From assembly GCF_004345735.1 (NCBI RefSeq), contig NZ_SLXL01000002.1:1-64000 (forward strand): a stretch of 64,000 nucleotides of DNA. Direction: 5' to 3'. This document shows positions 1-64,000 of the stretch, in pieces. Positions within the stretch are counted from its first letter, which is position 1. Each line of letters opens with the position of its first letter. A program made the position numbers and the translations under genes. Source of the stretch: Rhodovulum adriaticum (GTDB taxonomy: Bacteria > Pseudomonadota > Alphaproteobacteria > Rhodobacterales > Rhodobacteraceae). The notes beneath the pieces are model-generated. The model saw nothing but the letters and a program-made list of their open reading frames with translations. It was not told where the DNA came from and did no database searches.

Positions 1-44
1 CCGAGCGGGGGCACTCGATCCTCAACGATATCGGGCGCGGGTAA
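1..44 (+). CDS. Possible 3' end of an upstream gene
   Basis: One forward frame is open from the window edge (codons from base 3) and ends at TAA 42-44, a few bases before the ribosome-binding site of the next gene, as expected for the tail of a co-directional gene. Only about 13 codons are visible, so neither product nor frame can be confirmed. Confidence 0.3.
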   Translation, partial: ERGHSILNDIGRG

Positions 45-60
45 GCGGGAGCATATGGCG

Positions 61-507
61 ATGTCGCGGAAATCGTTTTCCGGAATTCTGCGCCCGTGCC
101 TGGCCGGCGCCCTGCTTGCGGGGCTCCTCGCCGGGCCCGCAGCCGCCGAGCGCGTCATCGAGGGGCGTGTCACCGTCGTGCGCGATGTCGACACGATCGT
201 CGTGGCCGGCACGCCCGTCCGGCTGAACGGCGTGGACGGGCCGGAAACCTCCACCCGCGCCGGCCGGGAGGCCCGGAGCTTCATGGGGCGCCTGGTGGGC
301 GGCAAGCATGTCGCCTGCCGGCTCAATGGCGAGCGGACCTACGATCGCTGGGTCGGGGTCTGCTACCTCGATGGCCAGGATATCGGCGCGATCGCGATTG
401 CCAATGGCCAGGCGCTGGATTGCCCGCGCTATTCCGGGGGACGTTATCGCAAGCTCGAGACGCGGGCCGCGCGGGCGCGGCTGCCGCGCGCCGGTTACTG
501 CCGGTAG
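61..507 (+). CDS. Secreted thermonuclease-like (SNase fold) protein
   Basis: A small exported nuclease-family protein of about 148 residues. A basic N-terminus followed by a hydrophobic stretch ending in an A-A-A motif predicts Sec export. The mature part shows the SNase pattern VxDxDTxxVxGxxVRLxGxDxPE near residues 38-63, then a conserved ERTYDRW segment matching the region around the second catalytic Arg. The usual DGDT is DVDT here, so one Gly is replaced; the metal-binding Asp residues remain. The ATG at 61 is preferred over the in-frame ATG at 55 because GGGAG at 47-51 is 9 bases upstream of it. DNA or RNA hydrolysis outside the cytoplasm is the family role; activity here is inferred. 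Confidence 0.75.
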   Translation: MSRKSFSGILRPCLAGALLAGLLAGPAAAERVIEGRVTVVRDVDTIVVAGTPVRLNGVDGPETSTRAGREARSFMGRLVGGKHVACRLNGERTYDRWVGVCYLDGQDIGAIAIANGQALDCPRYSGGRYRKLETRAARARLPRAGYCR

Positions 508-637
508 GACCGGCGCAAACCGGCCATGGAATTTGCCGAAGGGGGGCCGTAAGCGGTTGCTGAGACCGCGTGCCTGTCAGCAACCGCTTGCGAACAGCGC
601 ATGGCATCGGCGGTGTCATCTCTTTCGCTCTAAATTG

Positions 638-692
638 AGGAGCTGCTCCTAACATTTGGAGCGTTGCTCCTAACATAGGAGCCATCAGCTCC
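638..692. repeat. Three tandem GGAGC/GCTCC palindromes
   Basis: Three inverted repeats lie in a row: GGAGC-N1-GCTCC (639-649), GGAGC-N3-GCTCC (658-670) and GGAGC-N5-GCTCC (678-692). Their left arms are 19 and 20 bases apart, close to two DNA helical turns, and two copies share TGCTCCTAACAT (644-655 and 665-676). A degenerate half copy lies at 725-736. They sit in the 650-base gene-free stretch 508-1157. An operator array for an unidentified dimeric regulator is the simplest reading; no owner is visible nearby. Confidence 0.55.
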
Positions 693-1032
693 GTATGCGG
701 CGGTTCGGGCCCATTGATTGTGCTTGCTCCTGACACGTGACGCGCCTGCGCGATGGACCGCCGGATGCCTGTTCCCGGCAAGCCCCGAGACGGCGAGCAA
801 GACCTCCGTCTCGGCCATATCACGCCTGGAAGACCGGCACGCCACATCGGCACTCCCTCCTTCATTTTCCCACCAAGCCCATGTATAGAAGGAAAAACAT
901 CAAGTTTCAGGATCGGCACGGCACACATGGAAACACCGGCACGCATGGAGCCCTGCGGGATCGAGGAGAGCATAGGTGTTTACGTTCAATGGAGTGGTGT
1001 CGTACATTTAAGTGCACACAAGGACTTCTGAC

Positions 1033-1132
1033 GTTCATTTAACCGAACGCAAACCTTGACAATGGCATCAAGTTGCGCCAACGTTGTTCAATTAAAAGGA
1101 CACGAGCCGCACTAACGTTCATCAAATTGAAC
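1033..1132 (+). promoter_or_regulatory. hipBA promoter with three operator-like palindromes
   Basis: Three 16-bp sites of the form GTTC-N8-GAAC lie upstream of hipB: 1033-1048 (exact arms), 1086-1101 (GTTC-N8-GGAC, one mismatch) and 1117-1132 (exact, with a 5-bp arm). A TTGACA -35-like hexamer sits at 1056-1061 between the first two. HipB proteins autorepress by binding multiple inverted repeats of about this size, so these are proposed HipB operators. Promoter strength and the -10 box are not clear. Confidence 0.6.
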
Positions 1133-1157
1133 ATGAGCAACCTGTCTGGAGACCGGC

Positions 1158-1490
1158 ATGAAGCGCAAAAGAAGTTACGCGCGCCAGACGCGTGAAGCCC
1201 TGTCGGTTCTCGGCAAGTTGATCCGGATCGGCCGCATTGAGCGCGGGATGACGGCACAGGATCTGGCCGACCGCGTCGGCATCAGCCGCACGACGCTCCA
1301 CAACATCGAGAAGGGCGCGCCGGGGCCCGAGATCGGCACTGTGTTCGAAGCCGCGGCATTGGCAGGTGTGCGCCTGTTCGACCAGGGCGACACGGCTCTG
1401 CGCACGGAAAACGGCCGGCTTGCCGAAAAGCTGACCCTTCTGCCCAAGAGCGTCCGCCCTTCCCGTACGGAGGTCGATGATGACTTCTGA
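1158..1490 (+). CDS. hipB: HipB-like XRE-family antitoxin
   Basis: A 110-residue DNA-binding antitoxin. A helix-turn-helix of the XRE type is seen around residues 20-55 (LGKLIRIGRIERGMTAQDLA, then RVGISRTTLHNIEKG), followed by a short acidic, charged C-terminal tail. GGAGA just upstream of the ATG serves as ribosome-binding site. The stop overlaps the start of hipA by 14 bases, so the two are translationally coupled, and three operator-like palindromes lie upstream. In known pairs HipB neutralises HipA and represses the operon. Confidence 0.85.
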   Translation: MKRKRSYARQTREALSVLGKLIRIGRIERGMTAQDLADRVGISRTTLHNIEKGAPGPEIGTVFEAAALAGVRLFDQGDTALRTENGRLAEKLTLLPKSVRPSRTEVDDDF

Positions 1491-2802
1491 CCGCAGGACG
1501 CCCGACAGCGCCTTCGTCTGGGTCTGGTTGCCGGGCCAAACCGAGGCGGTCGTGGCCGGTCGCATCACGTCGGAGGGCGGCCGTTACGCCTTCAACTATG
1601 GTGCCAGCTATCTGGACCGGGCGAACGCCATCCCCCTTTACACACCCGAGCTACCCCTTCAGCGCGGCCGGATCGATCCGCCGCCGAACATGGAAATGGC
1701 CAGTTGCCTGCGCGACGGATCGCCGGATGCCTGGGGCCGCCGCGTGATCATCAACCGTCTCGTCGGCCCAAAGGCGGCGGATCAAGGCGTGGGCGAGTTG
1801 AACGAACTTACCTACCTGCTCGAATCCGGCTCCGACAGGATCGGCGCGCTGGATTTCCAATACTCGGCAAACGAATATGTCCCGCGCCTGTCGACACAGG
1901 CGAGCTATCAGGAGCTGATTGAGGCCGCGGACCGCGTCGAAAAGGGCCTGCCCCTGACGCCGGTGCTGGACCAGGCGATCCATCATGGCACCTCGATCGG
2001 CGGCGCGCGCCCCAAGGCCCTGATCGACGATGATGACCGCAAGCTGATCGCTAAATTCTCTTCCAGCAAGGACGTCTACAGCGTCGTGAAGGCGGAGTTC
2101 ATGGCCATGCGACTGGCGGCGCTGTCCGGCCTGGATGTGGCGCCGGTCGCGATCTTCGAGACGGCAGGCAAGGACGTGCTGCTGATCGAACGTTTCGACC
2201 GGATCAAGGAGGGGGCCGGATGGCACCGCCGCGCCATGGTCTCTGCGCTGACCATTCTGGGTCTGGGCGAGATGGAAGCGCGTTATGCCTCCTACGAGGA
2301 CCTGGCCGAGTTGATCCGCCACCGCTTCACCGATCCGAAGGAAACGCTGCGCGAGCTTTACGGGCGGATCTGTTTCAACGTGCTCTGCGGGAACACCGAC
2401 GATCACGCGCGCAACCATGCTGCCTTCTGGGACGGCAGGATGCTGACGCTGACGCCCGCCTATGACATCTGCCCCCAGGGCCGCGCAGGCAACGAGGCGA
2501 CCCAGGCGATGCTGATCAAGGGCGAGACGCGGATGAGCACCCTCGCCGCCTGCCTGACGGCGGCGGCCGATTTTCACCTGAGCGAAGACGAGGCTGTCGC
2601 AATCATCACAGGCCAGATCGAGACCATTTCTGAAAACTGGGCAGCCTTGTGCGAGGAGGCGGCGCTGAGCCCCGTCGACGCCAGGCTCTTTGCCGGGCGG
2701 CAGTTTCTGAACCCCTATTGCACGCGGGGCCTTGGGCGGCATGAGGCGCTGAAGGCGTGTTTGGAAGAGGCAAGGGCGCGCATCATTGGCCTGAGCGCAT
2801 AG
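1477..2802 (+). CDS. hipA: HipA-family Ser/Thr kinase toxin
   Basis: A full-length 441-residue HipA kinase. The N-terminal HipA_N/couple_hipA region covers about residues 12-130. The kinase core shows the Gly/Ser loop GTSIGGARPK (171-180), an ATP-binding Lys in LIAKFSS (about 193), the catalytic loop CGNTDDHARNH (304-314) and the Mg-binding Asp in AYDIC (330). All key residues are intact. Family members phosphorylate GltX or related targets and stop growth. Start is ATG 1477 or the adjacent ATG 1480, both overlapping hipB. Target specificity cannot be read from sequence. Confidence 0.9.
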   Translation: MMTSDRRTPDSAFVWVWLPGQTEAVVAGRITSEGGRYAFNYGASYLDRANAIPLYTPELPLQRGRIDPPPNMEMASCLRDGSPDAWGRRVIINRLVGPKAADQGVGELNELTYLLESGSDRIGALDFQYSANEYVPRLSTQASYQELIEAADRVEKGLPLTPVLDQAIHHGTSIGGARPKALIDDDDRKLIAKFSSSKDVYSVVKAEFMAMRLAALSGLDVAPVAIFETAGKDVLLIERFDRIKEGAGWHRRAMVSALTILGLGEMEARYASYEDLAELIRHRFTDPKETLRELYGRICFNVLCGNTDDHARNHAAFWDGRMLTLTPAYDICPQGRAGNEATQAMLIKGETRMSTLAACLTAAADFHLSEDEAVAIITGQIETISENWAALCEEAALSPVDARLFAGRQFLNPYCTRGLGRHEALKACLEEARARIIGLSA

Positions 2803-2909
2803 CAGGGATATCTGGAATCGACCCTCGAATCTATCGCCGCCGGCCCCCCAAAGCCACATGGAAGACTTGCTTTCCTGGAACTTCCAGCCGTCAAGCTGAA
2901 AGACAGGTG

Positions 2910-3245
2910 ATGCTCGACCTCAAGGGCCTGGAAGAGCGCTACGCGGACCTGTTGGGACGGCTCTACCCCGGACGCGACCGGCTGCCCCGACTGATCGCCC
3001 ACACGCTCCGGCACGGGGAGATGACCCGCGGAGACGCCCCCTTCGTGGCCGGCGTGCGCGACCGGGCGGCGCGAAACGACCTGGCCCTCCTCCTGAAGGC
3101 GGGGTTCCTTCGCTCCGACACCCCGAAAGGACCGGTCCGGGTCGGGTTCCCGCTCGATTACCGGGAAAGCCTGTTTCCGAACCTCTTCTCGACGAGGGAG
3201 CCGGTTGTCCCGGACCCGCCGGATATCCCGGCGATCGACGCATGA
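2910..3245 (+). pseudogene. 5'-truncated Fic-family protein, C-terminal winged-helix part only
   Basis: About 111 codons from ATG 2910 resemble the C-terminal DNA-binding-like tail of Fic proteins: GLEERYADLLGRLYP, a helix-turn-helix stretch around RGDAPFVAGVRDRAARNDLALL, and the typical ending LRSDTPKGPVRVGFP...LFPNLF. The catalytic HPFxxGNGR part is absent upstream, where hipA ends 107 bases earlier. The frame stays open a little upstream without convincing homology. It is most likely a remnant left by a recombination that brought in hipBA, though it may still be translated. Confidence 0.55.
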
Positions 3246-3361
3246 TCCCTCAAGAATACCTCCCGTGGTGCACCTCCATATCGGTCATCGTTGATCGAAT
3301 TCTCGACCGAGGCAGGCGAGATCAGCCTGGGCCCCAGAGGGGACAAATACCTTGCAAATCA

Positions 3362-3417
3362 TTGATAAGACGGTATTTGGTAAAGTATGAAGCAAACAGG
3401 CGCAAGAGATTACCAAA
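3362..3417 (+). promoter_or_regulatory. Promoter with flanking inverted repeat before the nucleotidyltransferase gene
   Basis: TTGATA (3362-3367) and TATGAA (3386-3391) with an 18-base gap form a sigma70-like promoter. An inverted repeat TTTGGTAA (3376-3383) / TTACCAAA (3410-3417) overlaps the spacer and abuts the start codon, so a bound protein or RNA stem there could block expression. This supports the ATG at 3418. Confidence 0.45.
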
Positions 3418-4464
3418 ATGATGGTTTTCAATGACCTGGATGCACGTTCGGCGCGGGAACGCATAGACATGGCGCAGATCTACGAGACCTGGCTCGAGAC
3501 TGAAACGCAACGCCGCCACAGCTTCACCGGCTTTCTGGACTGGGAGGAGCGGAATGGACGACAGTATCTCTACAGCCGGAAGAAGGGTGTCGTAAAATCG
3601 CTTGGACCCCGATCCCCGGAAACCGAACGGATCCGTGATGCCTTTCATGGTGGAAGAGCGAAAAACGCGGACAGGCTTGCCCGGCTCGGAGAGGAGATGA
3701 ACCGGCAGGCCGCGATCCTGCGTACCCTGGGACTCGGACGTCTGCCGGTACCGGCGGCCCGCATCTTGCGCGCCATCCGGCTGTCCGCTCCGGCCGCCGC
3801 AATCCGAGTGGTCGGCACCAACGCCCTTTATGCCTACGAGGCCATGGCCGGCGTGATGTTCAACGCGGCGAGCACGGCAACCGGGGATATCGACCTGCTG
3901 GTGGATGATCGAAACCGGTTGAAGATCCTCACCGAGGATCGTCAACACCGAGGCTTCACGGGTCTGATCCATCGTGAGGTGGACAAAAGCTTTCAGCCGC
4001 GCGGGCCGCGGGATTTCCGGCTGGTCAATGATGCGGGCTACATGGTCGAATTCATTCGACCCGAACCGCGGCCCTCCCATCGCGCGATGCCCGGGGAGGG
4101 CCCCCTTGTGGAGGGCGATATCGAGCCAGTTCCCATCAACAGTCTGCAATGGTTGATCAATGCACCGCCGATCGAAACGGTGGTGATCGATGAGCGTGGC
4201 TTTCCGGCGCCGATGCGTGCCGCCGACCCCCGTTTCTGGGCTGCTCACAAGCTATGGCTGGCCGAACGCCCGGATCGGGACCCGCAAAAGAAGATCCGCG
4301 ACAGACAGCAAGCCCGTATCGTGCTCGATCTCGTAAGCGAGAAACTGCCGCAGCTTTCCCTGGATGAGGAGTTCGCTCGGATGCTGCCGGGAGCGCTTCG
4401 GCCGCTCATCGAAGCGGCCCTGGGCGGAAAATCCGCACAGGTGACGGGCAAGCCGGACTGGTGA
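3418..4464 (+). CDS. GSU2403-type nucleotidyltransferase fold protein (NTP_transf_8)
   Basis: A 348-residue protein with a helical N-terminal part and a nucleotidyltransferase core. VVGTNALYAYE (131-141) corresponds to the glycine motif and TGDIDLLVDD (155-164) supplies the two metal-binding Asp residues of polymerase-beta-like transferases. The C-terminal part contains WLINAPPIETVVID and FPAPMRAADPRFWAAHK stretches conserved in this family. The biochemical role is not established; related minimal nucleotidyltransferases act as antitoxins or toxins, and the gene lies among toxin-antitoxin modules. It is a single-gene unit ended by the terminator at 4605-4631. Confidence 0.7.
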   Translation: MMVFNDLDARSARERIDMAQIYETWLETETQRRHSFTGFLDWEERNGRQYLYSRKKGVVKSLGPRSPETERIRDAFHGGRAKNADRLARLGEEMNRQAAILRTLGLGRLPVPAARILRAIRLSAPAAAIRVVGTNALYAYEAMAGVMFNAASTATGDIDLLVDDRNRLKILTEDRQHRGFTGLIHREVDKSFQPRGPRDFRLVNDAGYMVEFIRPEPRPSHRAMPGEGPLVEGDIEPVPINSLQWLINAPPIETVVIDERGFPAPMRAADPRFWAAHKLWLAERPDRDPQKKIRDRQQARIVLDLVSEKLPQLSLDEEFARMLPGALRPLIEAALGGKSAQVTGKPDW

Positions 4465-4604
4465 CTTGCAGGCGCATGGTAAAAGGCGTTCAGCCCCAGG
4501 CCCAGGCGACAAAATCAGGGCGCCGATGAATAACGCGGGCTTATAGGCAAGAACCAACAATTGTCTCCAAGCCACCGCGTCCGGGCGCTCTCTCAAGAAT
4601 GAAG

Positions 4605-4631
4605 AAGGCCGACCCCAGGGGCCGGCCTTTT
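4605..4631. terminator. Bidirectional rho-independent terminator
   Basis: AAGGCC...GGCCTT form a GC-rich stem extended by CCCC/GGGG around a 2-base turn, followed by TTTT on the plus strand. It lies between two convergent genes (ending at 4464 and 4633) and can serve both. Confidence 0.7.
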
Positions 4632-4632
4632 C

Positions 4633-5196
4633 TCATGAATGCAGGAAGACGGACTCTTCCCTCTCCGACCGCGGCGATCGTTCAATTGTCGCTGGATCAA
4701 TCTCGGACATCGTCAGCTGTGCATTCACCTTTCGTGCGGCTATTCCAGCCCGGAACCACTTCAACGCTGCAGCAATGTTCATCCTCGCGCGCCTCTGGCC
4801 CTTTTTCGGCTTCGAGGCCTCCATCACGGCGGCGGCCATCTCATCGATGCGGTAGAGCCCACCAGAGACCGGCAGTGGCATCTTGCGCTGTTGAAGGGCC
4901 TGACGCTTGACCTCCAGCTTCTCCGCCACGTCGGCCAAGCTGACCAGGTCAGGGCGAACCTCGCGCAGGACAGTGCCTTGCGGCAGCGCCTTGATCAGTG
5001 CCCGCGCAGCATCGAGGATCACGACCTCTGCGTCGTCCCCTTCAACCTCCAGCTCCACGCCGACCAGGCCAGCCTGGCCCGTGCCCACAAGGGCATCTTC
5101 AAAGCCAGCCTCGAAGACGGCGTCGGACAGGGCAAATGCGTCGTGCTCTCCTTCGGGAAGCGCGAAGACCAGTTCGAATTCGAATTCTTCAGTCAT
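4633..5196 (-). CDS. Putative HTH antitoxin/partner of the adjacent small protein
   Basis: A 187-residue acidic protein. The N-terminal half (MTEEFEFELVFALPEGE...) is a small alpha/beta-looking region; the middle DLVSLADVAEKLEVKRQALQQR looks like a helix-turn-helix that recognises DNA. The ATG at 5196 is chosen over 5223 because it overlaps the stop of the upstream small gene by 8 bases, the arrangement of coupled toxin-antitoxin pairs. The product is not a family I can name with certainty. It is proposed to control the operon and neutralise the small partner. Confidence 0.6.
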   Translation of the reverse strand: MTEEFEFELVFALPEGEHDAFALSDAVFEAGFEDALVGTGQAGLVGVELEVEGDDAEVVILDAARALIKALPQGTVLREVRPDLVSLADVAEKLEVKRQALQQRKMPLPVSGGLYRIDEMAAAVMEASKPKKGQRRARMNIAAALKWFRAGIAARKVNAQLTMSEIDPATIERSPRSEREESVFLHS

Positions 5197-5458
5197 CGGC
5201 TTTTCCTTCGTCTTTTTTCCCAAGCCTCACGCAGGACAGGGCCTTCTGCCTAACCTTCTTCGCGTGCTGCTGCGGGTTCTTGGGTGTGGACCACACCGAC
5301 ATGTTGCAGAACGTGCCGCAGCGGCACTCCTTATCGTTGGCAGGACAGCGGAGAATTCCCCATACGTGCCCCTTGCCTTCAATCAGATCCCATCCGAGAG
5401 CTTCCAGCTCTTGAGCGACAGCCTCGATTTCCTTCGACGTGTGCTTGTTCCTTGGTAC
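5189..5458 (-). CDS. Small CPxND...CxCGxFC...WSTPKNP protein, HicA-like toxin candidate
   Basis: Reading the minus strand from GTA at 5458 gives 89 residues ending at TGA 5189-5191. It contains the signature GHVWGILRCPANDKECRCG, then FCNMSVWSTPKNPQQHAKK, a pattern I recognise from widespread uncharacterised small proteins that precede HTH partners. The four Cys residues could bind metal. The first homologous codon is GTA (5456-5458), not a normal start, although a strong AAGGGGGG ribosome-binding site precedes it; a stop lies just upstream in frame and the next in-frame ATG is past the Cys cluster. Either the start codon has mutated, or an unusual start is used. The gene overlaps the next gene by 8 bases. 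Confidence 0.6.
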   Translation of the reverse strand, partial: VPRNKHTSKEIEAVAQELEALGWDLIEGKGHVWGILRCPANDKECRCGTFCNMSVWSTPKNPQQHAKKVRQKALSCVRLGKKDEGKADD

Positions 5459-5486
5459 TGAAGATACCCCCCTTTAAATTGTCAAC

Positions 5487-5509
5487 CGACAAGTTATAAG
5501 ATCGACAAG
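5487..5509 (-). promoter_or_regulatory. Direct repeats in the promoter of the small-protein/HTH operon
   Basis: CTTGTCG occurs twice on the minus strand (5509-5503 and 5493-5487), 16 bases apart, flanking TTATAA. This lies 30-50 bases upstream of the small gene and is a plausible binding site for the operon's own HTH protein. Confidence 0.35.
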
Positions 5510-5689
5510 AACATCGCTCCAGATCGGCGCACCTGACGGGGCCGTCCCCCTGCTTCACGCGCCCCACCCCCAGCCTTTAGGCAGGCAAGCGGGCCTCAGT
5601 GCGAGCAAAATAACTATTTTTACACCGATGCATTGATTTTTTTGAACTTCTACACAAATATTATCGTTTATACGCCAAGGGAGCTGATT

Positions 5690-7264
5690 ATGAGGCTTGA
5701 TCGTATACGCCGCAGCGTTCAACACGGTCGCCCACAACCTACCGGCTCCACCCTTGTTGGTTACGCCGCTCTGATCGAAGGGGTTGACGCGGAGGCGCGC
5801 CCCCCGGAGACGCCGGCGGTGGTTCTGGATCGTCGGATCAAGGTGCCGGTTGGGGAATCACGTATCTGTAGGGACGGGTTCGCGCAATACGGGAGCCACA
5901 TCGCCGTCCCCGATACGTTCTCCGATCACCTCACCTTCGCCCTGAAGCACGAGCGGCTGGACCTACTCGCTCTCAAGCGGATCTTCCTTGCCGTGCCGGA
6001 GCCGATCATGGCCGATCATGTGCGTGCGGCGCCGACGAGCGGGCCGCGCAGGCGTGCGTGGTTCCTTTACGAGTTCCTCACGGGACGCCGTCTTGACCTC
6101 CCCTCTGCGAACAACGGGGCCTACGTTGACGCCATCGATCCGGACTTCTGGCAGACGGGTCTTCCGGTCAACTCCCCGCGCCACCGGGTGAGGGACAACC
6201 TGCCGGGGAACGCCGGCTTCTGCCCCCTGATTGAGCGGAGGGCCGCGTTTGAGACCCCCCTATCCGAGATGTCGGAGAGGATCCTGGGCGCGCACCTCGC
6301 GGGCGCGGACCGAGAGCTTGGGCGTCGGCTGGTTCGCCGACTCCTCCTGAAAGATTCCCGATCCTCCTTCCTGATCGAGGGCGAAAACCCGTCCAACGTG
6401 GATATCCAGCGTTGGAGCGATCACATCTCAAGGGCCGGGGAGGCCCCGCTATCCCTGGACCGGATGATCGGGGTTCAGAGGGATCTCCTCCGATCAAACC
6501 GGTTTATCGTTCCGGGGCTCCGGCGTGACGGCGTCTTCCTGGGGGACCGCGTTGATAACATGCCCTCCCCATTCTGGATCGGCGCGAGGCCTGAGGACCT
6601 GCCCGACCTGATCAACGCCCTGATCCGCGCGGACGAGCGTCTTGAGGGGTCCGAGGTCGACCCGGTCTCGCACGCGGCAGCGGTGAGTTTCGGGTGGGTC
6701 TTCATCCACCCGTTTGAGGACGGGAACGGTCGGACACATCGCTACCTCATGCAGCACGTACTGGCTCGCCGAGGTGTCCGGCCCGGCGGACTGACGGTCC
6801 CCGTCGCGAAGGCGATCTGGGAGGACATTCAGGGCTATCGGGACGTCCTGGCGCAACATGATCAGCCGCTCATGCCGCTCATGGATTGGCGCCCCACCAG
6901 GAACGGGAATGTCGAGGTGCTCAATGACACCGCTGACCTGTATCGTTATTTTGACGCGACCGAACAGGCGCTTTTCCTGAAGGGGTGCGTTGAGCGGATC
7001 CTGAACCACACGATCCCGAGCGAGATCGACGAGGTCCGCAGGCGGGACGCATACATCGCCGCGGCGCGTGAGGTGATCGATATGCCGGAGCGGCAGCTGG
7101 ACCTGTTCGCCAGCGTGGTCATGAATAACGGCGGCGAGATGTCCAAGGCCAAGCGCAACAAGATCTTCCAGCAGATGACCGATGAGGAGGTGTCCTCCCT
7201 TGTCAGTCTGGTGCGGGAGGTCTTCTCACCACCTTCAGATGACAGCGCCGAATACAGGCCCTGA
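5690..7264 (+). CDS. fic: Fic-domain AMP-transferase
   Basis: A 524-residue Fic protein. The active-site motif HPFEDGNGRTHR is complete, so nucleotidyl transfer to a target hydroxyl is expected. Well upstream of it, in the N-terminal half, SSFLIEGE matches the (S/T)xxxE(G/N) inhibitory helix, making this a class II, self-inhibited Fic. A flap-like segment and a helical C-terminal region (about the last 130 residues, ending in EEVSSLVSLVREVF) follow. The ATG at 5690 has AAGGGAG 5-11 bases upstream and is preferred over 5633. The next gene is an HTH protein 66 bases downstream. Targets are unknown. Confidence 0.9.
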   Translation: MRLDRIRRSVQHGRPQPTGSTLVGYAALIEGVDAEARPPETPAVVLDRRIKVPVGESRICRDGFAQYGSHIAVPDTFSDHLTFALKHERLDLLALKRIFLAVPEPIMADHVRAAPTSGPRRRAWFLYEFLTGRRLDLPSANNGAYVDAIDPDFWQTGLPVNSPRHRVRDNLPGNAGFCPLIERRAAFETPLSEMSERILGAHLAGADRELGRRLVRRLLLKDSRSSFLIEGENPSNVDIQRWSDHISRAGEAPLSLDRMIGVQRDLLRSNRFIVPGLRRDGVFLGDRVDNMPSPFWIGARPEDLPDLINALIRADERLEGSEVDPVSHAAAVSFGWVFIHPFEDGNGRTHRYLMQHVLARRGVRPGGLTVPVAKAIWEDIQGYRDVLAQHDQPLMPLMDWRPTRNGNVEVLNDTADLYRYFDATEQALFLKGCVERILNHTIPSEIDEVRRRDAYIAAAREVIDMPERQLDLFASVVMNNGGEMSKAKRNKIFQQMTDEEVSSLVSLVREVFSPPSDDSAEYRP

Positions 7265-7297
7265 ATTGGGGCACGGCATGAATGAAGCGCAGATACG

Positions 7298-7316
7298 CCA
7301 TTATATCCAATAATGG
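7298..7316. promoter_or_regulatory. 19-bp palindrome, likely operator of the downstream HTH gene
   Basis: CCATTAT-ATCCA-ATAATGG is a perfect 7-bp inverted repeat with a 5-base centre. It lies between fic and the HTH gene and covers the alternative ATG at 7313, which argues for translation starting at 7331. Confidence 0.5.
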
Positions 7317-7330
7317 GACATGTGGACACC

Positions 7331-7756
7331 ATGACAAAAACAGCGCCGAAGGTCACGAAAGGAAGCGCCGTGCACCCTCGGGTGCACCGGGCGACGATAA
7401 AGCTCGGTCGCGATATGGCGCTGGCCCGACGCGTCAGGTCTCTGTCGACGATCGACATGGCCGAGCGCATGGGTGTCGATCGCAGCACCCTGCGGCGGCT
7501 AGAGCAGGGCGATCCTGGCGTCTCACTCAACACTTTCGCGATGGCCCTGCACGCGTTGGGGCTTATGGACCGCCTCGAGGGCTTGGTCGACCGAGCGACG
7601 GACGATGTAGGTCTCCTAACTGCGGAGGATGCGGTCCCCAAGCGTATCGCCCGCTCCCGTCCGGCGTCCACGCGGAGAACACCTGCCGGCCCCCTCGGTC
7701 AGAGAGCGCCGAACCAGAGGGCTGGTGATGGCGCGCCCGCCGGTGCGATGCCTTGA
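7331..7756 (+). CDS. XRE/HipB-like HTH protein, apparently orphaned
   Basis: About 141 residues. The helix-turn-helix (TIKLGRDMALARRVRSLS, DMAERMGVDRSTLRRLEQG) and the following ALHALGLMDRLEGL...DVGLLTAEDAVPKRIARSR match HipB proteins that normally precede hipA. After the usual end of the family the frame runs into a Pro/Gly/Ala-rich tail, and no hipA follows, so the 3' end looks rebuilt by deletion. It could now regulate the fic gene upstream through the palindrome at 7298-7316. Start 7331 is favoured over 7313. Confidence 0.65.
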   Translation: MTKTAPKVTKGSAVHPRVHRATIKLGRDMALARRVRSLSTIDMAERMGVDRSTLRRLEQGDPGVSLNTFAMALHALGLMDRLEGLVDRATDDVGLLTAEDAVPKRIARSRPASTRRTPAGPLGQRAPNQRAGDGAPAGAMP

Positions 7757-7839
7757 CGATCAGGGCCCCGCTGCGGACCCCCGCAGATCACATCGCCTCA
7801 TACCCCTGGCCCCTTGGATTTGCCGTCGGATCTGCTAGT

Positions 7840-7865
7840 GTTCTTCGACAGAACATAGCGTGAAC
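7840..7865 (+). promoter_or_regulatory. LexA (SOS) box for umuDC
   Basis: GAAC-ATAGCGT-GAAC at 7851-7865 is an exact alphaproteobacterial SOS box (GAAC-N7-GAAC). A further GTTC at 7840-7843, also 7 bases from the first GAAC, gives a second overlapping site. TTGGAT (7814-7819) and TAGTGT (7836-7841) with a 16-base gap form the probable promoter, so LexA binding would cover the start of transcription. The box overlaps the possible GTG start at 7860. Confidence 0.8.
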
Positions 7866-7874
7866 ACCAACCCC

Positions 7875-8309
7875 ATGCCGCTTCATCCGATCGACAAGCC
7901 CGTTCGCATCTCCGGCTCGTCTCAGCCGCTCGCGCTTCCGCGCGCAAGCGCGGGATTTCCCTCTCCCGCGGCCGATGATCTCGAGGACGAAATCGATCCG
8001 ATCGCGTGGATCCTGCGCCACCCGACCTCCACCTTCTGGTGGCGGGTGGAAGGGGACTGCCTGTGGGACGCGGGGATCCGGGACGGGGACCTGATCGCGG
8101 TGGACCGGGCCGGGAAGCGGCGGATCGGCAGGGCGGTCCTGGCCGTCGTCGAGGGCGCCGTGACCGCCAAGATCCTGCGCAAGCGGGAGGGACGGTTCTA
8201 CCTGGCCCCGGCGAACAGCCGGGAGGCTTACCCGGACATCCCGCTCACCGAGGAAAGCGAGATCTGGGGCGTCATCGCCGGCGTGGTGCGGCGCTACCCG
8301 GTCGAATGA
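7875..8309 (+). CDS. umuD: UmuD-like S24 peptidase subunit with Cys at the catalytic Ser position
   Basis: A 144-residue UmuD protein that, after RecA-stimulated self-cleavage, forms DNA polymerase V with UmuC. The cleavage site is seen as Ala-Gly/Phe at residues 26-28 (ASAGFPSPA). The catalytic motif reads [15 protein letters not shown]: the nucleophile, Ser in the family (Ser60 of E. coli), is Cys62, while the general-base Lys99 (TAKIL) is kept at the same 37-residue distance. The ATG at 7875 is chosen because GTG 7860 lies inside the SOS box. The stop overlaps umuC by 4 bases. Confidence 0.85.
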
Positions 8310-9582
8310 CCCGCGCGATCGCGATCTCGGACAGCGCGAACTTCTACGTGAGCGCGGAGCGGATCTTCGATCCCAGCCTGAAGACTGTCCCCGTCATCGT
8401 GCTGTCCAACAATGACGGCTGCGCCGTCGCCCGCTCCGACGAGGCCAAGGCGCTCGGGATCGGGATGGGGCGCCGCTGCACCTGATCCGGGACAAGGTGG
8501 AGGCGCACGGGGTCCGGGTCTTTTCCTCCAACTACACCTTGTACGGGGACATCTCGCGCCGGGTGGTCGAGGTCTACGAGACCTTCTCGCCGAGGGTGGA
8601 GGTCTATTCGATCGACGAAAGCTTCCTGGATTTCGACGGCTTCCGGGACCGGGAGGCGCATGCCCAGGCCATGCGCAAGCAGGTCCAGCTCCAGGTCGGG
8701 ATCCCCGTCCGCGTGGGGATCGGCCCGACCAAGACCCTGGCCAAATGCGCCAACGAGGCTGCCAAGCGCAACCCGATCTTCAAGGGCGTGCTGGATCTCG
8801 CGGACCGATCCGTGACGGACTGGCTCTTGCCGCGCATTCCGGTCGGAGATGTCTGGGGCGTGGGAAAGCGGACATGCGCCAGGCTGGCGCCGCTCGGGAT
8901 CCATACCGCGGCCGATCTGCGCGACATGCCGGCCCGGCAGGCCCGCTCCCTCGGCTCCGTCGTCCTCGAACGGACTGTCCGGGAATTGCAGGGGGAGCCC
9001 TGCCTGTCGCTCGAGACCGCACCACCCCCGCGCAAGGGGATGGCCGTCACCCGGTCGGCCGGGGCGCCGATGCGCGACCGGGAGACGCTGATGAGCGCGC
9101 TGGCCGCCCACGCAACCCGGGCGGCGGAGAAGCTGCGCCAGCACGGGCTGGTCGCGGGAACCATGACCGTGTTCTACCACACCAGCCGGTTCAGCACCGG
9201 CAAGCCGCAGCATACGGCATCCCGGACCGTCAAGCTCACCCCGATGACCTCGGACGCCAGGGACCTCGTGCGCGCCGCACGGGCCTGCGTGGATGCGTCC
9301 TGGCCGCAACGGGGAGGCCCCTACGCCTTCGCGAAGTCGGGCGTTCTGCTGGACGAGCTGGTGGCCGAGGCGGACCGGCCGCGCAGCCTGCTCGATGCGG
9401 AGGACGGGCGCGAGGCGCGCTCCCGCGCGGTGATGCAGGCGCTCGATGCGGTCAATGCCCGGTTCGGCAAGAAGACCATGGTCCTTGGATCCGAAGGGCT
9501 GGGGCGGGGCTGGGCGATGCGGGCGGAGTATCGCAGCCCGCGATACACCACGCGGATCTCTGACCTGCCGGTGGTGCGGTGA
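8306..9582 (+). pseudogene. umuC: UmuC (DNA polymerase V subunit), single-base frameshift
   Basis: The Y-family polymerase is encoded in two frames. ATG 8306 reads the normal N-terminus ([37 protein letters not shown]) and then meets TGA 8483-8485. From the G-run 8467-8470 onward the homologous sequence continues in the next frame ([23 protein letters not shown], catalytic SIDESFLDF, GPTKTLAKCANEAAK) to 9582. Homologues read [11 protein letters not shown] here, so one G is missing from the run. The rest, including the little-finger region, is intact. It is a recent mutation, a slippage site or a sequencing error; otherwise polymerase V is not made. Confidence 0.9.
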
Positions 9583-9690
9583 GGGGGTTGGCCTCGCTCG
9601 ATCGGCTTCAGCGACCGGCGCGACCGGTTTCCGAGATAAACCCGAAATCGCCGTAGAGGCCCTGAGAGGCGCCCTGGAGCGCAATTCTTC

Positions 9691-9710
9691 GCCACCCTAT
9701 GGAGGGTGGC
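9691..9710. other. Perfect stem-loop downstream of umuC
   Basis: GCCACCCT-ATGG-AGGGTGGC is an 8-bp stem with a 4-base loop about 110 bases after the umuC stop. No T-run follows (CGAAAAAG), so it is a weak terminator or an RNA-stabilising hairpin. Confidence 0.4.
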
Positions 9711-9914
9711 CGAAAAAGCGACCTGCCCCCTCAGCGGCCCGCTCCGCGGCTCTGAGAGGCAGCCCCCAAGCCGACCCGCAGATGGCGGGGCAGGCCAGCC
9801 CGGCCGCGCGCGGCGGCGGGCCGCCCCTCCCTGCGCCAGGCTCCCCCGATAAGCCAGGCATATTCCGAATATTTTCAATAGCTTAGAGATTTCGATGCTT
9901 GACCTCAAAAGGCG

Positions 9915-10386
9915 GTTACACTTTTTTCTGTTTATTCTCAGTATCTTAGCACTTATTCCCCGCGAATCCAAGATCGTGATACATCACAATCATTTATTAT
10001 CAATGACTTAGTGTGGTGTAACTCGTTACCCGGAGATATATATCTTTCACAGACGCATGTGCGTGCGTGCGTGTGCGTGCGTGCGTGTGCGTGCATGCGT
10101 GCGTGTGCGTGCGTGCGTGTGTGCGTGCGTGTGTGTATGTATATGTATTTATATATCTATATTTAGTTACATAGATAGATAGATAGCTTAGAAGAGATGA
10201 AGGTCAGGCACTTAGAGCCGCAACCTAATGTGTAACATTAACAATTCTTGTTATAATATTGTTATTGCTTTACATTTTGAATTCGCGTTACACCATTCAC
10301 CGCTCAGAAAGGCAGCGAAGCGCGCTTCAATGGTCTGATTTGCAGCTTTCATAACCGGATCACTATTTCTTATCAATGCGTTACAC
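9915..10386. repeat. Five GTTACAC heptamers in AT-rich DNA (iteron-like)
   Basis: GTTACAC or its complement occurs at 9915-9921 (+), 10016-10022 (-), 10230-10236 (-), 10287-10293 (+) and 10380-10386 (+); two of them share GCGTTACACC and one is part of GTAAC-TC-GTTAC. They surround the AT-rich and simple-sequence DNA upstream of the mobilisation genes. The layout resembles binding sites of a replication initiator or regulator. No rep gene is present. The whole stretch 9583-11045 contains no gene I can support. Confidence 0.4.
10051..10186. repeat. (GTGC)n/(GT)n alternating purine-pyrimidine tract
   Basis: From about 10056 to 10145 the strand is almost pure alternating purine/pyrimidine built of GTGC, GTGT and GCAT units, running into GTATATGTATTTATATATCTATA and then four ATAG units (to about 10186). 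Such tracts can adopt Z-DNA, are prone to slippage and are rare in bacteria of this GC content. Confidence 0.85.
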
Positions 10387-10710
10387 CTTTCCGGGGCATT
10401 TGGGGGGTGAAGGGCGGGTATGAATGCTGCAAAGCGGACATTTCCGGGCCGCCAGGCCGCTCTCCGGGCGACCCCAAAGGCGCGGATTTCACCGAGGAAC
10501 AGGGCCATCGCGAGTTACGGCGCCCCCTCTGACGAATGTGCGTAAGGTCCGATCCACCGGATTTTGTCCGCCCGCAGGCCCGAGGACGGCTGCCATCGGC
10601 CGATGTCCTGCCGTGGGGGCGATGTCGGCGTCCTCCTGAATGCGCAAGCCATGCTTCCCGTCCCCTGGAACGCAGCTGGTACTGCCAAGCAACGCGACTT
10701 GACCTGTCTG

Positions 10711-10765
10711 TGCTGACGCGGAGCCGGTCGCTCCCGCGTCAGAGCCGGTCGCTCCCGCGTCAGCA
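10711..10765. repeat. Tandem 21-bp repeat inside a 10-bp inverted repeat, oriT candidate
   Basis: Two perfect head-to-tail copies of a 21-bp unit (10721-10741 and 10742-10762), each containing GAGC-CGGTC-GCTC, are enclosed by TGCTGACGCG (10711-10720) and CGCGTCAGCA (10756-10765). The structure lies about 280 bases upstream of mobC, where the origin of transfer is normally found in mobilisable elements. A nick site cannot be assigned. Confidence 0.5.
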
Positions 10766-11045
10766 CCTAATACGCGGGCCCGCTGAGACCTGTGTTGGAC
10801 ATTTTTCGACCCGGCCGGCCGGTCCGTTTTTTCGGGAGGTCGCAGGGGCGCGACGTCGGGGAGCGCCCGCCGAGGACATGCCCGGCATGGCCGATTCCTG
10901 CTCCTACCGGCCGCGTTTTCCACAGAAATCTGTACGTCCCCGCCGCTTTTCGACCCCGCCTCGCTCGGGATTTTCGCGGCGATGTCATAATTTTCCCATG
11001 CCCCCCCGGGCGAAGGCCGGCCGGCTAAAACAAAGAGACCTGACC

Positions 11046-11393
11046 ATGCGCACCATGACCGAACCCGTAGCAACCTCGAACACCACCAAGCGTTCGGAAG
11101 AACAAAAAATCCGCCTGACACCGGCGGAGAAGTCAGAACTGAAGCGCCGGGCGCAAGACCACGGCTACGCCCAGCTTGCGGAATTCATTCGTGCCTGCGC
11201 CTTGTCCGCGCAGGTGGCGCACGACATGCGGCTCGCCCGCGATATCGCCCGGGTCGGCGAGTTGCTGAACGCGCTCCTGCTCTACGCCCAAGGCACGGAC
11301 AGCCCGATCCCCCGCGACCGGATCGAGCGGTTGCTGGATACCGCCGAACAGCTGTTCCAGGCCCATCTGCCGGCGGGATCGGAGCGGGGCTGA
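11046..11393 (+). CDS. mobC: MobC-like relaxosome accessory protein
   Basis: A 115-residue protein with RSEEQKIRLTPAEKSELKRRA, then LAEFIRACALSAQ (a ribbon-helix-helix-like DNA-binding region), and a C-terminal helical part GELLNALLLYAQ, as in plasmid MobC proteins that help the relaxase open oriT. The reading frame is open far upstream, but the ATG at 11046 begins the conserved part and has AAAGAGA upstream. The TGA overlaps the ATG of the next gene (TGATG), so it is coupled to the relaxase. Confidence 0.75.
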   Translation: MRTMTEPVATSNTTKRSEEQKIRLTPAEKSELKRRAQDHGYAQLAEFIRACALSAQVAHDMRLARDIARVGELLNALLLYAQGTDSPIPRDRIERLLDTAEQLFQAHLPAGSERG

Positions 11394-13222
11394 TGCGGCC
11401 GCACCTGCAATTTCACCGGACGGCCGAATGCCTGGCAAGTTACGACATGCGGCCCGGCCATCAGTTGCTGGGCGGCACGGTGCCCGTGTCCAACCCGACC
11501 CGGGCGCGCCGGTTGTTCCAGCGCTATGTCGATCCCGACCGGGACGGTTTCGTTCACGTCACCCTGTCGGCGCCGGAGGGGCTCTGGCTCTCCCGGCCCC
11601 AATGGCTGGCCGTATTCCGCTTCGTGCTCGGCCGGCACGGGCTGCCGCCGGACATGGCGCCCTGGATCCTCGTGCGCCACACCGATTCGGCCTGCGATCA
11701 CGCCCATGGCTTCGCCGCGTTGAGAACCTTCCTCGGCTTTCCCCTGCGCCCCATCACCAGCCCCGCCCATACCGATGCGACCCACCGGAGGCTGACCCGG
11801 CAGCTGGGCCTTGAAGAGCCCTATTACAGCCGTGGGCGGCCGCTCCGCCTATCCGGGCATGTGCCCAAGCGGCGCCTCTTCGCGCATGTCGATGCCCCGC
11901 CCCTGGCCCGGGACCTGAACGCGGCCTTCGCGGGACGACCCACGGACCTGCCCGGGCTGAACGCCGCGCTGGAGGCGGCCGACAGCCCGATCCGGGTCGA
12001 GGTCGAGACCACCGGCCATGGCACCCCTAGCCTTGTCTGCCGACACGCGGGCACGCTGTCCTTGCGCCTCTCCGCCCTGGGCCATGATTTCGAACCGGCC
12101 CGCATGCGCGCCCGCTTCGCCCATGCCGCGGCCCTGCGCCGGGCGGACCCGGTGCTGGCCGCCGGCCTCATGCTGCACACCCTGTCCGGACAACCCGAAC
12201 AGGCAGCTTTTCCCGTGACACAGGAGACATCCCATGACCCAGCCCCACCTGACACCTCTGGACTTACCGGCCCCGGACAAGGTGCTGATGAGCACGCTGG
12301 AAGACACGCGCAAGGACGTGCAGGCCCTGCACCCCTTGCTGGACCTGTTGCAGAACCCGGAAACGACCGAGGGCTCCGCCGCGGCCCGGCTGATCAAGAC
12401 GATCCTGGAGATGCGGGACATGCAGGAGCGGCAGGCCCACGCGCTCCAGGCGGTGCAAGACAAGCTGGACGCGCTGGCCCCCGTTCCGGAAGACATGGCC
12501 GCTCTGCGCGCACTGCTGGAAGGGCCAGCGGAGATCGACTGAGCTTGGGCGCCTGGATCGGCCAGGTCCTGGCGACGGCCCGATGCACCGCGGATCGGTT
12601 CCGCCAGCGCATCCACGCATCGGCGCGCCGGATCGATCTCGCCTTCGCGGATGGCAGCGCGGCACAGGCCGCGCCCGATCGCATCCTCCTGGGCCGTCCT
12701 TCCCGGAACGGGACGTCGGGCACGGCGCAGGTGTTCGCGCAGGCCTATTGCGCGCGCTCGGACCACCTGCCGGCCCCGCCCGACCCGTTCCACCCGCCCG
12801 CGCCGGGCATGCTGCTGTCCGGACCGGCGGCGGTGCTGCGCCGCGCGGCGCGGGCGCGCGCGGATCGGCTGGCCATTCTCAGCCTTGATCGGGACCCGCC
12901 GGAAAAGCTGCGGGCGCAACTGGCCGCGGCCACGGGCCTGCCCTGCGATCGTGTTCCGGTCCTGGGGTTGGAGGATCCGATCCCGGAAAATGCGCGCCCG
13001 GTCCTGGGTCTTGGCCCCGGCGCCCTGACAGCCTTGAAGCAAGACCCAGCCTCTTGGCACGATCGCCTCAAGGCGCTGCAGGCCGCGTTTCCCGATCTGC
13101 CCTGCCTCGGCCCCGAAAACCGGAAAACCACCCTGCCCCGCCTGGTCGCCAGGCTGGCCCGAAATGCGGCCCGCGTCGGACCGGAGGCAGAGCCGGACGC
13201 GGGAGGGCCGGAAGTGGCGTGA
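11393..13222 (+). CDS. Relaxase-like mobilisation protein (609-codon open frame)
   Basis: The first 280 or so residues look like a small MOB relaxase: FVHVTLSAPEG, then LVRHTDSACDHAHGF, which supplies the His/Asp cluster for metal binding. A nicking Tyr is not identified with certainty. Residues about 283-383 are Gly/Arg/Ala/Pro-rich and look like the out-of-frame image of the gene nested at 12234-12542. The last 225 residues again look like real protein. Because no stop separates them, either a stop codon or frame was lost, or the relaxase truly reads through. It acts with MobC at oriT. Confidence 0.6.
   Translation: MRPHLQFHRTAECLASYDMRPGHQLLGGTVPVSNPTRARRLFQRYVDPDRDGFVHVTLSAPEGLWLSRPQWLAVFRFVLGRHGLPPDMAPWILVRHTDSACDHAHGFAALRTFLGFPLRPITSPAHTDATHRRLTRQLGLEEPYYSRGRPLRLSGHVPKRRLFAHVDAPPLARDLNAAFAGRPTDLPGLNAALEAADSPIRVEVETTGHGTPSLVCRHAGTLSLRLSALGHDFEPARMRARFAHAAALRRADPVLAAGLMLHTLSGQPEQAAFPVTQETSHDPAPPDTSGLTGPGQGADEHAGRHAQGRAGPAPLAGPVAEPGNDRGLRRGPADQDDPGDAGHAGAAGPRAPGGARQAGRAGPRSGRHGRSARTAGRASGDRLSLGAWIGQVLATARCTADRFRQRIHASARRIDLAFADGSAAQAAPDRILLGRPSRNGTSGTAQVFAQAYCARSDHLPAPPDPFHPPAPGMLLSGPAAVLRRAARARADRLAILSLDRDPPEKLRAQLAAATGLPCDRVPVLGLEDPIPENARPVLGLGPGALTALKQDPASWHDRLKALQAAFPDLPCLGPENRKTTLPRLVARLARNAARVGPEAEPDAGGPEVA
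12234..12542 (+). CDS. Small coiled-coil protein nested out of frame in the relaxase ORF
   Basis: A 102-residue protein in a different frame from the 609-codon ORF. It begins at ATG 12234 with GGAGA 8 bases upstream and has a normal composition: a long amphipathic helix (LIKTILEMRDMQERQAHALQ, VQDKLDALAPVPEDMAALRALL). Its natural composition, compared with the low-complexity frame it overlaps, argues that this is the coding frame here. It may be a MobB-like or structural partner of the relaxase; function unknown. Confidence 0.55.
   Translation: MTQPHLTPLDLPAPDKVLMSTLEDTRKDVQALHPLLDLLQNPETTEGSAAARLIKTILEMRDMQERQAHALQAVQDKLDALAPVPEDMAALRALLEGPAEID
12545..13222 (+). CDS. Unknown protein, possible separate start within the relaxase frame
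   Basis: TTG at 12545, two bases after the stop of the nested gene, could start a 225-residue protein in the same frame as the 609-codon ORF (LGAWIGQVLATARCTADRF onward). It contains PDRILLGRPSRNGTSGTAQVF and DRLAILSLDRDPPEKL, none of which I recognise. It is the third gene of the mobilisation operon if the relaxase ends before it, or its C-terminal domain if not. Confidence 0.35.
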   Translation: MGAWIGQVLATARCTADRFRQRIHASARRIDLAFADGSAAQAAPDRILLGRPSRNGTSGTAQVFAQAYCARSDHLPAPPDPFHPPAPGMLLSGPAAVLRRAARARADRLAILSLDRDPPEKLRAQLAAATGLPCDRVPVLGLEDPIPENARPVLGLGPGALTALKQDPASWHDRLKALQAAFPDLPCLGPENRKTTLPRLVARLARNAARVGPEAEPDAGGPEVA

Positions 13223-13493
13223 AGCTAGTGGGGGCGGGCTGAGCTGAACGGGCAGGCTCCGCGCTTGGTCCGGGAATTCCGAAAGGACACCGTTGCCGAC
13301 CACCGGCGGACACATCAACACCACCTGACCGGAAAAACTCAAGTGTACTCTCCACGGAGAAACTCCATTCCTGTTCCGAAGCAGGAATGGCATCGCAGAC
13401 ACCAGAGATCAGGATACAGGCTGAACCGTCATGTGCGCGCCGCTGGAAAAAGACACGCGGCCTTACGAAAGAGCCGACCCTTAGGGCGGAATT

Positions 13494-16139
13494 CTACGTC
13501 ATTGCAATCGCGAACCGCGCCTCTGCCCCGCCCAGGCGTGAGAATGCCCTCTGGCGGCAGGTGAAGACGATGATCTGCTGGTCGCCGGCGACACGGTGAA
13601 GGGCGGTGAACATGCGCTCGATCCGGTCGTCGTCGGAATGGATCAGCGCGTCGTCCAGGATCACCGGCACGCTTTGCCCCGTGCGGGCGAAGAGCCGGGC
13701 GAAGGCCAGGCGGGTCAGGATCGCGATCTGTTCGGCGGTGCCGCCCGAGAGGATCTCGATATCTTCTTCCTGCCCCTGACGGGTCAGCGCGACGGGCAAG
13801 AGGGTGGCGTCGTCCAACCGGATATCGGCCTCGTCATGCAGAAGCGACAGCAGCGGCAGAAGCTCGGCCTTCACCGGCTCGAAATAGGCGTCGCGGGCGG
13901 CGTGGCGGGCGGCGGTCAGGGCCTCTTCCAGCTTTTGCAGGGCGGCGGCCTCGCGGGCGTAGCGCGCAGCGCGGGCCTTGGCCGTGTCCAGCTGCCCCTC
14001 GATCTCGGCCAGGCGTTCCTCGATCCCGTCCTCGGCGCGCGCGCGGATCAGGCCGTCCAGCCGGTGCACCTGTTCGGACAGGGCGCGCATCCGGTCCGTG
14101 GCGGCCTTTACCGCACCGTCGGCCCGGGCCAGTTCCGCGCGCAGGGTGTCCATGTCGGGAGCCTGAGCGGCCAGCGCATCGCGGGCGGCGGTTGCCCTGT
14201 CCCGCTTTTCCGTGGCCTGATGCAGTCGCTCTGCCGCTTGCGCCGTCTTCTCGGCATGTTCGGTCTCGGTCCCTAGCGCCGTGCGGGCAGACTCAAGCGC
14301 CTCGCGCGCCTGGCCGTGCGCGGTCTGGGCGGCGGACAGGCCCATGTCGGCCCGGGCCAGCGCCTTGCGCGCGGCATCGAGGGTGGCGCGGGCCTCGGTC
14401 TCGGCGGCCTCGGCCTCCTCCAGCTGCCGTGCGAGCGCGTCGGGGTCTCCGGCCTCTTCCTCCTGCTCGGCCCCGGCGCTCAGGGTCAGGGCGGCCACGG
14501 TTTCGCGCAGCTTGTCCATCCCTTCGGGGGCGAGGCTTGCCAGCAGTTGCGCGGCCTGGGCGGCGGCGGCCTCGGCCTTTTGCCGGGCGGTATGGGCGGT
14601 GCGGGCCTCGGCCAGCGTCGTCACGCCGGCCGCCTCCAGCGCCTCGCGCAAGGCGCGCTCTGCCGCCTCGCAGGCCGCGCGGGCGGCCTCGGCGGTGTCG
14701 CGGCCGCCGGTGTCGATCTCCAGCGCACCCAATCCGGGCAGATCCAGCCGGGCGCGGTCCTGCAGCGGGCGGGCCGTGCCCTCGGGCAGTTCCTCGCCGT
14801 CCAGCGTGATCCGCAGATCGCCGGAGTAGCGGGGCGTGACGGTCACGGCCAGCGCATCCCGGCGGGCCTGCGCCGCGGTCAGCTTGCGGTTGAGATCATC
14901 CAGCGTGGCCAGCGTGGTGTCATCAACGCGGGCGGCCTCGACCTGCGCACGCGCCTCGGCCAGGTGCTTGCCCTGCGCCTCGGCCTTCTCCAGCCGCGCC
15001 TGCATCTCGCCCAGGCGGTCAGCGGCCATCCGGGCCAGCGCGGCCCGCTGCGCCCGGCCATGGGCGGCGCGCGCCGCCTTGACCCGGGCCTCGGCGCCGC
15101 TCACGGCCTGTGCCGCCGTGGCCTCCTCGGCCCCGCGGGCGGCATGGGCCGCCTGCGCTTGACGTTCCGCCTCGGCCGCCGCTGCAACCGCCGCCTGCGC
15201 CTCGGCCAGGGCCGCTTCCAACCCCTGCAAGTCCTTTACCTCTGCCGCGGCGGCCGCGTGTTCCAGCCCGGCGATCGTGACCTCGCGTTCCGCGGCCTTC
15301 AGCCGGGCGGCATGGGCCTCGGCCGCCTGCATGGCCTCGCGCGCTTCCTTCAGCGCCGCCTCCCGCGCCGCGCGTTCGTCGGGGTCGTCCAGCCGGGCGC
15401 GCTCGGCCTCGGCGCGGCGGCGCTCTTCCAGCGCCCCCGACAGTTCCGCGACCTGGGCGGCCAGCGTGTCGCGGGTGGCAGACAGGTGCGCCACCTCGTC
15501 CTCGGCGCGTTTCCAGGGGCCGCCGGCCCTGGGCTTGCCGGTCGCGGTGGCGGTCTCGGCCAGTTCCGCCCGGCAGGCGGCCAGCACATGGTCCATCCGC
15601 CGCCCGCCGGTCATCAGGTCGATCTCGCCGGCCAGGGTCGACATCAGGTCGCGCCTTGCGGCCAGCGCGGTTTCCCGCTCGCGTTTCTCGGCGGTCGTGG
15701 TGCCGTCCGGCTCCAGCGCGGTCACGCCCTGGCGCACCCACAAGAGCCCCGCCGGGCCGCCAAGGCCGCCCCGGATCAGCCGGTCGATCCAGGCCTCGGC
15801 CTCGTCCTCCTGCGCCAGCAGGCGGCCGGTCGCGCAATCCGTAACCCTGGCCGATTTCCGCGAGAGCCAGGTCTTTTCCAGCCGGAACCGGCCCTCGCCG
15901 GTCTCGATCTCGGCGGTCACGGTGACCGCACCCCCGGAATGCGGGCGCAGCGATTTCACCTCGCGGTTCTGGCTTGCATGGGATTGGAAGAACAGCGCAT
16001 GCAGCGCGTCGAAGAAGGTGGACTTGCCGCTTTCATTCGGGGCCGAGAACACCGTGATCCCGTCGCCGATGTCGTCGAGCGCGGCGGTCTGCCCGGCAAA
16101 GCGGCGGACATTGGTGAGATGCAGAGCGCGGAGTTTCAT
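13494..16139 (-). CDS. YhaN/SbcC-like AAA ATPase
   Basis: An 881-residue SMC-like ATPase partner of the nuclease encoded just upstream. The N-terminal MKLRALHLTNVRRFAG begins the fold, followed by Walker A SAPNESGKSTFFDALH (about 33-48). A very long Ala/Glu/Arg-rich coiled coil fills the middle, with a hinge-like LRITLDGEELPEGTARPL. The C-terminus carries the ABC signature EILSGGTAEQ and Walker B VPVILDDALIH, then an FTCRQRAFSRL switch segment. ATG 16139 is chosen because it overlaps the nuclease stop (ATGA); the much longer frame upstream is the nuclease's shadow. The likely role is DNA end processing. Confidence 0.85.
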   Translation of the reverse strand: MKLRALHLTNVRRFAGQTAALDDIGDGITVFSAPNESGKSTFFDALHALFFQSHASQNREVKSLRPHSGGAVTVTAEIETGEGRFRLEKTWLSRKSARVTDCATGRLLAQEDEAEAWIDRLIRGGLGGPAGLLWVRQGVTALEPDGTTTAEKRERETALAARRDLMSTLAGEIDLMTGGRRMDHVLAACRAELAETATATGKPRAGGPWKRAEDEVAHLSATRDTLAAQVAELSGALEERRRAEAERARLDDPDERAAREAALKEAREAMQAAEAHAARLKAAEREVTIAGLEHAAAAAEVKDLQGLEAALAEAQAAVAAAAEAERQAQAAHAARGAEEATAAQAVSGAEARVKAARAAHGRAQRAALARMAADRLGEMQARLEKAEAQGKHLAEARAQVEAARVDDTTLATLDDLNRKLTAAQARRDALAVTVTPRYSGDLRITLDGEELPEGTARPLQDRARLDLPGLGALEIDTGGRDTAEAARAACEAAERALREALEAAGVTTLAEARTAHTARQKAEAAAAQAAQLLASLAPEGMDKLRETVAALTLSAGAEQEEEAGDPDALARQLEEAEAAETEARATLDAARKALARADMGLSAAQTAHGQAREALESARTALGTETEHAEKTAQAAERLHQATEKRDRATAARDALAAQAPDMDTLRAELARADGAVKAATDRMRALSEQVHRLDGLIRARAEDGIEERLAEIEGQLDTAKARAARYAREAAALQKLEEALTAARHAARDAYFEPVKAELLPLLSLLHDEADIRLDDATLLPVALTRQGQEEDIEILSGGTAEQIAILTRLAFARLFARTGQSVPVILDDALIHSDDDRIERMFTALHRVAGDQQIIVFTCRQRAFSRLGGAEARFAIAMT

Positions 16140-17248
16140 GCGACCTCCGATGCCAGGGCGTAGAGCCGGGCCAGCGCCGCGGCGGCGATCTCGCGATCTT
16201 CTTCCGACAGCGCGGGGCTCTGCGCCTCTTCCCACAGCGCCTCGGCCGCGCGGCGCAGGGCGCCGGCCCGGTCGATCTCGTCGAGATCCGTCACGTCGTG
16301 ATGGATGGAAAGGCCGCCGAGCTCCGCCTCGAACCAGGCGAAGTCCTCGCGCAGCGCCCGGGCGCCGGTTTCCAGCAGGGTGCGTTCGGCCAGGGTCAGC
16401 CGCCCCTGGGGGTGCAGGCGGAACAGCGTTCTGCGCCGAGCCTCGGGCGGCGGCAGCAGCCCGGCCAACCGCGCCTCGACATCCTCGCCGGGCAACAGGT
16501 CCGGGCGCGTGGTCACCCACGCATAATCCCCGGTCGCAACCGGCATCACCTCTGGCGCGGCGCCCGGACCCGCCAGCGTCACGGCCAGCGCCGTGGCGGG
16601 CGCGTCATGCTTGAAGCTGTCGGCCTCGGGCGTGCCGGAATACCAGCTCCGCGCGCCGATCGGCATCTGCCCGTGCCAGTCGCCAAGCCCGAGGTACTCC
16701 AGCCCCGAGCGCGCGGCCCGGTCGGGCGGGATCAGGGCGGCATCGCCCTCCTCGCTGAACTCGGTCACCGCGCCATGGGCAAGGCCGATGCGCAGGGCCC
16801 CCTCGGGCGTGGCCTGGTCCAGCACGCTGGTCAGGTCGCGCCCGGGCCGCCGCGCGGTGCACGGCGCGGGCAGGATCGCGGCGGGGCCGATCCCGATCGG
16901 CGTGGGGTCGAGGGCCAGGCGCACATTATCCGGCTGCGCCTCGGCCACCCGCCGCCACAGGTCCAGCGCGGCCAGCGAGTCGTGGTTGCCCGGCAGGATC
17001 ACCCAGGTCAGATCGCTGGCCTCGGCCATCGCCTGCAGCGCGTGGCGGATCGTGGCGGGTGCCGGGGTTTCCGCGTCGAACGTGTCGCCGGCCAGCAGGA
17101 TCACCCCCGCGCCATGGGCCCGCGCGGCCCCGGCCAGCCGCCCCAGCGCCGCGTACCGCGCCGCGCGCAACAGTGCCGGCAGGTCGCCGTCGAACCGCCC
17201 GAACGGCTTGCCCAGGTGCAGGTCGGAACTGTGGATGAAGCGGAACAC
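16136..17248 (-). CDS. YhaO/SbcD-like metallophosphoesterase nuclease
   Basis: A 370-residue DNA exonuclease family protein. The metallophosphoesterase motifs appear in order: HSSDLHLGK (D, H), LAGDTFD, LPGNHDS, LAHG and GLGDWHG. A C-terminal capping region follows, used to dock the ATPase. The GTG at 17248 is preferred, with GGAG 9 bases upstream; the longer frame starts 16 codons earlier without support. The stop overlaps the ATPase start by 4 bases, so the two are made as a complex. Known relatives remove DNA hairpins and blocked ends. Confidence 0.85.
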   Translation of the reverse strand: MFRFIHSSDLHLGKPFGRFDGDLPALLRAARYAALGRLAGAARAHGAGVILLAGDTFDAETPAPATIRHALQAMAEASDLTWVILPGNHDSLAALDLWRRVAEAQPDNVRLALDPTPIGIGPAAILPAPCTARRPGRDLTSVLDQATPEGALRIGLAHGAVTEFSEEGDAALIPPDRAARSGLEYLGLGDWHGQMPIGARSWYSGTPEADSFKHDAPATALAVTLAGPGAAPEVMPVATGDYAWVTTRPDLLPGEDVEARLAGLLPPPEARRRTLFRLHPQGRLTLAERTLLETGARALREDFAWFEAELGGLSIHHDVTDLDEIDRAGALRRAAEALWEEAQSPALSEEDREIAAAALARLYALASEVA

Positions 17249-17447
17249 GCGTCGAACTCCTTTACAAACCCTGCCGCACACACCCGGCCAACGCAATACA
17301 AGCCCAGGCGGTTTGCGGGATGCGCGACTCGCCCAATAACAAGTCTGATCCTTGCCTAAAGCCTGACGGTGTCAAACCCTGTCATGGGCACCGCCGTAAC
17401 GTCATTCTTCCAGGACCGGCCCGGTCGCAGGCGCAACCGCCCCTGCC

Positions 17448-18446
17448 TCACGGAAAGGCCGGGAAATCCGACCGGCGGTGCCTGTCCACCAGCGCGCGCA
17501 GAGCCTCGGGTTCCAGCACCTCGACCCCGTCGCCCCATTGATAGAGGTGCCAGGCCATTTCCAGCCAGCCGCAGGCCTGGAACCGCACGGTCAGCGATCC
17601 GTCCGGCTCCTCGGTCAAGTCCTGATCGGGGTGGAAAACGAATTCCCGCGCCACCGGGGCGGCCGACGGGGCGAAGCGCCACGCGACGGGGCCGTATTCG
17701 TCTGCGGCATGGTAAGAGCCGAAGGCGCGGGCGGCGTGGGCCTCCAGGTTGAAGGCAGGATCGCGGGCAAAGGACTGTGCCATCAGCAGCGCGCCCTGCA
17801 TCCGGTCCAGCCGGAAATGCCGGAACCGGCCATCGCCGCCCTGTTCCCTTGCGACCAGGTATTGCCGCGTGCCCAGGAGCAGGCCGTAGGGCTCTATCAG
17901 GCGGTCGCGCGGGCCGTTGTCGCGGCTGCCCAGATAGGTGATCGTCAACAGGAACGGGGCCTTCAGCGCCTCGGCGATGGTGGCCAGCAGGCGCGGGTCG
18001 CTGCGCACGCGCGGCCCGGGGCGCGAGGCGAAGCCATGCGCCTCCAGCACCGCCTCGGCATCCGCCTCGGCCCGGCGCGCATGCGGCCCGGGCATCGCGG
18101 CCAGCAGCCGGTCGCGCAGGGATTTCAGGGCCTTCACATCCGTCGCGGCACCCTCGCGCTCGGCCCGGCGTATGCTCATCTCCAGCGCGGCCAGCTCGCT
18201 ATCGCGGATCCCCTGCGTCAGCATCAGCCGCGCATCCGTGCCCCGGAGCCGCCAGTATTTCCGCCGCATCTCGTCGGTGCTGGTCTCGGTCGCGGGAAAC
18301 AGATCCTCCAGCGCCTTCGTCATCCGCTGCGCGGTGCGCCGGTCCACGCCGAATTCCTCTTCGATCTCGCTCAGCGCGACGCCCCGGTGCCGGGCTGCGG
18401 CCATCTCGGCGAGGCGCAGCAGATCGGAAGCCTTGGCGAAGGACAT
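17448..18446 (-). CDS. WYL-domain transcriptional regulator
   Basis: A 332-residue regulator. An N-terminal winged helix (LLRLAEMAAARHRGVALSEI, EEFGVDRRTAQRMTKALEDLFP) precedes a WYL domain (TITYLGSRDNGPRDRLIEPYG, YLVAREQGG, FRLDRMQGA) and a WCX-like C-terminus (LTVRFQACGWLEMAWHLYQWG). WYL proteins sense nucleic acid or nucleotide ligands and often control DNA-damage or defence genes. Start ATG 18446 begins the conserved helix; an upstream ATG would add an unconserved extension. The gene is co-oriented with the nuclease/ATPase pair 200 bases away and could control it; this is inference. Confidence 0.85.
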   Translation of the reverse strand: MSFAKASDLLRLAEMAAARHRGVALSEIEEEFGVDRRTAQRMTKALEDLFPATETSTDEMRRKYWRLRGTDARLMLTQGIRDSELAALEMSIRRAEREGAATDVKALKSLRDRLLAAMPGPHARRAEADAEAVLEAHGFASRPGPRVRSDPRLLATIAEALKAPFLLTITYLGSRDNGPRDRLIEPYGLLLGTRQYLVAREQGGDGRFRHFRLDRMQGALLMAQSFARDPAFNLEAHAARAFGSYHAADEYGPVAWRFAPSAAPVAREFVFHPDQDLTEEPDGSLTVRFQACGWLEMAWHLYQWGDGVEVLEPEALRALVDRHRRSDFPAFP

Positions 18447-18599
18447 GACGGCACCGTGACAGGAACTGACGTGGCCAAAGGCTAAGCCCGTTCCCGTGGC
18501 CTGTCGATGCGATTCCAACCCTCGTCATGCGTAACGAGTGACCGGGTGAAAGGGGCGACGGGTGTCGGCAGGCCGCACCGGAAACCGTACCCCGGCCCT

Positions 18600-19847
18600 T
18601 CACCCCTGCCCGGCAGTTGCCAGGGCCAACCCGTCCACCACCGCCGTGAAGGCGTCCGACCGGTCGATCCGGGCCGCGGGGCAGACGGCGCGGGCTTCTT
18701 CGGCGACCAGCAACATCAGGCTGGAGCCGCCGACCGGCACCACGGCCCCAATCCCGGCCGGGGGCACGCGGGCGAGGACAAGGGTGTCGTAGATCGCGGC
18801 GCGCAGCGTCTCGCGGGCCGGGGCGAGGGCGGCGTTCAGCATGCCGGGGGTGACCGGGGTGCTCAGCCCGGGTTCCACGATCCCGAGGTCGATGCAGGCC
18901 CCGGGTTCGGCCCCGTTGGCCGCGATCTTGCCGCGCTCGACGGCGAAGGCCAGGTCATGGCCGAGGCGGTGCTCGATCACCGCCGCCAGCCGCTCCAGGG
19001 GCACGGGGTCGACCGCATGGCGCAGCAGGTCCGCCACCGCGCGCTCGGTGTCCCGGGAATAGAGGAAGGGGATCATCGCCCAGGTCGAGAGATCGGCGTA
19101 AAGCGCCCGGGGCACCGGCAGCAGGCCGTCGCCCAGGGTACGCCGCAACTGCCCGCCAAGGCCCAGCAGGGGCATGACCCGGGCCATCGACAGGGCCTGG
19201 TCGAAATCCGTGCCGCCCAGCCGGATCCCGTGGCTGGCGACGATTTCCACCCCCGCCGCACCGGTCCGCACCACCGAGAAATCCGAGGTGCCGCCGCCGA
19301 TATCGACGATCAGCCGGGTTTCGGCGCGCGGGACATCCCCGCCGGTGGCAAGGGCCGCCGCCTCGGGTTCGGCCAGGAAGGCCACATCGTCGAAGCCCGC
19401 GGCACGGTAACAGGCGCGCAGATCGGCCTCGGCCTGGGCATCGCGCGCCGCATCGCCGAAATGGAAATGCACCGGCCGGCCGGACAGAACCCGGGAAAAC
19501 CGGGTGCCCGCGGCGGCCTCGGCGCGGCTCTTCACCTCGGCCAGCAGCGCGGTGACGATCCCGGCGAGCGCCCGCCGCCGCCCCGCGACCCGGCGCTCTT
19601 CATGAAAGAGCGCCGTGCCCAGGACGCTTTTCAACGCGCGCATGTAACGCCCGTCCTCGCCGCCGGTCAGCGCTGCCTCGGCGGCCCGCCCGATCCGCAT
19701 GGGGCCGCCATCCGAGGGCAGGAACACCGCCGTTGGCAGGGTATCGGCGCCCGCCTCGATCGGCAGGCGGTGGACCTTGCCCTCGACGAGTAGGGCCGCG
19801 GCGGAATTCGAGGTGCCGAAATCCAGGGCAAGCGCGGGCGCGGTCAT
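18600..19847 (-). CDS. yegD: YegD-type Hsp70-family chaperone
   Basis: A 415-residue actin-fold ATPase without the Hsp70 substrate-binding domain. Phosphate 1 motif LALDFGTSNSAAAL lies at the N-terminus, phosphate 2 RLIVDIGGGTSDFSVV around 200-215 and the adenosine motif PVGGSSLMLLVAEEA near 375. The sequence between VIEHRLGHDLAFAVERGKI is typical of YegD. The specific client is unknown. It is the last of the minus-strand core block. Confidence 0.85.
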   Translation of the reverse strand: MTAPALALDFGTSNSAAALLVEGKVHRLPIEAGADTLPTAVFLPSDGGPMRIGRAAEAALTGGEDGRYMRALKSVLGTALFHEERRVAGRRRALAGIVTALLAEVKSRAEAAAGTRFSRVLSGRPVHFHFGDAARDAQAEADLRACYRAAGFDDVAFLAEPEAAALATGGDVPRAETRLIVDIGGGTSDFSVVRTGAAGVEIVASHGIRLGGTDFDQALSMARVMPLLGLGGQLRRTLGDGLLPVPRALYADLSTWAMIPFLYSRDTERAVADLLRHAVDPVPLERLAAVIEHRLGHDLAFAVERGKIAANGAEPGACIDLGIVEPGLSTPVTPGMLNAALAPARETLRAAIYDTLVLARVPPAGIGAVVPVGGSSLMLLVAEEARAVCPAARIDRSDAFTAVVDGLALATAGQG

Positions 19848-19899
19848 GGGACATGTCCTTGTAAGGGCCGGGAGGGTCGGCTATCTCGCAAAAGAACAC

Positions 19900-19913
19900 C
19901 TATGGCGCCATAG
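19900..19913. promoter_or_regulatory. Perfect 14-bp palindrome upstream of yegD
   Basis: CTATGGCGCCATAG is fully self-complementary and lies 53 bases upstream of the yegD start, in a good position for an operator. No regulator is assigned. Confidence 0.4.
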
Positions 19914-19985
19914 AAAATATGGGCGGAATGCCGACATTCGCTGCTCGGACCACGAACGGCGGCAACGCCCGTCCTACGACGCTCG

Positions 19986-21011
19986 TTATGAACGGCCTGT
20001 TCCAATGTATTCAGCAACACGATCGGGTTTCCGGAACACCATCGTACGCATCTTTCCAATTGGCCTTGGGCCTCCACAGGAAAATGAGCCAATGCCAAAT
20101 TTCAGGCAGCTTGCACCAACGATTATCCCCATGCGCTTGTTTGCAACGCCCAAGCCGGTTTGCATCACAATATTATTGTCCGCTGTTGCCAATCGTTTCC
20201 CTTTCCCGTTCCATTTCTGGTCTCGCCACTCAGCTTCAAGATCAGTCAAGAATTCAATGGCTGATGCTTCCAGTAGAGGCGCACCCATATGTACCATATT
20301 CGCGTGGAACCAATAAATTCTATCGTTTTCATCGTACCTGCCTAATGCATGAGAATTTTCGGAAACCAGAATGTGCGAATCTGATATTCGCATGTCGAGC
20401 TTTTCGATCACAATCCTACCTGGCGGTTCGAGACGAAGGATTAGTGAAAAGACGCCCCTCTTTTTTCGAACTTTTATTCGAGGTCCAACCACCTCCGTAT
20501 CCCAAGCGCCGACCGCTCCGTTCCATATATTGTCGACTATCTTCAGAGTATCCTTGCCCTCATTGTCAAGAAACGTTGCACATATACCTGCAGTGGTCTC
20601 GCCAACGGACGGTGAAACTGAGAAAATTTCTTTCCCATGGTATTTGACGATGGAAGTCACACCGGGATCATACGAGATACCTCCAATTTTCAACTCGGCC
20701 TTTCCGTCATGGAAGTCCAGATAGTCAAACGGAGGAGGTACGTCTGCCAAAATAGCCGTCTGTACTTCATCGTATTTCTTCCGTACGTAAGCCTTGGAGA
20801 ATTGGCCGCGTGTCACCTTTGCGTGGCAAGACGTGCACAAGCAACATATGTCATCTGGATCATGGTGTGTCGCGTTGCTGAAGTCGGGGTCGATGTGTTC
20901 ATAGTCGTAAATGCCCGCGCGACAAATTACGCAGCCAAATTTGGAGCGTTGACGAATTTCACGTTGGATAGGGTCGGGGATGTCTCTGGAAAGGCCATGT
21001 CGGTTTGGCAT
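19986..21011 (-). CDS. HNH-nuclease-domain protein of unknown role
   Basis: A 341-residue protein. The N-terminal HNH/zinc motif is KFGCVICRAGIYDYEHIDP...CCLCTSCHAKVTRGQ (about residues 24-68), with two CxxC pairs and the HNH His residues. The remaining 270 residues form an unrecognised domain (YLDFHDGKAELKIGG, IVDNIWNGAVGAWDTEVVG, WFHANMVHMGAPLLEASAIEF). Its codons are far AT-richer than those of yegD next door, which suggests recent transfer. Similar HNH-plus-unknown architectures occur in phage defence, but nothing here proves that. It is a single-gene unit. Confidence 0.7.
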   Translation of the reverse strand: MPNRHGLSRDIPDPIQREIRQRSKFGCVICRAGIYDYEHIDPDFSNATHHDPDDICCLCTSCHAKVTRGQFSKAYVRKKYDEVQTAILADVPPPFDYLDFHDGKAELKIGGISYDPGVTSIVKYHGKEIFSVSPSVGETTAGICATFLDNEGKDTLKIVDNIWNGAVGAWDTEVVGPRIKVRKKRGVFSLILRLEPPGRIVIEKLDMRISDSHILVSENSHALGRYDENDRIYWFHANMVHMGAPLLEASAIEFLTDLEAEWRDQKWNGKGKRLATADNNIVMQTGLGVANKRMGIIVGASCLKFGIGSFSCGGPRPIGKMRTMVFRKPDRVAEYIGTGRS

Positions 21012-21243
21012 CGAAACCTACTTTTCAACTGCGGCAGCTACCAACGCTAAGTTATACCCCTCCTATAAAAATCTGCAAGTCTTTCGGGTTAATGGTTCCG
21101 TATTGATACGCCCTATCGCACCGCATTAGAAAGTGCTTTCTGTGGGCCGGGTAGCCCGGCTGTACAATGGCACACAGTCGGTCAGCACAACCACGGACAA
21201 AAAGGGCTGACCGGCCATCTACCGCGCCTGGTACGAAGGTCCG

Positions 21244-21400
21244 CTTAGCAGGCCGCTGAAAAAGTCCGACGTCGCTACGCTTGTGCCCAAATGGGGTGAT
21301 TTTTCGAGCGCTCTCGTCGAGCTGAGGAAAAGTGCTCGGTTCCCGCATCGACGACGTCGACGAGAAATGCTCTTCGAAGTCCTTTTTCAGCGGCCTGTTA
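21244..21400. mobile_element. MITE-like element, copy A (157 bp)
   Basis: A 21-bp terminal inverted repeat (CTTAGCAGGCCGCTGAAAAAG at 21244 and its complement ending at 21400) with one mismatch encloses about 115 bp with no transposase. The ends resemble IS5-group insertion sequences with TA-containing target sites. A same-sized relative lies at 24370-24527. Confidence 0.65.
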
Positions 21401-21862
21401 AGTGGGAAACTGCAGCTCCTATGTACGCTAGAGGAACCAATGGTGAATTTTCCTATTGGCAGAGGCGCCCCGGGTCACCTACTTCGAAGAAATGGCAAAG
21501 CTGACATAGCGTTGTGGAATAGTCGCGAGCATGTGGTGGCAATTGTTGAAGTCAAAAATAACGTTTATCACTCCAGCTGCGAGGAAGATTTACATCGTCT
21601 TGCGAATTTTTCTTGTCGCGTTGCAGGCAATCCCATTAGTTCTTTTGCATACTTCCAATCAGCGCGGGGATCGAGTGAAGAAGCTTGTAGCAACTTTTTG
21701 GAGCAAGCAATACTCAACTTGAGAGAAATGACTGAGAGAACAGTTCATCAATATCAGCTGCTGACTGAACATCACCACTTCGCATCCAAGCCGGAGCAGT
21801 ATGATGATGATCTTTTTTATGGTTTTCTCGCACATGCATCTACGTTCTGGCGGGGTGATTAA
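21332..21862 (+). pseudogene. PD-(D/E)xK-like nuclease fragment, 5' end replaced by MITE A
   Basis: The recognisable part runs from about 21401: GRGAPGHLLRRNGKADIALWN, then VVAIVEVKNNVYHSS, which supplies the Asp and Glu-x-Lys of a restriction-endonuclease-like active site. It continues through SSFAYFQSARGSSEEA to the stop at 21862. The first codons of the open frame (21332-21400) are MITE sequence, so the original N-terminus has been lost; an internal ATG at 21440 with GAGGAA upstream could still be used. AT-rich like its neighbours. Only a fragment of the original protein. Confidence 0.5.
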
Positions 21863-21923
21863 GTAACGTCTTGCGAGGATCATGGTGCGTGGACAGCACT
21901 AGTCAGAAAGAAAGGGACCATAA

Positions 21924-22649
21924 ATGACAGATCTTACCTTTCCTCTCGAACATGAAATCGACCAATTTGCATTGGGCTTTTTTGGTTATGGGGACTTAAG
22001 TGCGCCCTTGTGGTTTATCGGTATGGAGGAAGGCGGTGGTCAGAATGCCAAGGACGTTACAAAACGGATCCGAGTCTGGCAAAAAAGGGGAAGTGTGGCT
22101 CTAGAAGACCTTGCGGAATATCACGATGAGGTCATGGAAGGTGGCTTCAAGGCGATAGCAAAGCAGAACACTTGGTCAGCGCTTAGTCGCATTCAGCTTG
22201 CCTATGATGGAAATGATACCTCTAGCGGCGCGGTGCGTCACCATTGGCGAGAATGTCTTGGAAGATCGGGGTCAGCAACCTGCATTATGGAGCTGAATCC
22301 TTTGCCGTCACCTAATATTCGCACATGGAATTACCCGAAATTCACGAGCACTCCATTTTTGCGAAGTCGAATTTCTTATAACGCCCGGTATAGAGCCGCC
22401 CGCATAGCTAAGATAAGGAGCTTACTAGAGCAAGCTTCGCCGCAAGCGGTGATCTTCTATGGAAAGAAGTATGAGGAATTTTGGGGTCAAATTGCAGATG
22501 TAACGTTTGACAGTGGGAATCTGCATTCGCGAGCTGTTAAGGGCGGCACTAAGTTTGTTTCCATGCATCATCCCAACGCGCGTGTTGCTGGGAAAACGAC
22601 TGACTACTATATAGATCTTGGCCGAGATTTGGGGGTAGATTATGGTTGA
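21924..22649 (+). CDS. Uracil-DNA-glycosylase-superfamily-like protein
   Basis: A 241-residue AT-rich gene. APLWFIGMEEGGGQN near the N-terminus, CIMELNPLPSP in the middle, AVIFYGKKYEEFW and the C-terminal SMHHPNARV resemble the ordered motifs of the uracil-DNA-glycosylase fold (GxxPG-like loop, central strand, Hx(P/S) loop). The catalytic residues are not those of the classic enzymes, so glycosylase activity is uncertain. It may recognise modified bases in a defence context. It starts 61 bases after the nuclease fragment and may once have been its operon partner. No better assignment found. Confidence 0.45.
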   Translation: MTDLTFPLEHEIDQFALGFFGYGDLSAPLWFIGMEEGGGQNAKDVTKRIRVWQKRGSVALEDLAEYHDEVMEGGFKAIAKQNTWSALSRIQLAYDGNDTSSGAVRHHWRECLGRSGSATCIMELNPLPSPNIRTWNYPKFTSTPFLRSRISYNARYRAARIAKIRSLLEQASPQAVIFYGKKYEEFWGQIADVTFDSGNLHSRAVKGGTKFVSMHHPNARVAGKTTDYYIDLGRDLGVDYG

Positions 22650-23062
22650 TTGTAGGATTGCGCGGCGAACCTATTCCAAGGCTTATAACTCATAGACTGC
22701 AAAGGGGAATCGCTTTTGGAGCTGTCGCGCCGCTTGAGGGGGGCTTGCGTCTGAGCTGAGGTTGGATTCTGTGGTGTAGTGCAACCTAATGCAGCCCTTT
22801 TGTCGATGCAGATTTTCCTGTCCGCCTTGAAAGACGTCCCTGATCAACGCGTGTCATGACCTTGCCGAATTGCTTGTGGTCGCCCTTGTCTCGGTCCTTT
22901 TCGGAGCGAGCTCCTGTGCAGCCGAACTTCGACACTTCGCGCCTGATTTGTGCCCTGCCGGGCAATGCTGAGCTCAATGGAATAAGGGCTTTCCGTGTGT
23001 GGAGGGCCAGATTTTGGCCAGAGGTGGAGACTGTCAGATATTTTGTGCTCTGACGTCATTTG
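22650..23062. other. Stretch without a recognisable gene
   Basis: About 410 bases between the glycosylase-like gene and the reverse-transcriptase-like fragment. Short open frames exist on both strands, but none has a ribosome-binding site or family motif. It is probably decayed DNA from the same accessory cluster. Confidence 0.5.
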
Positions 23063-23329
23063 TCAGGCCATTGGGAAGCGGTCTTCGAACATGATGGCGA
23101 GCTGTGATCTGACAGCGTGCCATTCGCGGACCGAGCGCTTCCACTCGGTTGATGTAGCATTGATTTTGATATCCCAGATCAGCGCCTTGGGCACGATATC
23201 GCCGGAAATGGTTATGTCGTCTGCATAGAGGCTTAGTTTACACCCTTTCGCCTTCACCAGCTTCTCGATGCCAAGCCAGATATGGCTGTTGCTGTAGCAT
23301 GAATTATCCGGGTTAGCCGCTGCCACCAC
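23063..23329 (-). pseudogene. Reverse-transcriptase-like fragment with YADD motif
   Basis: An 88-codon frame contains SNSHIWLGIEKL, then KGCKLSLYADDITISGDIVPKAL. The YADD with the hydrophobic lead-in and the following TISG is the catalytic core pattern of bacterial retron or defence reverse transcriptases, and the preceding SN...W...IEK fits the helix before it. The fingers upstream and the thumb downstream are missing; the frame starts at GTG right after the next gene's stop. It is best seen as a decayed piece of an RT gene. Chance similarity is not excluded for such a short stretch. Confidence 0.4.
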
Positions 23330-23346
23330 GACACCTGCCCGCCTTT

Positions 23347-23667
23347 TCAGCTCTCGCTTGCAACGGAGACTATCTCATTATGAATCCAACGCACAGTTGA
23401 TATGCTGCCGGTTGATAAATCTTGAAACGTATAGGTTGCTCTGGGTGGGCGAACGATGTCTCTAACATCAGCTTCGATAATCATTCCTACGCATGGTCCA
23501 AGATTTTGGGGTAGTCGAGCAAAGCCACTTGCCGTAAAGGCCGCCCCATATTTACCTCGATCAGTGGTCTGTTCGTTGCAAGCAGTAAGATCACCATTGT
23601 TTCTCGTCGGGTCAGCACATCCAGCAACCAAAAAAGCCAAAAAGGCGGAAGAAATCGTTTTCATCAT
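23347..23667 (-). CDS. Small predicted lipoprotein
   Basis: A 106-residue protein. The N-terminus MMKTISSAFLAFLVAGC is a lipoprotein signal ending in the lipobox VAGC. The mature part contains YTFQDLSTGSISTVRWIHNEI and may form a small beta fold; three further Cys are present. The start at 23667 gives a compact signal peptide; the ATG 14 codons upstream would add a charged extension. No family recognised. Confidence 0.55.
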   Translation of the reverse strand: MMKTISSAFLAFLVAGCADPTRNNGDLTACNEQTTDRGKYGAAFTASGFARLPQNLGPCVGMIIEADVRDIVRPPRATYTFQDLSTGSISTVRWIHNEIVSVASES

Positions 23668-23946
23668 GGTAGTCACAGCCCGTCTTATCCGGAATTCCCC
23701 AAGTGGCATGCCGTCTTATCGGATATGCGTTCCAGGGTGTTGATTCGACATTTCCCAAGTGACGTGCCTTCTGACTTGGAATATTGCTTTGTCTGCGTTT
23801 CGTCGCGTGGCAATTCATTTCGCAGTTTTTTCCATGTGTCCTTGTGCTTTGAAGGCGAAAACCTCGCGCTAGCAATAGGTTGTGTGATCCGCGCCGTGCG
23901 CGCCGGGATCGGAGAAGGTCCGAACCGAGCGCGGCGCGCACGAACG

Positions 23947-24288
23947 TCAGAAATGCGGCTCAGAAGAGCGTTCCTGACGGCCCTTGGCTTGCGTGATCGC
24001 CGCCTCGAGATCGGCGATCGACCGGGCCGGGCCGGTGCCGTTCGGGCTGTCGGAATCGGGGCATGTGTCATCAAGTGCGGGCGTGAGACTGCCCCGGACG
24101 GACAACAGGGCATCGCGGATTTCGGTCAGGCGCGTCAGAGCAAGATCGAGCGCCAACATCAGCACGCCGCTGACCAGAAGAGGCAACACGAAAACCAAAG
24201 GGCCGGAGGCATTAATGCCCGCCGCCCAGAGGCAGAATAGACCGGCTGTGCCGAAGCATGCCCAGGCGAACCATTTCACAATCAGCAT
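23947..24288 (-). CDS. Small two-helix membrane protein of unknown function
   Basis: A 113-residue protein with two hydrophobic segments (about 2-22 and 30-50), then an acidic soluble tail with a helical LTRLTEIRDALLSV stretch. The ATG at 24288 has an ideal AAGGAGA ribosome-binding site 5 bases upstream; the longer frame begins seven codons earlier without one. GC content is higher than in the genes to its left. No homologue recognised. Confidence 0.55.
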   Translation of the reverse strand: MLIVKWFAWACFGTAGLFCLWAAGINASGPLVFVLPLLVSGVLMLALDLALTRLTEIRDALLSVRGSLTPALDDTCPDSDSPNGTGPARSIADLEAAITQAKGRQERSSEPHF

Positions 24289-24369
24289 AACTGTCTCCTT
24301 CTTAATCGACATTTCCCCGCGCTTCGCCCGCCAACATACGCAAATGGCCCGGAAGGAACCGCACCTTCA

Positions 24370-24527
24370 CTTAGCAGGCTGCTGAAAAAGTCGCGTCCGA
24401 TTACTTTCGGTGTCTGGGTACCCCAATAACAGACGCTCTCGTCGCGCTCGTTGATTGCGAACGTGGAAAGGCACGACCAACTGGACGACACATGTGTGTT
24501 GACGACATTTTTCAGCAGCCTGTTAAG
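24370..24527. mobile_element. MITE-like element, copy B (158 bp)
   Basis: The ends CTTAGCAGGCTGCTGAAAAA (24370) and the complement of CTTAACAGGCTGCTGAAAAA (ending 24527) form a 20-bp inverted repeat with one mismatch, essentially the same as copy A at 21244-21400 and the same length. The interiors are diverged but share CGCTCTCGTCG. No transposase is encoded. Confidence 0.65.
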
Positions 24528-24570
24528 AGGGCCTCCACCCCCATGACCCACAGCCTTCCGGAGACACAAC

Positions 24571-25098
24571 ATGCCGATGCCCATGTCCTTCAATCCCCGC
24601 GCCCCGCTGCTTGAAGCCATCGCCGAGCTGCGCGCCACGCAGGACCCTCTGGCCCTCCTGCAGGCAAGAACGCCGCCCCTGGCCACCCTGGCTCTCCTGC
24701 TGCCGGACTATCGGGATAGGCAACTCACGCCCGGACGGGAGAGCGATCGCGTGAGCGGCGACCACCTTCTGGAGGCGTTCCTCGATTACATGGAACGCCT
24801 GAGCACGGAACCGCCAGGTGACGAGGATCTGCGCGATGCGCCCCTTCTCGAGAACTGGTGCGCCGGGCTGATGGACCCTTTCCCCCGGCTGTTCGGCCAG
24901 GTCACGGGGCACCCGCGCCTGCGCTTGAACGCCCGGATCTTCACCTCCCCCTATTGCCAGCTTCGCCCGGAGAAGGGCTGGGCACGCACCTGGAGCCGGT
25001 TCTACCGGCTTGGGCAATACGACCGTGGCGTCCTCGATGGGCTGAAACGGGACGGGGTCATCGGTTCCCACTCCAGGATCATCGAACCCTGGCTCTAG
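24571..25098 (+). CDS. DUF6634-like protein
   Basis: A 175-residue GC-rich gene. The C-terminal part RIFTSPYCQLRPEKGWARTWSRFYRLGQY matches my memory of DUF6634 proteins found on Rhodobacterales accessory replicons; no activity is known for them. The N-terminal part is helical. The ATG at 24571 is followed by a second in-frame ATG (24577). It begins 44 bases after MITE B. Family assignment is moderately sure. Confidence 0.55.
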   Translation: MPMPMSFNPRAPLLEAIAELRATQDPLALLQARTPPLATLALLLPDYRDRQLTPGRESDRVSGDHLLEAFLDYMERLSTEPPGDEDLRDAPLLENWCAGLMDPFPRLFGQVTGHPRLRLNARIFTSPYCQLRPEKGWARTWSRFYRLGQYDRGVLDGLKRDGVIGSHSRIIEPWL

Positions 25099-25135
25099 CC
25101 TCCGCGCCTCAAGGTTGCGGTCGCGGGGGCCAGCA

Positions 25136-26317
25136 TCAACCGGGCTTCGCGGCGCGAACACGAATATCTGCCACGGCTGCTGCGAGACGGATTGCGGCGA
25201 TCGATTCTGGGTCTTGCGAGGTCAAGCCGAGGGAAAACACGTTTCGCACCCACGGCTGCGGGATTTCGAATGGAACAGCCTGCAATACGATCATGGCGAC
25301 ATCCCTCTCCTTGGCATGCTGAAAGATCGCTTCGAAATCGTATCCCTCGGGCAGGCTCGAGAGCCCCAACACAAGCGCTGCATCACCTGAGGTGAAGAGA
25401 TTGGCTGTTCGGCCAATACGACTGCGCCGTTCCTGGATCTGAGGCTTCATGGGAAGTGAAACGTCGACCTTAGGAAAAGCGGACCTGAAAATGCCATCGA
25501 GGAAAGGGTCCATGATCGATGGTGCATAAATAAAGAGATCGGGTGCATCACGTATGAGAGCGGCCGCTTCCCTGATGCTCTCGGGTGACAGCCTTCCATG
25601 ACCTCGCGCTACTTCGGTCGCGGTTTCGAGCTGCCCTTCGAGCTTCTGGATCCGCGACCGCAAGGTGTCATTTTCGGACGCATCCTGCTGTTTTGCGGCC
25701 TGCCAGCCATCTTCCCAGACTTGGGTAAGCAGGCCTTCCAGCCTCTTTTGAAACTTCTTCGGCGGGCCACTTTCCTGAGCCGAGGTCTGCTCGTCCGCGC
25801 TATCATCTGGTGAGATGGAAGGAGCCGCCTGATCCGGGGCGGGGACGGCTTTCTTCCTCGCTTCCCACGCCACTTGGCGTGGGCTCTTCATCTCGGGACG
25901 CGTCTGGAGCGCTGCATCATACCTTTTCTTGAGGTCGACATAAGGGACCGCATTGGCCGCAGTGGCATCTGCGAGGGCGCGCAGGCCGGCATCGGGATCG
26001 AGGCGATACAGGCGCTCGGCAATTTCAACCGAAGATATCCGAGGGGGGGTGGAGGAGCCCACATCCAGCGTCTCTGGCGCATGCTGATTCAGAAAGGCCG
26101 CGGCCCTGCGTATCTTGTGCATGTGTCCGATCGATACTGGCGCATCGAGTTCATCAAGTCGTTCGCGCAACATGTCGATCCAGCTCTTGCCGGCAGGAGC
26201 GGTACGGGACAGCGCTTCGAGTTCGAGCAGCACGCGGCCGATCTCGAGCCAGCTATCCGCAGCTTCACGCGACAGCGCATTCAGCTTCTCTTCCGCATCG
26301 TCTTGAAGCGTCACTTG
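25136..26317 (-). CDS. Unknown protein with central coiled coil
   Basis: A 393-residue protein. The N-terminal third is helical (AEEKLNALSREAADSWLEIG, SWIDMLRERLDELDAPVSIG, HKIRRAAAFLNQH) and resembles DNA-binding helical bundles of plasmid partition or regulatory proteins. A Pro/Ser-rich linker follows, then a coiled coil (DTLRSRIQKLEGQLETATEV), then a C-terminal globular region (VLGLSSLPEGYDFEAIFQHA, VAMIVLQAVPFEIPQPW). The GTG at 26317 is chosen because GAAGGAG lies 8 bases upstream; the longer frame to 26389 has none. No function assigned. Confidence 0.6.
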   Translation of the reverse strand, partial: QVTLQDDAEEKLNALSREAADSWLEIGRVLLELEALSRTAPAGKSWIDMLRERLDELDAPVSIGHMHKIRRAAAFLNQHAPETLDVGSSTPPRISSVEIAERLYRLDPDAGLRALADATAANAVPYVDLKKRYDAALQTRPEMKSPRQVAWEARKKAVPAPDQAAPSISPDDSADEQTSAQESGPPKKFQKRLEGLLTQVWEDGWQAAKQQDASENDTLRSRIQKLEGQLETATEVARGHGRLSPESIREAAALIRDAPDLFIYAPSIMDPFLDGIFRSAFPKVDVSLPMKPQIQERRSRIGRTANLFTSGDAALVLGLSSLPEGYDFEAIFQHAKERDVAMIVLQAVPFEIPQPWVRNVFSLGLTSQDPESIAAIRLAAAVADIRVRAAKPG

Positions 26318-26527
26318 GTAACTCCTTCGCGATATGCCTAAATTTTGGACATTACATCGAAGACTGAGCAAGTGCCAGTCGAGGTCCAAAAAACACGGGA
26401 AAAAGGGACTAGAGCGCGGCTCTTAGCGTAAGCGACAAGAATTTTGACCCGCCACCTTGATAATTGATCCAATTTATCCAATTTTTAGATCAGTTGTCCA
26501 AATCCATGGGACTGTTGCGAGGAATCA

Positions 26528-27001
26528 ATGCGAAAAACAACGATGGTCGCCACTAGCCTCGGCGGCGAGGTGGAGGTTCTAGACTACCCCCCATTTTTCG
26601 GCGTCGACCGGCATGCCCCCAACGTGGAGAGCGCCATGAAGCATGTAACCCATTTCCAGCTTGCCACACGCTCGAAGGTGGACCGCGCAACCGCACGCGT
26701 CGCGCTCATCAAGGCGGGCGTTCCCGCCACCGGCCCGTTCGCGTCACGCCGGTACAGTCTGGAAGATAGCGTGCAAAACATGTGCCGAAAGCCTTTTCCG
26801 GCGTGCGTCTGGAATTTGCGCGTTCAGCACCGCGGAAAATCGTTTCTCATGGGGTGCTTGAGGCTGAACGTTGGCACCGTTCGGGAACATTTCGAAATGT
26901 ATCGCGCCATTCTGGCTAAAGCCATTTACGCGGGAGATCAGGAAATTATCGCTGACCATACAGCTTTCTTGCTGGCCACGCGGAAAGGAGTGGAGGACTG
27001 A
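26528..27001 (+). CDS. Unknown protein of the integrase module
   Basis: A 157-residue protein with a GAGGAA ribosome-binding site just before ATG 26528. It contains KHVTHFQLATRSKVDRATARVALIKAG, which could form a small DNA-binding helix pair, and a Cys-containing C-terminal half (FPACVWNLRVQHRGKSFLMGC). Three genes (this, the excisionase-like gene and the integrase) follow each other within a few bases, so it belongs to the integrated element. Product not recognised. Confidence 0.55.
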   Translation: MRKTTMVATSLGGEVEVLDYPPFFGVDRHAPNVESAMKHVTHFQLATRSKVDRATARVALIKAGVPATGPFASRRYSLEDSVQNMCRKPFPACVWNLRVQHRGKSFLMGCLRLNVGTVREHFEMYRAILAKAIYAGDQEIIADHTAFLLATRKGVED

Positions 27002-27004
27002 GTG

Positions 27005-27202
27005 ATGCAGCGCCTCGCCGTCCGCGACACCACCGCTGCAAAAATGCTGGACATGCCGCCGACGCAATTTCGGCGGCTAGTCGCAGATGGTGCGCTGCCG
27101 CCGCCCACGCGAATCGCAGGCTTGGAGCGCTGGCGAGTGGATCAATTGCAGGCCATCTTGTCCGGAGAGGCCGCAAAGCCGAATGAGGATTTTGAGTTAT
27201 GA
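27005..27202 (+). CDS. Excisionase/AlpA-like HTH protein
   Basis: A 65-residue protein with a MerR/AlpA-type helix-turn-helix: TTAAKMLDMPPTQFRRLVADGALPPPTRIAGLERW followed by a wing helix RVDQLQAILSG. Proteins of this kind direct excision or control integrase genes. ATG 27005 follows the previous stop by 3 bases, and its stop overlaps the integrase start by 4 bases. Confidence 0.75.
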   Translation: MQRLAVRDTTAAKMLDMPPTQFRRLVADGALPPPTRIAGLERWRVDQLQAILSGEAAKPNEDFEL

Positions 27203-28242
27203 GGCCGCCCAAACCCCGCATCACTAAGCCCCGCCTTGTCTGGCGCTGGACCGGAAAAGCCTGGACGCCGTTCCACCGCATCACATGGACCGAATCTGGC
27301 AAGCGCAGGGCGCACGAAATCAAGCTGGATTGGCGGGGCGACCCCGAACGGCTCGACGAACTCTATTGGGCCGCACAGAGCGGCCAGCACGACCGGCAGA
27401 AGAGCCCCGCGTGCTATAGCTGGGGCGAGTGCATTCTGGCGTGGCGCAAAGACCCGACTGTCCAAGGGAGACTGGCCGCCAAGACAAAGGCCGATTACTG
27501 GCGCGTCATGGATGAGATCTGCGAAAAAAACGCCGGCAAGGATATGCGCAAGACCTCGCGGGCGGCCGTCCGCGCCGCTGTGGGCAAGCTGTCCGACACC
27601 CCGCGCAAGGCCGCGCGCTATGCGCAGACGGTCTCGATCCTATGGAATTACGCCCGCCGGGAACTGGATTGGCCGTTGGGCGAGAATCCAGCGGCCGGGT
27701 TAGCGAAATACAAGCCCGCCAAGCCCTATGACCCATGGCCCGCATGGATGGTCAAGGCCCTCGATACCGCGCCGGAGCGGGTGCAGACCGCCGCGCGGCT
27801 CATCCTTGGCACCGGCCAGCGCCCGAACGCGGCCATCACCATGCGGCGCGACCAATTCCGGGGCGAGTGGATGGCCGTCAGGGACGAAAAGGGCGACCAG
27901 GAACTCGAGGTTTACTGCCCGCCCGCGCTCCGCGCCTACGTCGAAGCCCTACCCGCCCGCGGCGTCCATGTCCTCCCGAAGAACCTGACTGAGCCGCAGG
28001 GATACCATGCGATCGAGCGGGCCTTTCGGGCGTGGCGGCAATCGCTGGGCGAGCGCGCATCTCCCTACAGCCTGCACGGCTTGCGCAAGCTGGCGATCAT
28101 TGAGCTGGCCGAGGCCGGGGCAAGCGACGCAGAGATCCAAGCCGTCACGGGGCAGTCGGCCCAGATGGTCGCTTACTACCGGACCAAGGCCAGCAAAAAG
28201 CGCCTCAGCCGATCCGCCCAAGAGCGCCGGGGTAGAACGTGA
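27199..28242 (+). CDS. Tyrosine-type site-specific integrase
   Basis: A 347-residue tyrosine recombinase. The catalytic domain shows Arg I in LILGTGQRPNAAITMR (about 201-214), the HxxR-like box LHGLRKLAIIELAEAG and the C-terminal TGQSAQMVAYYRTK with the nucleophilic Tyr. The N-terminal arm (MRPPKPRITKPRLVWRWTGK) is the start of an arm-binding region. It stops 97 bases from the 3' end of tRNA-Leu and points at it, the usual arrangement for a tRNA-integrated element; the second attachment site was not found by eye. Confidence 0.85.
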   Translation: MRPPKPRITKPRLVWRWTGKAWTPFHRITWTESGKRRAHEIKLDWRGDPERLDELYWAAQSGQHDRQKSPACYSWGECILAWRKDPTVQGRLAAKTKADYWRVMDEICEKNAGKDMRKTSRAAVRAAVGKLSDTPRKAARYAQTVSILWNYARRELDWPLGENPAAGLAKYKPAKPYDPWPAWMVKALDTAPERVQTAARLILGTGQRPNAAITMRRDQFRGEWMAVRDEKGDQELEVYCPPALRAYVEALPARGVHVLPKNLTEPQGYHAIERAFRAWRQSLGERASPYSLHGLRKLAIIELAEAGASDAEIQAVTGQSAQMVAYYRTKASKKRLSRSAQERRGRT

Positions 28243-28338
28243 ACAGAACAGGAATGTGTGAATAGGGTGTGTGAATGACTGCACCGTGGCATAATATCTG
28301 CTGGGCGCAATACGGAAAAAGTCGTTGCGATTTCAAGC

Positions 28339-28422
28339 TGGTGCCCGAGGGGGGACTCGAACCCCCACGCCTTGCGGCGGCGGATTTTGAATCCGCTGCG
28401 TCTACCATTCCGCCACTCGGGC
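28339..28422 (-). tRNA. tRNA-Leu (anticodon CAA)
   Basis: The minus strand folds into a class II tRNA: acceptor GCCCGAG/CTCGGGC, D arm containing GGAATGGTAGAC, anticodon stem GCGGA/TCCGC with loop TTCAAAA (anticodon CAA), a 13-base variable arm with its own stem, the T arm GGGGG-TTCGAGT-CCCCC, and an encoded CCA at the 3' end (28341-28339). It is the boundary between the accessory zone on the left and core chromosome on the right. Confidence 0.95.
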
Positions 28423-28464
28423 CAGCGTGCAGGGGGTCTAGCGCGCCGATCCGGCAGGGTCAAT

Positions 28465-29817
28465 TCAGAAGACGAGCCGCACCAGCCCCAGCGACAGCAC
28501 AGGGAAGGCCAGCAACAGCCCGACCCGGACCAGGTCCGACGCCACGAAGGGCAGAACCCCGCGATAGGTGCGCCCGACGGGAATGTCAGGGGCCAGTCCG
28601 TTCAGGATGAACAGGTTCAGGCCCACCGGCGGGGTAATCAGCCCCACCTCGACCGCGATCAGGGCGAGAATGCCGAACCAGATCGCCACTTCCTCGGGCG
28701 ACAGGCCCAGATCAAGCCCCAGCACGATGGGAAAGAAGACCGGGATCGTCAGCAGGATCATGCTGAGGCTGTCCATGATGCAGCCGAACACCAGATAGGT
28801 CAGCAGCATCGCGGCCAGCACCCAGTAGGGGCCGATGCCCAGCCCCTGCACCCAGTCGGCCAGCGCCTGCGGGGTCTGGGTCAGCGCCAGGAACGCGCCA
28901 AAAATCTGCGCCCCCAAGAGGATGAAGAAGATCATCGCCGTGGTCGCCGCCGTTTCCCGCAGCGCCGCCCCGAACCCGCGCCATGTCAGGCCACCGCCCA
29001 GCACACCGTACAGCCCGGTCGCCAGCGCCCCGACCGCCGCGCCCTCGGTCGGGGTGAAAAGCGCCTGAACGCCGGCCTTGCTCCAGTCCCAATCGGCGGC
29101 GATCCCGCCCATCACCAGCGCAAAGATCGCCACCACGGGCCAGACCGCGACCAGCCCGCGCAGCCGCCGCGCCAGGGGCACGCGCGGCGCTGTCCCCGCC
29201 GCGCCCGGCACCAAGCGGGCATAAAGCGCGACGGTCAGCATATAGCCCCCCGCGGCCAACAGGCCGGGCACCAGGGCGGCCACGAACATCTTGGCGATGT
29301 TCTGCTGGGTCAGCACCGCGTAGATCACCAGGATCACCGAGGGCGGGATCAGGATGCCCAACGTGCCACCCGCCGCCAGAACGCCGGTCGCCAGCGCGTC
29401 GGAATAGCCGCGCTGCCGCATCTCGGGCAGCGCCACCTTGCCCATGGTCGAGGCGGTGGCCAGCGACGACCCGCTGATCGCCCCGAACCCGGCGCAGGCG
29501 CCCACGGCCGCCATCGCCAGCCCGCCGCGCCGGTGCCCCAACCAGTCGGCCGCGGTGGAAAACAGCGCCGCACTCATCCCGGAACGCGCCGCGAACTGCC
29601 CCATCAGCAGGAACAGCGGCACCACCGACAGCGAATAGCTGGCAAAGGTGTCGTAGGACAGCGTCTTGAGCTGGCTCAGGGTGGCCGCCGGGCTGCCCAG
29701 CACCGCCCAGCTGCCGGCAAAGCCCGCCGCCCCCATGGCCACGGCCACCGGCATCCGCAGGAAGATCGCACCCAGCATCAGCCCAAAGACGACAAGCGCC
29801 AGCGTCGTGCCGGTCAT
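28465..29817 (-). CDS. dctM: TRAP transporter large permease, DctM family
   Basis: A 450-residue membrane protein of the TRAP-T family with 12 or so hydrophobic segments (MTGTTLALVVFGLMLGAIFL, VPLFLLMGQFAARSG, GVLAAGGTLGILIPPSVIL). It uses an ion gradient to import organic acids or similar solutes delivered by a periplasmic DctP protein. Start ATG 29817 overlaps the dctQ stop (ATGA); the longer frame has no support. No dctP lies in the window next to it, so the substrate is not indicated. Confidence 0.9.
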   Translation of the reverse strand: MTGTTLALVVFGLMLGAIFLRMPVAVAMGAAGFAGSWAVLGSPAATLSQLKTLSYDTFASYSLSVVPLFLLMGQFAARSGMSAALFSTAADWLGHRRGGLAMAAVGACAGFGAISGSSLATASTMGKVALPEMRQRGYSDALATGVLAAGGTLGILIPPSVILVIYAVLTQQNIAKMFVAALVPGLLAAGGYMLTVALYARLVPGAAGTAPRVPLARRLRGLVAVWPVVAIFALVMGGIAADWDWSKAGVQALFTPTEGAAVGALATGLYGVLGGGLTWRGFGAALRETAATTAMIFFILLGAQIFGAFLALTQTPQALADWVQGLGIGPYWVLAAMLLTYLVFGCIMDSLSMILLTIPVFFPIVLGLDLGLSPEEVAIWFGILALIAVEVGLITPPVGLNLFILNGLAPDIPVGRTYRGVLPFVASDLVRVGLLLAFPVLSLGLVRLVF

Positions 29818-30392
29818 GGCGTGCCCTCCGCACCGGCCAGCGCCCAGTTCAGGCTGCGCCAAACGGTGTAAAGCGCCACCAACGCAAAGCCGCCCGCCCC
29901 GATCACCGCCAGGCCAAAGGGAATCCAGACCGGCAATTGCAGCTCATAGGTGGTTTCGGCAAAGAACGGTTTGTAGCCCATGCCCAAGGCATCGCGCAGC
30001 CCCTGCGATCCGTAGGGAAACTTTTCGCCAAAGCCCAGCCACAGCCGCCACATGATAACCCAGGCCGCGATGGCCACCGCAGCATCGCCCAGAAAACCCA
30101 GCACCGCCTGCACCCGCCGCCCCAGCCGCGCCGCCAGGATGTCGACAGAGACATGCCCGCGCTTCAACTGGCACCACGGCAGAAAGAAGAACACGGCCAC
30201 CGCTGTTCCGGCCTCCACCAGTTCGAAATCGCCGGTCACGGGCGCCAGCCCCGGCACCGCGCGCCCCGTGACCGAGGCGACGGTCACGCAGGCGATCGCG
30301 ATCAGGATCGTGCCCCCGAACAGCGCCATGGCCCCGGCGACCGCCGTGGCGATCCGGCCTGCGGCGGCCTCTGCCCGTGGTGCCAATGCCAT
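29814..30392 (-). CDS. dctQ: TRAP transporter small permease, DctQ family
   Basis: A 192-residue protein with four membrane segments (MALFGGTILIAIACVTVASV, AGTAVAVFFFLPWCQLKRGH, AVAIAAWVIMWRLWLGFGEKF, VWIPFGLAVIGAGGFALVALY) and the DctQ motif CQLKRGHVSVDILAARL. It joins DctM in the membrane. The ATG at 30392 has AAGGGG 7-12 bases upstream. Coupled to dctM by overlap. Confidence 0.85.
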   Translation of the reverse strand: MALAPRAEAAAGRIATAVAGAMALFGGTILIAIACVTVASVTGRAVPGLAPVTGDFELVEAGTAVAVFFFLPWCQLKRGHVSVDILAARLGRRVQAVLGFLGDAAVAIAAWVIMWRLWLGFGEKFPYGSQGLRDALGMGYKPFFAETTYELQLPVWIPFGLAVIGAGGFALVALYTVWRSLNWALAGAEGTP

Positions 30393-30519
30393 GCTGCGTC
30401 CCCTTCCCCGATACCGTGGCATGTAGCGCGCGGCCCGCCCCTGTCGCAACCGCTTTGCATCTGTCCCCTTGACCGCCCGCCCGCCGCGTGCTGCAAGCAG
30501 CGCAGCAACGGAGGACGCG

Positions 30520-31098
30520 ATGATCCGCAGGCTTTATGACTGGACATTGTCGCTGGCCGACAGCCGAAACGCGCTGTGGGCGCTGTTCATTGTGGCCTTC
30601 GTCGAAAGCTCTGTCTTTCCGATCCCCCCCGATGTGCTGATGATCCCGATGATCCTGGCCCGCCCCTCGCGCGCCTGGCTGATCGCGGGCGTCGCGCTGG
30701 CGGGCTCGGTGCTGGGGGGGCTGCTGGGGTATTACATCGGCTGGGGCCTGTTCGAGAGCGTGGGCCGCCCGGTGCTGGAGTTCTACGGCAAGGACGCCTA
30801 TTTCGACGACTTCTCGCAACGCTACAACGACTATGGCGCGTGGGCCGTGCTGATCGCGGGCATCACCCCCTTCCCCTACAAGGTCATCACGATCCTGTCG
30901 GGCAGCACCGGGTTGAACCTGGGCGTCTTCATGGTGGCCAGCGTCATCGCTCGCGGCCTGCGCTTCTTCATCGTGGCGGCGCTGCTGTGGAAATTCGGCG
31001 CCCCGATCCGCACCTTTATCGAGCGGTATCTGGGATGGCTCTTTGCCGCCTTCGTGGTGCTGCTGATCGGGGGCTTTTACGCGGTGAGGTACCTATGA
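30520..31098 (+). CDS. YqaA/DedA-type membrane protein
   Basis: A 192-residue integral membrane protein of the SNARE-associated/VTT superfamily. FVESSVFPIPPDVLMIPMI and the re-entrant G-rich stretch GSVLGGLLGYYIGW plus ITPFPYKVITILSG are the family's signature. DedA relatives move lipid carriers or keep membrane homeostasis. Start ATG 30520 follows GGAGGA. Overlaps dsbB by 4 bases. Confidence 0.85.
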   Translation: MIRRLYDWTLSLADSRNALWALFIVAFVESSVFPIPPDVLMIPMILARPSRAWLIAGVALAGSVLGGLLGYYIGWGLFESVGRPVLEFYGKDAYFDDFSQRYNDYGAWAVLIAGITPFPYKVITILSGSTGLNLGVFMVASVIARGLRFFIVAALLWKFGAPIRTFIERYLGWLFAAFVVLLIGGFYAVRYL

Positions 31099-31589
31099 TC
31101 GTTTCACGCGACGGGCTGATCGCACTGGCCGGGCTGGGCTCGGCCGCAGTCCTGGCAGCCGGTTTCAGCTTTCAGTATCTCGGCGGGCTTGCCCCGTGCG
31201 AGCTGTGCCTGTGGCAGCGATGGCCCCATGCGGGGGCGGTGCTGCTGATGGTCGGGGCGCTGCTGCTGGGCGGGCGGATGCTGCCCCTGGCCGGCCTGGT
31301 GACGATGATCGGATCGGCCGGGCTGGGCGCCTATCACACCGGGGTAGAACGGCACTGGTGGGCCGGCCCGGATTCCTGTACCGCGGGCGCGGGGCTGTCG
31401 GGCCTCAGCGGGGCGGACCTGCTGAACCCGGCACTGGCCACCCCCGTCGTGTTGTGCGACGAGGTCGTGTGGCAGATGTTCGGCCTGTCCATGGCCAGCT
31501 ACAATTTCCTGATCTCGCTGGCGCTGGCGGTTCTGTGGGCCGCGGCCCTGGCCAGCGGCCGGGCCGACCGCTGGGGCTGGAACGGCTAG
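31095..31589 (+). CDS. dsbB: DsbB-family disulfide bond oxidase
   Basis: A 164-residue four-helix membrane protein that passes electrons from DsbA to quinone. The first Cys pair is APCELCLWQRW (CxxC), the second is the Cys in DSCTAG and the Cys in VVLCDEVVW of the second periplasmic loop. Arg in the QRW motif fits quinone binding. Overlapped by the upstream YqaA-type gene, so the two are probably co-transcribed. Confidence 0.9.
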   Translation: MIVSRDGLIALAGLGSAAVLAAGFSFQYLGGLAPCELCLWQRWPHAGAVLLMVGALLLGGRMLPLAGLVTMIGSAGLGAYHTGVERHWWAGPDSCTAGAGLSGLSGADLLNPALATPVVLCDEVVWQMFGLSMASYNFLISLALAVLWAAALASGRADRWGWNG

Positions 31590-31855
31590 TGTAGGGTCAA
31601 CTCGCCCACGACGTTACGCCATTCGCCCGGCGCGATCATCTTGCGATGGGTAAACCGGACCGAGTGCAACGGCCCCTCTATCTGGTCCTGCCAGAACTCG
31701 ATGAATTCGAACAGCCGCGGATGATCCGGCGCTAGGTCGTAGTCCTGCCAGATAAAGCTGTTCAGCACGTTCCGGTAATCGGGCATGCGGTAGTAGAATT
31801 CGGCCGTGGTCAGGCCATAGCCTTTCAGCATCAGCTCGGTCTCGGAATGGCGCAC
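31586..31855 (-). CDS. usg: Usg family protein
   Basis: An 89-residue alphaproteobacterial protein of unknown role that takes its name from an ORF near trp genes. ELMLKGYGLTTAEFYYRMPD, NSFIWQDYDLAPDHPRLFEF and PLHSVRFTHRKMIAPGEWRN are conserved. GTG 31855 is chosen because AGGAGGG lies about 10 bases upstream; the longer frame adds a basic extension. Its stop overlaps the end of the opposite dsbB. Confidence 0.85.
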   Translation of the reverse strand: MRHSETELMLKGYGLTTAEFYYRMPDYRNVLNSFIWQDYDLAPDHPRLFEFIEFWQDQIEGPLHSVRFTHRKMIAPGEWRNVVGELTLH

Positions 31856-32046
31856 CTTTCGTTCCCTCCTGTGGTTGACAGGAAAAGGATGCCCCATCCG
31901 CCTTGGTTTTCAATGAAAACAATATGTTGGCACTCATCTGGCGGGGCTGCCACACTCTGCGCCGATGCCGAGTTGCACCCCATATGAAGGTTCTGATAAA
32001 GTAGGCTCAACAAGATATAGCGCAGCCGGGAAAGGGCGCAGACAAC

Positions 32047-34779
32047 GTGACCGACACACCGGAACCTCCTGAAAACAAAGACGAAAACGGCGCAGCGCGC
32101 CCCGGGCACGACGGCCCCACCATCGCGATCGAGCAGGAGATGCAGACCTCCTATCTCGATTACGCGATGAGCGTCATCGTCAGCCGCGCGATCCCGGATC
32201 TGCGCGACGGCCTGAAACCTGTGCACCGCAGAATCCTCTATGCGATGCACGAGACGGGCAATACCCACGACAAGCCCTACCGCAAATCGGCCCGCCCGGT
32301 GGGCGACGTGATGGGGAAATACCACCCCCACGGCGATTCCGCGATCTATGACGCGCTGGTGCGGATGGCGCAGGATTTCTCCATGTCGCTGCCGCTGCTG
32401 GACGGTCAGGGCAATTTCGGTTCGATGGACGGGGACAGCCCCGCGGCCATGCGCTATACTGAGGTGCGCATGGACAAGCCGGCGCAGGCGCTGCTGGCCG
32501 ATATCGACAAGGACACGGTCGATTTCCAGGACAACTATGACGGCAAGGATCTGGAGCCCACGGTCCTGCCCGCGCGTTTTCCCAACATGCTGGTCAACGG
32601 CGCCGAGGGCATCGCGGTGGGCATGGCCACCCGCATCCCGCCCCACAACCTCGGCGAGGTGATCGACGCCACGCTGGCGCTGATCGCGGACCCGGACCTC
32701 AGTACCGAACGGCTGATGGAATATGTCCCTGCCCCGGATTTCCCCACCGGCGGGCTTATCCTGGGCCGCTCGGGCGCGCGCAAGGCCTATCTGGAGGGGC
32801 GCGGCAGCGTTATCATCCGCTCCAAGACCCGGATCGAGGAGATCCGCAAGGATCGCTACGCCATCGTCATCGACGAGATCCCCTATCAGGTGAACAAGGC
32901 CACGATGATCGAACGGATCGCCGAGGCCGCCCGCGACAAGAAGATCGAGGGCATCGCCCATGTGCAGGATGAATCCGACCGCGTCGGCGTCCGCGTGGTG
33001 GTGGAACTGAAACGCGACGCCACGCCCGACGTGGTGCTGAACCAACTGTTCCGCTTTACGCCGATGCAGACCTCCTTCGGCTGCAACATGCTGGCGCTGA
33101 ACGGTGGGCGGCCCGAACAGTTGACGCTGCGCGGCTTTCTGACGGCCTTTGTCGATTTCCGCGAAGAGGTTGTCGCCCGGCGCACCGCGTTCGAACTGCG
33201 CAAGGCACGCGAGCGCAGCCATATCCTGTGCGGCCTCGCCGTGGCGGTATCCAACGTGGACGAGGTCGTGGCAACGATCCGGGCGTCAACCGATGCCGCC
33301 GAAGCCCGCGAAAAGCTGATGACGCGCCGCTGGCCTGCCGGCGACATCGCCGATTACATCCGGCTGATCGACGATCCCACCCACACCATGAACGAGGACG
33401 GCACCTACAACCTGTCCGAAACCCAGGCCCGCGCCATCCTGGATCTGCGCCTGCAACGCCTGACGCAACTTGGCGTCAAGGAAGTTACGGACGAGCTGGA
33501 GGCCCTGGCCGCCAAGATCAAGGACTACCTGAACATCCTGGGATCGCGTGCGCGCATCATGGATATCATCAGCGATGAGTTGCGCGAGATCCGCGACCAG
33601 TTCGCCGTGCCCCGCCGCACCGAGATCGCCGATTGGTCCGGCGACATGGAAGACGAGGACCTGATCGAGCGCGAAGACATGGTCGTGACGATCACCCAGT
33701 CCGGCTATATCAAGCGCACGCCGCTGGCCGAGTATCGCGCGCAGCGCCGCGGCGGCAAGGGCCTGTCGGGCATGCAGACCAAGGAAGAGGATGTCGTCAC
33801 CACCCTCTTCGTGGCCAACACGCATACGCCGCTGTTGGTCTTCACCACCGAAGGCATGGTCTACAAGCTGAAGACATGGCGCCTGCCCCAGGGCGGGCGC
33901 ACCTCCAAGGGCAAGGCGATGGTTAACATCCTGCCGATCCCCTCGGGCGTGTCCATCGCCGCGATCATGCCCGTCGACCGCCCCGAAGAGGAATGGGACG
34001 ACCTGCAAATCGTCTTTGCCACCTCGGCCGGGACCGTGCGCCGCAACCGGCTGTCGGACTTCACCAACGTCATGCGCAACGGCAAGATCGCGATGAAGTT
34101 CGAGGACGAGCATGCCGGCACGCAACTGATAAATGCGCGCATCTGTTCCGAGGACGACGACGTGATGCTGGTCACCGCGATGGGCCGCGCGATCCGCTTT
34201 CCGACGACGGATGTGCGCGTGTTCAACAGCCGCAGTTCCGTGGGCGTGCGGGGGATCAAGCTGTTGCGCGATGACCGCGTCGTCTCGATGTCGGTGATCC
34301 GCCATTTCGACGCCAGTTCCGAGGAACGGACCGCCTATCTGAAGCAGCGCCGACTGATGGCCGGCCTGACCGAGGAAGAGGAAACCGACGAGGACGAAGA
34401 GGCCGTCGCGGGGGGGCAGCTTTCGCCCGAACGCTATGCGGAAATGTCGGCGGCAGAGGATCTGATCCTGACGATCACCTCCAAGGGGGCGGGCAAGCTG
34501 TCCTCCAGCCATGACTACCCCGTGCGCGGGCGTGGCGGCCAGGGCGTGCAGGCCGTCGACAAGGGTCTGCGGGGCGGCCCGCTGGTGGCCTGCTTCCCGG
34601 TCGAGATCGACGACCAGATCATGCTGGCGACCTCGACCGGCCAGTCGATCCGTTGCCCGGTCGGCGATATTTCCTTCCGCTCGCGCAGCGCGGGCGGCGT
34701 CAAGGTGTTCAACACCGGCGCCGGCGAAGAGGTGGTCTCGGTCGCCTGGATCGCCGAACAGGGCGAGGAAGAGGAATGA
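32047..34779 (+). CDS. gyrA: DNA gyrase subunit A
   Basis: A 910-residue type II topoisomerase A subunit that introduces negative supercoils with GyrB. The catalytic Tyr137 is in [10 protein letters not shown], and the quinolone-determining region [17 protein letters not shown] keeps Ser98 and Asp102 (E. coli Ser83 and Asp87), the sensitive form. The C-terminal beta-pinwheel contains the GyrA box QRRGGKG. An acidic insert ([10 protein letters not shown]) interrupts the C-terminal domain. Start is GTG 32047; the end overlaps the next gene by 4 bases. Confidence 0.98.
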
Positions 34780-35174
34780 CCCGCCTGGCCCAGTGGCTGG
34801 ACCCCTATGTGACCCTGCTGGGCCGTGTTCTGCTGGCGGCACTGTTCCTGCTGGCCAGCCTGTCCAACGCGCCCGACCTGGCGGGGTTCGGTGAAAAGCT
34901 GGCCGGCGAAGGCACCTCTGCCATGCTGGCCGGGCCGGTCTTTTACCTGCAACTCTTCGGCGGGCTTGCGATGGTGCTGGGCCTGTGGACCCGGCCCGTC
35001 GCGCTGGCGCTGGCCGCCTTTTGCATTGGCTCGGCGTTGATTTCCTATGCCGATCTGGACGCCCCCACCGACATGGTGATGCTGCTGAAGAACATCGCCC
35101 TGACCGGTGGGTTCCTTTACGTCTTTGCGCACGGGGCCGGGGCAATCTCGCTGGATGCGCGTTTTCAGGGATAG
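34776..35174 (+). CDS. DoxX-family membrane protein
   Basis: A 132-residue protein with four membrane segments, starting [20 protein letters not shown], then [20 protein letters not shown] and a C-terminal [17 protein letters not shown]. DoxX proteins are linked to respiratory and redox-related membrane functions. It overlaps the gyrA stop (ATGA). Confidence 0.85.
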
Positions 35175-35213
35175 CCCCTTTCCCCCGGCACCGATCCGGC
35201 CTAAGTCGCGCCC

Positions 35214-36569
35214 ATGACAGACAGAACGCTTCATATCGTCGGCGGTGGACTGGCCGGGTCCGAGGCCGCCTGGCAGGCCGCCCAGGCCGGGCTGAACGTG
35301 GTGATCCACGAGATGCGGCCCAAGGTCGGCACCTTTGCCCACCAGACGGGCAAGCTGGCCGAAATGGTCTGCTCCAACTCCTTCCGTTCGGACGACAGCG
35401 AACAGAACGCGGTGGGCCTGCTGCATTGGGAAATGCGGGCCGCTGGTGGGCTGATCATGGAAATGGCCGATGCGTACCGCCTGCCGGCAGGCGGCGCGCT
35501 GGCTGTAGATCGCGAAGGCTTTTCCCAGGGGGTGACGGACCGGCTGCGACAGCACCCGAATATCAGCGTAGAAACCTCTGAAATCACGTCCCTTCCCGAG
35601 GATGGCCATTGGATTATCGCCACCGGCCCGCTGACCTCTGACGCCCTCGGCGCTGCGATCCGGGCCGAAACGGGCAGCCAGGCACTGGCCTTTTTCGACG
35701 CCATCGCGCCCATCGTTCATGCCGACAGCGTGGACCTGTCCAAGGCGTGGTTCCAGTCGCGCTATGACAAGGGCGACACCGAGGCCGAGCGCACCGCCTA
35801 CCTGAACTGTCCGATGGATCGCGACCAGTACGAGGCCTTCATCGACGCGCTGCTGGCCGCGGAAAAGACCGAATTTCACGAGGGCGAAACCGCCGGTTAT
35901 TTCGACGGGTGCCTGCCGATTGAGGTGATGGCCGAACGGGGCCGCGAAACCCTGCGCCACGGGCCGATGAAACCCGTGGGTCTGACCAACCCGCATGCCC
36001 CGGATGTAAAGCCCTATGCCGTGGTGCAGCTGCGCCGGGACAACAAGCTGGGCACGCTCTACAACATCGTGGGCTTTCAGACCAAGATGAAGTACGGCGC
36101 GCAAAAGTCTGTTTTCACGATGATTCCAGGGCTGGAAAACGCGCGCTTTGCCCGGCTGGGCGGCATTCACCGCAACACCTTCCTGAATTCGCCGACCTTG
36201 CTGGACGATCAGCTGCGCCTGCGTGCCAAGCCCCATATCCGCTTTGCCGGGCAGATCACCGGCGTCGAAGGATACGTCGAAAGCGCCGCGATGGGCCTGT
36301 TGGCCGGGCGGCTGGCCGCTGCCCAGATCATGGGGAAACCCCTGCCCGCCGTGCCCGACACCACCGCCACGGGCGCGCTGGTCACCCACATCACCGGCGG
36401 CGCCGAGGCCAAGACCTTTCAGCCGATGAACGTCAATTTCGGCCTCTTCCCACCGGTGACCGGCCTGAAGGGCGGGCGGCGCGGGCGGCGCGACCGCTAC
36501 AAGGCCTATACCGACCGGGCCAAAGCGGATTGGGCCGCATGGCTGGACGCGGAGGCGAGCGGCCTTTAG
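35214..36569 (+). CDS. trmFO: Folate- and FAD-dependent tRNA (uracil-54) methyltransferase TrmFO
   Basis: A 451-residue flavoprotein that methylates U54 of the tRNA T-loop using methylenetetrahydrofolate. The FAD-binding [15 protein letters not shown] is at the N-terminus. EMRP, the conserved Cys in [37 protein letters not shown] and the C-terminal [17 protein letters not shown] match the family. Length is normal. It begins 39 bases after the DoxX gene. Confidence 0.97.
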
Positions 36570-36579
36570 GCTCTGCCCC

Positions 36580-37188
36580 ATGGCACAGACAACCTATCTG
36601 GACGACGTTTATGACATCGCCGAACGCGATGGCCTTGAAACCCTGTATGCGAAATGGGCGGGCAGCTACGACGACGAGCTGACGGAAAACGGCTACATCA
36701 CCCCCGCCCGTGTCGCCCGCGCCATGGCCGCGACCGGATGCAAGGGGCCGGTGCTGGATATCGGCTGCGGCACGGGCCTGTCGGGCGCGGCCCTGCGCGC
36801 CGCCGGTTTCGCCCAGATCGACGGCGCCGACATATCCGCCCCAATGCTGGAAGAGGCCCGCAAGAAGGGGCTTTATCGCGATCTGCTGGTCACCGATCCC
36901 GATGCGCCGCTGCCGGTAACGCCCGGCGATTACCCCACCATTGCCGCGATCGGCGTGGTCACCACGGGCGCGGCCCCGGCGGAATTTCTGGAAGACCTGG
37001 CCGCCGCCTTGGCCCCTGGCGGCCACCTGGCATTTTCCTTTAACGATCATGCGCTTGAGGATGAAAGTTACTCTGCGGCACTGGATCGTTTGCTGGCCTC
37101 GGACTTCACGCTGGTTTTCCGGGAATACGGCCCGCATTTCCATCAGCGCGACATGGGGTCCGCCGTCTATGTGATTGAAAAAATGTGA
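36580..37188 (+). CDS. Class I SAM-dependent methyltransferase
   Basis: A 202-residue protein with the SAM-binding motif I VLDIGCGTGLSG, an acidic residue after beta 2 (DGADISAPML) and a motif resembling AAALAPGGHLAFSFND. The substrate is not indicated. It starts 10 bases after trmFO and ends overlapping gluQ, so it is part of one transcription unit with them. Confidence 0.85.
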   Translation: MAQTTYLDDVYDIAERDGLETLYAKWAGSYDDELTENGYITPARVARAMAATGCKGPVLDIGCGTGLSGAALRAAGFAQIDGADISAPMLEEARKKGLYRDLLVTDPDAPLPVTPGDYPTIAAIGVVTTGAAPAEFLEDLAAALAPGGHLAFSFNDHALEDESYSAALDRLLASDFTLVFREYGPHFHQRDMGSAVYVIEKM

Positions 37189-38033
37189 TCTACCGCACAC
37201 GGTTCGCGCCATCCCCAACCGGCCCGCTGCATCTGGGCCATGCATTTTCGGCCCTGACGGCCCATGATCGCGCGGTGGCCCGTGGCGGCAGATTTCTGCT
37301 GCGGATCGAGGATATCGACACCGCCCGCGCCCGCCCGGAATGGGAAGCACAGATTTACGACGATCTGGCCTGGCTGGGACTGGACTGGCCGCGCCCCGCT
37401 CTGCGCCAGTCGCAGCGCCTGCCGGTCTATGCAGGCGCTTTGGACAGGCTGACGACGATGGGGCTGACCTATCCGTGCCGCTGCCGCCGGGGCGATATCC
37501 GCGCGACCCTGTCCGCACCGCAAGCAGGCGCCCCGGTGCAGGGGCCCGATGGTCTGATCTATCCCGGCACCTGCCGCGGGCGGCCCATGGCCGAGGCCGG
37601 GCCAGGGGACGCGATCCGCCTGGACATGGCGCGCGCCGTGGCCGTCCTGCCCGCTTTGCCCGCCTTTACCGAAACGGGCGCGCTGCATGGGGGCGTCCAC
37701 CGCCTGGACCCGCAGGCGCTGATAACCGGCGTGGGCGACGTGGTGCTGGCCCGGCGCGATATCGGCACGTCCTACCACGTGGCGGTGGTCGTGGACGATG
37801 CGCATCAGGGCATCACTGAGGTCGTGCGCGGCGCCGATCTGTTCGAGGCAACGCAGATCCACGTCCTGTTGCAAACGCTTTTGGCCCTGCCCGTGCCAGA
37901 GTATCACCACCACCGGCTGATTACCGACGAAACCGGCAAACGGCTGGCCAAGCGCGACGACGCCCGTGCCATCGCCGCCTACCGGGCCGAGGGGGCCAGC
38001 CCGGCCGATATCCGCGCGCTGGTGGGGCTTTGA
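37185..38033 (+). CDS. gluQ: Glutamyl-Q tRNA(Asp) synthetase
   Basis: A 282-residue short glutamyl-tRNA synthetase paralogue that attaches glutamate to the queuosine base of tRNA-Asp. The HIGH-like motif is GPLHLGHAFSAL, the KMSKS-like motif is KRLAKRDDAR, and the zinc ligands are CRCRRG and PGTCRG. It lacks the anticodon-binding domain, the hallmark of GluQ. It starts at GTG 37185, overlapping the preceding gene by 4 bases. Confidence 0.95.
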   Translation: MIYRTRFAPSPTGPLHLGHAFSALTAHDRAVARGGRFLLRIEDIDTARARPEWEAQIYDDLAWLGLDWPRPALRQSQRLPVYAGALDRLTTMGLTYPCRCRRGDIRATLSAPQAGAPVQGPDGLIYPGTCRGRPMAEAGPGDAIRLDMARAVAVLPALPAFTETGALHGGVHRLDPQALITGVGDVVLARRDIGTSYHVAVVVDDAHQGITEVVRGADLFEATQIHVLLQTLLALPVPEYHHHRLITDETGKRLAKRDDARAIAAYRAEGASPADIRALVGL

Positions 38034-38090
38034 CCGAAAAACCCTCCCCAGGAGTCTTGCGGCTAAAGAGCTTTTGGGAAAGGCTTCAGA

Positions 38091-38447
38091 TCACGCCATC
38101 GGCTTCATGATTTCCACCTCTTCGCCGTCGCGAAGGGCGGTATAGAAACAGCTGCGCCGGTTGGTGTGGCAGGCCGGGCCTTCCTGATCGACGACGACCA
38201 GCAGGCAATCGCGGTCGCAATCGATCCGCATCTCGACCAGGGTCTGCACGTGACCGCTGCTCTCGCCTTTTACCCAGAAACTCTGGCGCGAGCGCGACCA
38301 ATAGGTGACCCGGCCCGTTTCCAGCGTGCGGGCCACGGCCTCGGCGTTCATCCAGGCCATCATCAGCACGGCACCGTCGCGATCCTGGGCAATCGCGGGG
38401 ATCAGGCCGGCCTCGTTGTATCTCAGGGTAGCAGGGTCGAAGGGCAT
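38091..38447 (-). CDS. hisI: Phosphoribosyl-AMP cyclohydrolase (HisI)
   Basis: A 118-residue enzyme of histidine synthesis that opens the adenine ring of phosphoribosyl-AMP. The zinc and magnesium ligands are seen in [18 protein letters not shown] and [13 protein letters not shown], with [13 protein letters not shown] between. The fused HisE part found in some bacteria is absent. Opposite in direction to gluQ. Confidence 0.96.
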
Positions 38448-38513
38448 CGCTCTCTCCTTTGAAAACCGGCACGCCGGGGTTATCTAAACCGCACGCGGAA
38501 AGAAGGGAACGCC

Positions 38514-38957
38514 ATGAGCGCCGAGACCGACCTGATCAAGCTCTATTCGCAACGCATTCTCGCGCTGGCGGCCGATATTCCGCATCTGGAACGGCTGGAG
38601 TCCCCGATGGCCACCGTGCGCAAGCGCGCGCCGCTTTGCGGATCGACCGTGACGGTGGACATGGACGTGGCGGACGGGCGCGTTGCGCGCTTCGGCCAGG
38701 ACGTGAAGGCCTGCGCCCTGGGCCAGGCGGCGGCGGCGGTGGTGGGGTCGGCGATCCTGGGACGGACCCGCGAAGAGGTTGCCCGCGCCCGCGACCAGAT
38801 GCGCGCCATGCTGAAAGAGGGCGGCCCCGCCCCCGAGGCCCCGTTCGACGGGCTGGAGGTGCTGATGCCCGCGCGCGAGTACAAGAACCGGCATGGCTCT
38901 ATCCTGCTGTCGCTGGAGGCGGCGGTAGAGGCGTTCGACGCGGCGAGCGCAGGCTAA
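38514..38957 (+). CDS. NifU/IscU-like iron-sulfur scaffold domain protein
   Basis: A 147-residue protein related to the N-terminal domain of NifU. The conserved Cys in APLCGSTVTVDMD and in KACALGQAAAAVV match scaffold ligands; the third IscU Cys is not clear, so it may have a specialised role. Its divergent neighbour is hisI. It follows GGAAAGAAGGG before the ATG. Confidence 0.8.
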   Translation: MSAETDLIKLYSQRILALAADIPHLERLESPMATVRKRAPLCGSTVTVDMDVADGRVARFGQDVKACALGQAAAAVVGSAILGRTREEVARARDQMRAMLKEGGPAPEAPFDGLEVLMPAREYKNRHGSILLSLEAAVEAFDAASAG

Positions 38958-38962
38958 GTCAC

Positions 38963-39787
38963 TCAGGGCAGGCCGGCAGCGCGCAGAAACCCCGCCACCG
39001 CCTGGGTATAGGCGCCGGGCAAACCCAGATCGCGGTTGATCTCTGCGTGGGTCATGTCCACCCGCAGCACAGAGGCGTTTCCCCCCAGCGTTTCGACCTT
39101 GGCCGCGAAACGCGCCGCCTCGGGGCATGGCCTGGGCCGCCGGGATGAGCAGACCAGCAAGACCGGGCCAGCCCGCGGGGTCAGTTGGGCATAGGGGGAC
39201 ACCGCCCGCCAATAGGACGGGGTCTGCCCGAATGCCACCCGGTGCAGCCGCAAGGGATGGCCGCGCATCACCCGTTCGACATCCAGCGCGGCGCTGTCCA
39301 GCGCGACCGTCGCACGCCAGGGCTGCGCCCCCTCGGCCAGGGCGATACCGGGATCGGCGGCCAGCAGCGCGGCAAGATGCGCCCCGGCCGAATGCCCCAT
39401 CAATGCGATCGATCCCGGATCGCCGCCCCAATCCGCCGCCTGGCGTTGCACCAGCGCCAGCGCACGGGCCACATCCCGCGCCTGTGCATCCGGCGCGGCA
39501 TCCGGCAACAGCCTGTAATTGACAGAGACCACCACATATCCCCGCGCGCCCCAAAAACTGCGCTTGTTTCCAACAACGCCCAGGCTGGTCTTGTCGCCAA
39601 AGCGCCACGCGCCGCCATGAACCATCACCAGAACCGGGGCATGAACAGCGGATTCGGGCAGGTAGACATCCATGCGCTGGCGCGGATCGGGGCCATAGGG
39701 AATGTCACGCAGAACCCGATCGGCCCGTGCGGGAACGGGCGCGGCAAGCGCGAGAAGCAGCAACAGGGCGGGGCGCAGGGGGATCAT
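38963..39787 (-). CDS. Exported alpha/beta hydrolase (esterase-like)
   Basis: A 274-residue protein with a signal peptide (MIPLRPALLLLLALAAPVPA). The oxyanion motif MVHGGAWRFGDK, nucleophile elbow LMGHSAGAH and a late His in DMTHAEINRD form a plausible Ser-Asp-His triad of the hormone-sensitive-lipase/kynurenine-formamidase-like group. ATG 39787 starts a proper signal sequence; the frame upstream is noncoding. Substrate unknown. Confidence 0.85.
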   Translation of the reverse strand: MIPLRPALLLLLALAAPVPARADRVLRDIPYGPDPRQRMDVYLPESAVHAPVLVMVHGGAWRFGDKTSLGVVGNKRSFWGARGYVVVSVNYRLLPDAAPDAQARDVARALALVQRQAADWGGDPGSIALMGHSAGAHLAALLAADPGIALAEGAQPWRATVALDSAALDVERVMRGHPLRLHRVAFGQTPSYWRAVSPYAQLTPRAGPVLLVCSSRRPRPCPEAARFAAKVETLGGNASVLRVDMTHAEINRDLGLPGAYTQAVAGFLRAAGLP

Positions 39788-39974
39788 CGGCGGACTCCGG
39801 GTTGTCCCCCTTTCCACGGATCGGCGCGCCACCTCCGTCGCAGAAAAACCGCCGCGCGCCCGAAAAGGGCGGCGGCGGCAAGTTATGCGCCTGTGCCGCG
39901 CCCGGCGAGGCAAGCCGGGAAACCGCCGGGGATTGGCGGCGCGGACTGGGCACAGGCGGCAGGCAGAAACCGGT

Positions 39975-40097
39975 TCAGATCAGCGCAGGCAGGTGCAGGC
40001 CCGCAATCAACAGCACCATCAGCGATGTCGCGCCAAGCGCATCCTGCCACAGGGTGGCTTGGCAACGGGTCAGGGCCGACTTGAGTTCGCGCAGCAT
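39975..40097 (-). CDS. 40-residue membrane microprotein with SOS box
   Basis: A 40-codon gene: a basic amphipathic head (MLRELKSALTRCQATLWQD) followed by one membrane segment (LGATSLMVLLIAGLHLP) to the C-terminus. GGAGTG lies 6 bases upstream of the ATG, and 63 bases above the start sits an exact GAAC-N7-GAAC SOS box. It lies between the hydrolase gene and recG, all on the same strand. I recall similar tiny genes in relatives, usually unannotated. SOS-controlled single-pass microproteins such as Caulobacter SidA block division, so a similar role is proposed. Shared ancestry with SidA is not shown. Confidence 0.65.
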   Translation of the reverse strand: MLRELKSALTRCQATLWQDALGATSLMVLLIAGLHLPALI

Positions 40098-40160
40098 GGG
40101 AACACTCCGTGTTGATGCTCTTGTTACCTCTTTGTTCTCATTTTTGGCACCACGTGTAAA

Positions 40161-40175
40161 GAACTTTTTAAGAAC
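40161..40175 (-). promoter_or_regulatory. SOS (LexA) box for the 40-residue membrane protein
   Basis: GAAC-TTTTTAA-GAAC is an exact GAAC-N7-GAAC box in an AT-rich promoter region. A third GAAC follows after 6 bases (40182-40185). The next gene upstream on this strand, recG, ends at 40326, so the box can only serve the small gene. Confidence 0.7.
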
Positions 40176-40325
40176 ATTTGAGAACAAAGGGGGGCTGACA
40201 GTACCAACGGGCCGTCTTACGGCGCAGACAACGCGCCCCGCCCGTACCTTGCGATTCATTCGAAGCATTTAGATAGACCGTTCAGCACACCGGCCCGGCC
40301 GCGCCCCCAAGCGTATTTCACCAGG

Positions 40326-44563
<4,238 letters not shown>

Positions 44564-44605
44564 CTAAGTGATAGGCAGCGCGGCAGCAGATTTCCAGCGC
44601 CCCGG

Positions 44606-45322
44606 TCAGGCCCCCAGCGCCACCTGGCCGGATCGGCCCGCATCGGGTTCGGGGTCGCGCAGGACATAACCCCGCCCCCAGACCGTTTCGATATAGGTCT
44701 CGCCCCCGGTTGCCTGGGCCAGCTTCTTGCGCAGCTTGCAGATGAACACGTCGATGATCTTCAGTTCGGGTTCATCCATGCCGCCGTACAGGTGGTTCAG
44801 GAACATTTCCTTGGTCAGGGTGGTGCCCTTGCGCAGGGACAACAGTTCCAGCATCTGGTATTCCTTGCCGGTCAGGTGCACCGGGGCGCCGTCCACCTCG
44901 ACCGTCTTGGCATCCAGGTTCACCGCAATGCGCCCGGTGCGGATGACGGACTGCGCATGCCCCTTGGACCGGCGGATGATCGCGTGGATGCGTGCAACCA
45001 GTTCGTCGCGGTGAAAGGGTTTCGTCAGGTAGTCGTCGGCGCCGAAGCCGAACCCCTTGATCTTGTTCTCGGTATCGCCCTCCCCCGAGAGGATCAGGAT
45101 CGGCGTTTCGATCCGCGCCATGCGCAACTGGCGCAGCACGTCATGCCCGTTCATGTCCGGCAGGTTCAGGTCCAACAGGATCAGGTCGTAATCGTACAGC
45201 TTGGCCAGGTCGATCCCTTCCTCCCCCAGATCCGTCGTGTAGACGTTCAGGTTGGCGTGGGTCAGCATCATTTCGATGCTCTTGGCTGTCGTCGGATCGT
45301 CTTCGACCAGAAGAACGCGCAT
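44606..45322 (-). CDS. ctrA: Cell-cycle response regulator CtrA
   Basis: A 238-residue OmpR-type regulator. The receiver domain has the acidic pair VEDD, phosphorylated Asp51 ([10 protein letters not shown]) and the Lys of [10 protein letters not shown]. The winged-helix domain ends [20 protein letters not shown] and GRGYVLRD, almost the same as Caulobacter CtrA. In Rhodobacterales it is non-essential and controls motility, gene transfer agents and other genes. The ATG at 45322 matches the normal length; the frame upstream is leader DNA with a possible CtrA site. Confidence 0.97.
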
Positions 45323-45375
45323 TGCAGACCTCTTCGTTAAACCCTTCATCGCGCTCCCAATCTGGCCAGGATTGG

Positions 45376-45390
45376 TTAATTGCACGTTAC
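45376..45390 (-). promoter_or_regulatory. Near-consensus CtrA box upstream of ctrA
   Basis: TTAA-N7-TTAC on the plus strand (GTAA-N7-TTAA on the minus) differs in one base from TTAA-N7-TTAA. It lies 54 bases before the ctrA start, fitting autoregulation, with another TTAA at 45337-45340. Confidence 0.5.
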
Positions 45391-45417
45391 CTGCGATGCC
45401 AGGCTATCACTTACAAT

Positions 45418-45696
45418 TCAGGGTTGTCTACGCCGTTTCAATGCACTGACCTTCAATCCCTCGACCCCGCCGCGCCGCACCGCGCGTTTCCAGCCGGCGA
45501 ACTCTTCCTCTGACAGCGCATAGCGCGCCAGTGCCTCGGCCTCGGGGATCAGGCCGGCGGCCACGGCCATCACCACGGCGGCCTTGCGGCTGGCCACCCA
45601 GCGCTGCGTATTTGCCGGGGGCAGGTCGGCCCGGGTCATCTTGCTGCCATCGGGCAGCGTCACCGCGCGCGGCCCCTCTATCCGTTTGAGATACAT
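45418..45696 (-). CDS. sciP: SciP (DUF1153) CtrA-inhibitory HTH protein
   Basis: A 92-residue protein of the DUF1153 family. LPDGSKMTRADLPPANTQRWVASRK, then VVMAVAAGLIPEAEALARYALSEEEF with a helix-turn-helix, and a basic tail (VSALKRRRQP). In Caulobacter SciP binds CtrA on its promoters and blocks RNA polymerase. It lies directly upstream of ctrA on the same strand with about 95 bases between. Confidence 0.9.
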   Translation of the reverse strand: MYLKRIEGPRAVTLPDGSKMTRADLPPANTQRWVASRKAAVVMAVAAGLIPEAEALARYALSEEEFAGWKRAVRRGGVEGLKVSALKRRRQP

Positions 45697-45816
45697 GTCA
45701 CCGATCTCCCTCGCTCCACGCGAGGCTGGCGCCAGAGACTTAAGAGGCGGTGAAAGGGTGGCTTGAGAATATGTCGGATTTTCCTATATTCCGCCGATAC
45801 CCCTAGGAGAGAGACC

Positions 45817-46965
45817 ATGCCCCGCGACAGCGCCACGCCCCCGCTGAATTCCCTCGGCTTTGCCAAGCCCGAGGCAGAGACCCGCGTGCTGGTCGCCATG
45901 TCCGGCGGCGTGGACAGTTCGGTCGTGGCCGCGCAATTGGCCGAAGAGGGCTATGACGTGATCGGCATCACGCTGCAGCTGTACGACCACGGCGCAGCAC
46001 TGGCAAAAAAGGGGGCCTGTTGCGCAGGCCAGGACATCCACGATGCCCGCCGGGTGGCCGAACGCATCGGCTTTCCCCACTACGTCCTGGACTATGAAAA
46101 CACGTTCCGCGACGCCGTGATCGAGGAGTTTGCCGACAGCTACCTGGCCGGGGCCACGCCGGTCCCCTGTATCCGCTGCAATGAACGGGTGAAATTTCGC
46201 GACCTGTTGGAAACCGCCCGCGATCTGGATGCCGACTGCATGGCCACGGGCCATTACATCCAGCGCAAGACTGGGCCGAACGGGGCCGAATTGCACTGCG
46301 CTGCAGATCCCGCGCGCGACCAGTCCTATTTCCTGTTCTCAACCACGCCCGAGCAGCTGGATTACCTGCGCTTTCCGCTGGGCCATCTACCGAACAAGGA
46401 TGCGACCCGGGCGCTGGCCACGAAATACGGGCTGCCCGTGGCGGACAAGCCCGACAGCCAGGACATCTGCTTCGTCCCCGAGGGCAACTATGCCAGCGTG
46501 ATCGAGAAGCTGCGCCCCGGCGCCGCCGAACCGGGCGAGATCGTTCATGCGGACGGGCGCGTGCTGGGCCGGCATGACGGCGTGATCCATTACACCATCG
46601 GCCAGCGCCGCGGCCTGGGCATCGGGGGCCTGTCCGAACCGCTATACGTCGTGCGGCTGGACGTGGACAGCCACCGGGTGATCGTCGGCCCGAAAGAGAT
46701 GCTGTCCACCCGAACCGTGCCCGTGCGCGAGGTCAACTGGCTGGGCGATGCGCCGATGACTTCGCGTCCCGAATGGGAGATCGCAGTCAAGGTGCGTTCC
46801 ACCCGCCCCCCGCGCGCGGCGGTGCTGCGCCCGTTGTCCGACACCGAGGCCGAGGTGGAATTGCTGACACCCGAGGAAGGGGTCAGCCCGGGCCAGGCCT
46901 GCGTGTTCTACGAAACCGGCGGCAGCCGGGTGCTGGGCGGCGGCTGGATCTGGCGCGGGCGATAG
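45817..46965 (+). CDS. mnmA: tRNA-specific 2-thiouridylase MnmA
   Basis: A 382-residue enzyme that adds sulfur to wobble U34 of Lys, Glu and Gln tRNAs. PP-loop motif [15 protein letters not shown] is present; the catalytic Cys are in [13 protein letters not shown] and [11 protein letters not shown]. The ATG at 45817 has AGGAGAGAG just upstream and is preferred over 45763. Divergent from sciP. Confidence 0.96.
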
Positions 46966-46971
46966 GGCCGC

Positions 46972-47928
46972 TCAGACCCCGGCCAGCCGGGCCTCTCGCG
47001 CGGCGCGCAGCCGCGCGAAATCATCGCCCGCATGATAGCTGGATCGCGTCAGCGGCGTGGCCGACACCATCAGGAACCCCTTGCCATAGGCCGCCTTTTC
47101 ATAGGCAGCGAAATCCTCGGGCGTGACGAACTCTGCCACGGCGTGGTGCTTCGGTGTCGGTTGCAGGTACTGCCCGATGGTCAGGAAATCCACATCCGCC
47201 GCGCGCAGGTCGTCCATCACTTGCAGAACCGCCTGCCGCTCTTCGCCCAGGCCGACCATGATGCCCGACTTGGTGAACATGGCGGGGTCGATTTCCTTGA
47301 CCCGCTGCAACAGGCGCAGGGAATGGAAATAGCGCGCGCCCGGCCGCACCTCGGGGTAAAGGCCCGGCACGGTTTCCAGGTTGTGGTTGAACACGTCCGG
47401 TTTGGCCGCAACCACGGTTTCCAGGGCGCTGGCGGGGCATTTCAGGAAATCGGGCGTCAGAACCTCGATGGTCGTTTCGGGCGCGCGGTGACGCACGGCG
47501 CGGATGGTCTGGGCGAAATGTTCCGCCCCGCCATCCTCCAGATCGTCGCGATCGACGCTGGTGATAACCACATGGTTCAGACCCAGTTTCTGTACCGCGT
47601 CGGCGACCCGGCCCGGCTCGAACACGTCCAGCGCCTGGGGCTTGCCGGTGGCCACGTTGCAGAAGGTGCAGCCGCGGGTGCAGATCTCGCCCATGATCAT
47701 CATGGTGGCGTGACCATGGGCCCAGCATTCGCCCACGTTCGGGCAGCCCGCCTCTTCGCAGACGGTGGCCAGCCCATGTTCGCGGATCACCTTGTGGGTA
47801 TCCTGGTAGCCCGCACCGCCCGGCGCGCGGACGCGAATCCATTTCGGTTTCTTCGGCTGGGCGTTGTCGGGGCGATGCGCCTTTTCGGGGTGGCGCTCAT
47901 CGGGGAGTTTCAGGTCGCGCGGGCGCAT
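46972..47928 (-). CDS. lipA: Lipoyl synthase LipA
   Basis: A 318-residue radical-SAM enzyme inserting two sulfurs into octanoylated proteins. The auxiliary cluster Cys are in [12 protein letters not shown], the radical-SAM cluster in CTRGCTFC, and the C-terminal [10 protein letters not shown] supplies the Ser ligand. ATG 47928 follows AGGAGG; the frame extends upstream without support. Convergent with mnmA. Confidence 0.97.
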
Positions 47929-48001
47929 GGGGCCTCCTGCAGCTTTTCGCCTCATGTAACGTGGGGCGGGCGGCTTGTCCAATCCCGCCCGCCCCAGGGC
48001 A

Positions 48002-49117
48002 TCAACCGATCAACGCGCCGCCGCCGCCCAGCTGATCGTAATGCCGTTTCAATCGTTGCAACGCGATGCGCAGGACGATCTTGCCCGAGCGTGCCGACCA
48101 CCCCAGCCGTTTTTCGGCCTGCTCCATCCCCTCCAGGAAGCAGCAGCAGCGCAACACCACATCGCCCAATCCCGGACCCAGATCGCGCAAGGCGGCCAGA
48201 ACCCGCTCGCGCGCTGCGCGCGGCCCCTCGGCCGGGCCGCCATCGCCGGAAAAGCTGCCCCGATCCGACCCGGTCAGGAACCGATCCCAGTTCTGCGCAA
48301 CGCGCGGGCCCATCTGCGCGATCTCGAAATCCTCGCGCAGCCGCTCGCCGGCCGCCACCAGATCGGGCCCCAGGAACGGCTGTCCGTCCGGCCCCTTGCG
48401 CCGGGCCAGGATCGCCAGCGGCGACTCGGCCCTGTGGCCGCGGACGCGGGCGCGGCGGGCCGCGCAATCCTCTTCATCGTCTTGCGCCCCCATCCAGCCG
48501 CCATGCTGCTGGCCGAACCCATCGGCCTGCGCCCCGGCCCGGCGCGCCTGATCCTCTTCCAGCAGGCGGCGCAGGGCCGCGCGTCCGGCCTGGGTGATCG
48601 TGTAGGTGGTCACGCGGCCACGGGCCTTGCAGGCGATCCAGTCCTGCACGGCAAAGGCCTCGGCGACCGCGCGCTCGACCACCGCGATGCGCGTGGTCTG
48701 CCCGCTGGCCCCTTCGCGCAGAACGGCCGCCTTTTCCAGGTCGTGGGCAATCGCCAGAAAGGCCCCCGGTTCACCCAGGCGGCGCAGGATGCGCCTCGCC
48801 TCGCGGGTGAGGGTGGCCCGGTCGACGGCCGCACGCGGTTTCCGAATCGTGGCAGTCATTTCGGTAAGCTCCTTTCGAGGGGGCAGGACACGAGACCGAT
48901 CCGCCAGGCGGTCCAGGGCCGTGTCGATCAAGGGATCGTCGCGCCGCGATTCCAGCCGCCGGACCGCCCGCATCACGGTTGAGGGATGACATCCCGCCCG
49001 CCGCGCGATTGCCCGCATCGAGTGGCCGCCCTGGGTGTGGGCGAGATACCAGATCGCAGCCTCCGGCAGCCAGGCGGCCGCGGGATCAAGGTCGGGCAAG
49101 GCTGTGCAGTCCAACAT
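48002..49117 (-). CDS. HTH protein with DUF6456 domain
   Basis: A 371-residue regulator-like protein restricted, as I recall, to Rhodobacterales. The N-terminus has a Hin/resolvase-like HTH ([27 protein letters not shown]), the middle a winged-helix-like stretch ([20 protein letters not shown]), and the C-terminal DUF6456 contains [18 protein letters not shown] and [26 protein letters not shown]. The ATG at 49117 is chosen at the start of conservation. The divergent neighbour is DUF6477, and a CtrA-like box lies between. Confidence 0.8.
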
Positions 49118-49186
49118 TTCCGATCTTTCGACAGGCATGGGCAGGCATCTGACCGTCAAGCAAGATTCAATCCAAGGTTGTTTTTG

Positions 49187-49202
49187 TTACCTTTTGGTTA
49201 AC
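49187..49202. promoter_or_regulatory. CtrA-like box between DUF6456 and DUF6477 genes
   Basis: TTAC-CTTTTGG-TTAAC differs in one base from TTAA-N7-TTAAC. It lies 70 bases upstream of the DUF6456 gene and 131 upstream of the DUF6477 gene. The same TTAC variant occurs before ctrA. Confidence 0.45.
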
Positions 49203-49332
49203 AAAAAGCTGTGTGTCTATCATTGTTTCCAAATAATAAATCTTTCTGAAACCTCCGCGCGCTGCTCGACGCGTCCCCGCAACACCCGCTCAGGTTGCAT
49301 CACTCTGGGGTCATCACATCCCGGAGACCCCC

Positions 49333-49626
49333 ATGACCAAGCTCCCCCGCGACCTGCTGACCCTTCGCCGCCCCCGCCTGCTGGTGCAGGCCGCCCGCGC
49401 CGGACAAGCCGATTACCGGCGCGACCGCACGCTGGCCCGGCTGCTGCCAGGAAACCATGCCGCACCAGCCGGCACGCTGCGCCGGCTGATGGCCCTGGAA
49501 TTGGAAATGGAAACCGAACGCCGCGCGGGCGCTGCGACCTATCCGGTCGCGCGCCATGTCGAAATCCTCATCGCGCTGATGGCAGAGGCGCGCCTGATCG
49601 GCGAGGGCGCCCCGCCCGCTCAGTAG
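49333..49626 (+). CDS. DUF6477 family protein
   Basis: A 97-residue Arg-rich helical protein: LLTLRRPRLLVQAARAGQADY, RDRTLARLLPG, RRLMALELEMETERRAG, YPVARHVEILIALMAEAR. I recall this family next to DUF6456 in Rhodobacterales. It may act with its divergent neighbour; function unknown. Its end overlaps the opposite MttB-like gene by 7 bases. Confidence 0.75.
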   Translation: MTKLPRDLLTLRRPRLLVQAARAGQADYRRDRTLARLLPGNHAAPAGTLRRLMALELEMETERRAGAATYPVARHVEILIALMAEARLIGEGAPPAQ

Positions 49627-51167
49627 GCGCTGTCGGGCAGTTCGGCCTTGCGCCGGGCGACGAACCCTTCCAGCGCCTCCCGCGTGGCGGGGTCCATCGC
49701 GGGCGCCTCATACTGCGCCAGCAGCGCCTGCACGCGCTCTGTGGCCAGCATGGCGGTGTCGCGCGCACCTTGTTCGTCCCAAGTCTCGAAGGGTTTGTAA
49801 TCCAGCACCTCGGATCGCCAGAACGCATCCCGGAAATGGGCTTGCGTATGGGCACAGCCCAGAAAATGGCCGCCTGGCCCCACTTCGCGCAGGGCATCCA
49901 TCGCCTGCGCGTCCGGGTCGGTGGCCACGCCCGCCGCCATCTTGTGCAGCGCGCCCAGCTGGTCGGCATCCATCACGAATTTCTCAAAGCTGGCGACCAG
50001 CCCGCCCTCCAGCCAGCCGCAGGAATGCAGCATGAAGTTCACGCCGCCCATCATCGCCGCGTTCAGCGTGTGCGCCGTTTCATAGGCCGCCTGCGCGTCG
50101 GGCAGCTTGGCCCCGCATAGCGCGCCCCCCGACCGAAAGGGCAGCCCCAGCCGCCGCGCCAGTTGACCCGCGCCGTAAAGGATCTGGCTGGCCTCTGGCG
50201 TGCCGAAGGTCGGCGCGCCGGAATTCATGTCGATAGAGGTCACGAAGGCACCAAAGATCACCGGCGCACCGGGGCGGACCAGCTGGGAATAGGCAACGCC
50301 CGCCATGACCTCGGCCAGCACCTGGGTCAGGGTTCCCGCCACGCTGACCGGCGCCATCGCCCCGCCCACGATGAAAGGCGACACGATGCAGGCCTGGTTC
50401 GCCTGGGCATAGACCTCCAGCGCGCCCATCATCGTGGCATCGAAGGTCAGCGGCGAGTTGATGTTGATGAGCGAGGTCATGACCGTGTTTTCGGCCACGA
50501 AGTCCGCCCCGAACAGGATCTCGCACATCTCCACCGAATCGCGGGCGCGCGCGGGATCGGTGACCGAACCCATAAAGGGCTTGTCGCTCAGCGTCATATG
50601 CGCCAGCAGCATGTCCAGATGCCGCTTGGAAACCGGCACATCCGTGGGTTCGCACACCGTCCCGCCGGAATGGTGCAGCCATTTCGACATATAACCCAGG
50701 CGGACGAAGCGGCGGAAGTCCTCGATCGTGCCATAGCGGCGCCCGCCATCCAGATCGCGCACGAAGGGCGGGCCATAGACCGGCGCCAGAACCAGGGATT
50801 TGCCACCGATCTCGACATTGCGTTCGGGGTTGCGCGCATGCTGGGTAAAGCGGGCGGGTGCCGTCGCGCACAATTGCCGGGCCAGCCCGCGCGGGATGCG
50901 CACACGCTCGCCCTGCACATCCGCGCCGGCATCGCGCCAGCGCGCCAGCGCTGCGGGATTCTCGGCAAAGTTCACGCCGATCTCTTCCAGCACGGTTTCG
51001 GCGTTGTGCTCGATGATCTCCAGCGCCTCGGCGTTCAGCAACTCGAAATTCGGAATCGCACGCTCGATGAATCGGGCGCAGTCGATACCCGCCGTCGCCC
51101 GCGCCGCACGCCGCGCCGCGCCGCCACCGCCCCGGCCCCTGCGCCCGGCTGCTCGTCCCTCTGTCAT
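49620..51167 (-). CDS. MttB-superfamily methyltransferase (non-pyrrolysine)
   Basis: A 515-residue TIM-barrel methyltransferase of the trimethylamine methyltransferase superfamily. No in-frame amber codon is present, so this is a non-pyrrolysine MttB relative, a class that demethylates compounds such as glycine betaine or other quaternary amines to corrinoid protein. Motifs: [70 protein letters not shown]. It has a Gly/Arg-rich N-terminus. No corrinoid protein gene is adjacent. Start ATG 51167 follows GGGGAGAGG. Confidence 0.85.
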
Positions 51168-51276
51168 CGGCCTCTCCCCTCGGGGCGCTTGCTGTCGGGA
51201 AACATCTAGCGGGAAACCCCACCCGTCCTGCGGCCGGTTTGCGGCCTTTCCTTTGCCGTCCGCGACATGGTGCCCG

Positions 51277-51300
51277 CTTCTTCTTGGTCCAAATACCCAA
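51277..51300. repeat. 24-bp dispersed repeat, copy 1
   Basis: CTTCTTCTTGG-T-CCAAATACCCAA. A copy with a single mismatch occurs at 60591-60614. It lies in the gap between the MttB-like gene and guaA. I recall this motif as frequent in intergenic DNA of this family. Confidence 0.7.
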
Positions 51301-51373
51301 CCGGGCCAAAGGCCCGCGATTTCCGTGCCACAAATCGGGAATACTTGCGCGCCCCGCAAAGCGCCCCTATCAG

Positions 51374-52936
51374 ATGGCCATGACCCAGCATGATCGCCTT
51401 CTCATCATCGACTTCGGCAGCCAGGTGACGCAGCTGATCGCGCGCCGCCTGCGTGAGTTGAACGTCTACTGCGAAATCCACCCCTATCAGAACGTCACCG
51501 ACGCCTTTCTGGCCGATTTCGCGCCCAAGGCGGTGATCTTCTCGGGCGGCCCGGCCTCGGTGCTGGATGCCGACAGCCCGCGCCCCCCCGAAAGCGTGTT
51601 CCAGATGGGCGTGCCGATCCTGGGCATCTGCTACGGCCAGCAGGTCATGATGCAGATGCTGGGCGGGCGCGTGGAACGCGGCCACGGCACCGCGGAATTC
51701 GGCCGCGCCTATGTCACCCCAAGCGAGGACCGCATCGACCTGCTGACCGGCTGGTTCCTGGAAGGGCGCGAACAGGTATGGATGAGCCATGGCGACCATG
51801 TCTCTGAAATCGCGCCGGGTTTTCAGGTCTACGGCACCTCGCCCAACGCGCCTTTCGCGATCACCGCGGACCTGTCGCGCAACTTCTTTGCCGTGCAGTT
51901 CCACCCCGAGGTGCACCACACCCCCAACGGCAAGACGCTCTATGAAAACTTCGTCCGGTTGGCGGGGTTCACCGGCGACTGGACCATGGGCGCCTATCGC
52001 GACGAGGCGATCAAGAAGATCCGCGAACAGGTCGGCGACAAACAGGTGATCTGCGGGCTGTCGGGGGGCGTGGACAGTTCCGTCACCGCCGTCCTGCTGC
52101 ACGAGGCGATCGGCGACCAGTTGACCTGCGTCTTCGTCGATCACGGCCTGCTGCGGCTGAACGAGGCCGACGAGGTGGTCACGATGTTCCGCGACCACTA
52201 CAACATCAAGCTGATCCACGCCGATGAATCCGACCTTTTCATCGGCGCGCTTGAGGGGGGTTCCGACCCCGAGGTCAAGCGCAAGACCATCGGCAAGCTG
52301 TTCATCGACGTGTTCCAGCGCGAGGCGAACAAGATCGAAGGGGCCGAGTTCCTGGCCCAGGGCACGCTTTACCCCGATGTCATTGAATCGGTGTCGTTTT
52401 CCGGCGGCCCCTCGGTCACGATCAAATCCCACCACAACGTGGGCGGCCTGCCCGAAAAGATGGGGCTGAAACTGGTCGAACCGCTGCGCGAGCTGTTCAA
52501 GGACGAGGTCCGCGCATTGGGTCACGAACTGGGCCTGCCCGCCAGCTTCATCGGGCGGCACCCCTTCCCCGGCCCCGGTCTGGCGATCCGCTGCCCCGGC
52601 GAGATCACCCGCGAGAAACTGGAAATCCTGCGCAAGGCCGACGCGGTCTATATCGACCAGATCCGCAAGCATGGGCTGTATGACGAAATCTGGCAGGCCT
52701 TTGTCGCGATTCTGCCGGTGCGCACCGTGGGCGTGATGGGGGACGGGCGCACCTATGATTACGCCTGCGCCCTGCGCGCGGTGACCTCGGTCGACGGGAT
52801 GACGGCGGATTACTACCCGTTCAGCCACGAGTTTCTGGGCGAAACCGCGACCCGGATCATCAACGAGGTCCAGGGCATCAACCGCGTGACCTACGACATC
52901 ACCTCGAAACCGCCGGGAACGATCGAGTGGGAGTGA
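51374..52936 (+). CDS. guaA: GMP synthase, glutamine-hydrolysing
   Basis: A 520-residue enzyme converting XMP to GMP. The class I amidotransferase domain carries the nucleophile in GICYGQQVM and the His/Glu of QFHPEVHHT. The PP-loop [20 protein letters not shown] starts the ATP domain, and the C-terminal dimerisation part ends [12 protein letters not shown] 51374; the longer frame to 51239 is not conserved. Confidence 0.98.
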
Positions 52937-53208
52937 TCCTGTCAGGCTATTTCAAGGTGCCACCCGCGCATCTGGAGGATATCCGCGCGGCCCTGCCCCG
53001 GCATATCCGCCTCAGCCGGGGCGAACCGGGCTGTCTGTGCTTTGACATCACCGAGGATCCCGACCAGCCGGGCCTGTTCAACGTCTACGAGGAATTCACC
53101 GATGCCGAGGCGCTGCGCGCCCATCGGCGGCGCTGTGATGCCTCGGCCTGGGCCGAGGTCAGCCACGGCATCCAGCGCCATTACACGGTAACGGGCCTGG
53201 CCCCATGA
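52927..53208 (+). CDS. Antibiotic biosynthesis monooxygenase (ABM) domain protein
   Basis: A 93-residue ferredoxin-like dimer protein. [48 protein letters not shown], and [12 protein letters not shown] match small monooxygenase-like proteins such as YgiN. Starts at GTG 52927 overlapping guaA by 10 bases, and its stop overlaps the next gene by 4. Confidence 0.85.
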
Positions 53209-54065
53209 CCCATGTCGCGCAGGCGGCGCTGTGGATGACCGGCGCGATCGCGTCCTTTTCCTCGATGGCGGTGGCCGGGCGCATGGTCACGCTGGAACTG
53301 GATACGTTCGAGCTGATGCTCTACCGCTCGGTGATCGGGTTTGCGATCGTGCTGGCCGTGGCCGGTCTGGCCGGGCGCCTGGGCGAGGTGTCAGGCAAAC
53401 GCCTGAGCCTGCATCTGGTGCGCAATGTCAGCCATTTCACCGGGCAGAACCTGTGGTTCTGGGCGCTGACGATGATCCCGATGGCGCAGGTCTTCGCGCT
53501 GGAATTCACCTCGCCGCTGTGGGTGGCGGTTCTGGCGCCGCTGATCCTGGGCGAGCGGCTGACGCGGATGCGCGCGCTGGCGGCCGGTCTGGGGTTCATC
53601 GGCATCCTGATCGTGGCCCGCCCCAACCCGATGGCGCTGGAACCGGGCGCGCTGGCCGCCCTGGGGGCCGCAATCGGCTTTGCCGGCTCGGCGATGTTTA
53701 CCAAGCGGCTGATCGCCACCCAATCCGTGGTGTCGGTGCTGTTCTGGCTCACCGTGATGCAGACCGGGCTGGCGCTGCTCTGCGCGGGGCTGGACGGGGA
53801 TATCGCCTGGCCCTCGCCCACCGCGTGGCCGCCATTGGCCGTGATCGGCTTTGCCGGGCTGATGGCGCATTTCTGCCTGACCAACGCACTGCGCGTGGCC
53901 CCGGCGATCCTTGTCATGCCGATGGACTTCTTGCGGCTGCCGGTGATCGCGGTGGTCGGCATGGCGCTGTACGCGGAACCGCTGGAATGGGCCGTCTTTG
54001 CCGGGGCGGCGCTGATCCTGACAGCGAACTTCGTCAACCTGCGCGCTGAAGTGCGGCCCCGGTGA
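53205..54065 (+). CDS. EamA/DMT-family transporter
   Basis: A 286-residue protein with ten hydrophobic segments in two EamA repeats (first ending near PLILGERLTRMRALAAGLGFIGILI, second ending PLEWAVFAGAALILTANFVNL). Drug/metabolite exporters of this type move amino acids or other small molecules. Substrate unknown. Coupled to the ABM gene by overlap. Confidence 0.9.
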   Translation: MTHVAQAALWMTGAIASFSSMAVAGRMVTLELDTFELMLYRSVIGFAIVLAVAGLAGRLGEVSGKRLSLHLVRNVSHFTGQNLWFWALTMIPMAQVFALEFTSPLWVAVLAPLILGERLTRMRALAAGLGFIGILIVARPNPMALEPGALAALGAAIGFAGSAMFTKRLIATQSVVSVLFWLTVMQTGLALLCAGLDGDIAWPSPTAWPPLAVIGFAGLMAHFCLTNALRVAPAILVMPMDFLRLPVIAVVGMALYAEPLEWAVFAGAALILTANFVNLRAEVRPR

Positions 54066-54116
54066 CACGCTGAGCGAGAAAGAAAATTCGCCGCAGCGTT
54101 AACGTCGCGTCAAAGA

Positions 54117-54130
54117 TTGACCCAAATCAT
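54117..54130 (+). promoter_or_regulatory. FNR/FnrL-like site before the FadL-type gene
   Basis: TTGAC-CCAA-ATCAT matches 8 of 10 positions of TTGAT-N4-ATCAA, with the C variant that FnrL sites in Rhodobacter often carry. It lies 48 bases upstream of the start codon, close for an activator and suited to control by oxygen. Confidence 0.4.
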
Positions 54131-54178
54131 TTGCCCGATAACGTGGTCGCCAAACCGGTAAAAGGTGCGGGAGGAAAC

Positions 54179-55291
54179 ATGAACAAGCTGGTGAGCGGCG
54201 CTGCCGCCGCCGCCCTGAGTGCAAGCGTTGCACATGCGGGCGGCATCGAACGGTCGACCCAATCGGTGGGGATCCTCTTCGAAGAGGGGAACTACGCCGA
54301 GTTGAGCTATAGCACCTTCAACCCCAATGTGTCGGGCGTCGGCGTCGATGCGACCCCGCCAGCCAATACGGGTACGAACTTCCCCTCTGGCAACATGTCG
54401 CCCAGCTACACCACCGTCACGCTGGCCTACAAGCAGGCGCTCAGCGACAAGCTGGACGTGGCGCTGATCCTGGATCAGCCCATCGGCGCCGACATCAACT
54501 ATCCCGGGGGCACCAGCTATATCGCCAGCGGCGCAACCGCCGAGATCGACGCAATGGCGCTGACCGCCCTGATCCGCTACAAGCTGCCCTCGAATTTCAG
54601 CGTGATCGGCGGCGTGCGTGCCCTGCGGACCGATGGTGTCGCGGACCTGCCCTACATTCCGTTCGGCTACACACTGTCCACGACAAGCGAAACCGATTTC
54701 GGCTATGTCGTCGGCGTCGCCTGGGAAAAACCGGAAATCGCCGCCCGCGTCGCGCTGACCTACAATTCCTCGATCACGCACAAGTTCCGCGCCTCGGAAC
54801 AGATCGGGCCGATCCCCTTTCCGACCAGCACCCTGACGACGGAGGTTCCGCAATCCGTCAATCTGGAATTCCAGACCGGCATCGCGGCCGACACGCTGCT
54901 GTTCGGCTCGATCCGTTGGGTGGATTGGACCGCCTTTGACATCAGCCCGGCCATCTATGCCAACCCGCTGCTGGGGCTGGGCGCGCTGGTCGAGTATGAC
55001 AACGATGTCATCACCTACAACCTCGGGATCGGGCGCCGCTTCTCGGACCAGTGGTCGGGCGCGCTGCTGTTCGGCTATGAAAAGCGCGAAGGCATCCCGG
55101 TCGGCAACCTGGGCCCCACCGACGGCTTCAGGTCGGTCGGCGCCGCCGTGACCTACACGATGGGCAGCACCAAGATCACGGGCGGCGTGCGCTATGTCGA
55201 TATCGGCAGTGCCGTGACGCGGGGCATCAACTCGAATTTCCGCAGCAACGAGGGGTGGGGCTTCGGCGTGCGCGTCGGCCACGCCTTCTAG
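54179..55291 (+). CDS. FadL/OmpP1-type outer-membrane transporter
   Basis: A 370-residue beta-barrel with a signal peptide (KLVSGAAAAALSASVAHA), family N-terminal GGIERSTQSVGILFEEGNYAEL, and the terminal Phe of HAF needed for barrel insertion. FadL proteins let hydrophobic compounds such as fatty acids pass. ATG 54179 follows GGAGGAAAC. It is a single-gene unit ended by the terminator at 55301-55330. Confidence 0.9.
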   Translation: MNKLVSGAAAAALSASVAHAGGIERSTQSVGILFEEGNYAELSYSTFNPNVSGVGVDATPPANTGTNFPSGNMSPSYTTVTLAYKQALSDKLDVALILDQPIGADINYPGGTSYIASGATAEIDAMALTALIRYKLPSNFSVIGGVRALRTDGVADLPYIPFGYTLSTTSETDFGYVVGVAWEKPEIAARVALTYNSSITHKFRASEQIGPIPFPTSTLTTEVPQSVNLEFQTGIAADTLLFGSIRWVDWTAFDISPAIYANPLLGLGALVEYDNDVITYNLGIGRRFSDQWSGALLFGYEKREGIPVGNLGPTDGFRSVGAAVTYTMGSTKITGGVRYVDIGSAVTRGINSNFRSNEGWGFGVRVGHAF

Positions 55292-55300
55292 GCTGCCTCT

Positions 55301-55330
55301 CGCCCGGCCCCACGGCCGGGCGGTTTCATT
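55301..55330 (+). terminator. Rho-independent terminator after the FadL-type gene
   Basis: CGCCCGGCC-CCAC-GGCCGGGCG is a perfect 9-bp GC stem followed by GTTTCATTT, starting 10 bases after the stop codon. Confidence 0.8.
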
Positions 55331-55383
55331 TGACCCCCCGCCGCGGGCTGGCTACGAGAGGCCAAGCGGCAAAGGGGAGCGGG

Positions 55384-56256
55384 ATGATCTACGAAACGGC
55401 CGATGCCTGGCGCCAGGCGCGGGAAAAACACGTCCTGCTTTTCGGGATGTCGGGCCTGGGCAAGACCCATGTCTCTTCGATGCTGCGCGAAGAGGGGCAG
55501 TGGTTTCACTACTCGATCGACTACCGCATCGGCACCCGCTACATGGGCGAACATATCGCCGACAACTTCAAGGCAGAGGCGATGAAGGTTCCGCTGCTGC
55601 GGGAACTGCTGCTCAGCGACAGCGTTTACATCGCCTCCAACATCACCTTCGACAACCTGGCCCCGCTGTCCACCTATCTGGGCAAGCCCGGCGCGCCGGA
55701 AAAGGGCGGCCTGCCCTTCGACGAATACATGCACCGCCAGGAACAGCATCGCGCCGCGGAAATCAGCGCGCTGCTGGACACCCCCCATTTCATCGAGCGG
55801 GCCAAGGCACTGTATCGGCTGGACGATTTCGTCTGCGATTCCGGCGGCTCCATCTGCGAGGTGGTGGAACCGGACAATCCCGACGACCCGGTGCTGAAAC
55901 CCCTGTCCGAGCATCTGCTGCTGGTCTGGATCGAGGGATCGGACGCCCATACCGAGGAACTGATACGCCGCTTCGACCGCGCCCCGAAACCGATGTATTA
56001 CCAGCCCGAATTCCTGCGCGCCGCATGGGACGAATATCTGGACCGGAACAAGCTGCAAGAACACGAGGTCGACCCGGACGCCTTCGTGCGCTGGACCTAT
56101 GCCCGCGCGCTGGCCCACCGCCAGCCGCGCTATGCCGCGATGGCCGAAAACTGGGGCGTCAAGGTACGGGCCGAAGATGTCGCCGCCGTCCGCTGTCCTG
56201 ACGATTTCACGGACCTCATCGCACGGGCTATCGACAACGCGCCTGGGCGGCGCTGA
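55384..56256 (+). CDS. P-loop ATPase of unknown role
   Basis: A 290-residue protein with Walker A FGMSGLGKTHVSSML (about 21-35), a conserved FHYSIDYRIGTRYMGEHI and a C-terminal helical part. I recall it as a Rhodobacterales-conserved ATPase without a known function; the short P-loop core is kinase-like. AAAGGGGAGCGGG precedes the ATG. Its tail overlaps the opposite gene by 29 bases. Confidence 0.75.
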   Translation: MIYETADAWRQAREKHVLLFGMSGLGKTHVSSMLREEGQWFHYSIDYRIGTRYMGEHIADNFKAEAMKVPLLRELLLSDSVYIASNITFDNLAPLSTYLGKPGAPEKGGLPFDEYMHRQEQHRAAEISALLDTPHFIERAKALYRLDDFVCDSGGSICEVVEPDNPDDPVLKPLSEHLLLVWIEGSDAHTEELIRRFDRAPKPMYYQPEFLRAAWDEYLDRNKLQEHEVDPDAFVRWTYARALAHRQPRYAAMAENWGVKVRAEDVAAVRCPDDFTDLIARAIDNAPGRR

Positions 56257-56770
56257 TCTCGGCCCCCGCACCGTCCAGGCCGAAGGTGGCCACAGTATAG
56301 CCTGCGACGTTGCGCACCGTCAGGGTTTGCCCCGTGGCCATGGCCGACAGGATCGGCGATCCGGGCGGCACGCCCACGGCATGGGCGCCGCCCTCCCCTT
56401 CGAAAGACAGATCGTAGGGGCGCCCGTCCACCACCAAGCTTAACACGGCGGAGGGGCCTTCCAGTCCGGAAAGGACCAGGGCGCTTTGGCCCGCGCGACC
56501 ACAAAGGTAGTAGAGCTGAAATCGCCCATCGGCGGTTCCGACCGCGGCGTATTCTCCGCTCCCGTCGCGGATCTGGCCCCCGCTCCAGCGTGGGCGGTCA
56601 GGCACGCAGACACGCTGAACGCAATCATGGTAGGCCGGGTTGCTGGCCGGGCCGAATTGGTTCAGGCAGCGCCACACACAGCGCTGCATTTCCATCGGGT
56701 CTGCCTGTTGCCCCGCAGCCGGGCCAGTGCCGGCCAGAACCAGCGCCACGCAGATCATGTGCCGCCGCAT
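56228..56770 (-). CDS. Exported Cys-containing protein, unknown
   Basis: A 180-residue protein with a signal peptide (MICVALVLAGTGPAAGQQ) and an N-terminal CVWRCLNQFG...YHDCVQRVCV Cys quartet likely to form disulfides. The rest is beta-rich (RFQLYYLCGRAGQSALVLSG, SLVVDGRPYDLSF). No family recognised. Convergent with the ATPase gene. Confidence 0.65.
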   Translation of the reverse strand: MRRHMICVALVLAGTGPAAGQQADPMEMQRCVWRCLNQFGPASNPAYHDCVQRVCVPDRPRWSGGQIRDGSGEYAAVGTADGRFQLYYLCGRAGQSALVLSGLEGPSAVLSLVVDGRPYDLSFEGEGGAHAVGVPPGSPILSAMATGQTLTVRNVAGYTVATFGLDGAGAEISAAQARCR

Positions 56771-56900
56771 TACCGCACCCTCCCGCCCCTTGCACGCCCC
56801 CTTAGTGAAGCTTGCAACCCCGCCCCTGTCAATTCATGGCGAGCAGGGTTGAGCGCGGCCCGCAACTTGCCTATTCCTCGGCCGGTCAAGGAGTATCAAG

Positions 56901-57827
56901 ATGCCGATCAAGATCCCCGCTGACCTGCCCGCATACGACGTGCTCACGCGTGAGGGCGTCATGGTGATGGGCGAAGAGGCCGCCGCGCGCCAGGATATCC
57001 GGCCGCTGCGCATCGGGCTGTTGAACCTGATGCCCAAAAAGATCCAGACGGAAACCCAGTTCGCCCGCCTGATCGGGGCAACGCCCCTTCAGATCGAACT
57101 CAGCCTGATCCGGATGACCGAACACCGCAGCCGCAACACCGCGTCCGAGCATATGGAGGCGTTCTATCGCCCCTTCGCCGAGGTCGAGGCCACGGGCGAG
57201 AAATTCGACGGCCTGATCATCACCGGCGCCCCGATCGAGCATCTGCCTTTCACCGATGTCACCTATTGGGAAGAGCTTGTCCGCGTCTTTGGCTGGACCC
57301 AGACCCATGTGCATTCCACCTTTGGCATCTGCTGGGGCGGCATGGCGATGATCAACCATTTCCACGGGGTGCAGAAACACATTCTGACGGCCAAGGCCTT
57401 CGGCTGTTTCCGGCACGACAACCTTGATCCGACCTCCCCCTACCTGCGCGGGTTTTCCGACGATTTCGTGATCCCCGTCAGCCGCTGGACGGAAATGCGG
57501 CAACCCGAAATCGACGCGGCACCCGGCCTGCGCACCCTGCTGGGCAGCGACGAGGTCGGCCCCTGCCTGGTAGAGGATCCCGCGCACCGCGCGCTCTACA
57601 TTTTCAACCACTTCGAGTATGACAGCGATACGCTGAAGCAGGAATACGAACGCGATATCGGCAACGGCACCCCGACCGAGGTGCCGGTGAACTACTACCC
57701 CGATGACGATCCGGCAAAACCGCCCCGCAACCGCTGGCGCAGCCACGCGCACCTGCTTTACGGTAACTGGATCAACCAGATCTACCAGACCACGCCCTTC
57801 GACATGACACGGATCGGAACCGGCTGA
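56901..57827 (+). CDS. metA: Homoserine O-acetyltransferase, MetA family
   Basis: A 308-residue enzyme of methionine synthesis. The catalytic Cys144 is in [10 protein letters not shown] and the Arg/Glu site is in [16 protein letters not shown]. The residue deciding acyl donor, Gly in succinyl-specific E. coli MetA (position 111), is Glu113 here ([10 protein letters not shown]), which predicts acetyl-CoA use. Its stop overlaps the next gene by 1 base. No SAM riboswitch could be recognised upstream. Confidence 0.93.
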
Positions 57828-58702
57828 TGCCAGGACGTTTCCCCCCGACCGGCGACGTTCTGGATATCGGGGGCACCGCCGTTCACGCCCACCAGGACGG
57901 CACAGGGCCGGACCTGATCCTGCTGCATGGCGCGGGCGGCAACACGCGCGATTTCACCTTCGACCTGATGGGGCGGCTGACCGACCGTTTCCGCGTCACC
58001 GCCTTCGACCGGCCCGGCCTGGGCCACACCGACCCGCTGCATCCCCATGGCGAAAGCCCGGCCGAACAGGCCGCCGTGCTGGAGGCCGCAGCAAAACGTC
58101 TTGGCCTGGGCCCTGCGGTGCTGGTGGGCCATTCCTTTGGCGGTGCGGTGGCCCTGGCCTGGGCGCTGGATTTCCCGCAACGTGCGGCCGCCATCGTGTC
58201 GCTGGCCGGGGCCGCGATGCCCTGGCCCGGCGGGCTGGGGCCGTTCTACGATATCCTGTCTTCGCGCCTGGGCGGGGCGGTGGTGGTGCCGCTGATCTCG
58301 GCCCTGGCGCCGCGTGCGCTGGCCCATCGCTCCATCGCGCGCATCTTCGCCCCCGATCCCGTGCCGCAGGGCTATGCCGATCATATCGGGATCGAACTGG
58401 CCCTGCGCCCCGACACGCTGCGCGCAAACACCCGGCAGGTGAACGGGCTAAAGCCGCATATCCGCGCCATGGCCGCCCGCTATGACGCGTTGACCCTGCC
58501 CATCGAAATCCTGCACGGCACTGCCGACGAAATCGTGTCCCCCGCGATCCATTCCCGCCCCTTCGCCGCGCAGGTGCCCACGGCCAACCTGACCGAGCTG
58601 CCGGGCGTCGGGCACATGCCCCACCATGCCCGCCCACAAGAAGCCGTCGCCGCCATTCACCGCGCCGCAGCCCGCGCCGGTTTGCCGGGCACTGGCGGCT
58701 GA
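57827..58702 (+). CDS. Alpha/beta hydrolase
   Basis: A 291-residue cytoplasmic hydrolase. LLHGAGGNTRDFTFDLM (oxyanion HG), [12 protein letters not shown], nucleophile elbow VGHSFGGAVALAW, the acid in ILHGTADEIVSP and the His of PGVGHMPHHA form a full triad. It overlaps metA by 1 base. It is closely related to the following gene, so the pair arose by tandem duplication. Substrate unknown. Confidence 0.88.
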   Translation: MPGRFPPTGDVLDIGGTAVHAHQDGTGPDLILLHGAGGNTRDFTFDLMGRLTDRFRVTAFDRPGLGHTDPLHPHGESPAEQAAVLEAAAKRLGLGPAVLVGHSFGGAVALAWALDFPQRAAAIVSLAGAAMPWPGGLGPFYDILSSRLGGAVVVPLISALAPRALAHRSIARIFAPDPVPQGYADHIGIELALRPDTLRANTRQVNGLKPHIRAMAARYDALTLPIEILHGTADEIVSPAIHSRPFAAQVPTANLTELPGVGHMPHHARPQEAVAAIHRAAARAGLPGTGG

Positions 58703-58727
58703 ACGGCGCGGGCCTATATACCGGCTC

Positions 58728-59684
58728 ATGCCCCAGGCCCCCGCATATACCAGGCGCGCCGCGCTTGGCCTGACCGCCGCAACCGCGCTGACGGCCTGCG
58801 CCCCGGCGCCCTCGCCGGACACGCCTGCCCGCACCAAACCGCTTGGGCGCCTGCTGAACGTGCGGGGCCGCAGGGTACACGCCTGGCAACAGGGCCGCGG
58901 CCCGGACGTGATCCTGGTCCATGGCGCCTCGGCGAACCTGCGCGATTTTACCTTCTCGCTCGCCGGGCAACTGGCGCAGCGCTACCGCGTGACCGCCTTC
59001 GACCGCCCCGGCCTGGGCTATTCCGAACCGCTGAATCCCCGCGGCGACAGCCCCGCCGCGCAGGCCGCGCAACTGGACGCAGCCGCCGTGCAGATGGGCA
59101 TAGGCCGCGCAGTCGTGGTCGGCCATTCCTACGGGGCCGCCGTCGCCATGGCCTGGGCGCTGAACCGGCCCGCCCGCTTGGCCGGCGTGGTCGCGCTGGC
59201 CGGCGTCACCATGCCCTGGCCCGACGGGATGCTGCCCGCCTGGTACGGCATCGCCGCCTCTGGTCTGGGCAGCGCGCTGGTTTCGGCCTTCGTGACAGAG
59301 GGTGCCGCGCGCCGCGCCCTGCCACGCTTTTTCGCGCCGCAACCCGTGCCCCAAGGCTATGCCGACTATATCGGCCTGGACCTTGCCCTGAACCCCGCCA
59401 CCCTGCGGGCAAGCGCCGGGCAGGTGGACAGCCTGCGCCCGGCCTTGGCAGAGATGGCCGCGCGCTACCCCAGTCTGCGTATTCCCGTCGAGGTGCTGCA
59501 CGGCAGCGCCGACCGCATCGTCGGGCTGGAGATCCACGCAAGGCGCCTGGCCGCGACCCTGCCCGATGCCCGCCTGACCGAATTGCGCGGCGTCGGACAC
59601 ATGGTCCACCACGCCGCCCCGCGCGCGACCCGCGCCGCGATCGACCGCGCCGTCGCACGCGGCGGATTGCGCCGCCGCGCCTGA
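58728..59684 (+). CDS. Exported alpha/beta hydrolase, duplicate of the preceding gene
   Basis: A 318-residue homologue of the gene before it, with the same triad ([32 protein letters not shown]), but with an added N-terminus [18 protein letters not shown]. The twin Arg and the lipobox TAC predict a Tat-exported lipoprotein. One copy stays in the cell and the other is periplasmic or membrane-anchored. Confidence 0.88.
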
Positions 59685-59719
59685 TCGGCCTAGTCTCCCC
59701 CGACGAGGAGGGCCCGGCC

Positions 59720-60589
59720 ATGCATCTGCCATTCGACGGCGCGATCAGCGACTTCTACGAAAACGCGGCGCCCGACGAGGTCCGCCACGCCATCAAGGAC
59801 GCCAAGAAAGACGACATCCTCTCCGAGGGCTACCCGTATGACAACCGCATGGACAAGGACGCCTACCAGGACCAGCTGGAGGCGCTGCAAATCGAACTGG
59901 TCAAGCTGCAAGCCCATGTAAAGGCCCACGGCACCCGCATCGCCGTCCTCTTCGAGGGGCGCGACGCGGCCGGCAAGGGCGGCACGATCAAGCGGTTCCG
60001 CGAAAACCTGAACCCGCGCGTGGCCCGCGTCGTGGCCCTGTCCAAGCCCTCGGACCGCGAGGCCAGCCAGTGGTATTTTCAGCGCTACATCCCCCACCTG
60101 CCCTCGGGTGGTGAAATGGTGTTTTTCGATCGCTCCTGGTACAATCGCGGCGTGGTCGAACATGTCTTCGACTTCTGCACACCCCAGGAGCGCGCCCATT
60201 TCTTCGCCCAGGTGCCCGAGTTCGAGGAAATGCTGGTCGATGAGGGCATTCACCTGGTCAAGCTCTGGCTCAATGTCGGCCGGGCCGAACAACTCCGCCG
60301 CTTCCTCAAGCGGGAACGCGACCCCCTGAAACAATGGAAACTCAGCTGGATCGATGTCGAGGGGCTGAAACGCTGGGACGCCTACACGGCAGCGATCCGC
60401 GAAACCTTCGCCCGCAGCCATTCCGGCCCCGCCCCCTGGACGGTGATCCGCTCCGACGACAAGCGCCGCGCGCGGTTGGCCGCGATCCGCGCTGTGCTGT
60501 CAGGGCTGGATTACGCGGGCAAGGACACCCAGGTCGTCGCAGCCCCCGACCCCAGAATCTGCGGCGGCCCGGAAATTTGGGCGATCTGA
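59720..60589 (+). CDS. ppk2: Polyphosphate kinase 2
   Basis: A 289-residue PPK2 enzyme that moves phosphate between polyphosphate and nucleotides. Walker [17 protein letters not shown], the lid Arg region, and Walker [15 protein letters not shown] are all present, along with [16 protein letters not shown]. Subclass (nucleoside di- or monophosphate) is not clear from sequence. Confidence 0.93.
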
Positions 60590-60590
60590 T

Positions 60591-60614
60591 CTTCTTCTTG
60601 GCCCAAATACCCAA
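60591..60614. repeat. 24-bp dispersed repeat, copy 2
   Basis: CTTCTTCTTGG-C-CCAAATACCCAA, one mismatch from the copy at 51277-51300. It starts 2 bases after the ppk2 stop and lies before the end of the opposite mfd. Confidence 0.7.
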
Positions 60615-60655
60615 ATCCCGCACGCGCCGCAGGCACCACGCCGGGACAGCGCACC

Positions 60656-63600
60656 TCAGCCGGACTTGACCTTCTCGGCCAGATCGCGGGCGATGGCAAA
60701 GGCACCCTTGATCTTGTCGCTGTCCTTCTTCCAGTCGCGGCGCAGGATGATCTTGTTGTCCTTGACCTTGGCCAGCCCCTGCTGCGCCTGGATGAATTCC
60801 ACCAGCCCTGCGGGATTGGCGAACTTGTCGTTATGGAACTGGACCGTCGCCCCCTTGGGCCCGCCATCCAGCCGCGCGATGCCTGCCCGCTTGCACATCG
60901 CCTTGATCCGCACGACCAGCAGCAGCGTGTTGACCTCTTTCGGCAGTTTGCCGAACCGGTCGATCAGCTCTGCGGCAAAGCCTTCCAGCTCTACCTTGGT
61001 CGACAGCCCCGACAGGCGGCGATACAGGCCCAGCCGCACATCCAGATCGGGCACGTAATCTTCGGGGATCAGGACCGGCACGCCCAGATTGATCTGCGGC
61101 GACCACTCGTCATCGGCCTCGGACAGGCCCTCCATCTCGCCCGCCTTGATCTTGGCGATCGCCTCTTCCAGCATCGACTGGTACAATTCGAAGCCCACCT
61201 CGCGGACGTGGCCCGACTGTTCCTCGCCCACCAGGTTGCCGGCGCCGCGAATGTCCAGATCCTGACTGGCCAGCGTGAACCCCGCCCCCAGCGTGTCGAG
61301 CGACCCCAAGACGCGCAGCCGCTTCTGCGCCTGCGGCGTCAGCGGCGCACGCGGTTTCGTCGTCAGATAGGCATAGGCACGGGTTTTCGCGCGGCCCACC
61401 CGCCCCCGGATCTGGTACAACTGGGCCAGCCCGAACATGTCGGCACGGTAGACGATCATCGTGTTGGCGGTGGGGATATCCAGCCCCGATTCAACGATGG
61501 TCGTGGCCAGCAGCACATCGTACTTGCCATCGTAAAAGGCGTTCATCCGGTCGTCCAGTTCGCCAGCGGCCATCTGGCCATGCGCCTCGACGAAGGACAC
61601 CTCTGGCACCTGCTCGCGCAGAAAGGCCTCCATCTCGGGCAGGTCCTTGATCCGCGGCACCACGACGAAGCTTTGGCCGCCGCGATAATGTTCCCTGAGC
61701 AGCGCCTCGCGCACGGTGACGGCGTCGAACTCGCTGACATAGGTGCGGATCGACAGCCGGTCGACGGGTGGCGTTCCAATGATCGACAGGTCGCGCACGC
61801 CGGTCAAGCTCATCTGCAGGGTGCGGGGGATCGGCGTGGCGGTCAGCGTCAGCACATGGATATCGCTGCGCATCTGTTTCAACCGTTCCTTGTGGGTGAC
61901 GCCGAAATGCTGTTCCTCGTCGATGATCAGCAGGCCCAGGTTCTGAAACTTCACCGTCTTGGCCAGCACCGCATGGGTGCCGATCACGATATCCACCGTG
62001 CCATCGGCCAGCCCGGCGCGCGTTTTCGCCGCCTCCTTGGCGCTGACAAAGCGCGAGAGTTGCCGCACCTCTACCGGGAAACCGCGGAACCGTTCGAGAA
62101 AGCTTTTCGCATGTTGGCGCGCCAGCAGCGTGGTGGGCGCGATCACCGCGACCTGCACCCCCGACATCGCCGCGATAAAGGCGGCGCGCATCGCGACCTC
62201 GGTCTTGCCGAAGCCCACATCGCCGCAGATCAGCCGATCCATCGGCGTGCCGCTGCCCATGTCGTTCAGCACATCCTCAATGGCGGCCAACTGATCGTCG
62301 GTTTCCTGGTACGGGAAGCGGGCGGAAAACGCCTCCCACATGTGGTGGTTGGGCTCCAGCATCGGCGCGTTACGCAGGGCACGCTCGGCCGCCACCCGGA
62401 TCAGCTTGTCTGCGATCTGGCGGATGCGCTCTTTCAGCTTGGCCTTCTTGGCCTGCCAGGCGCCGCCGCCCAGCTTGTCCAGCAGACCCTCGTCATGGCC
62501 ATAGCGGGACAGCAGTTCGATATTTTCCACCGGCAGGAACAGCCGGTCGCCGCCGGCATATTCCAGCGCCAGGCATTCATGCGGCGCCCCGGCTGCGGTG
62601 ATGGTTTCCAGCCCGTTGTAGCGGCCCACCCCATGTTCGACATGCACCACCAGATCGCCCGGTGACAGCGTCTGCGCCTCGGTCAGGAAATTCTCGGCCT
62701 TGCGGCGTTTTTTCGGGGCGCGGATCAGACGGTCGCCCAGCACGTCCTGTTCCGAGATCACCGTCAGCCCCGGCGCCTCGAACCCGTGTTCCAGCGCCCA
62801 GACCGCCAGGTACAGCCCCCGCCCGGCGGCCACGTCGCGGCTGTCGGCGGCAAGCGCGGCATCGGCGATGCCCTCATCCTCCAACAGCCCTTTCAGACGT
62901 TCGCGCGCCCCCTCGGAATACGAGGCGACGACCACCGGCCCCTCTTCGCGGCGCGCCTGAACATGATCGCTGAGGGCGCTGAACAGGCTGACCTGCTCCA
63001 GCTTGCGTTCCGGTGCGAAATTGCGCCCGATCCGCCCGCCCGCGTCGATCACCCCCGGGCCGGTGCCCTGCGGCAGCGGGTTCAACTGCAATACCCGGTG
63101 CCCCGCGGTCGCGGCGGCCCAGGCGTCATCGTCCAGATACATCAGACCCGGCGGGCAGGGTTTGTAGACCGAGTCCAGCCGGCCCTTTTGGCGCATCGCC
63201 TCGGCGCGGGTGTCATACTGATCGGCGATGGTCTCCCACCGGGTCAGGCGGGTCGCGGTCACCTGGTCGTCCAGATAGACGCTGGCGCCCGGCAGGTAAT
63301 CGAACAGGGTTTCCAGACGCTCGTGGAAAAAGGGCAGCCAATGTTCCGCCCCGGCATGCTTGCGCCCGGCGCTGACCGCCTCGTACAGCGGGTCATCGGT
63401 GCCCGCCGCGCCAAACTCGATCCGGTAGTTCTGTCGGAACCGGGTGATGGCTGCCTCGTCCAGGATCACCTCGGATACCGGGGCCAGTTCGATCGCGTCC
63501 AGCTTTTCGGTTGTGCGTTGCGTGGCCGGGTCGAACCGCCGCGCACCGTCCAGAACGTCGCCGAACAGGTCTAGGCGCACCGGCCCCGATTGCCCCGGCG

Positions 63601-64000
63601 GGTAGATATCGATGATGCCACCCCGCACGGCATAGTCGCCCGGCTCCATCACCGTGGGCGCCTGGGAAAAGCCCATGCGCACCAGGAACGCCTTCAGCGC
63701 CGCCTCGTCGATCTGCTGGCCGACCCGCGCGGCAAAGCTGGCCTCTTGCAGCACGGCGCGCGCGGGCAAACGCTGTGCCGCCGCGTTGACCGTGGTCAGC
63801 AGGATGAACGGCCCCGACAGCCCCGCCGCCAGGGTCGCCAACGTGGCCATGCGCGCGGCCTCGATATCGGCATTGGGTGAAACCCGGTCATAGGGCAGGC
63901 AATCCCAGGCCGGGAAATCCAGCACCACCGACTGCGGCGCGAAAAAGGCCAGCGCCGCCCGCATCGCGGCCAGGCGCTTGTCGTCGCGGGCGATATGCAG
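60656..64000 (-). CDS. mfd: Transcription-repair coupling factor Mfd, N-terminus outside the window
   Basis: The visible 1,115 codons cover most of Mfd, which removes stalled RNA polymerase and recruits UvrA. Reading in from 64000, the UvrB-like region ([16 protein letters not shown]) is followed by the RNA-polymerase-interacting domain ([16 protein letters not shown]), the translocase with [17 protein letters not shown] and [31 protein letters not shown], and the C-terminal D7 domain. The frame continues past the window edge, so the ATG at 63964 is internal. Confidence 0.97.

What the first reader, a model, noticed from the sequence alone, without database searches (positions are those of the whole stretch)
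39975..40175. Unannotated 40-residue membrane microprotein under a perfect SOS box: SidA-like division inhibitor?
A 40-codon gene with an amphipathic head, one C-terminal membrane segment and a good ribosome-binding site lies 63 bases downstream of an exact GAAC-N7-GAAC LexA box that can serve nothing else. Caulobacter SidA is a single-pass SOS-induced microprotein that stops division; no such inhibitor gene is otherwise visible in this window. The box and gene are seen directly; the role is inference from architecture.
Basis: partly seen in the sequence, partly recalled or inferred. Interest (0 to 1): 0.85.

Follow-up and report, generated by a model that had tools for sequence, protein, structure and literature searches.

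The report
DNA-damage-controlled membrane microprotein of Rhodobacteraceae
Behind the DNA-repair gene recG lies a real but overlooked gene for a 40-residue membrane-type protein, kept under DNA-damage (SOS) control across one large bacterial family; it may pause cell division during repair, but that role is untested.

Summary
The 40-codon gene (39975-40097, minus strand) starts 63 bases after an exact LexA box. Relatives occur in 130 of 198 (single sequence) and 216 of 248 (profile) genomes of the same family. The box is upstream in 129 of 130 loci and recG in 125 of 130. The frame is under purifying selection. A second, inverted LexA-type operator (GAAC-N7-NAAC, 125 of 129) makes the promoter look doubly locked. 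No Pfam or NCBIfam model matches the window's protein, and members give only weak scattered matches; nothing convincing was found outside the family. The predicted structure is one helix with an essentially uncharged membrane segment and a conserved stripe (D19, G22, L26, L30, L34, P37), suggesting docking onto a membrane partner rather than a charge-lined pore. Best explanation: an SOS checkpoint effector that pauses division through the divisome, FtsW being the likeliest target. That step is inference, and homology to SidA could not be tested. LexA control: about 0.97. Division inhibition: about 0.55.

The parts
39975..40097 (-). Gene of the 40-residue membrane-type microprotein (ATG start, TGA stop)
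   Evidence: relatives; selection; helix model
40161..40175 (-). LexA operator 1, GTTCTTAAAAAGTTC in the gene's direction
   Evidence: exact box in 129 of 130 loci
40182..40185 (-). Extra GTTC half-site six bases before operator 1
   Evidence: sequence; present at this spacing in 112 of 129 loci
40155..40160 (-). TTTACA, probable -35 element directly after operator 1
   Evidence: conserved in the promoter alignment; role inferred, and the promoter scan reported none
40123..40137 (-). Operator 2 in the opposite orientation: GAAC-N7-TAAC here (one base off the exact box), probably over the -10/start region
   Evidence: GAAC-N7-NAAC in 125 of 129 loci, exact GAAC in 6; exact in some diverged relatives; binding not tested
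40105..40108 (-). GGAG, probable ribosome-binding site, 7 bases before the ATG
39843..39879 (-). Stem-loop followed by U5, probable terminator after the microprotein gene
   Evidence: -28.3 kcal/mol, z -5.4; not found by the simple scan
40326..42416 (-). recG (696 codons), upstream neighbour on the same strand
   Evidence: upstream in 125 of 130 loci

Best explanation
It is a DNA-damage checkpoint effector. LexA sits on two oppositely oriented operators and keeps the gene silent. When damage activates RecA, LexA is cleaved and a short monocistronic transcript makes a 40-residue protein. The protein inserts as a single helix in the inner membrane, its basic amphipathic head on the cytoplasmic side. 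The conserved stripe of the helix (D19, G22, L26, L30, L34, P37) docks onto a membrane partner of the division machinery, most likely FtsW, and holds back septal wall synthesis until repair is done. Shown here from sequence: gene, selection, operator 1, the conserved GAAC-N7-NAAC, the recG neighbourhood, the single-helix model, the conserved stripe. Inferred: LexA binding at both sites, induction, topology, partner, division arrest.
For: Box upstream in 129 of 130 loci. Promoter-only scan: 117 of 118 loci have the protein. Second operator at LexA spacing in 125 of 129; doubled repression fits a product that is harmful when leaked (inference). lexA and recA of the same genome carry exact boxes just upstream, in operator 2's orientation. 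Usually one copy per genome with a match and 216 of 248 family genomes matched, unlike patchy toxin-antitoxin genes. Uncharged membrane segment with a conserved stripe (p 0.015 for residues 18-39). Precedent, from passages read: SidA of Caulobacter acts on FtsW; YneA binds FtsW through its membrane helix and others are predicted to; a Caulobacter lexA mutant filaments because of sidA. No SulA match in this genome.
Against: No measurement of induction, localisation or cell length. The stripe is only marginal on the inner segment (p 0.058 for residues 20-36). No partner was identified. 32 of 248 family genomes have no profile match. Some SOS membrane microproteins are depolarising toxins, not division inhibitors. 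No transmembrane predictor was run; membrane insertion rests on hydropathy and the helix model.
Confidence: 0.55

Rival explanations
1. An SOS-induced membrane protein that acts on some other membrane target (a protease, a transporter, a respiratory or wall-synthesis complex other than the septal one), slowing growth or tuning the envelope during repair rather than blocking division directly.
For: The conserved stripe predicts a protein partner but does not say which; no partner is encoded beside it except recG, which is not a membrane protein.
Against: The partner-binding SOS single-pass proteins met in the papers consulted act on septal wall synthesis (passages only).
Confidence: 0.28
2. A TisB-like SOS toxin that depolarises the inner membrane and induces dormancy, possibly restrained by an antisense RNA.
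For: Same size class and same type of control; tight repression fits toxicity.
Against: TisB needs charged and polar residues along its helix (passages); here positions 20-37 show a charged fraction of 0.00 after rounding and no amphipathicity. The leader between operator 2 and the start codon is poorly conserved (at most about 0.2 bits per position from +56 on), so no conserved antisense target is apparent. The gene is near-universal in the family, not patchy.
Confidence: 0.12
3. Not a gene: a chance frame, with the box serving recG or the esterase-like gene, or an RNA.
For: No Pfam or NCBIfam match for the window's protein; the exact motif by itself is common in the genome.
Against: pN/pS 0.41 in 21 close pairs and 0.61 overall, against 1.02 and 1.56 in the shifted frames of sampled pairs; 107 of 130 loci encode exactly 40 residues; the box lies after recG's stop and the esterase follows only in the window.
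Confidence: 0.03

Closest known systems
SidA of Caulobacter crescentus (29-residue SOS-induced division inhibitor acting on FtsW)
   Same: Alphaproteobacterial, SOS-controlled, tiny, one membrane helix (SidA facts from passages of PMC4211646)
   Different: 40 residues with an amphipathic head; a distinct conserved stripe; beside recG; no convincing match to the profile outside the family in 385 genomes of the class (genomes unnamed, so whether Caulobacter was among them is unknown). Homology not testable here; division inhibition not shown.
YneA, SosA and ChiZ (SOS division inhibitors of other phyla)
   Same: SOS-induced single-pass membrane proteins; YneA docks on FtsW by its helix (passages of PMC13396833)
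   Different: YneA and ChiZ carry a LysM domain outside the membrane; this protein ends where the membrane helix ends
TisB of Escherichia coli (29-residue SOS depolarising toxin)
   Same: SOS-induced membrane microprotein
   Different: TisB has a hydrophilic helix face with charged residues (passages of PMC11449926); this helix has none in positions 20-37

Membership tests
LexA (SOS) regulon of alphaproteobacteria | Exact GTTC-N7-GTTC operator in the promoter, conserved in relatives | tested here: met
   129 of 130 loci; promoter-only scan 117 of 118
LexA (SOS) regulon of alphaproteobacteria | LexA binding and damage induction | not testable with these tools
   needs experiments; lexA itself is present
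SidA family | Sequence homology to SidA | not testable with these tools
SidA family | SOS box upstream and a single membrane helix in a very small protein | tested here: met
   membrane insertion from hydropathy and model only
SidA family | Blocks division through FtsW | not testable with these tools
   needs expression, microscopy and suppressors
TisB-type pore toxins | Amphipathic helix with charged or polar residues within the membrane segment | tested here: not met
   feature taken from passages
TisB-type pore toxins | Antisense RNA antitoxin | tested here: inconclusive
   leader poorly conserved; no RNA data
SulA family (PF03846) | Profile match | tested here: not met
   the protein has no Pfam match; no match in the whole genome

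The most novel reading that the evidence does not exclude
This is the SOS cell-division inhibitor of the Rhodobacteraceae: a family-wide checkpoint microprotein, evolved separately from SidA, locked by two opposed LexA operators, and overlooked because it is only about 31-42 residues long and diverges fast outside a stripe of six positions.
Probability: 0.5. Interest if true: 0.82.

Novelty: new variant of a known kind. Interest (0 to 1): 0.7.

Why it matters
A near-universal SOS gene of a very large marine and soil family has no Pfam or NCBIfam model in the releases searched. If it stops division it gives these bacteria a damage checkpoint, offers more than 200 natural variants for mapping how one helix can switch off a membrane machine, and supplies a damage-responsive promoter with a clear two-operator design.

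Tried and rejected
Chance frame or non-coding stretch: rejected by selection, length and synteny. Box serving recG or the esterase-like gene: rejected on position and on the esterase being unique to the window among 130 loci. Operator 2 as mere promoter wording: not excluded, but NAAC stays exactly 7 bases from GAAC in 125 of the 125 loci that have a GAAC there, also where the pair shifts by a base or more; other spacings give 0 to 13.

Led nowhere: plasmid collection, no match; solved structures, none; PHROGs, one unnamed family matched weakly by 2 of 123 members; NCBIfam and Pfam, only weak scattered matches of 1 to 4 of 123 members, best E 0.0043 and 0.0053. The model was not sent to fold search, since a lone helix gives no meaningful match. 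Co-variation with FtsW was considered and not run. The phage collection, viral contigs and PADLOC were not searched.

Results against or limiting: 32 of 248 family genomes have no profile match. recG was found in 25 of these 32. Of those 25, 15 have an exact box of either orientation within 150 bases of recG's stop, and 14 of the 15 a short hydrophobic frame (the other, L290, is cut by the contig end); 10 have no exact box there, of which L294 has a similar frame and genome G056 (L302) has promoter and frame on another contig (L285). The hydrophobicity filter was not tested against chance. lexA was found in 25 of the 32 non-matching genomes and in 30 of 30 matching ones that I chose (of 216): Fisher p 0.011, or 0.044 on the 27 more complete non-matching ones. 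Two lexA-less genomes show neither box nor frame behind recG (L288, L292); one, G033 (74% complete), has both (L310).

Rows dropped: L002 (chance hit) from all counts; 7 of 130 loci left out of alignment A1 (L040, L057, L060, L065, L102, L121, L128); only the 107 loci of 130 with 40 codons used for pN/pS.

Full report
What is there. On the minus strand, 39975-40097 encodes MLRELKSALTRCQATLWQDALGATSLMVLLIAGLHLPALI, with GGAG 7 bases before the ATG and, 63 bases upstream, GTTCTTAAAAAGTTC, the alphaproteobacterial LexA box. By itself the motif proves little: 5 in the window against 1.34 expected, 90 in the genome against 67 for the reversed control.

Conservation. A single-sequence search found relatives in 130 of 198 genomes of the same family, window genome included. 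A profile from 123 members found 216 of 248. In 385 genomes of the class 7 matched: 5 of the same family and 2 weak ones (E 0.003 and 0.008) inside frames of 290 and 362 residues. The 118 loci of the promoter scan bear titles of Rhodobacteraceae or Rhodobacterales, or of unnamed alphaproteobacterial or pseudomonadotal assemblies (grouping of genera recalled), which places the window there.

Frame. Of 130 loci, 107 encode exactly 40 residues and 129 start with ATG. Over all pairs of those 107, mean pN/pS is 0.61; in the 21 closest pairs it is 0.41; in the two shifted frames, on sampled pairs, 1.02 and 1.56. The one locus without a box, L040, also lacks the usual stop and runs to 75 residues, as if decaying.

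Operators. An exact box lies upstream in 129 of 130 loci, its start 66 to 115 bases before the ATG, against 7 in 1,301,518 strand-bases elsewhere in these loci. The promoter alignment shows an extra GTTC six bases before the box in 112 of 129, a TTTACA-like element directly after it, and GAACAA at +38 in 115. From that GAAC, NAAC follows at exactly N7 in 125 of 129 loci (CAAC 108, TAAC 7, GAAC 6, AAAC 4; 4 loci have no GAAC there), while other spacings from 4 to 11 give 0 to 13. This is LexA's spacing in the other orientation, the one used by the exact boxes upstream of lexA and recA in this genome (start codons there are candidates). In some diverged relatives (L296, L300, L307, L309) exact boxes of both orientations follow recG. 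I read this as a second operator; binding was not tested.

A partly independent test. I first examined 80 (79 with the protein) and then all 118: 117 have the microprotein; L241 ends 77 bases after the start of the match. Some of these genomes also contributed to the profile, so the test is not fully independent.

Neighbourhood. recG is upstream on the same strand in 125 of 130 loci, lies otherwise in 1, and was not found in 4. Outside the family, 27 recG regions were read (of the 30 loci given for 144 genomes, 142 of them matching; the other 3 are of the family): one box within 200 bases, with no short hydrophobic frame behind it. Inside the family, where the profile fails, 15 of 25 recG regions still carry a box. 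A stem-loop with U5 probably ends the transcript.

Form. AlphaFold2 gives one helix, residues 2-39, mean pLDDT 87.9, pTM 0.47. D19 and G22 are invariant in the 123 rows, though some diverged relatives have E in place of D. Positions 20-37 show a charged fraction of 0.00 after rounding; D19, G22, L26, L30, L34 and P37 line one side (p 0.015 for residues 18-39, 0.058 for 20-36). The head is amphipathic (p 0.038) with conserved K6 and R11, which suggests head-inside topology (inference, positive-inside rule). Two Paracoccus loci encode only 31 residues, so most of the head may be dispensable.

Mechanism. Doubled repression suggests a product harmful when leaked. The uncharged, one-sided helix suggests a protein partner, not a pore like TisB. 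The partner-binding SOS single-pass proteins in the papers consulted act on septal wall synthesis: SidA on FtsW, YneA on FtsW with others predicted; a Caulobacter lexA mutant filaments because of sidA. No SulA match was found in this genome. I therefore commit to division arrest through FtsW or its complex at 0.55, with another membrane target at 0.28 and a pore at 0.12.

Known or not. No Pfam or NCBIfam model matches the window's protein, and members gave only weak scattered matches. Ten paper searches listed no title or abstract opening that describes such a protein; beyond listings I saw passages of PMC6473078 (recG does not occur in it), PMC4211646, PMC12700426, PMC11449926 and PMC13396833. 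The Rhodobacter capsulatus lexA study cited there is not held and may list the gene, so I do not claim it is absent from print.

Noticed in passing
window 7851-7865 and 7860-8309 (+): Another exact GAAC-N7-GAAC box directly at the start of a UmuD-like gene (Peptidase_S24, E 3.3e-19), so the window holds a second plausible SOS gene.
   Followed up: partly
window 17243-17257 and 16136-17296 (-): An exact box at the start region of a calcineurin-like phosphoesterase gene that looks like sbcD; could be chance or SOS control of a repair nuclease.
   Followed up: partly
window 28235-28249 and 27199-28242 (+): An exact box at the 3' end of a phage-integrase-family gene.
   Followed up: no
L040 (genome G157): The only one of 130 loci without the LexA box also has lost the usual stop codon (75-residue frame), as if the gene decays once control is lost.
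   Followed up: no
L212 and L231 (Paracoccus): Members of only 31 residues that keep the promoter and the membrane core but lack the amphipathic head.
   Followed up: no
genomes G105, G215, G247: Two profile matches each, possible second copies.
   Followed up: no
L308, L310, L311 (AT-rich genomes G090, G033, G172): Boxes behind recG with strongly diverged short hydrophobic frames, hinting that operator and position are older than the recognisable protein sequence.
   Followed up: partly
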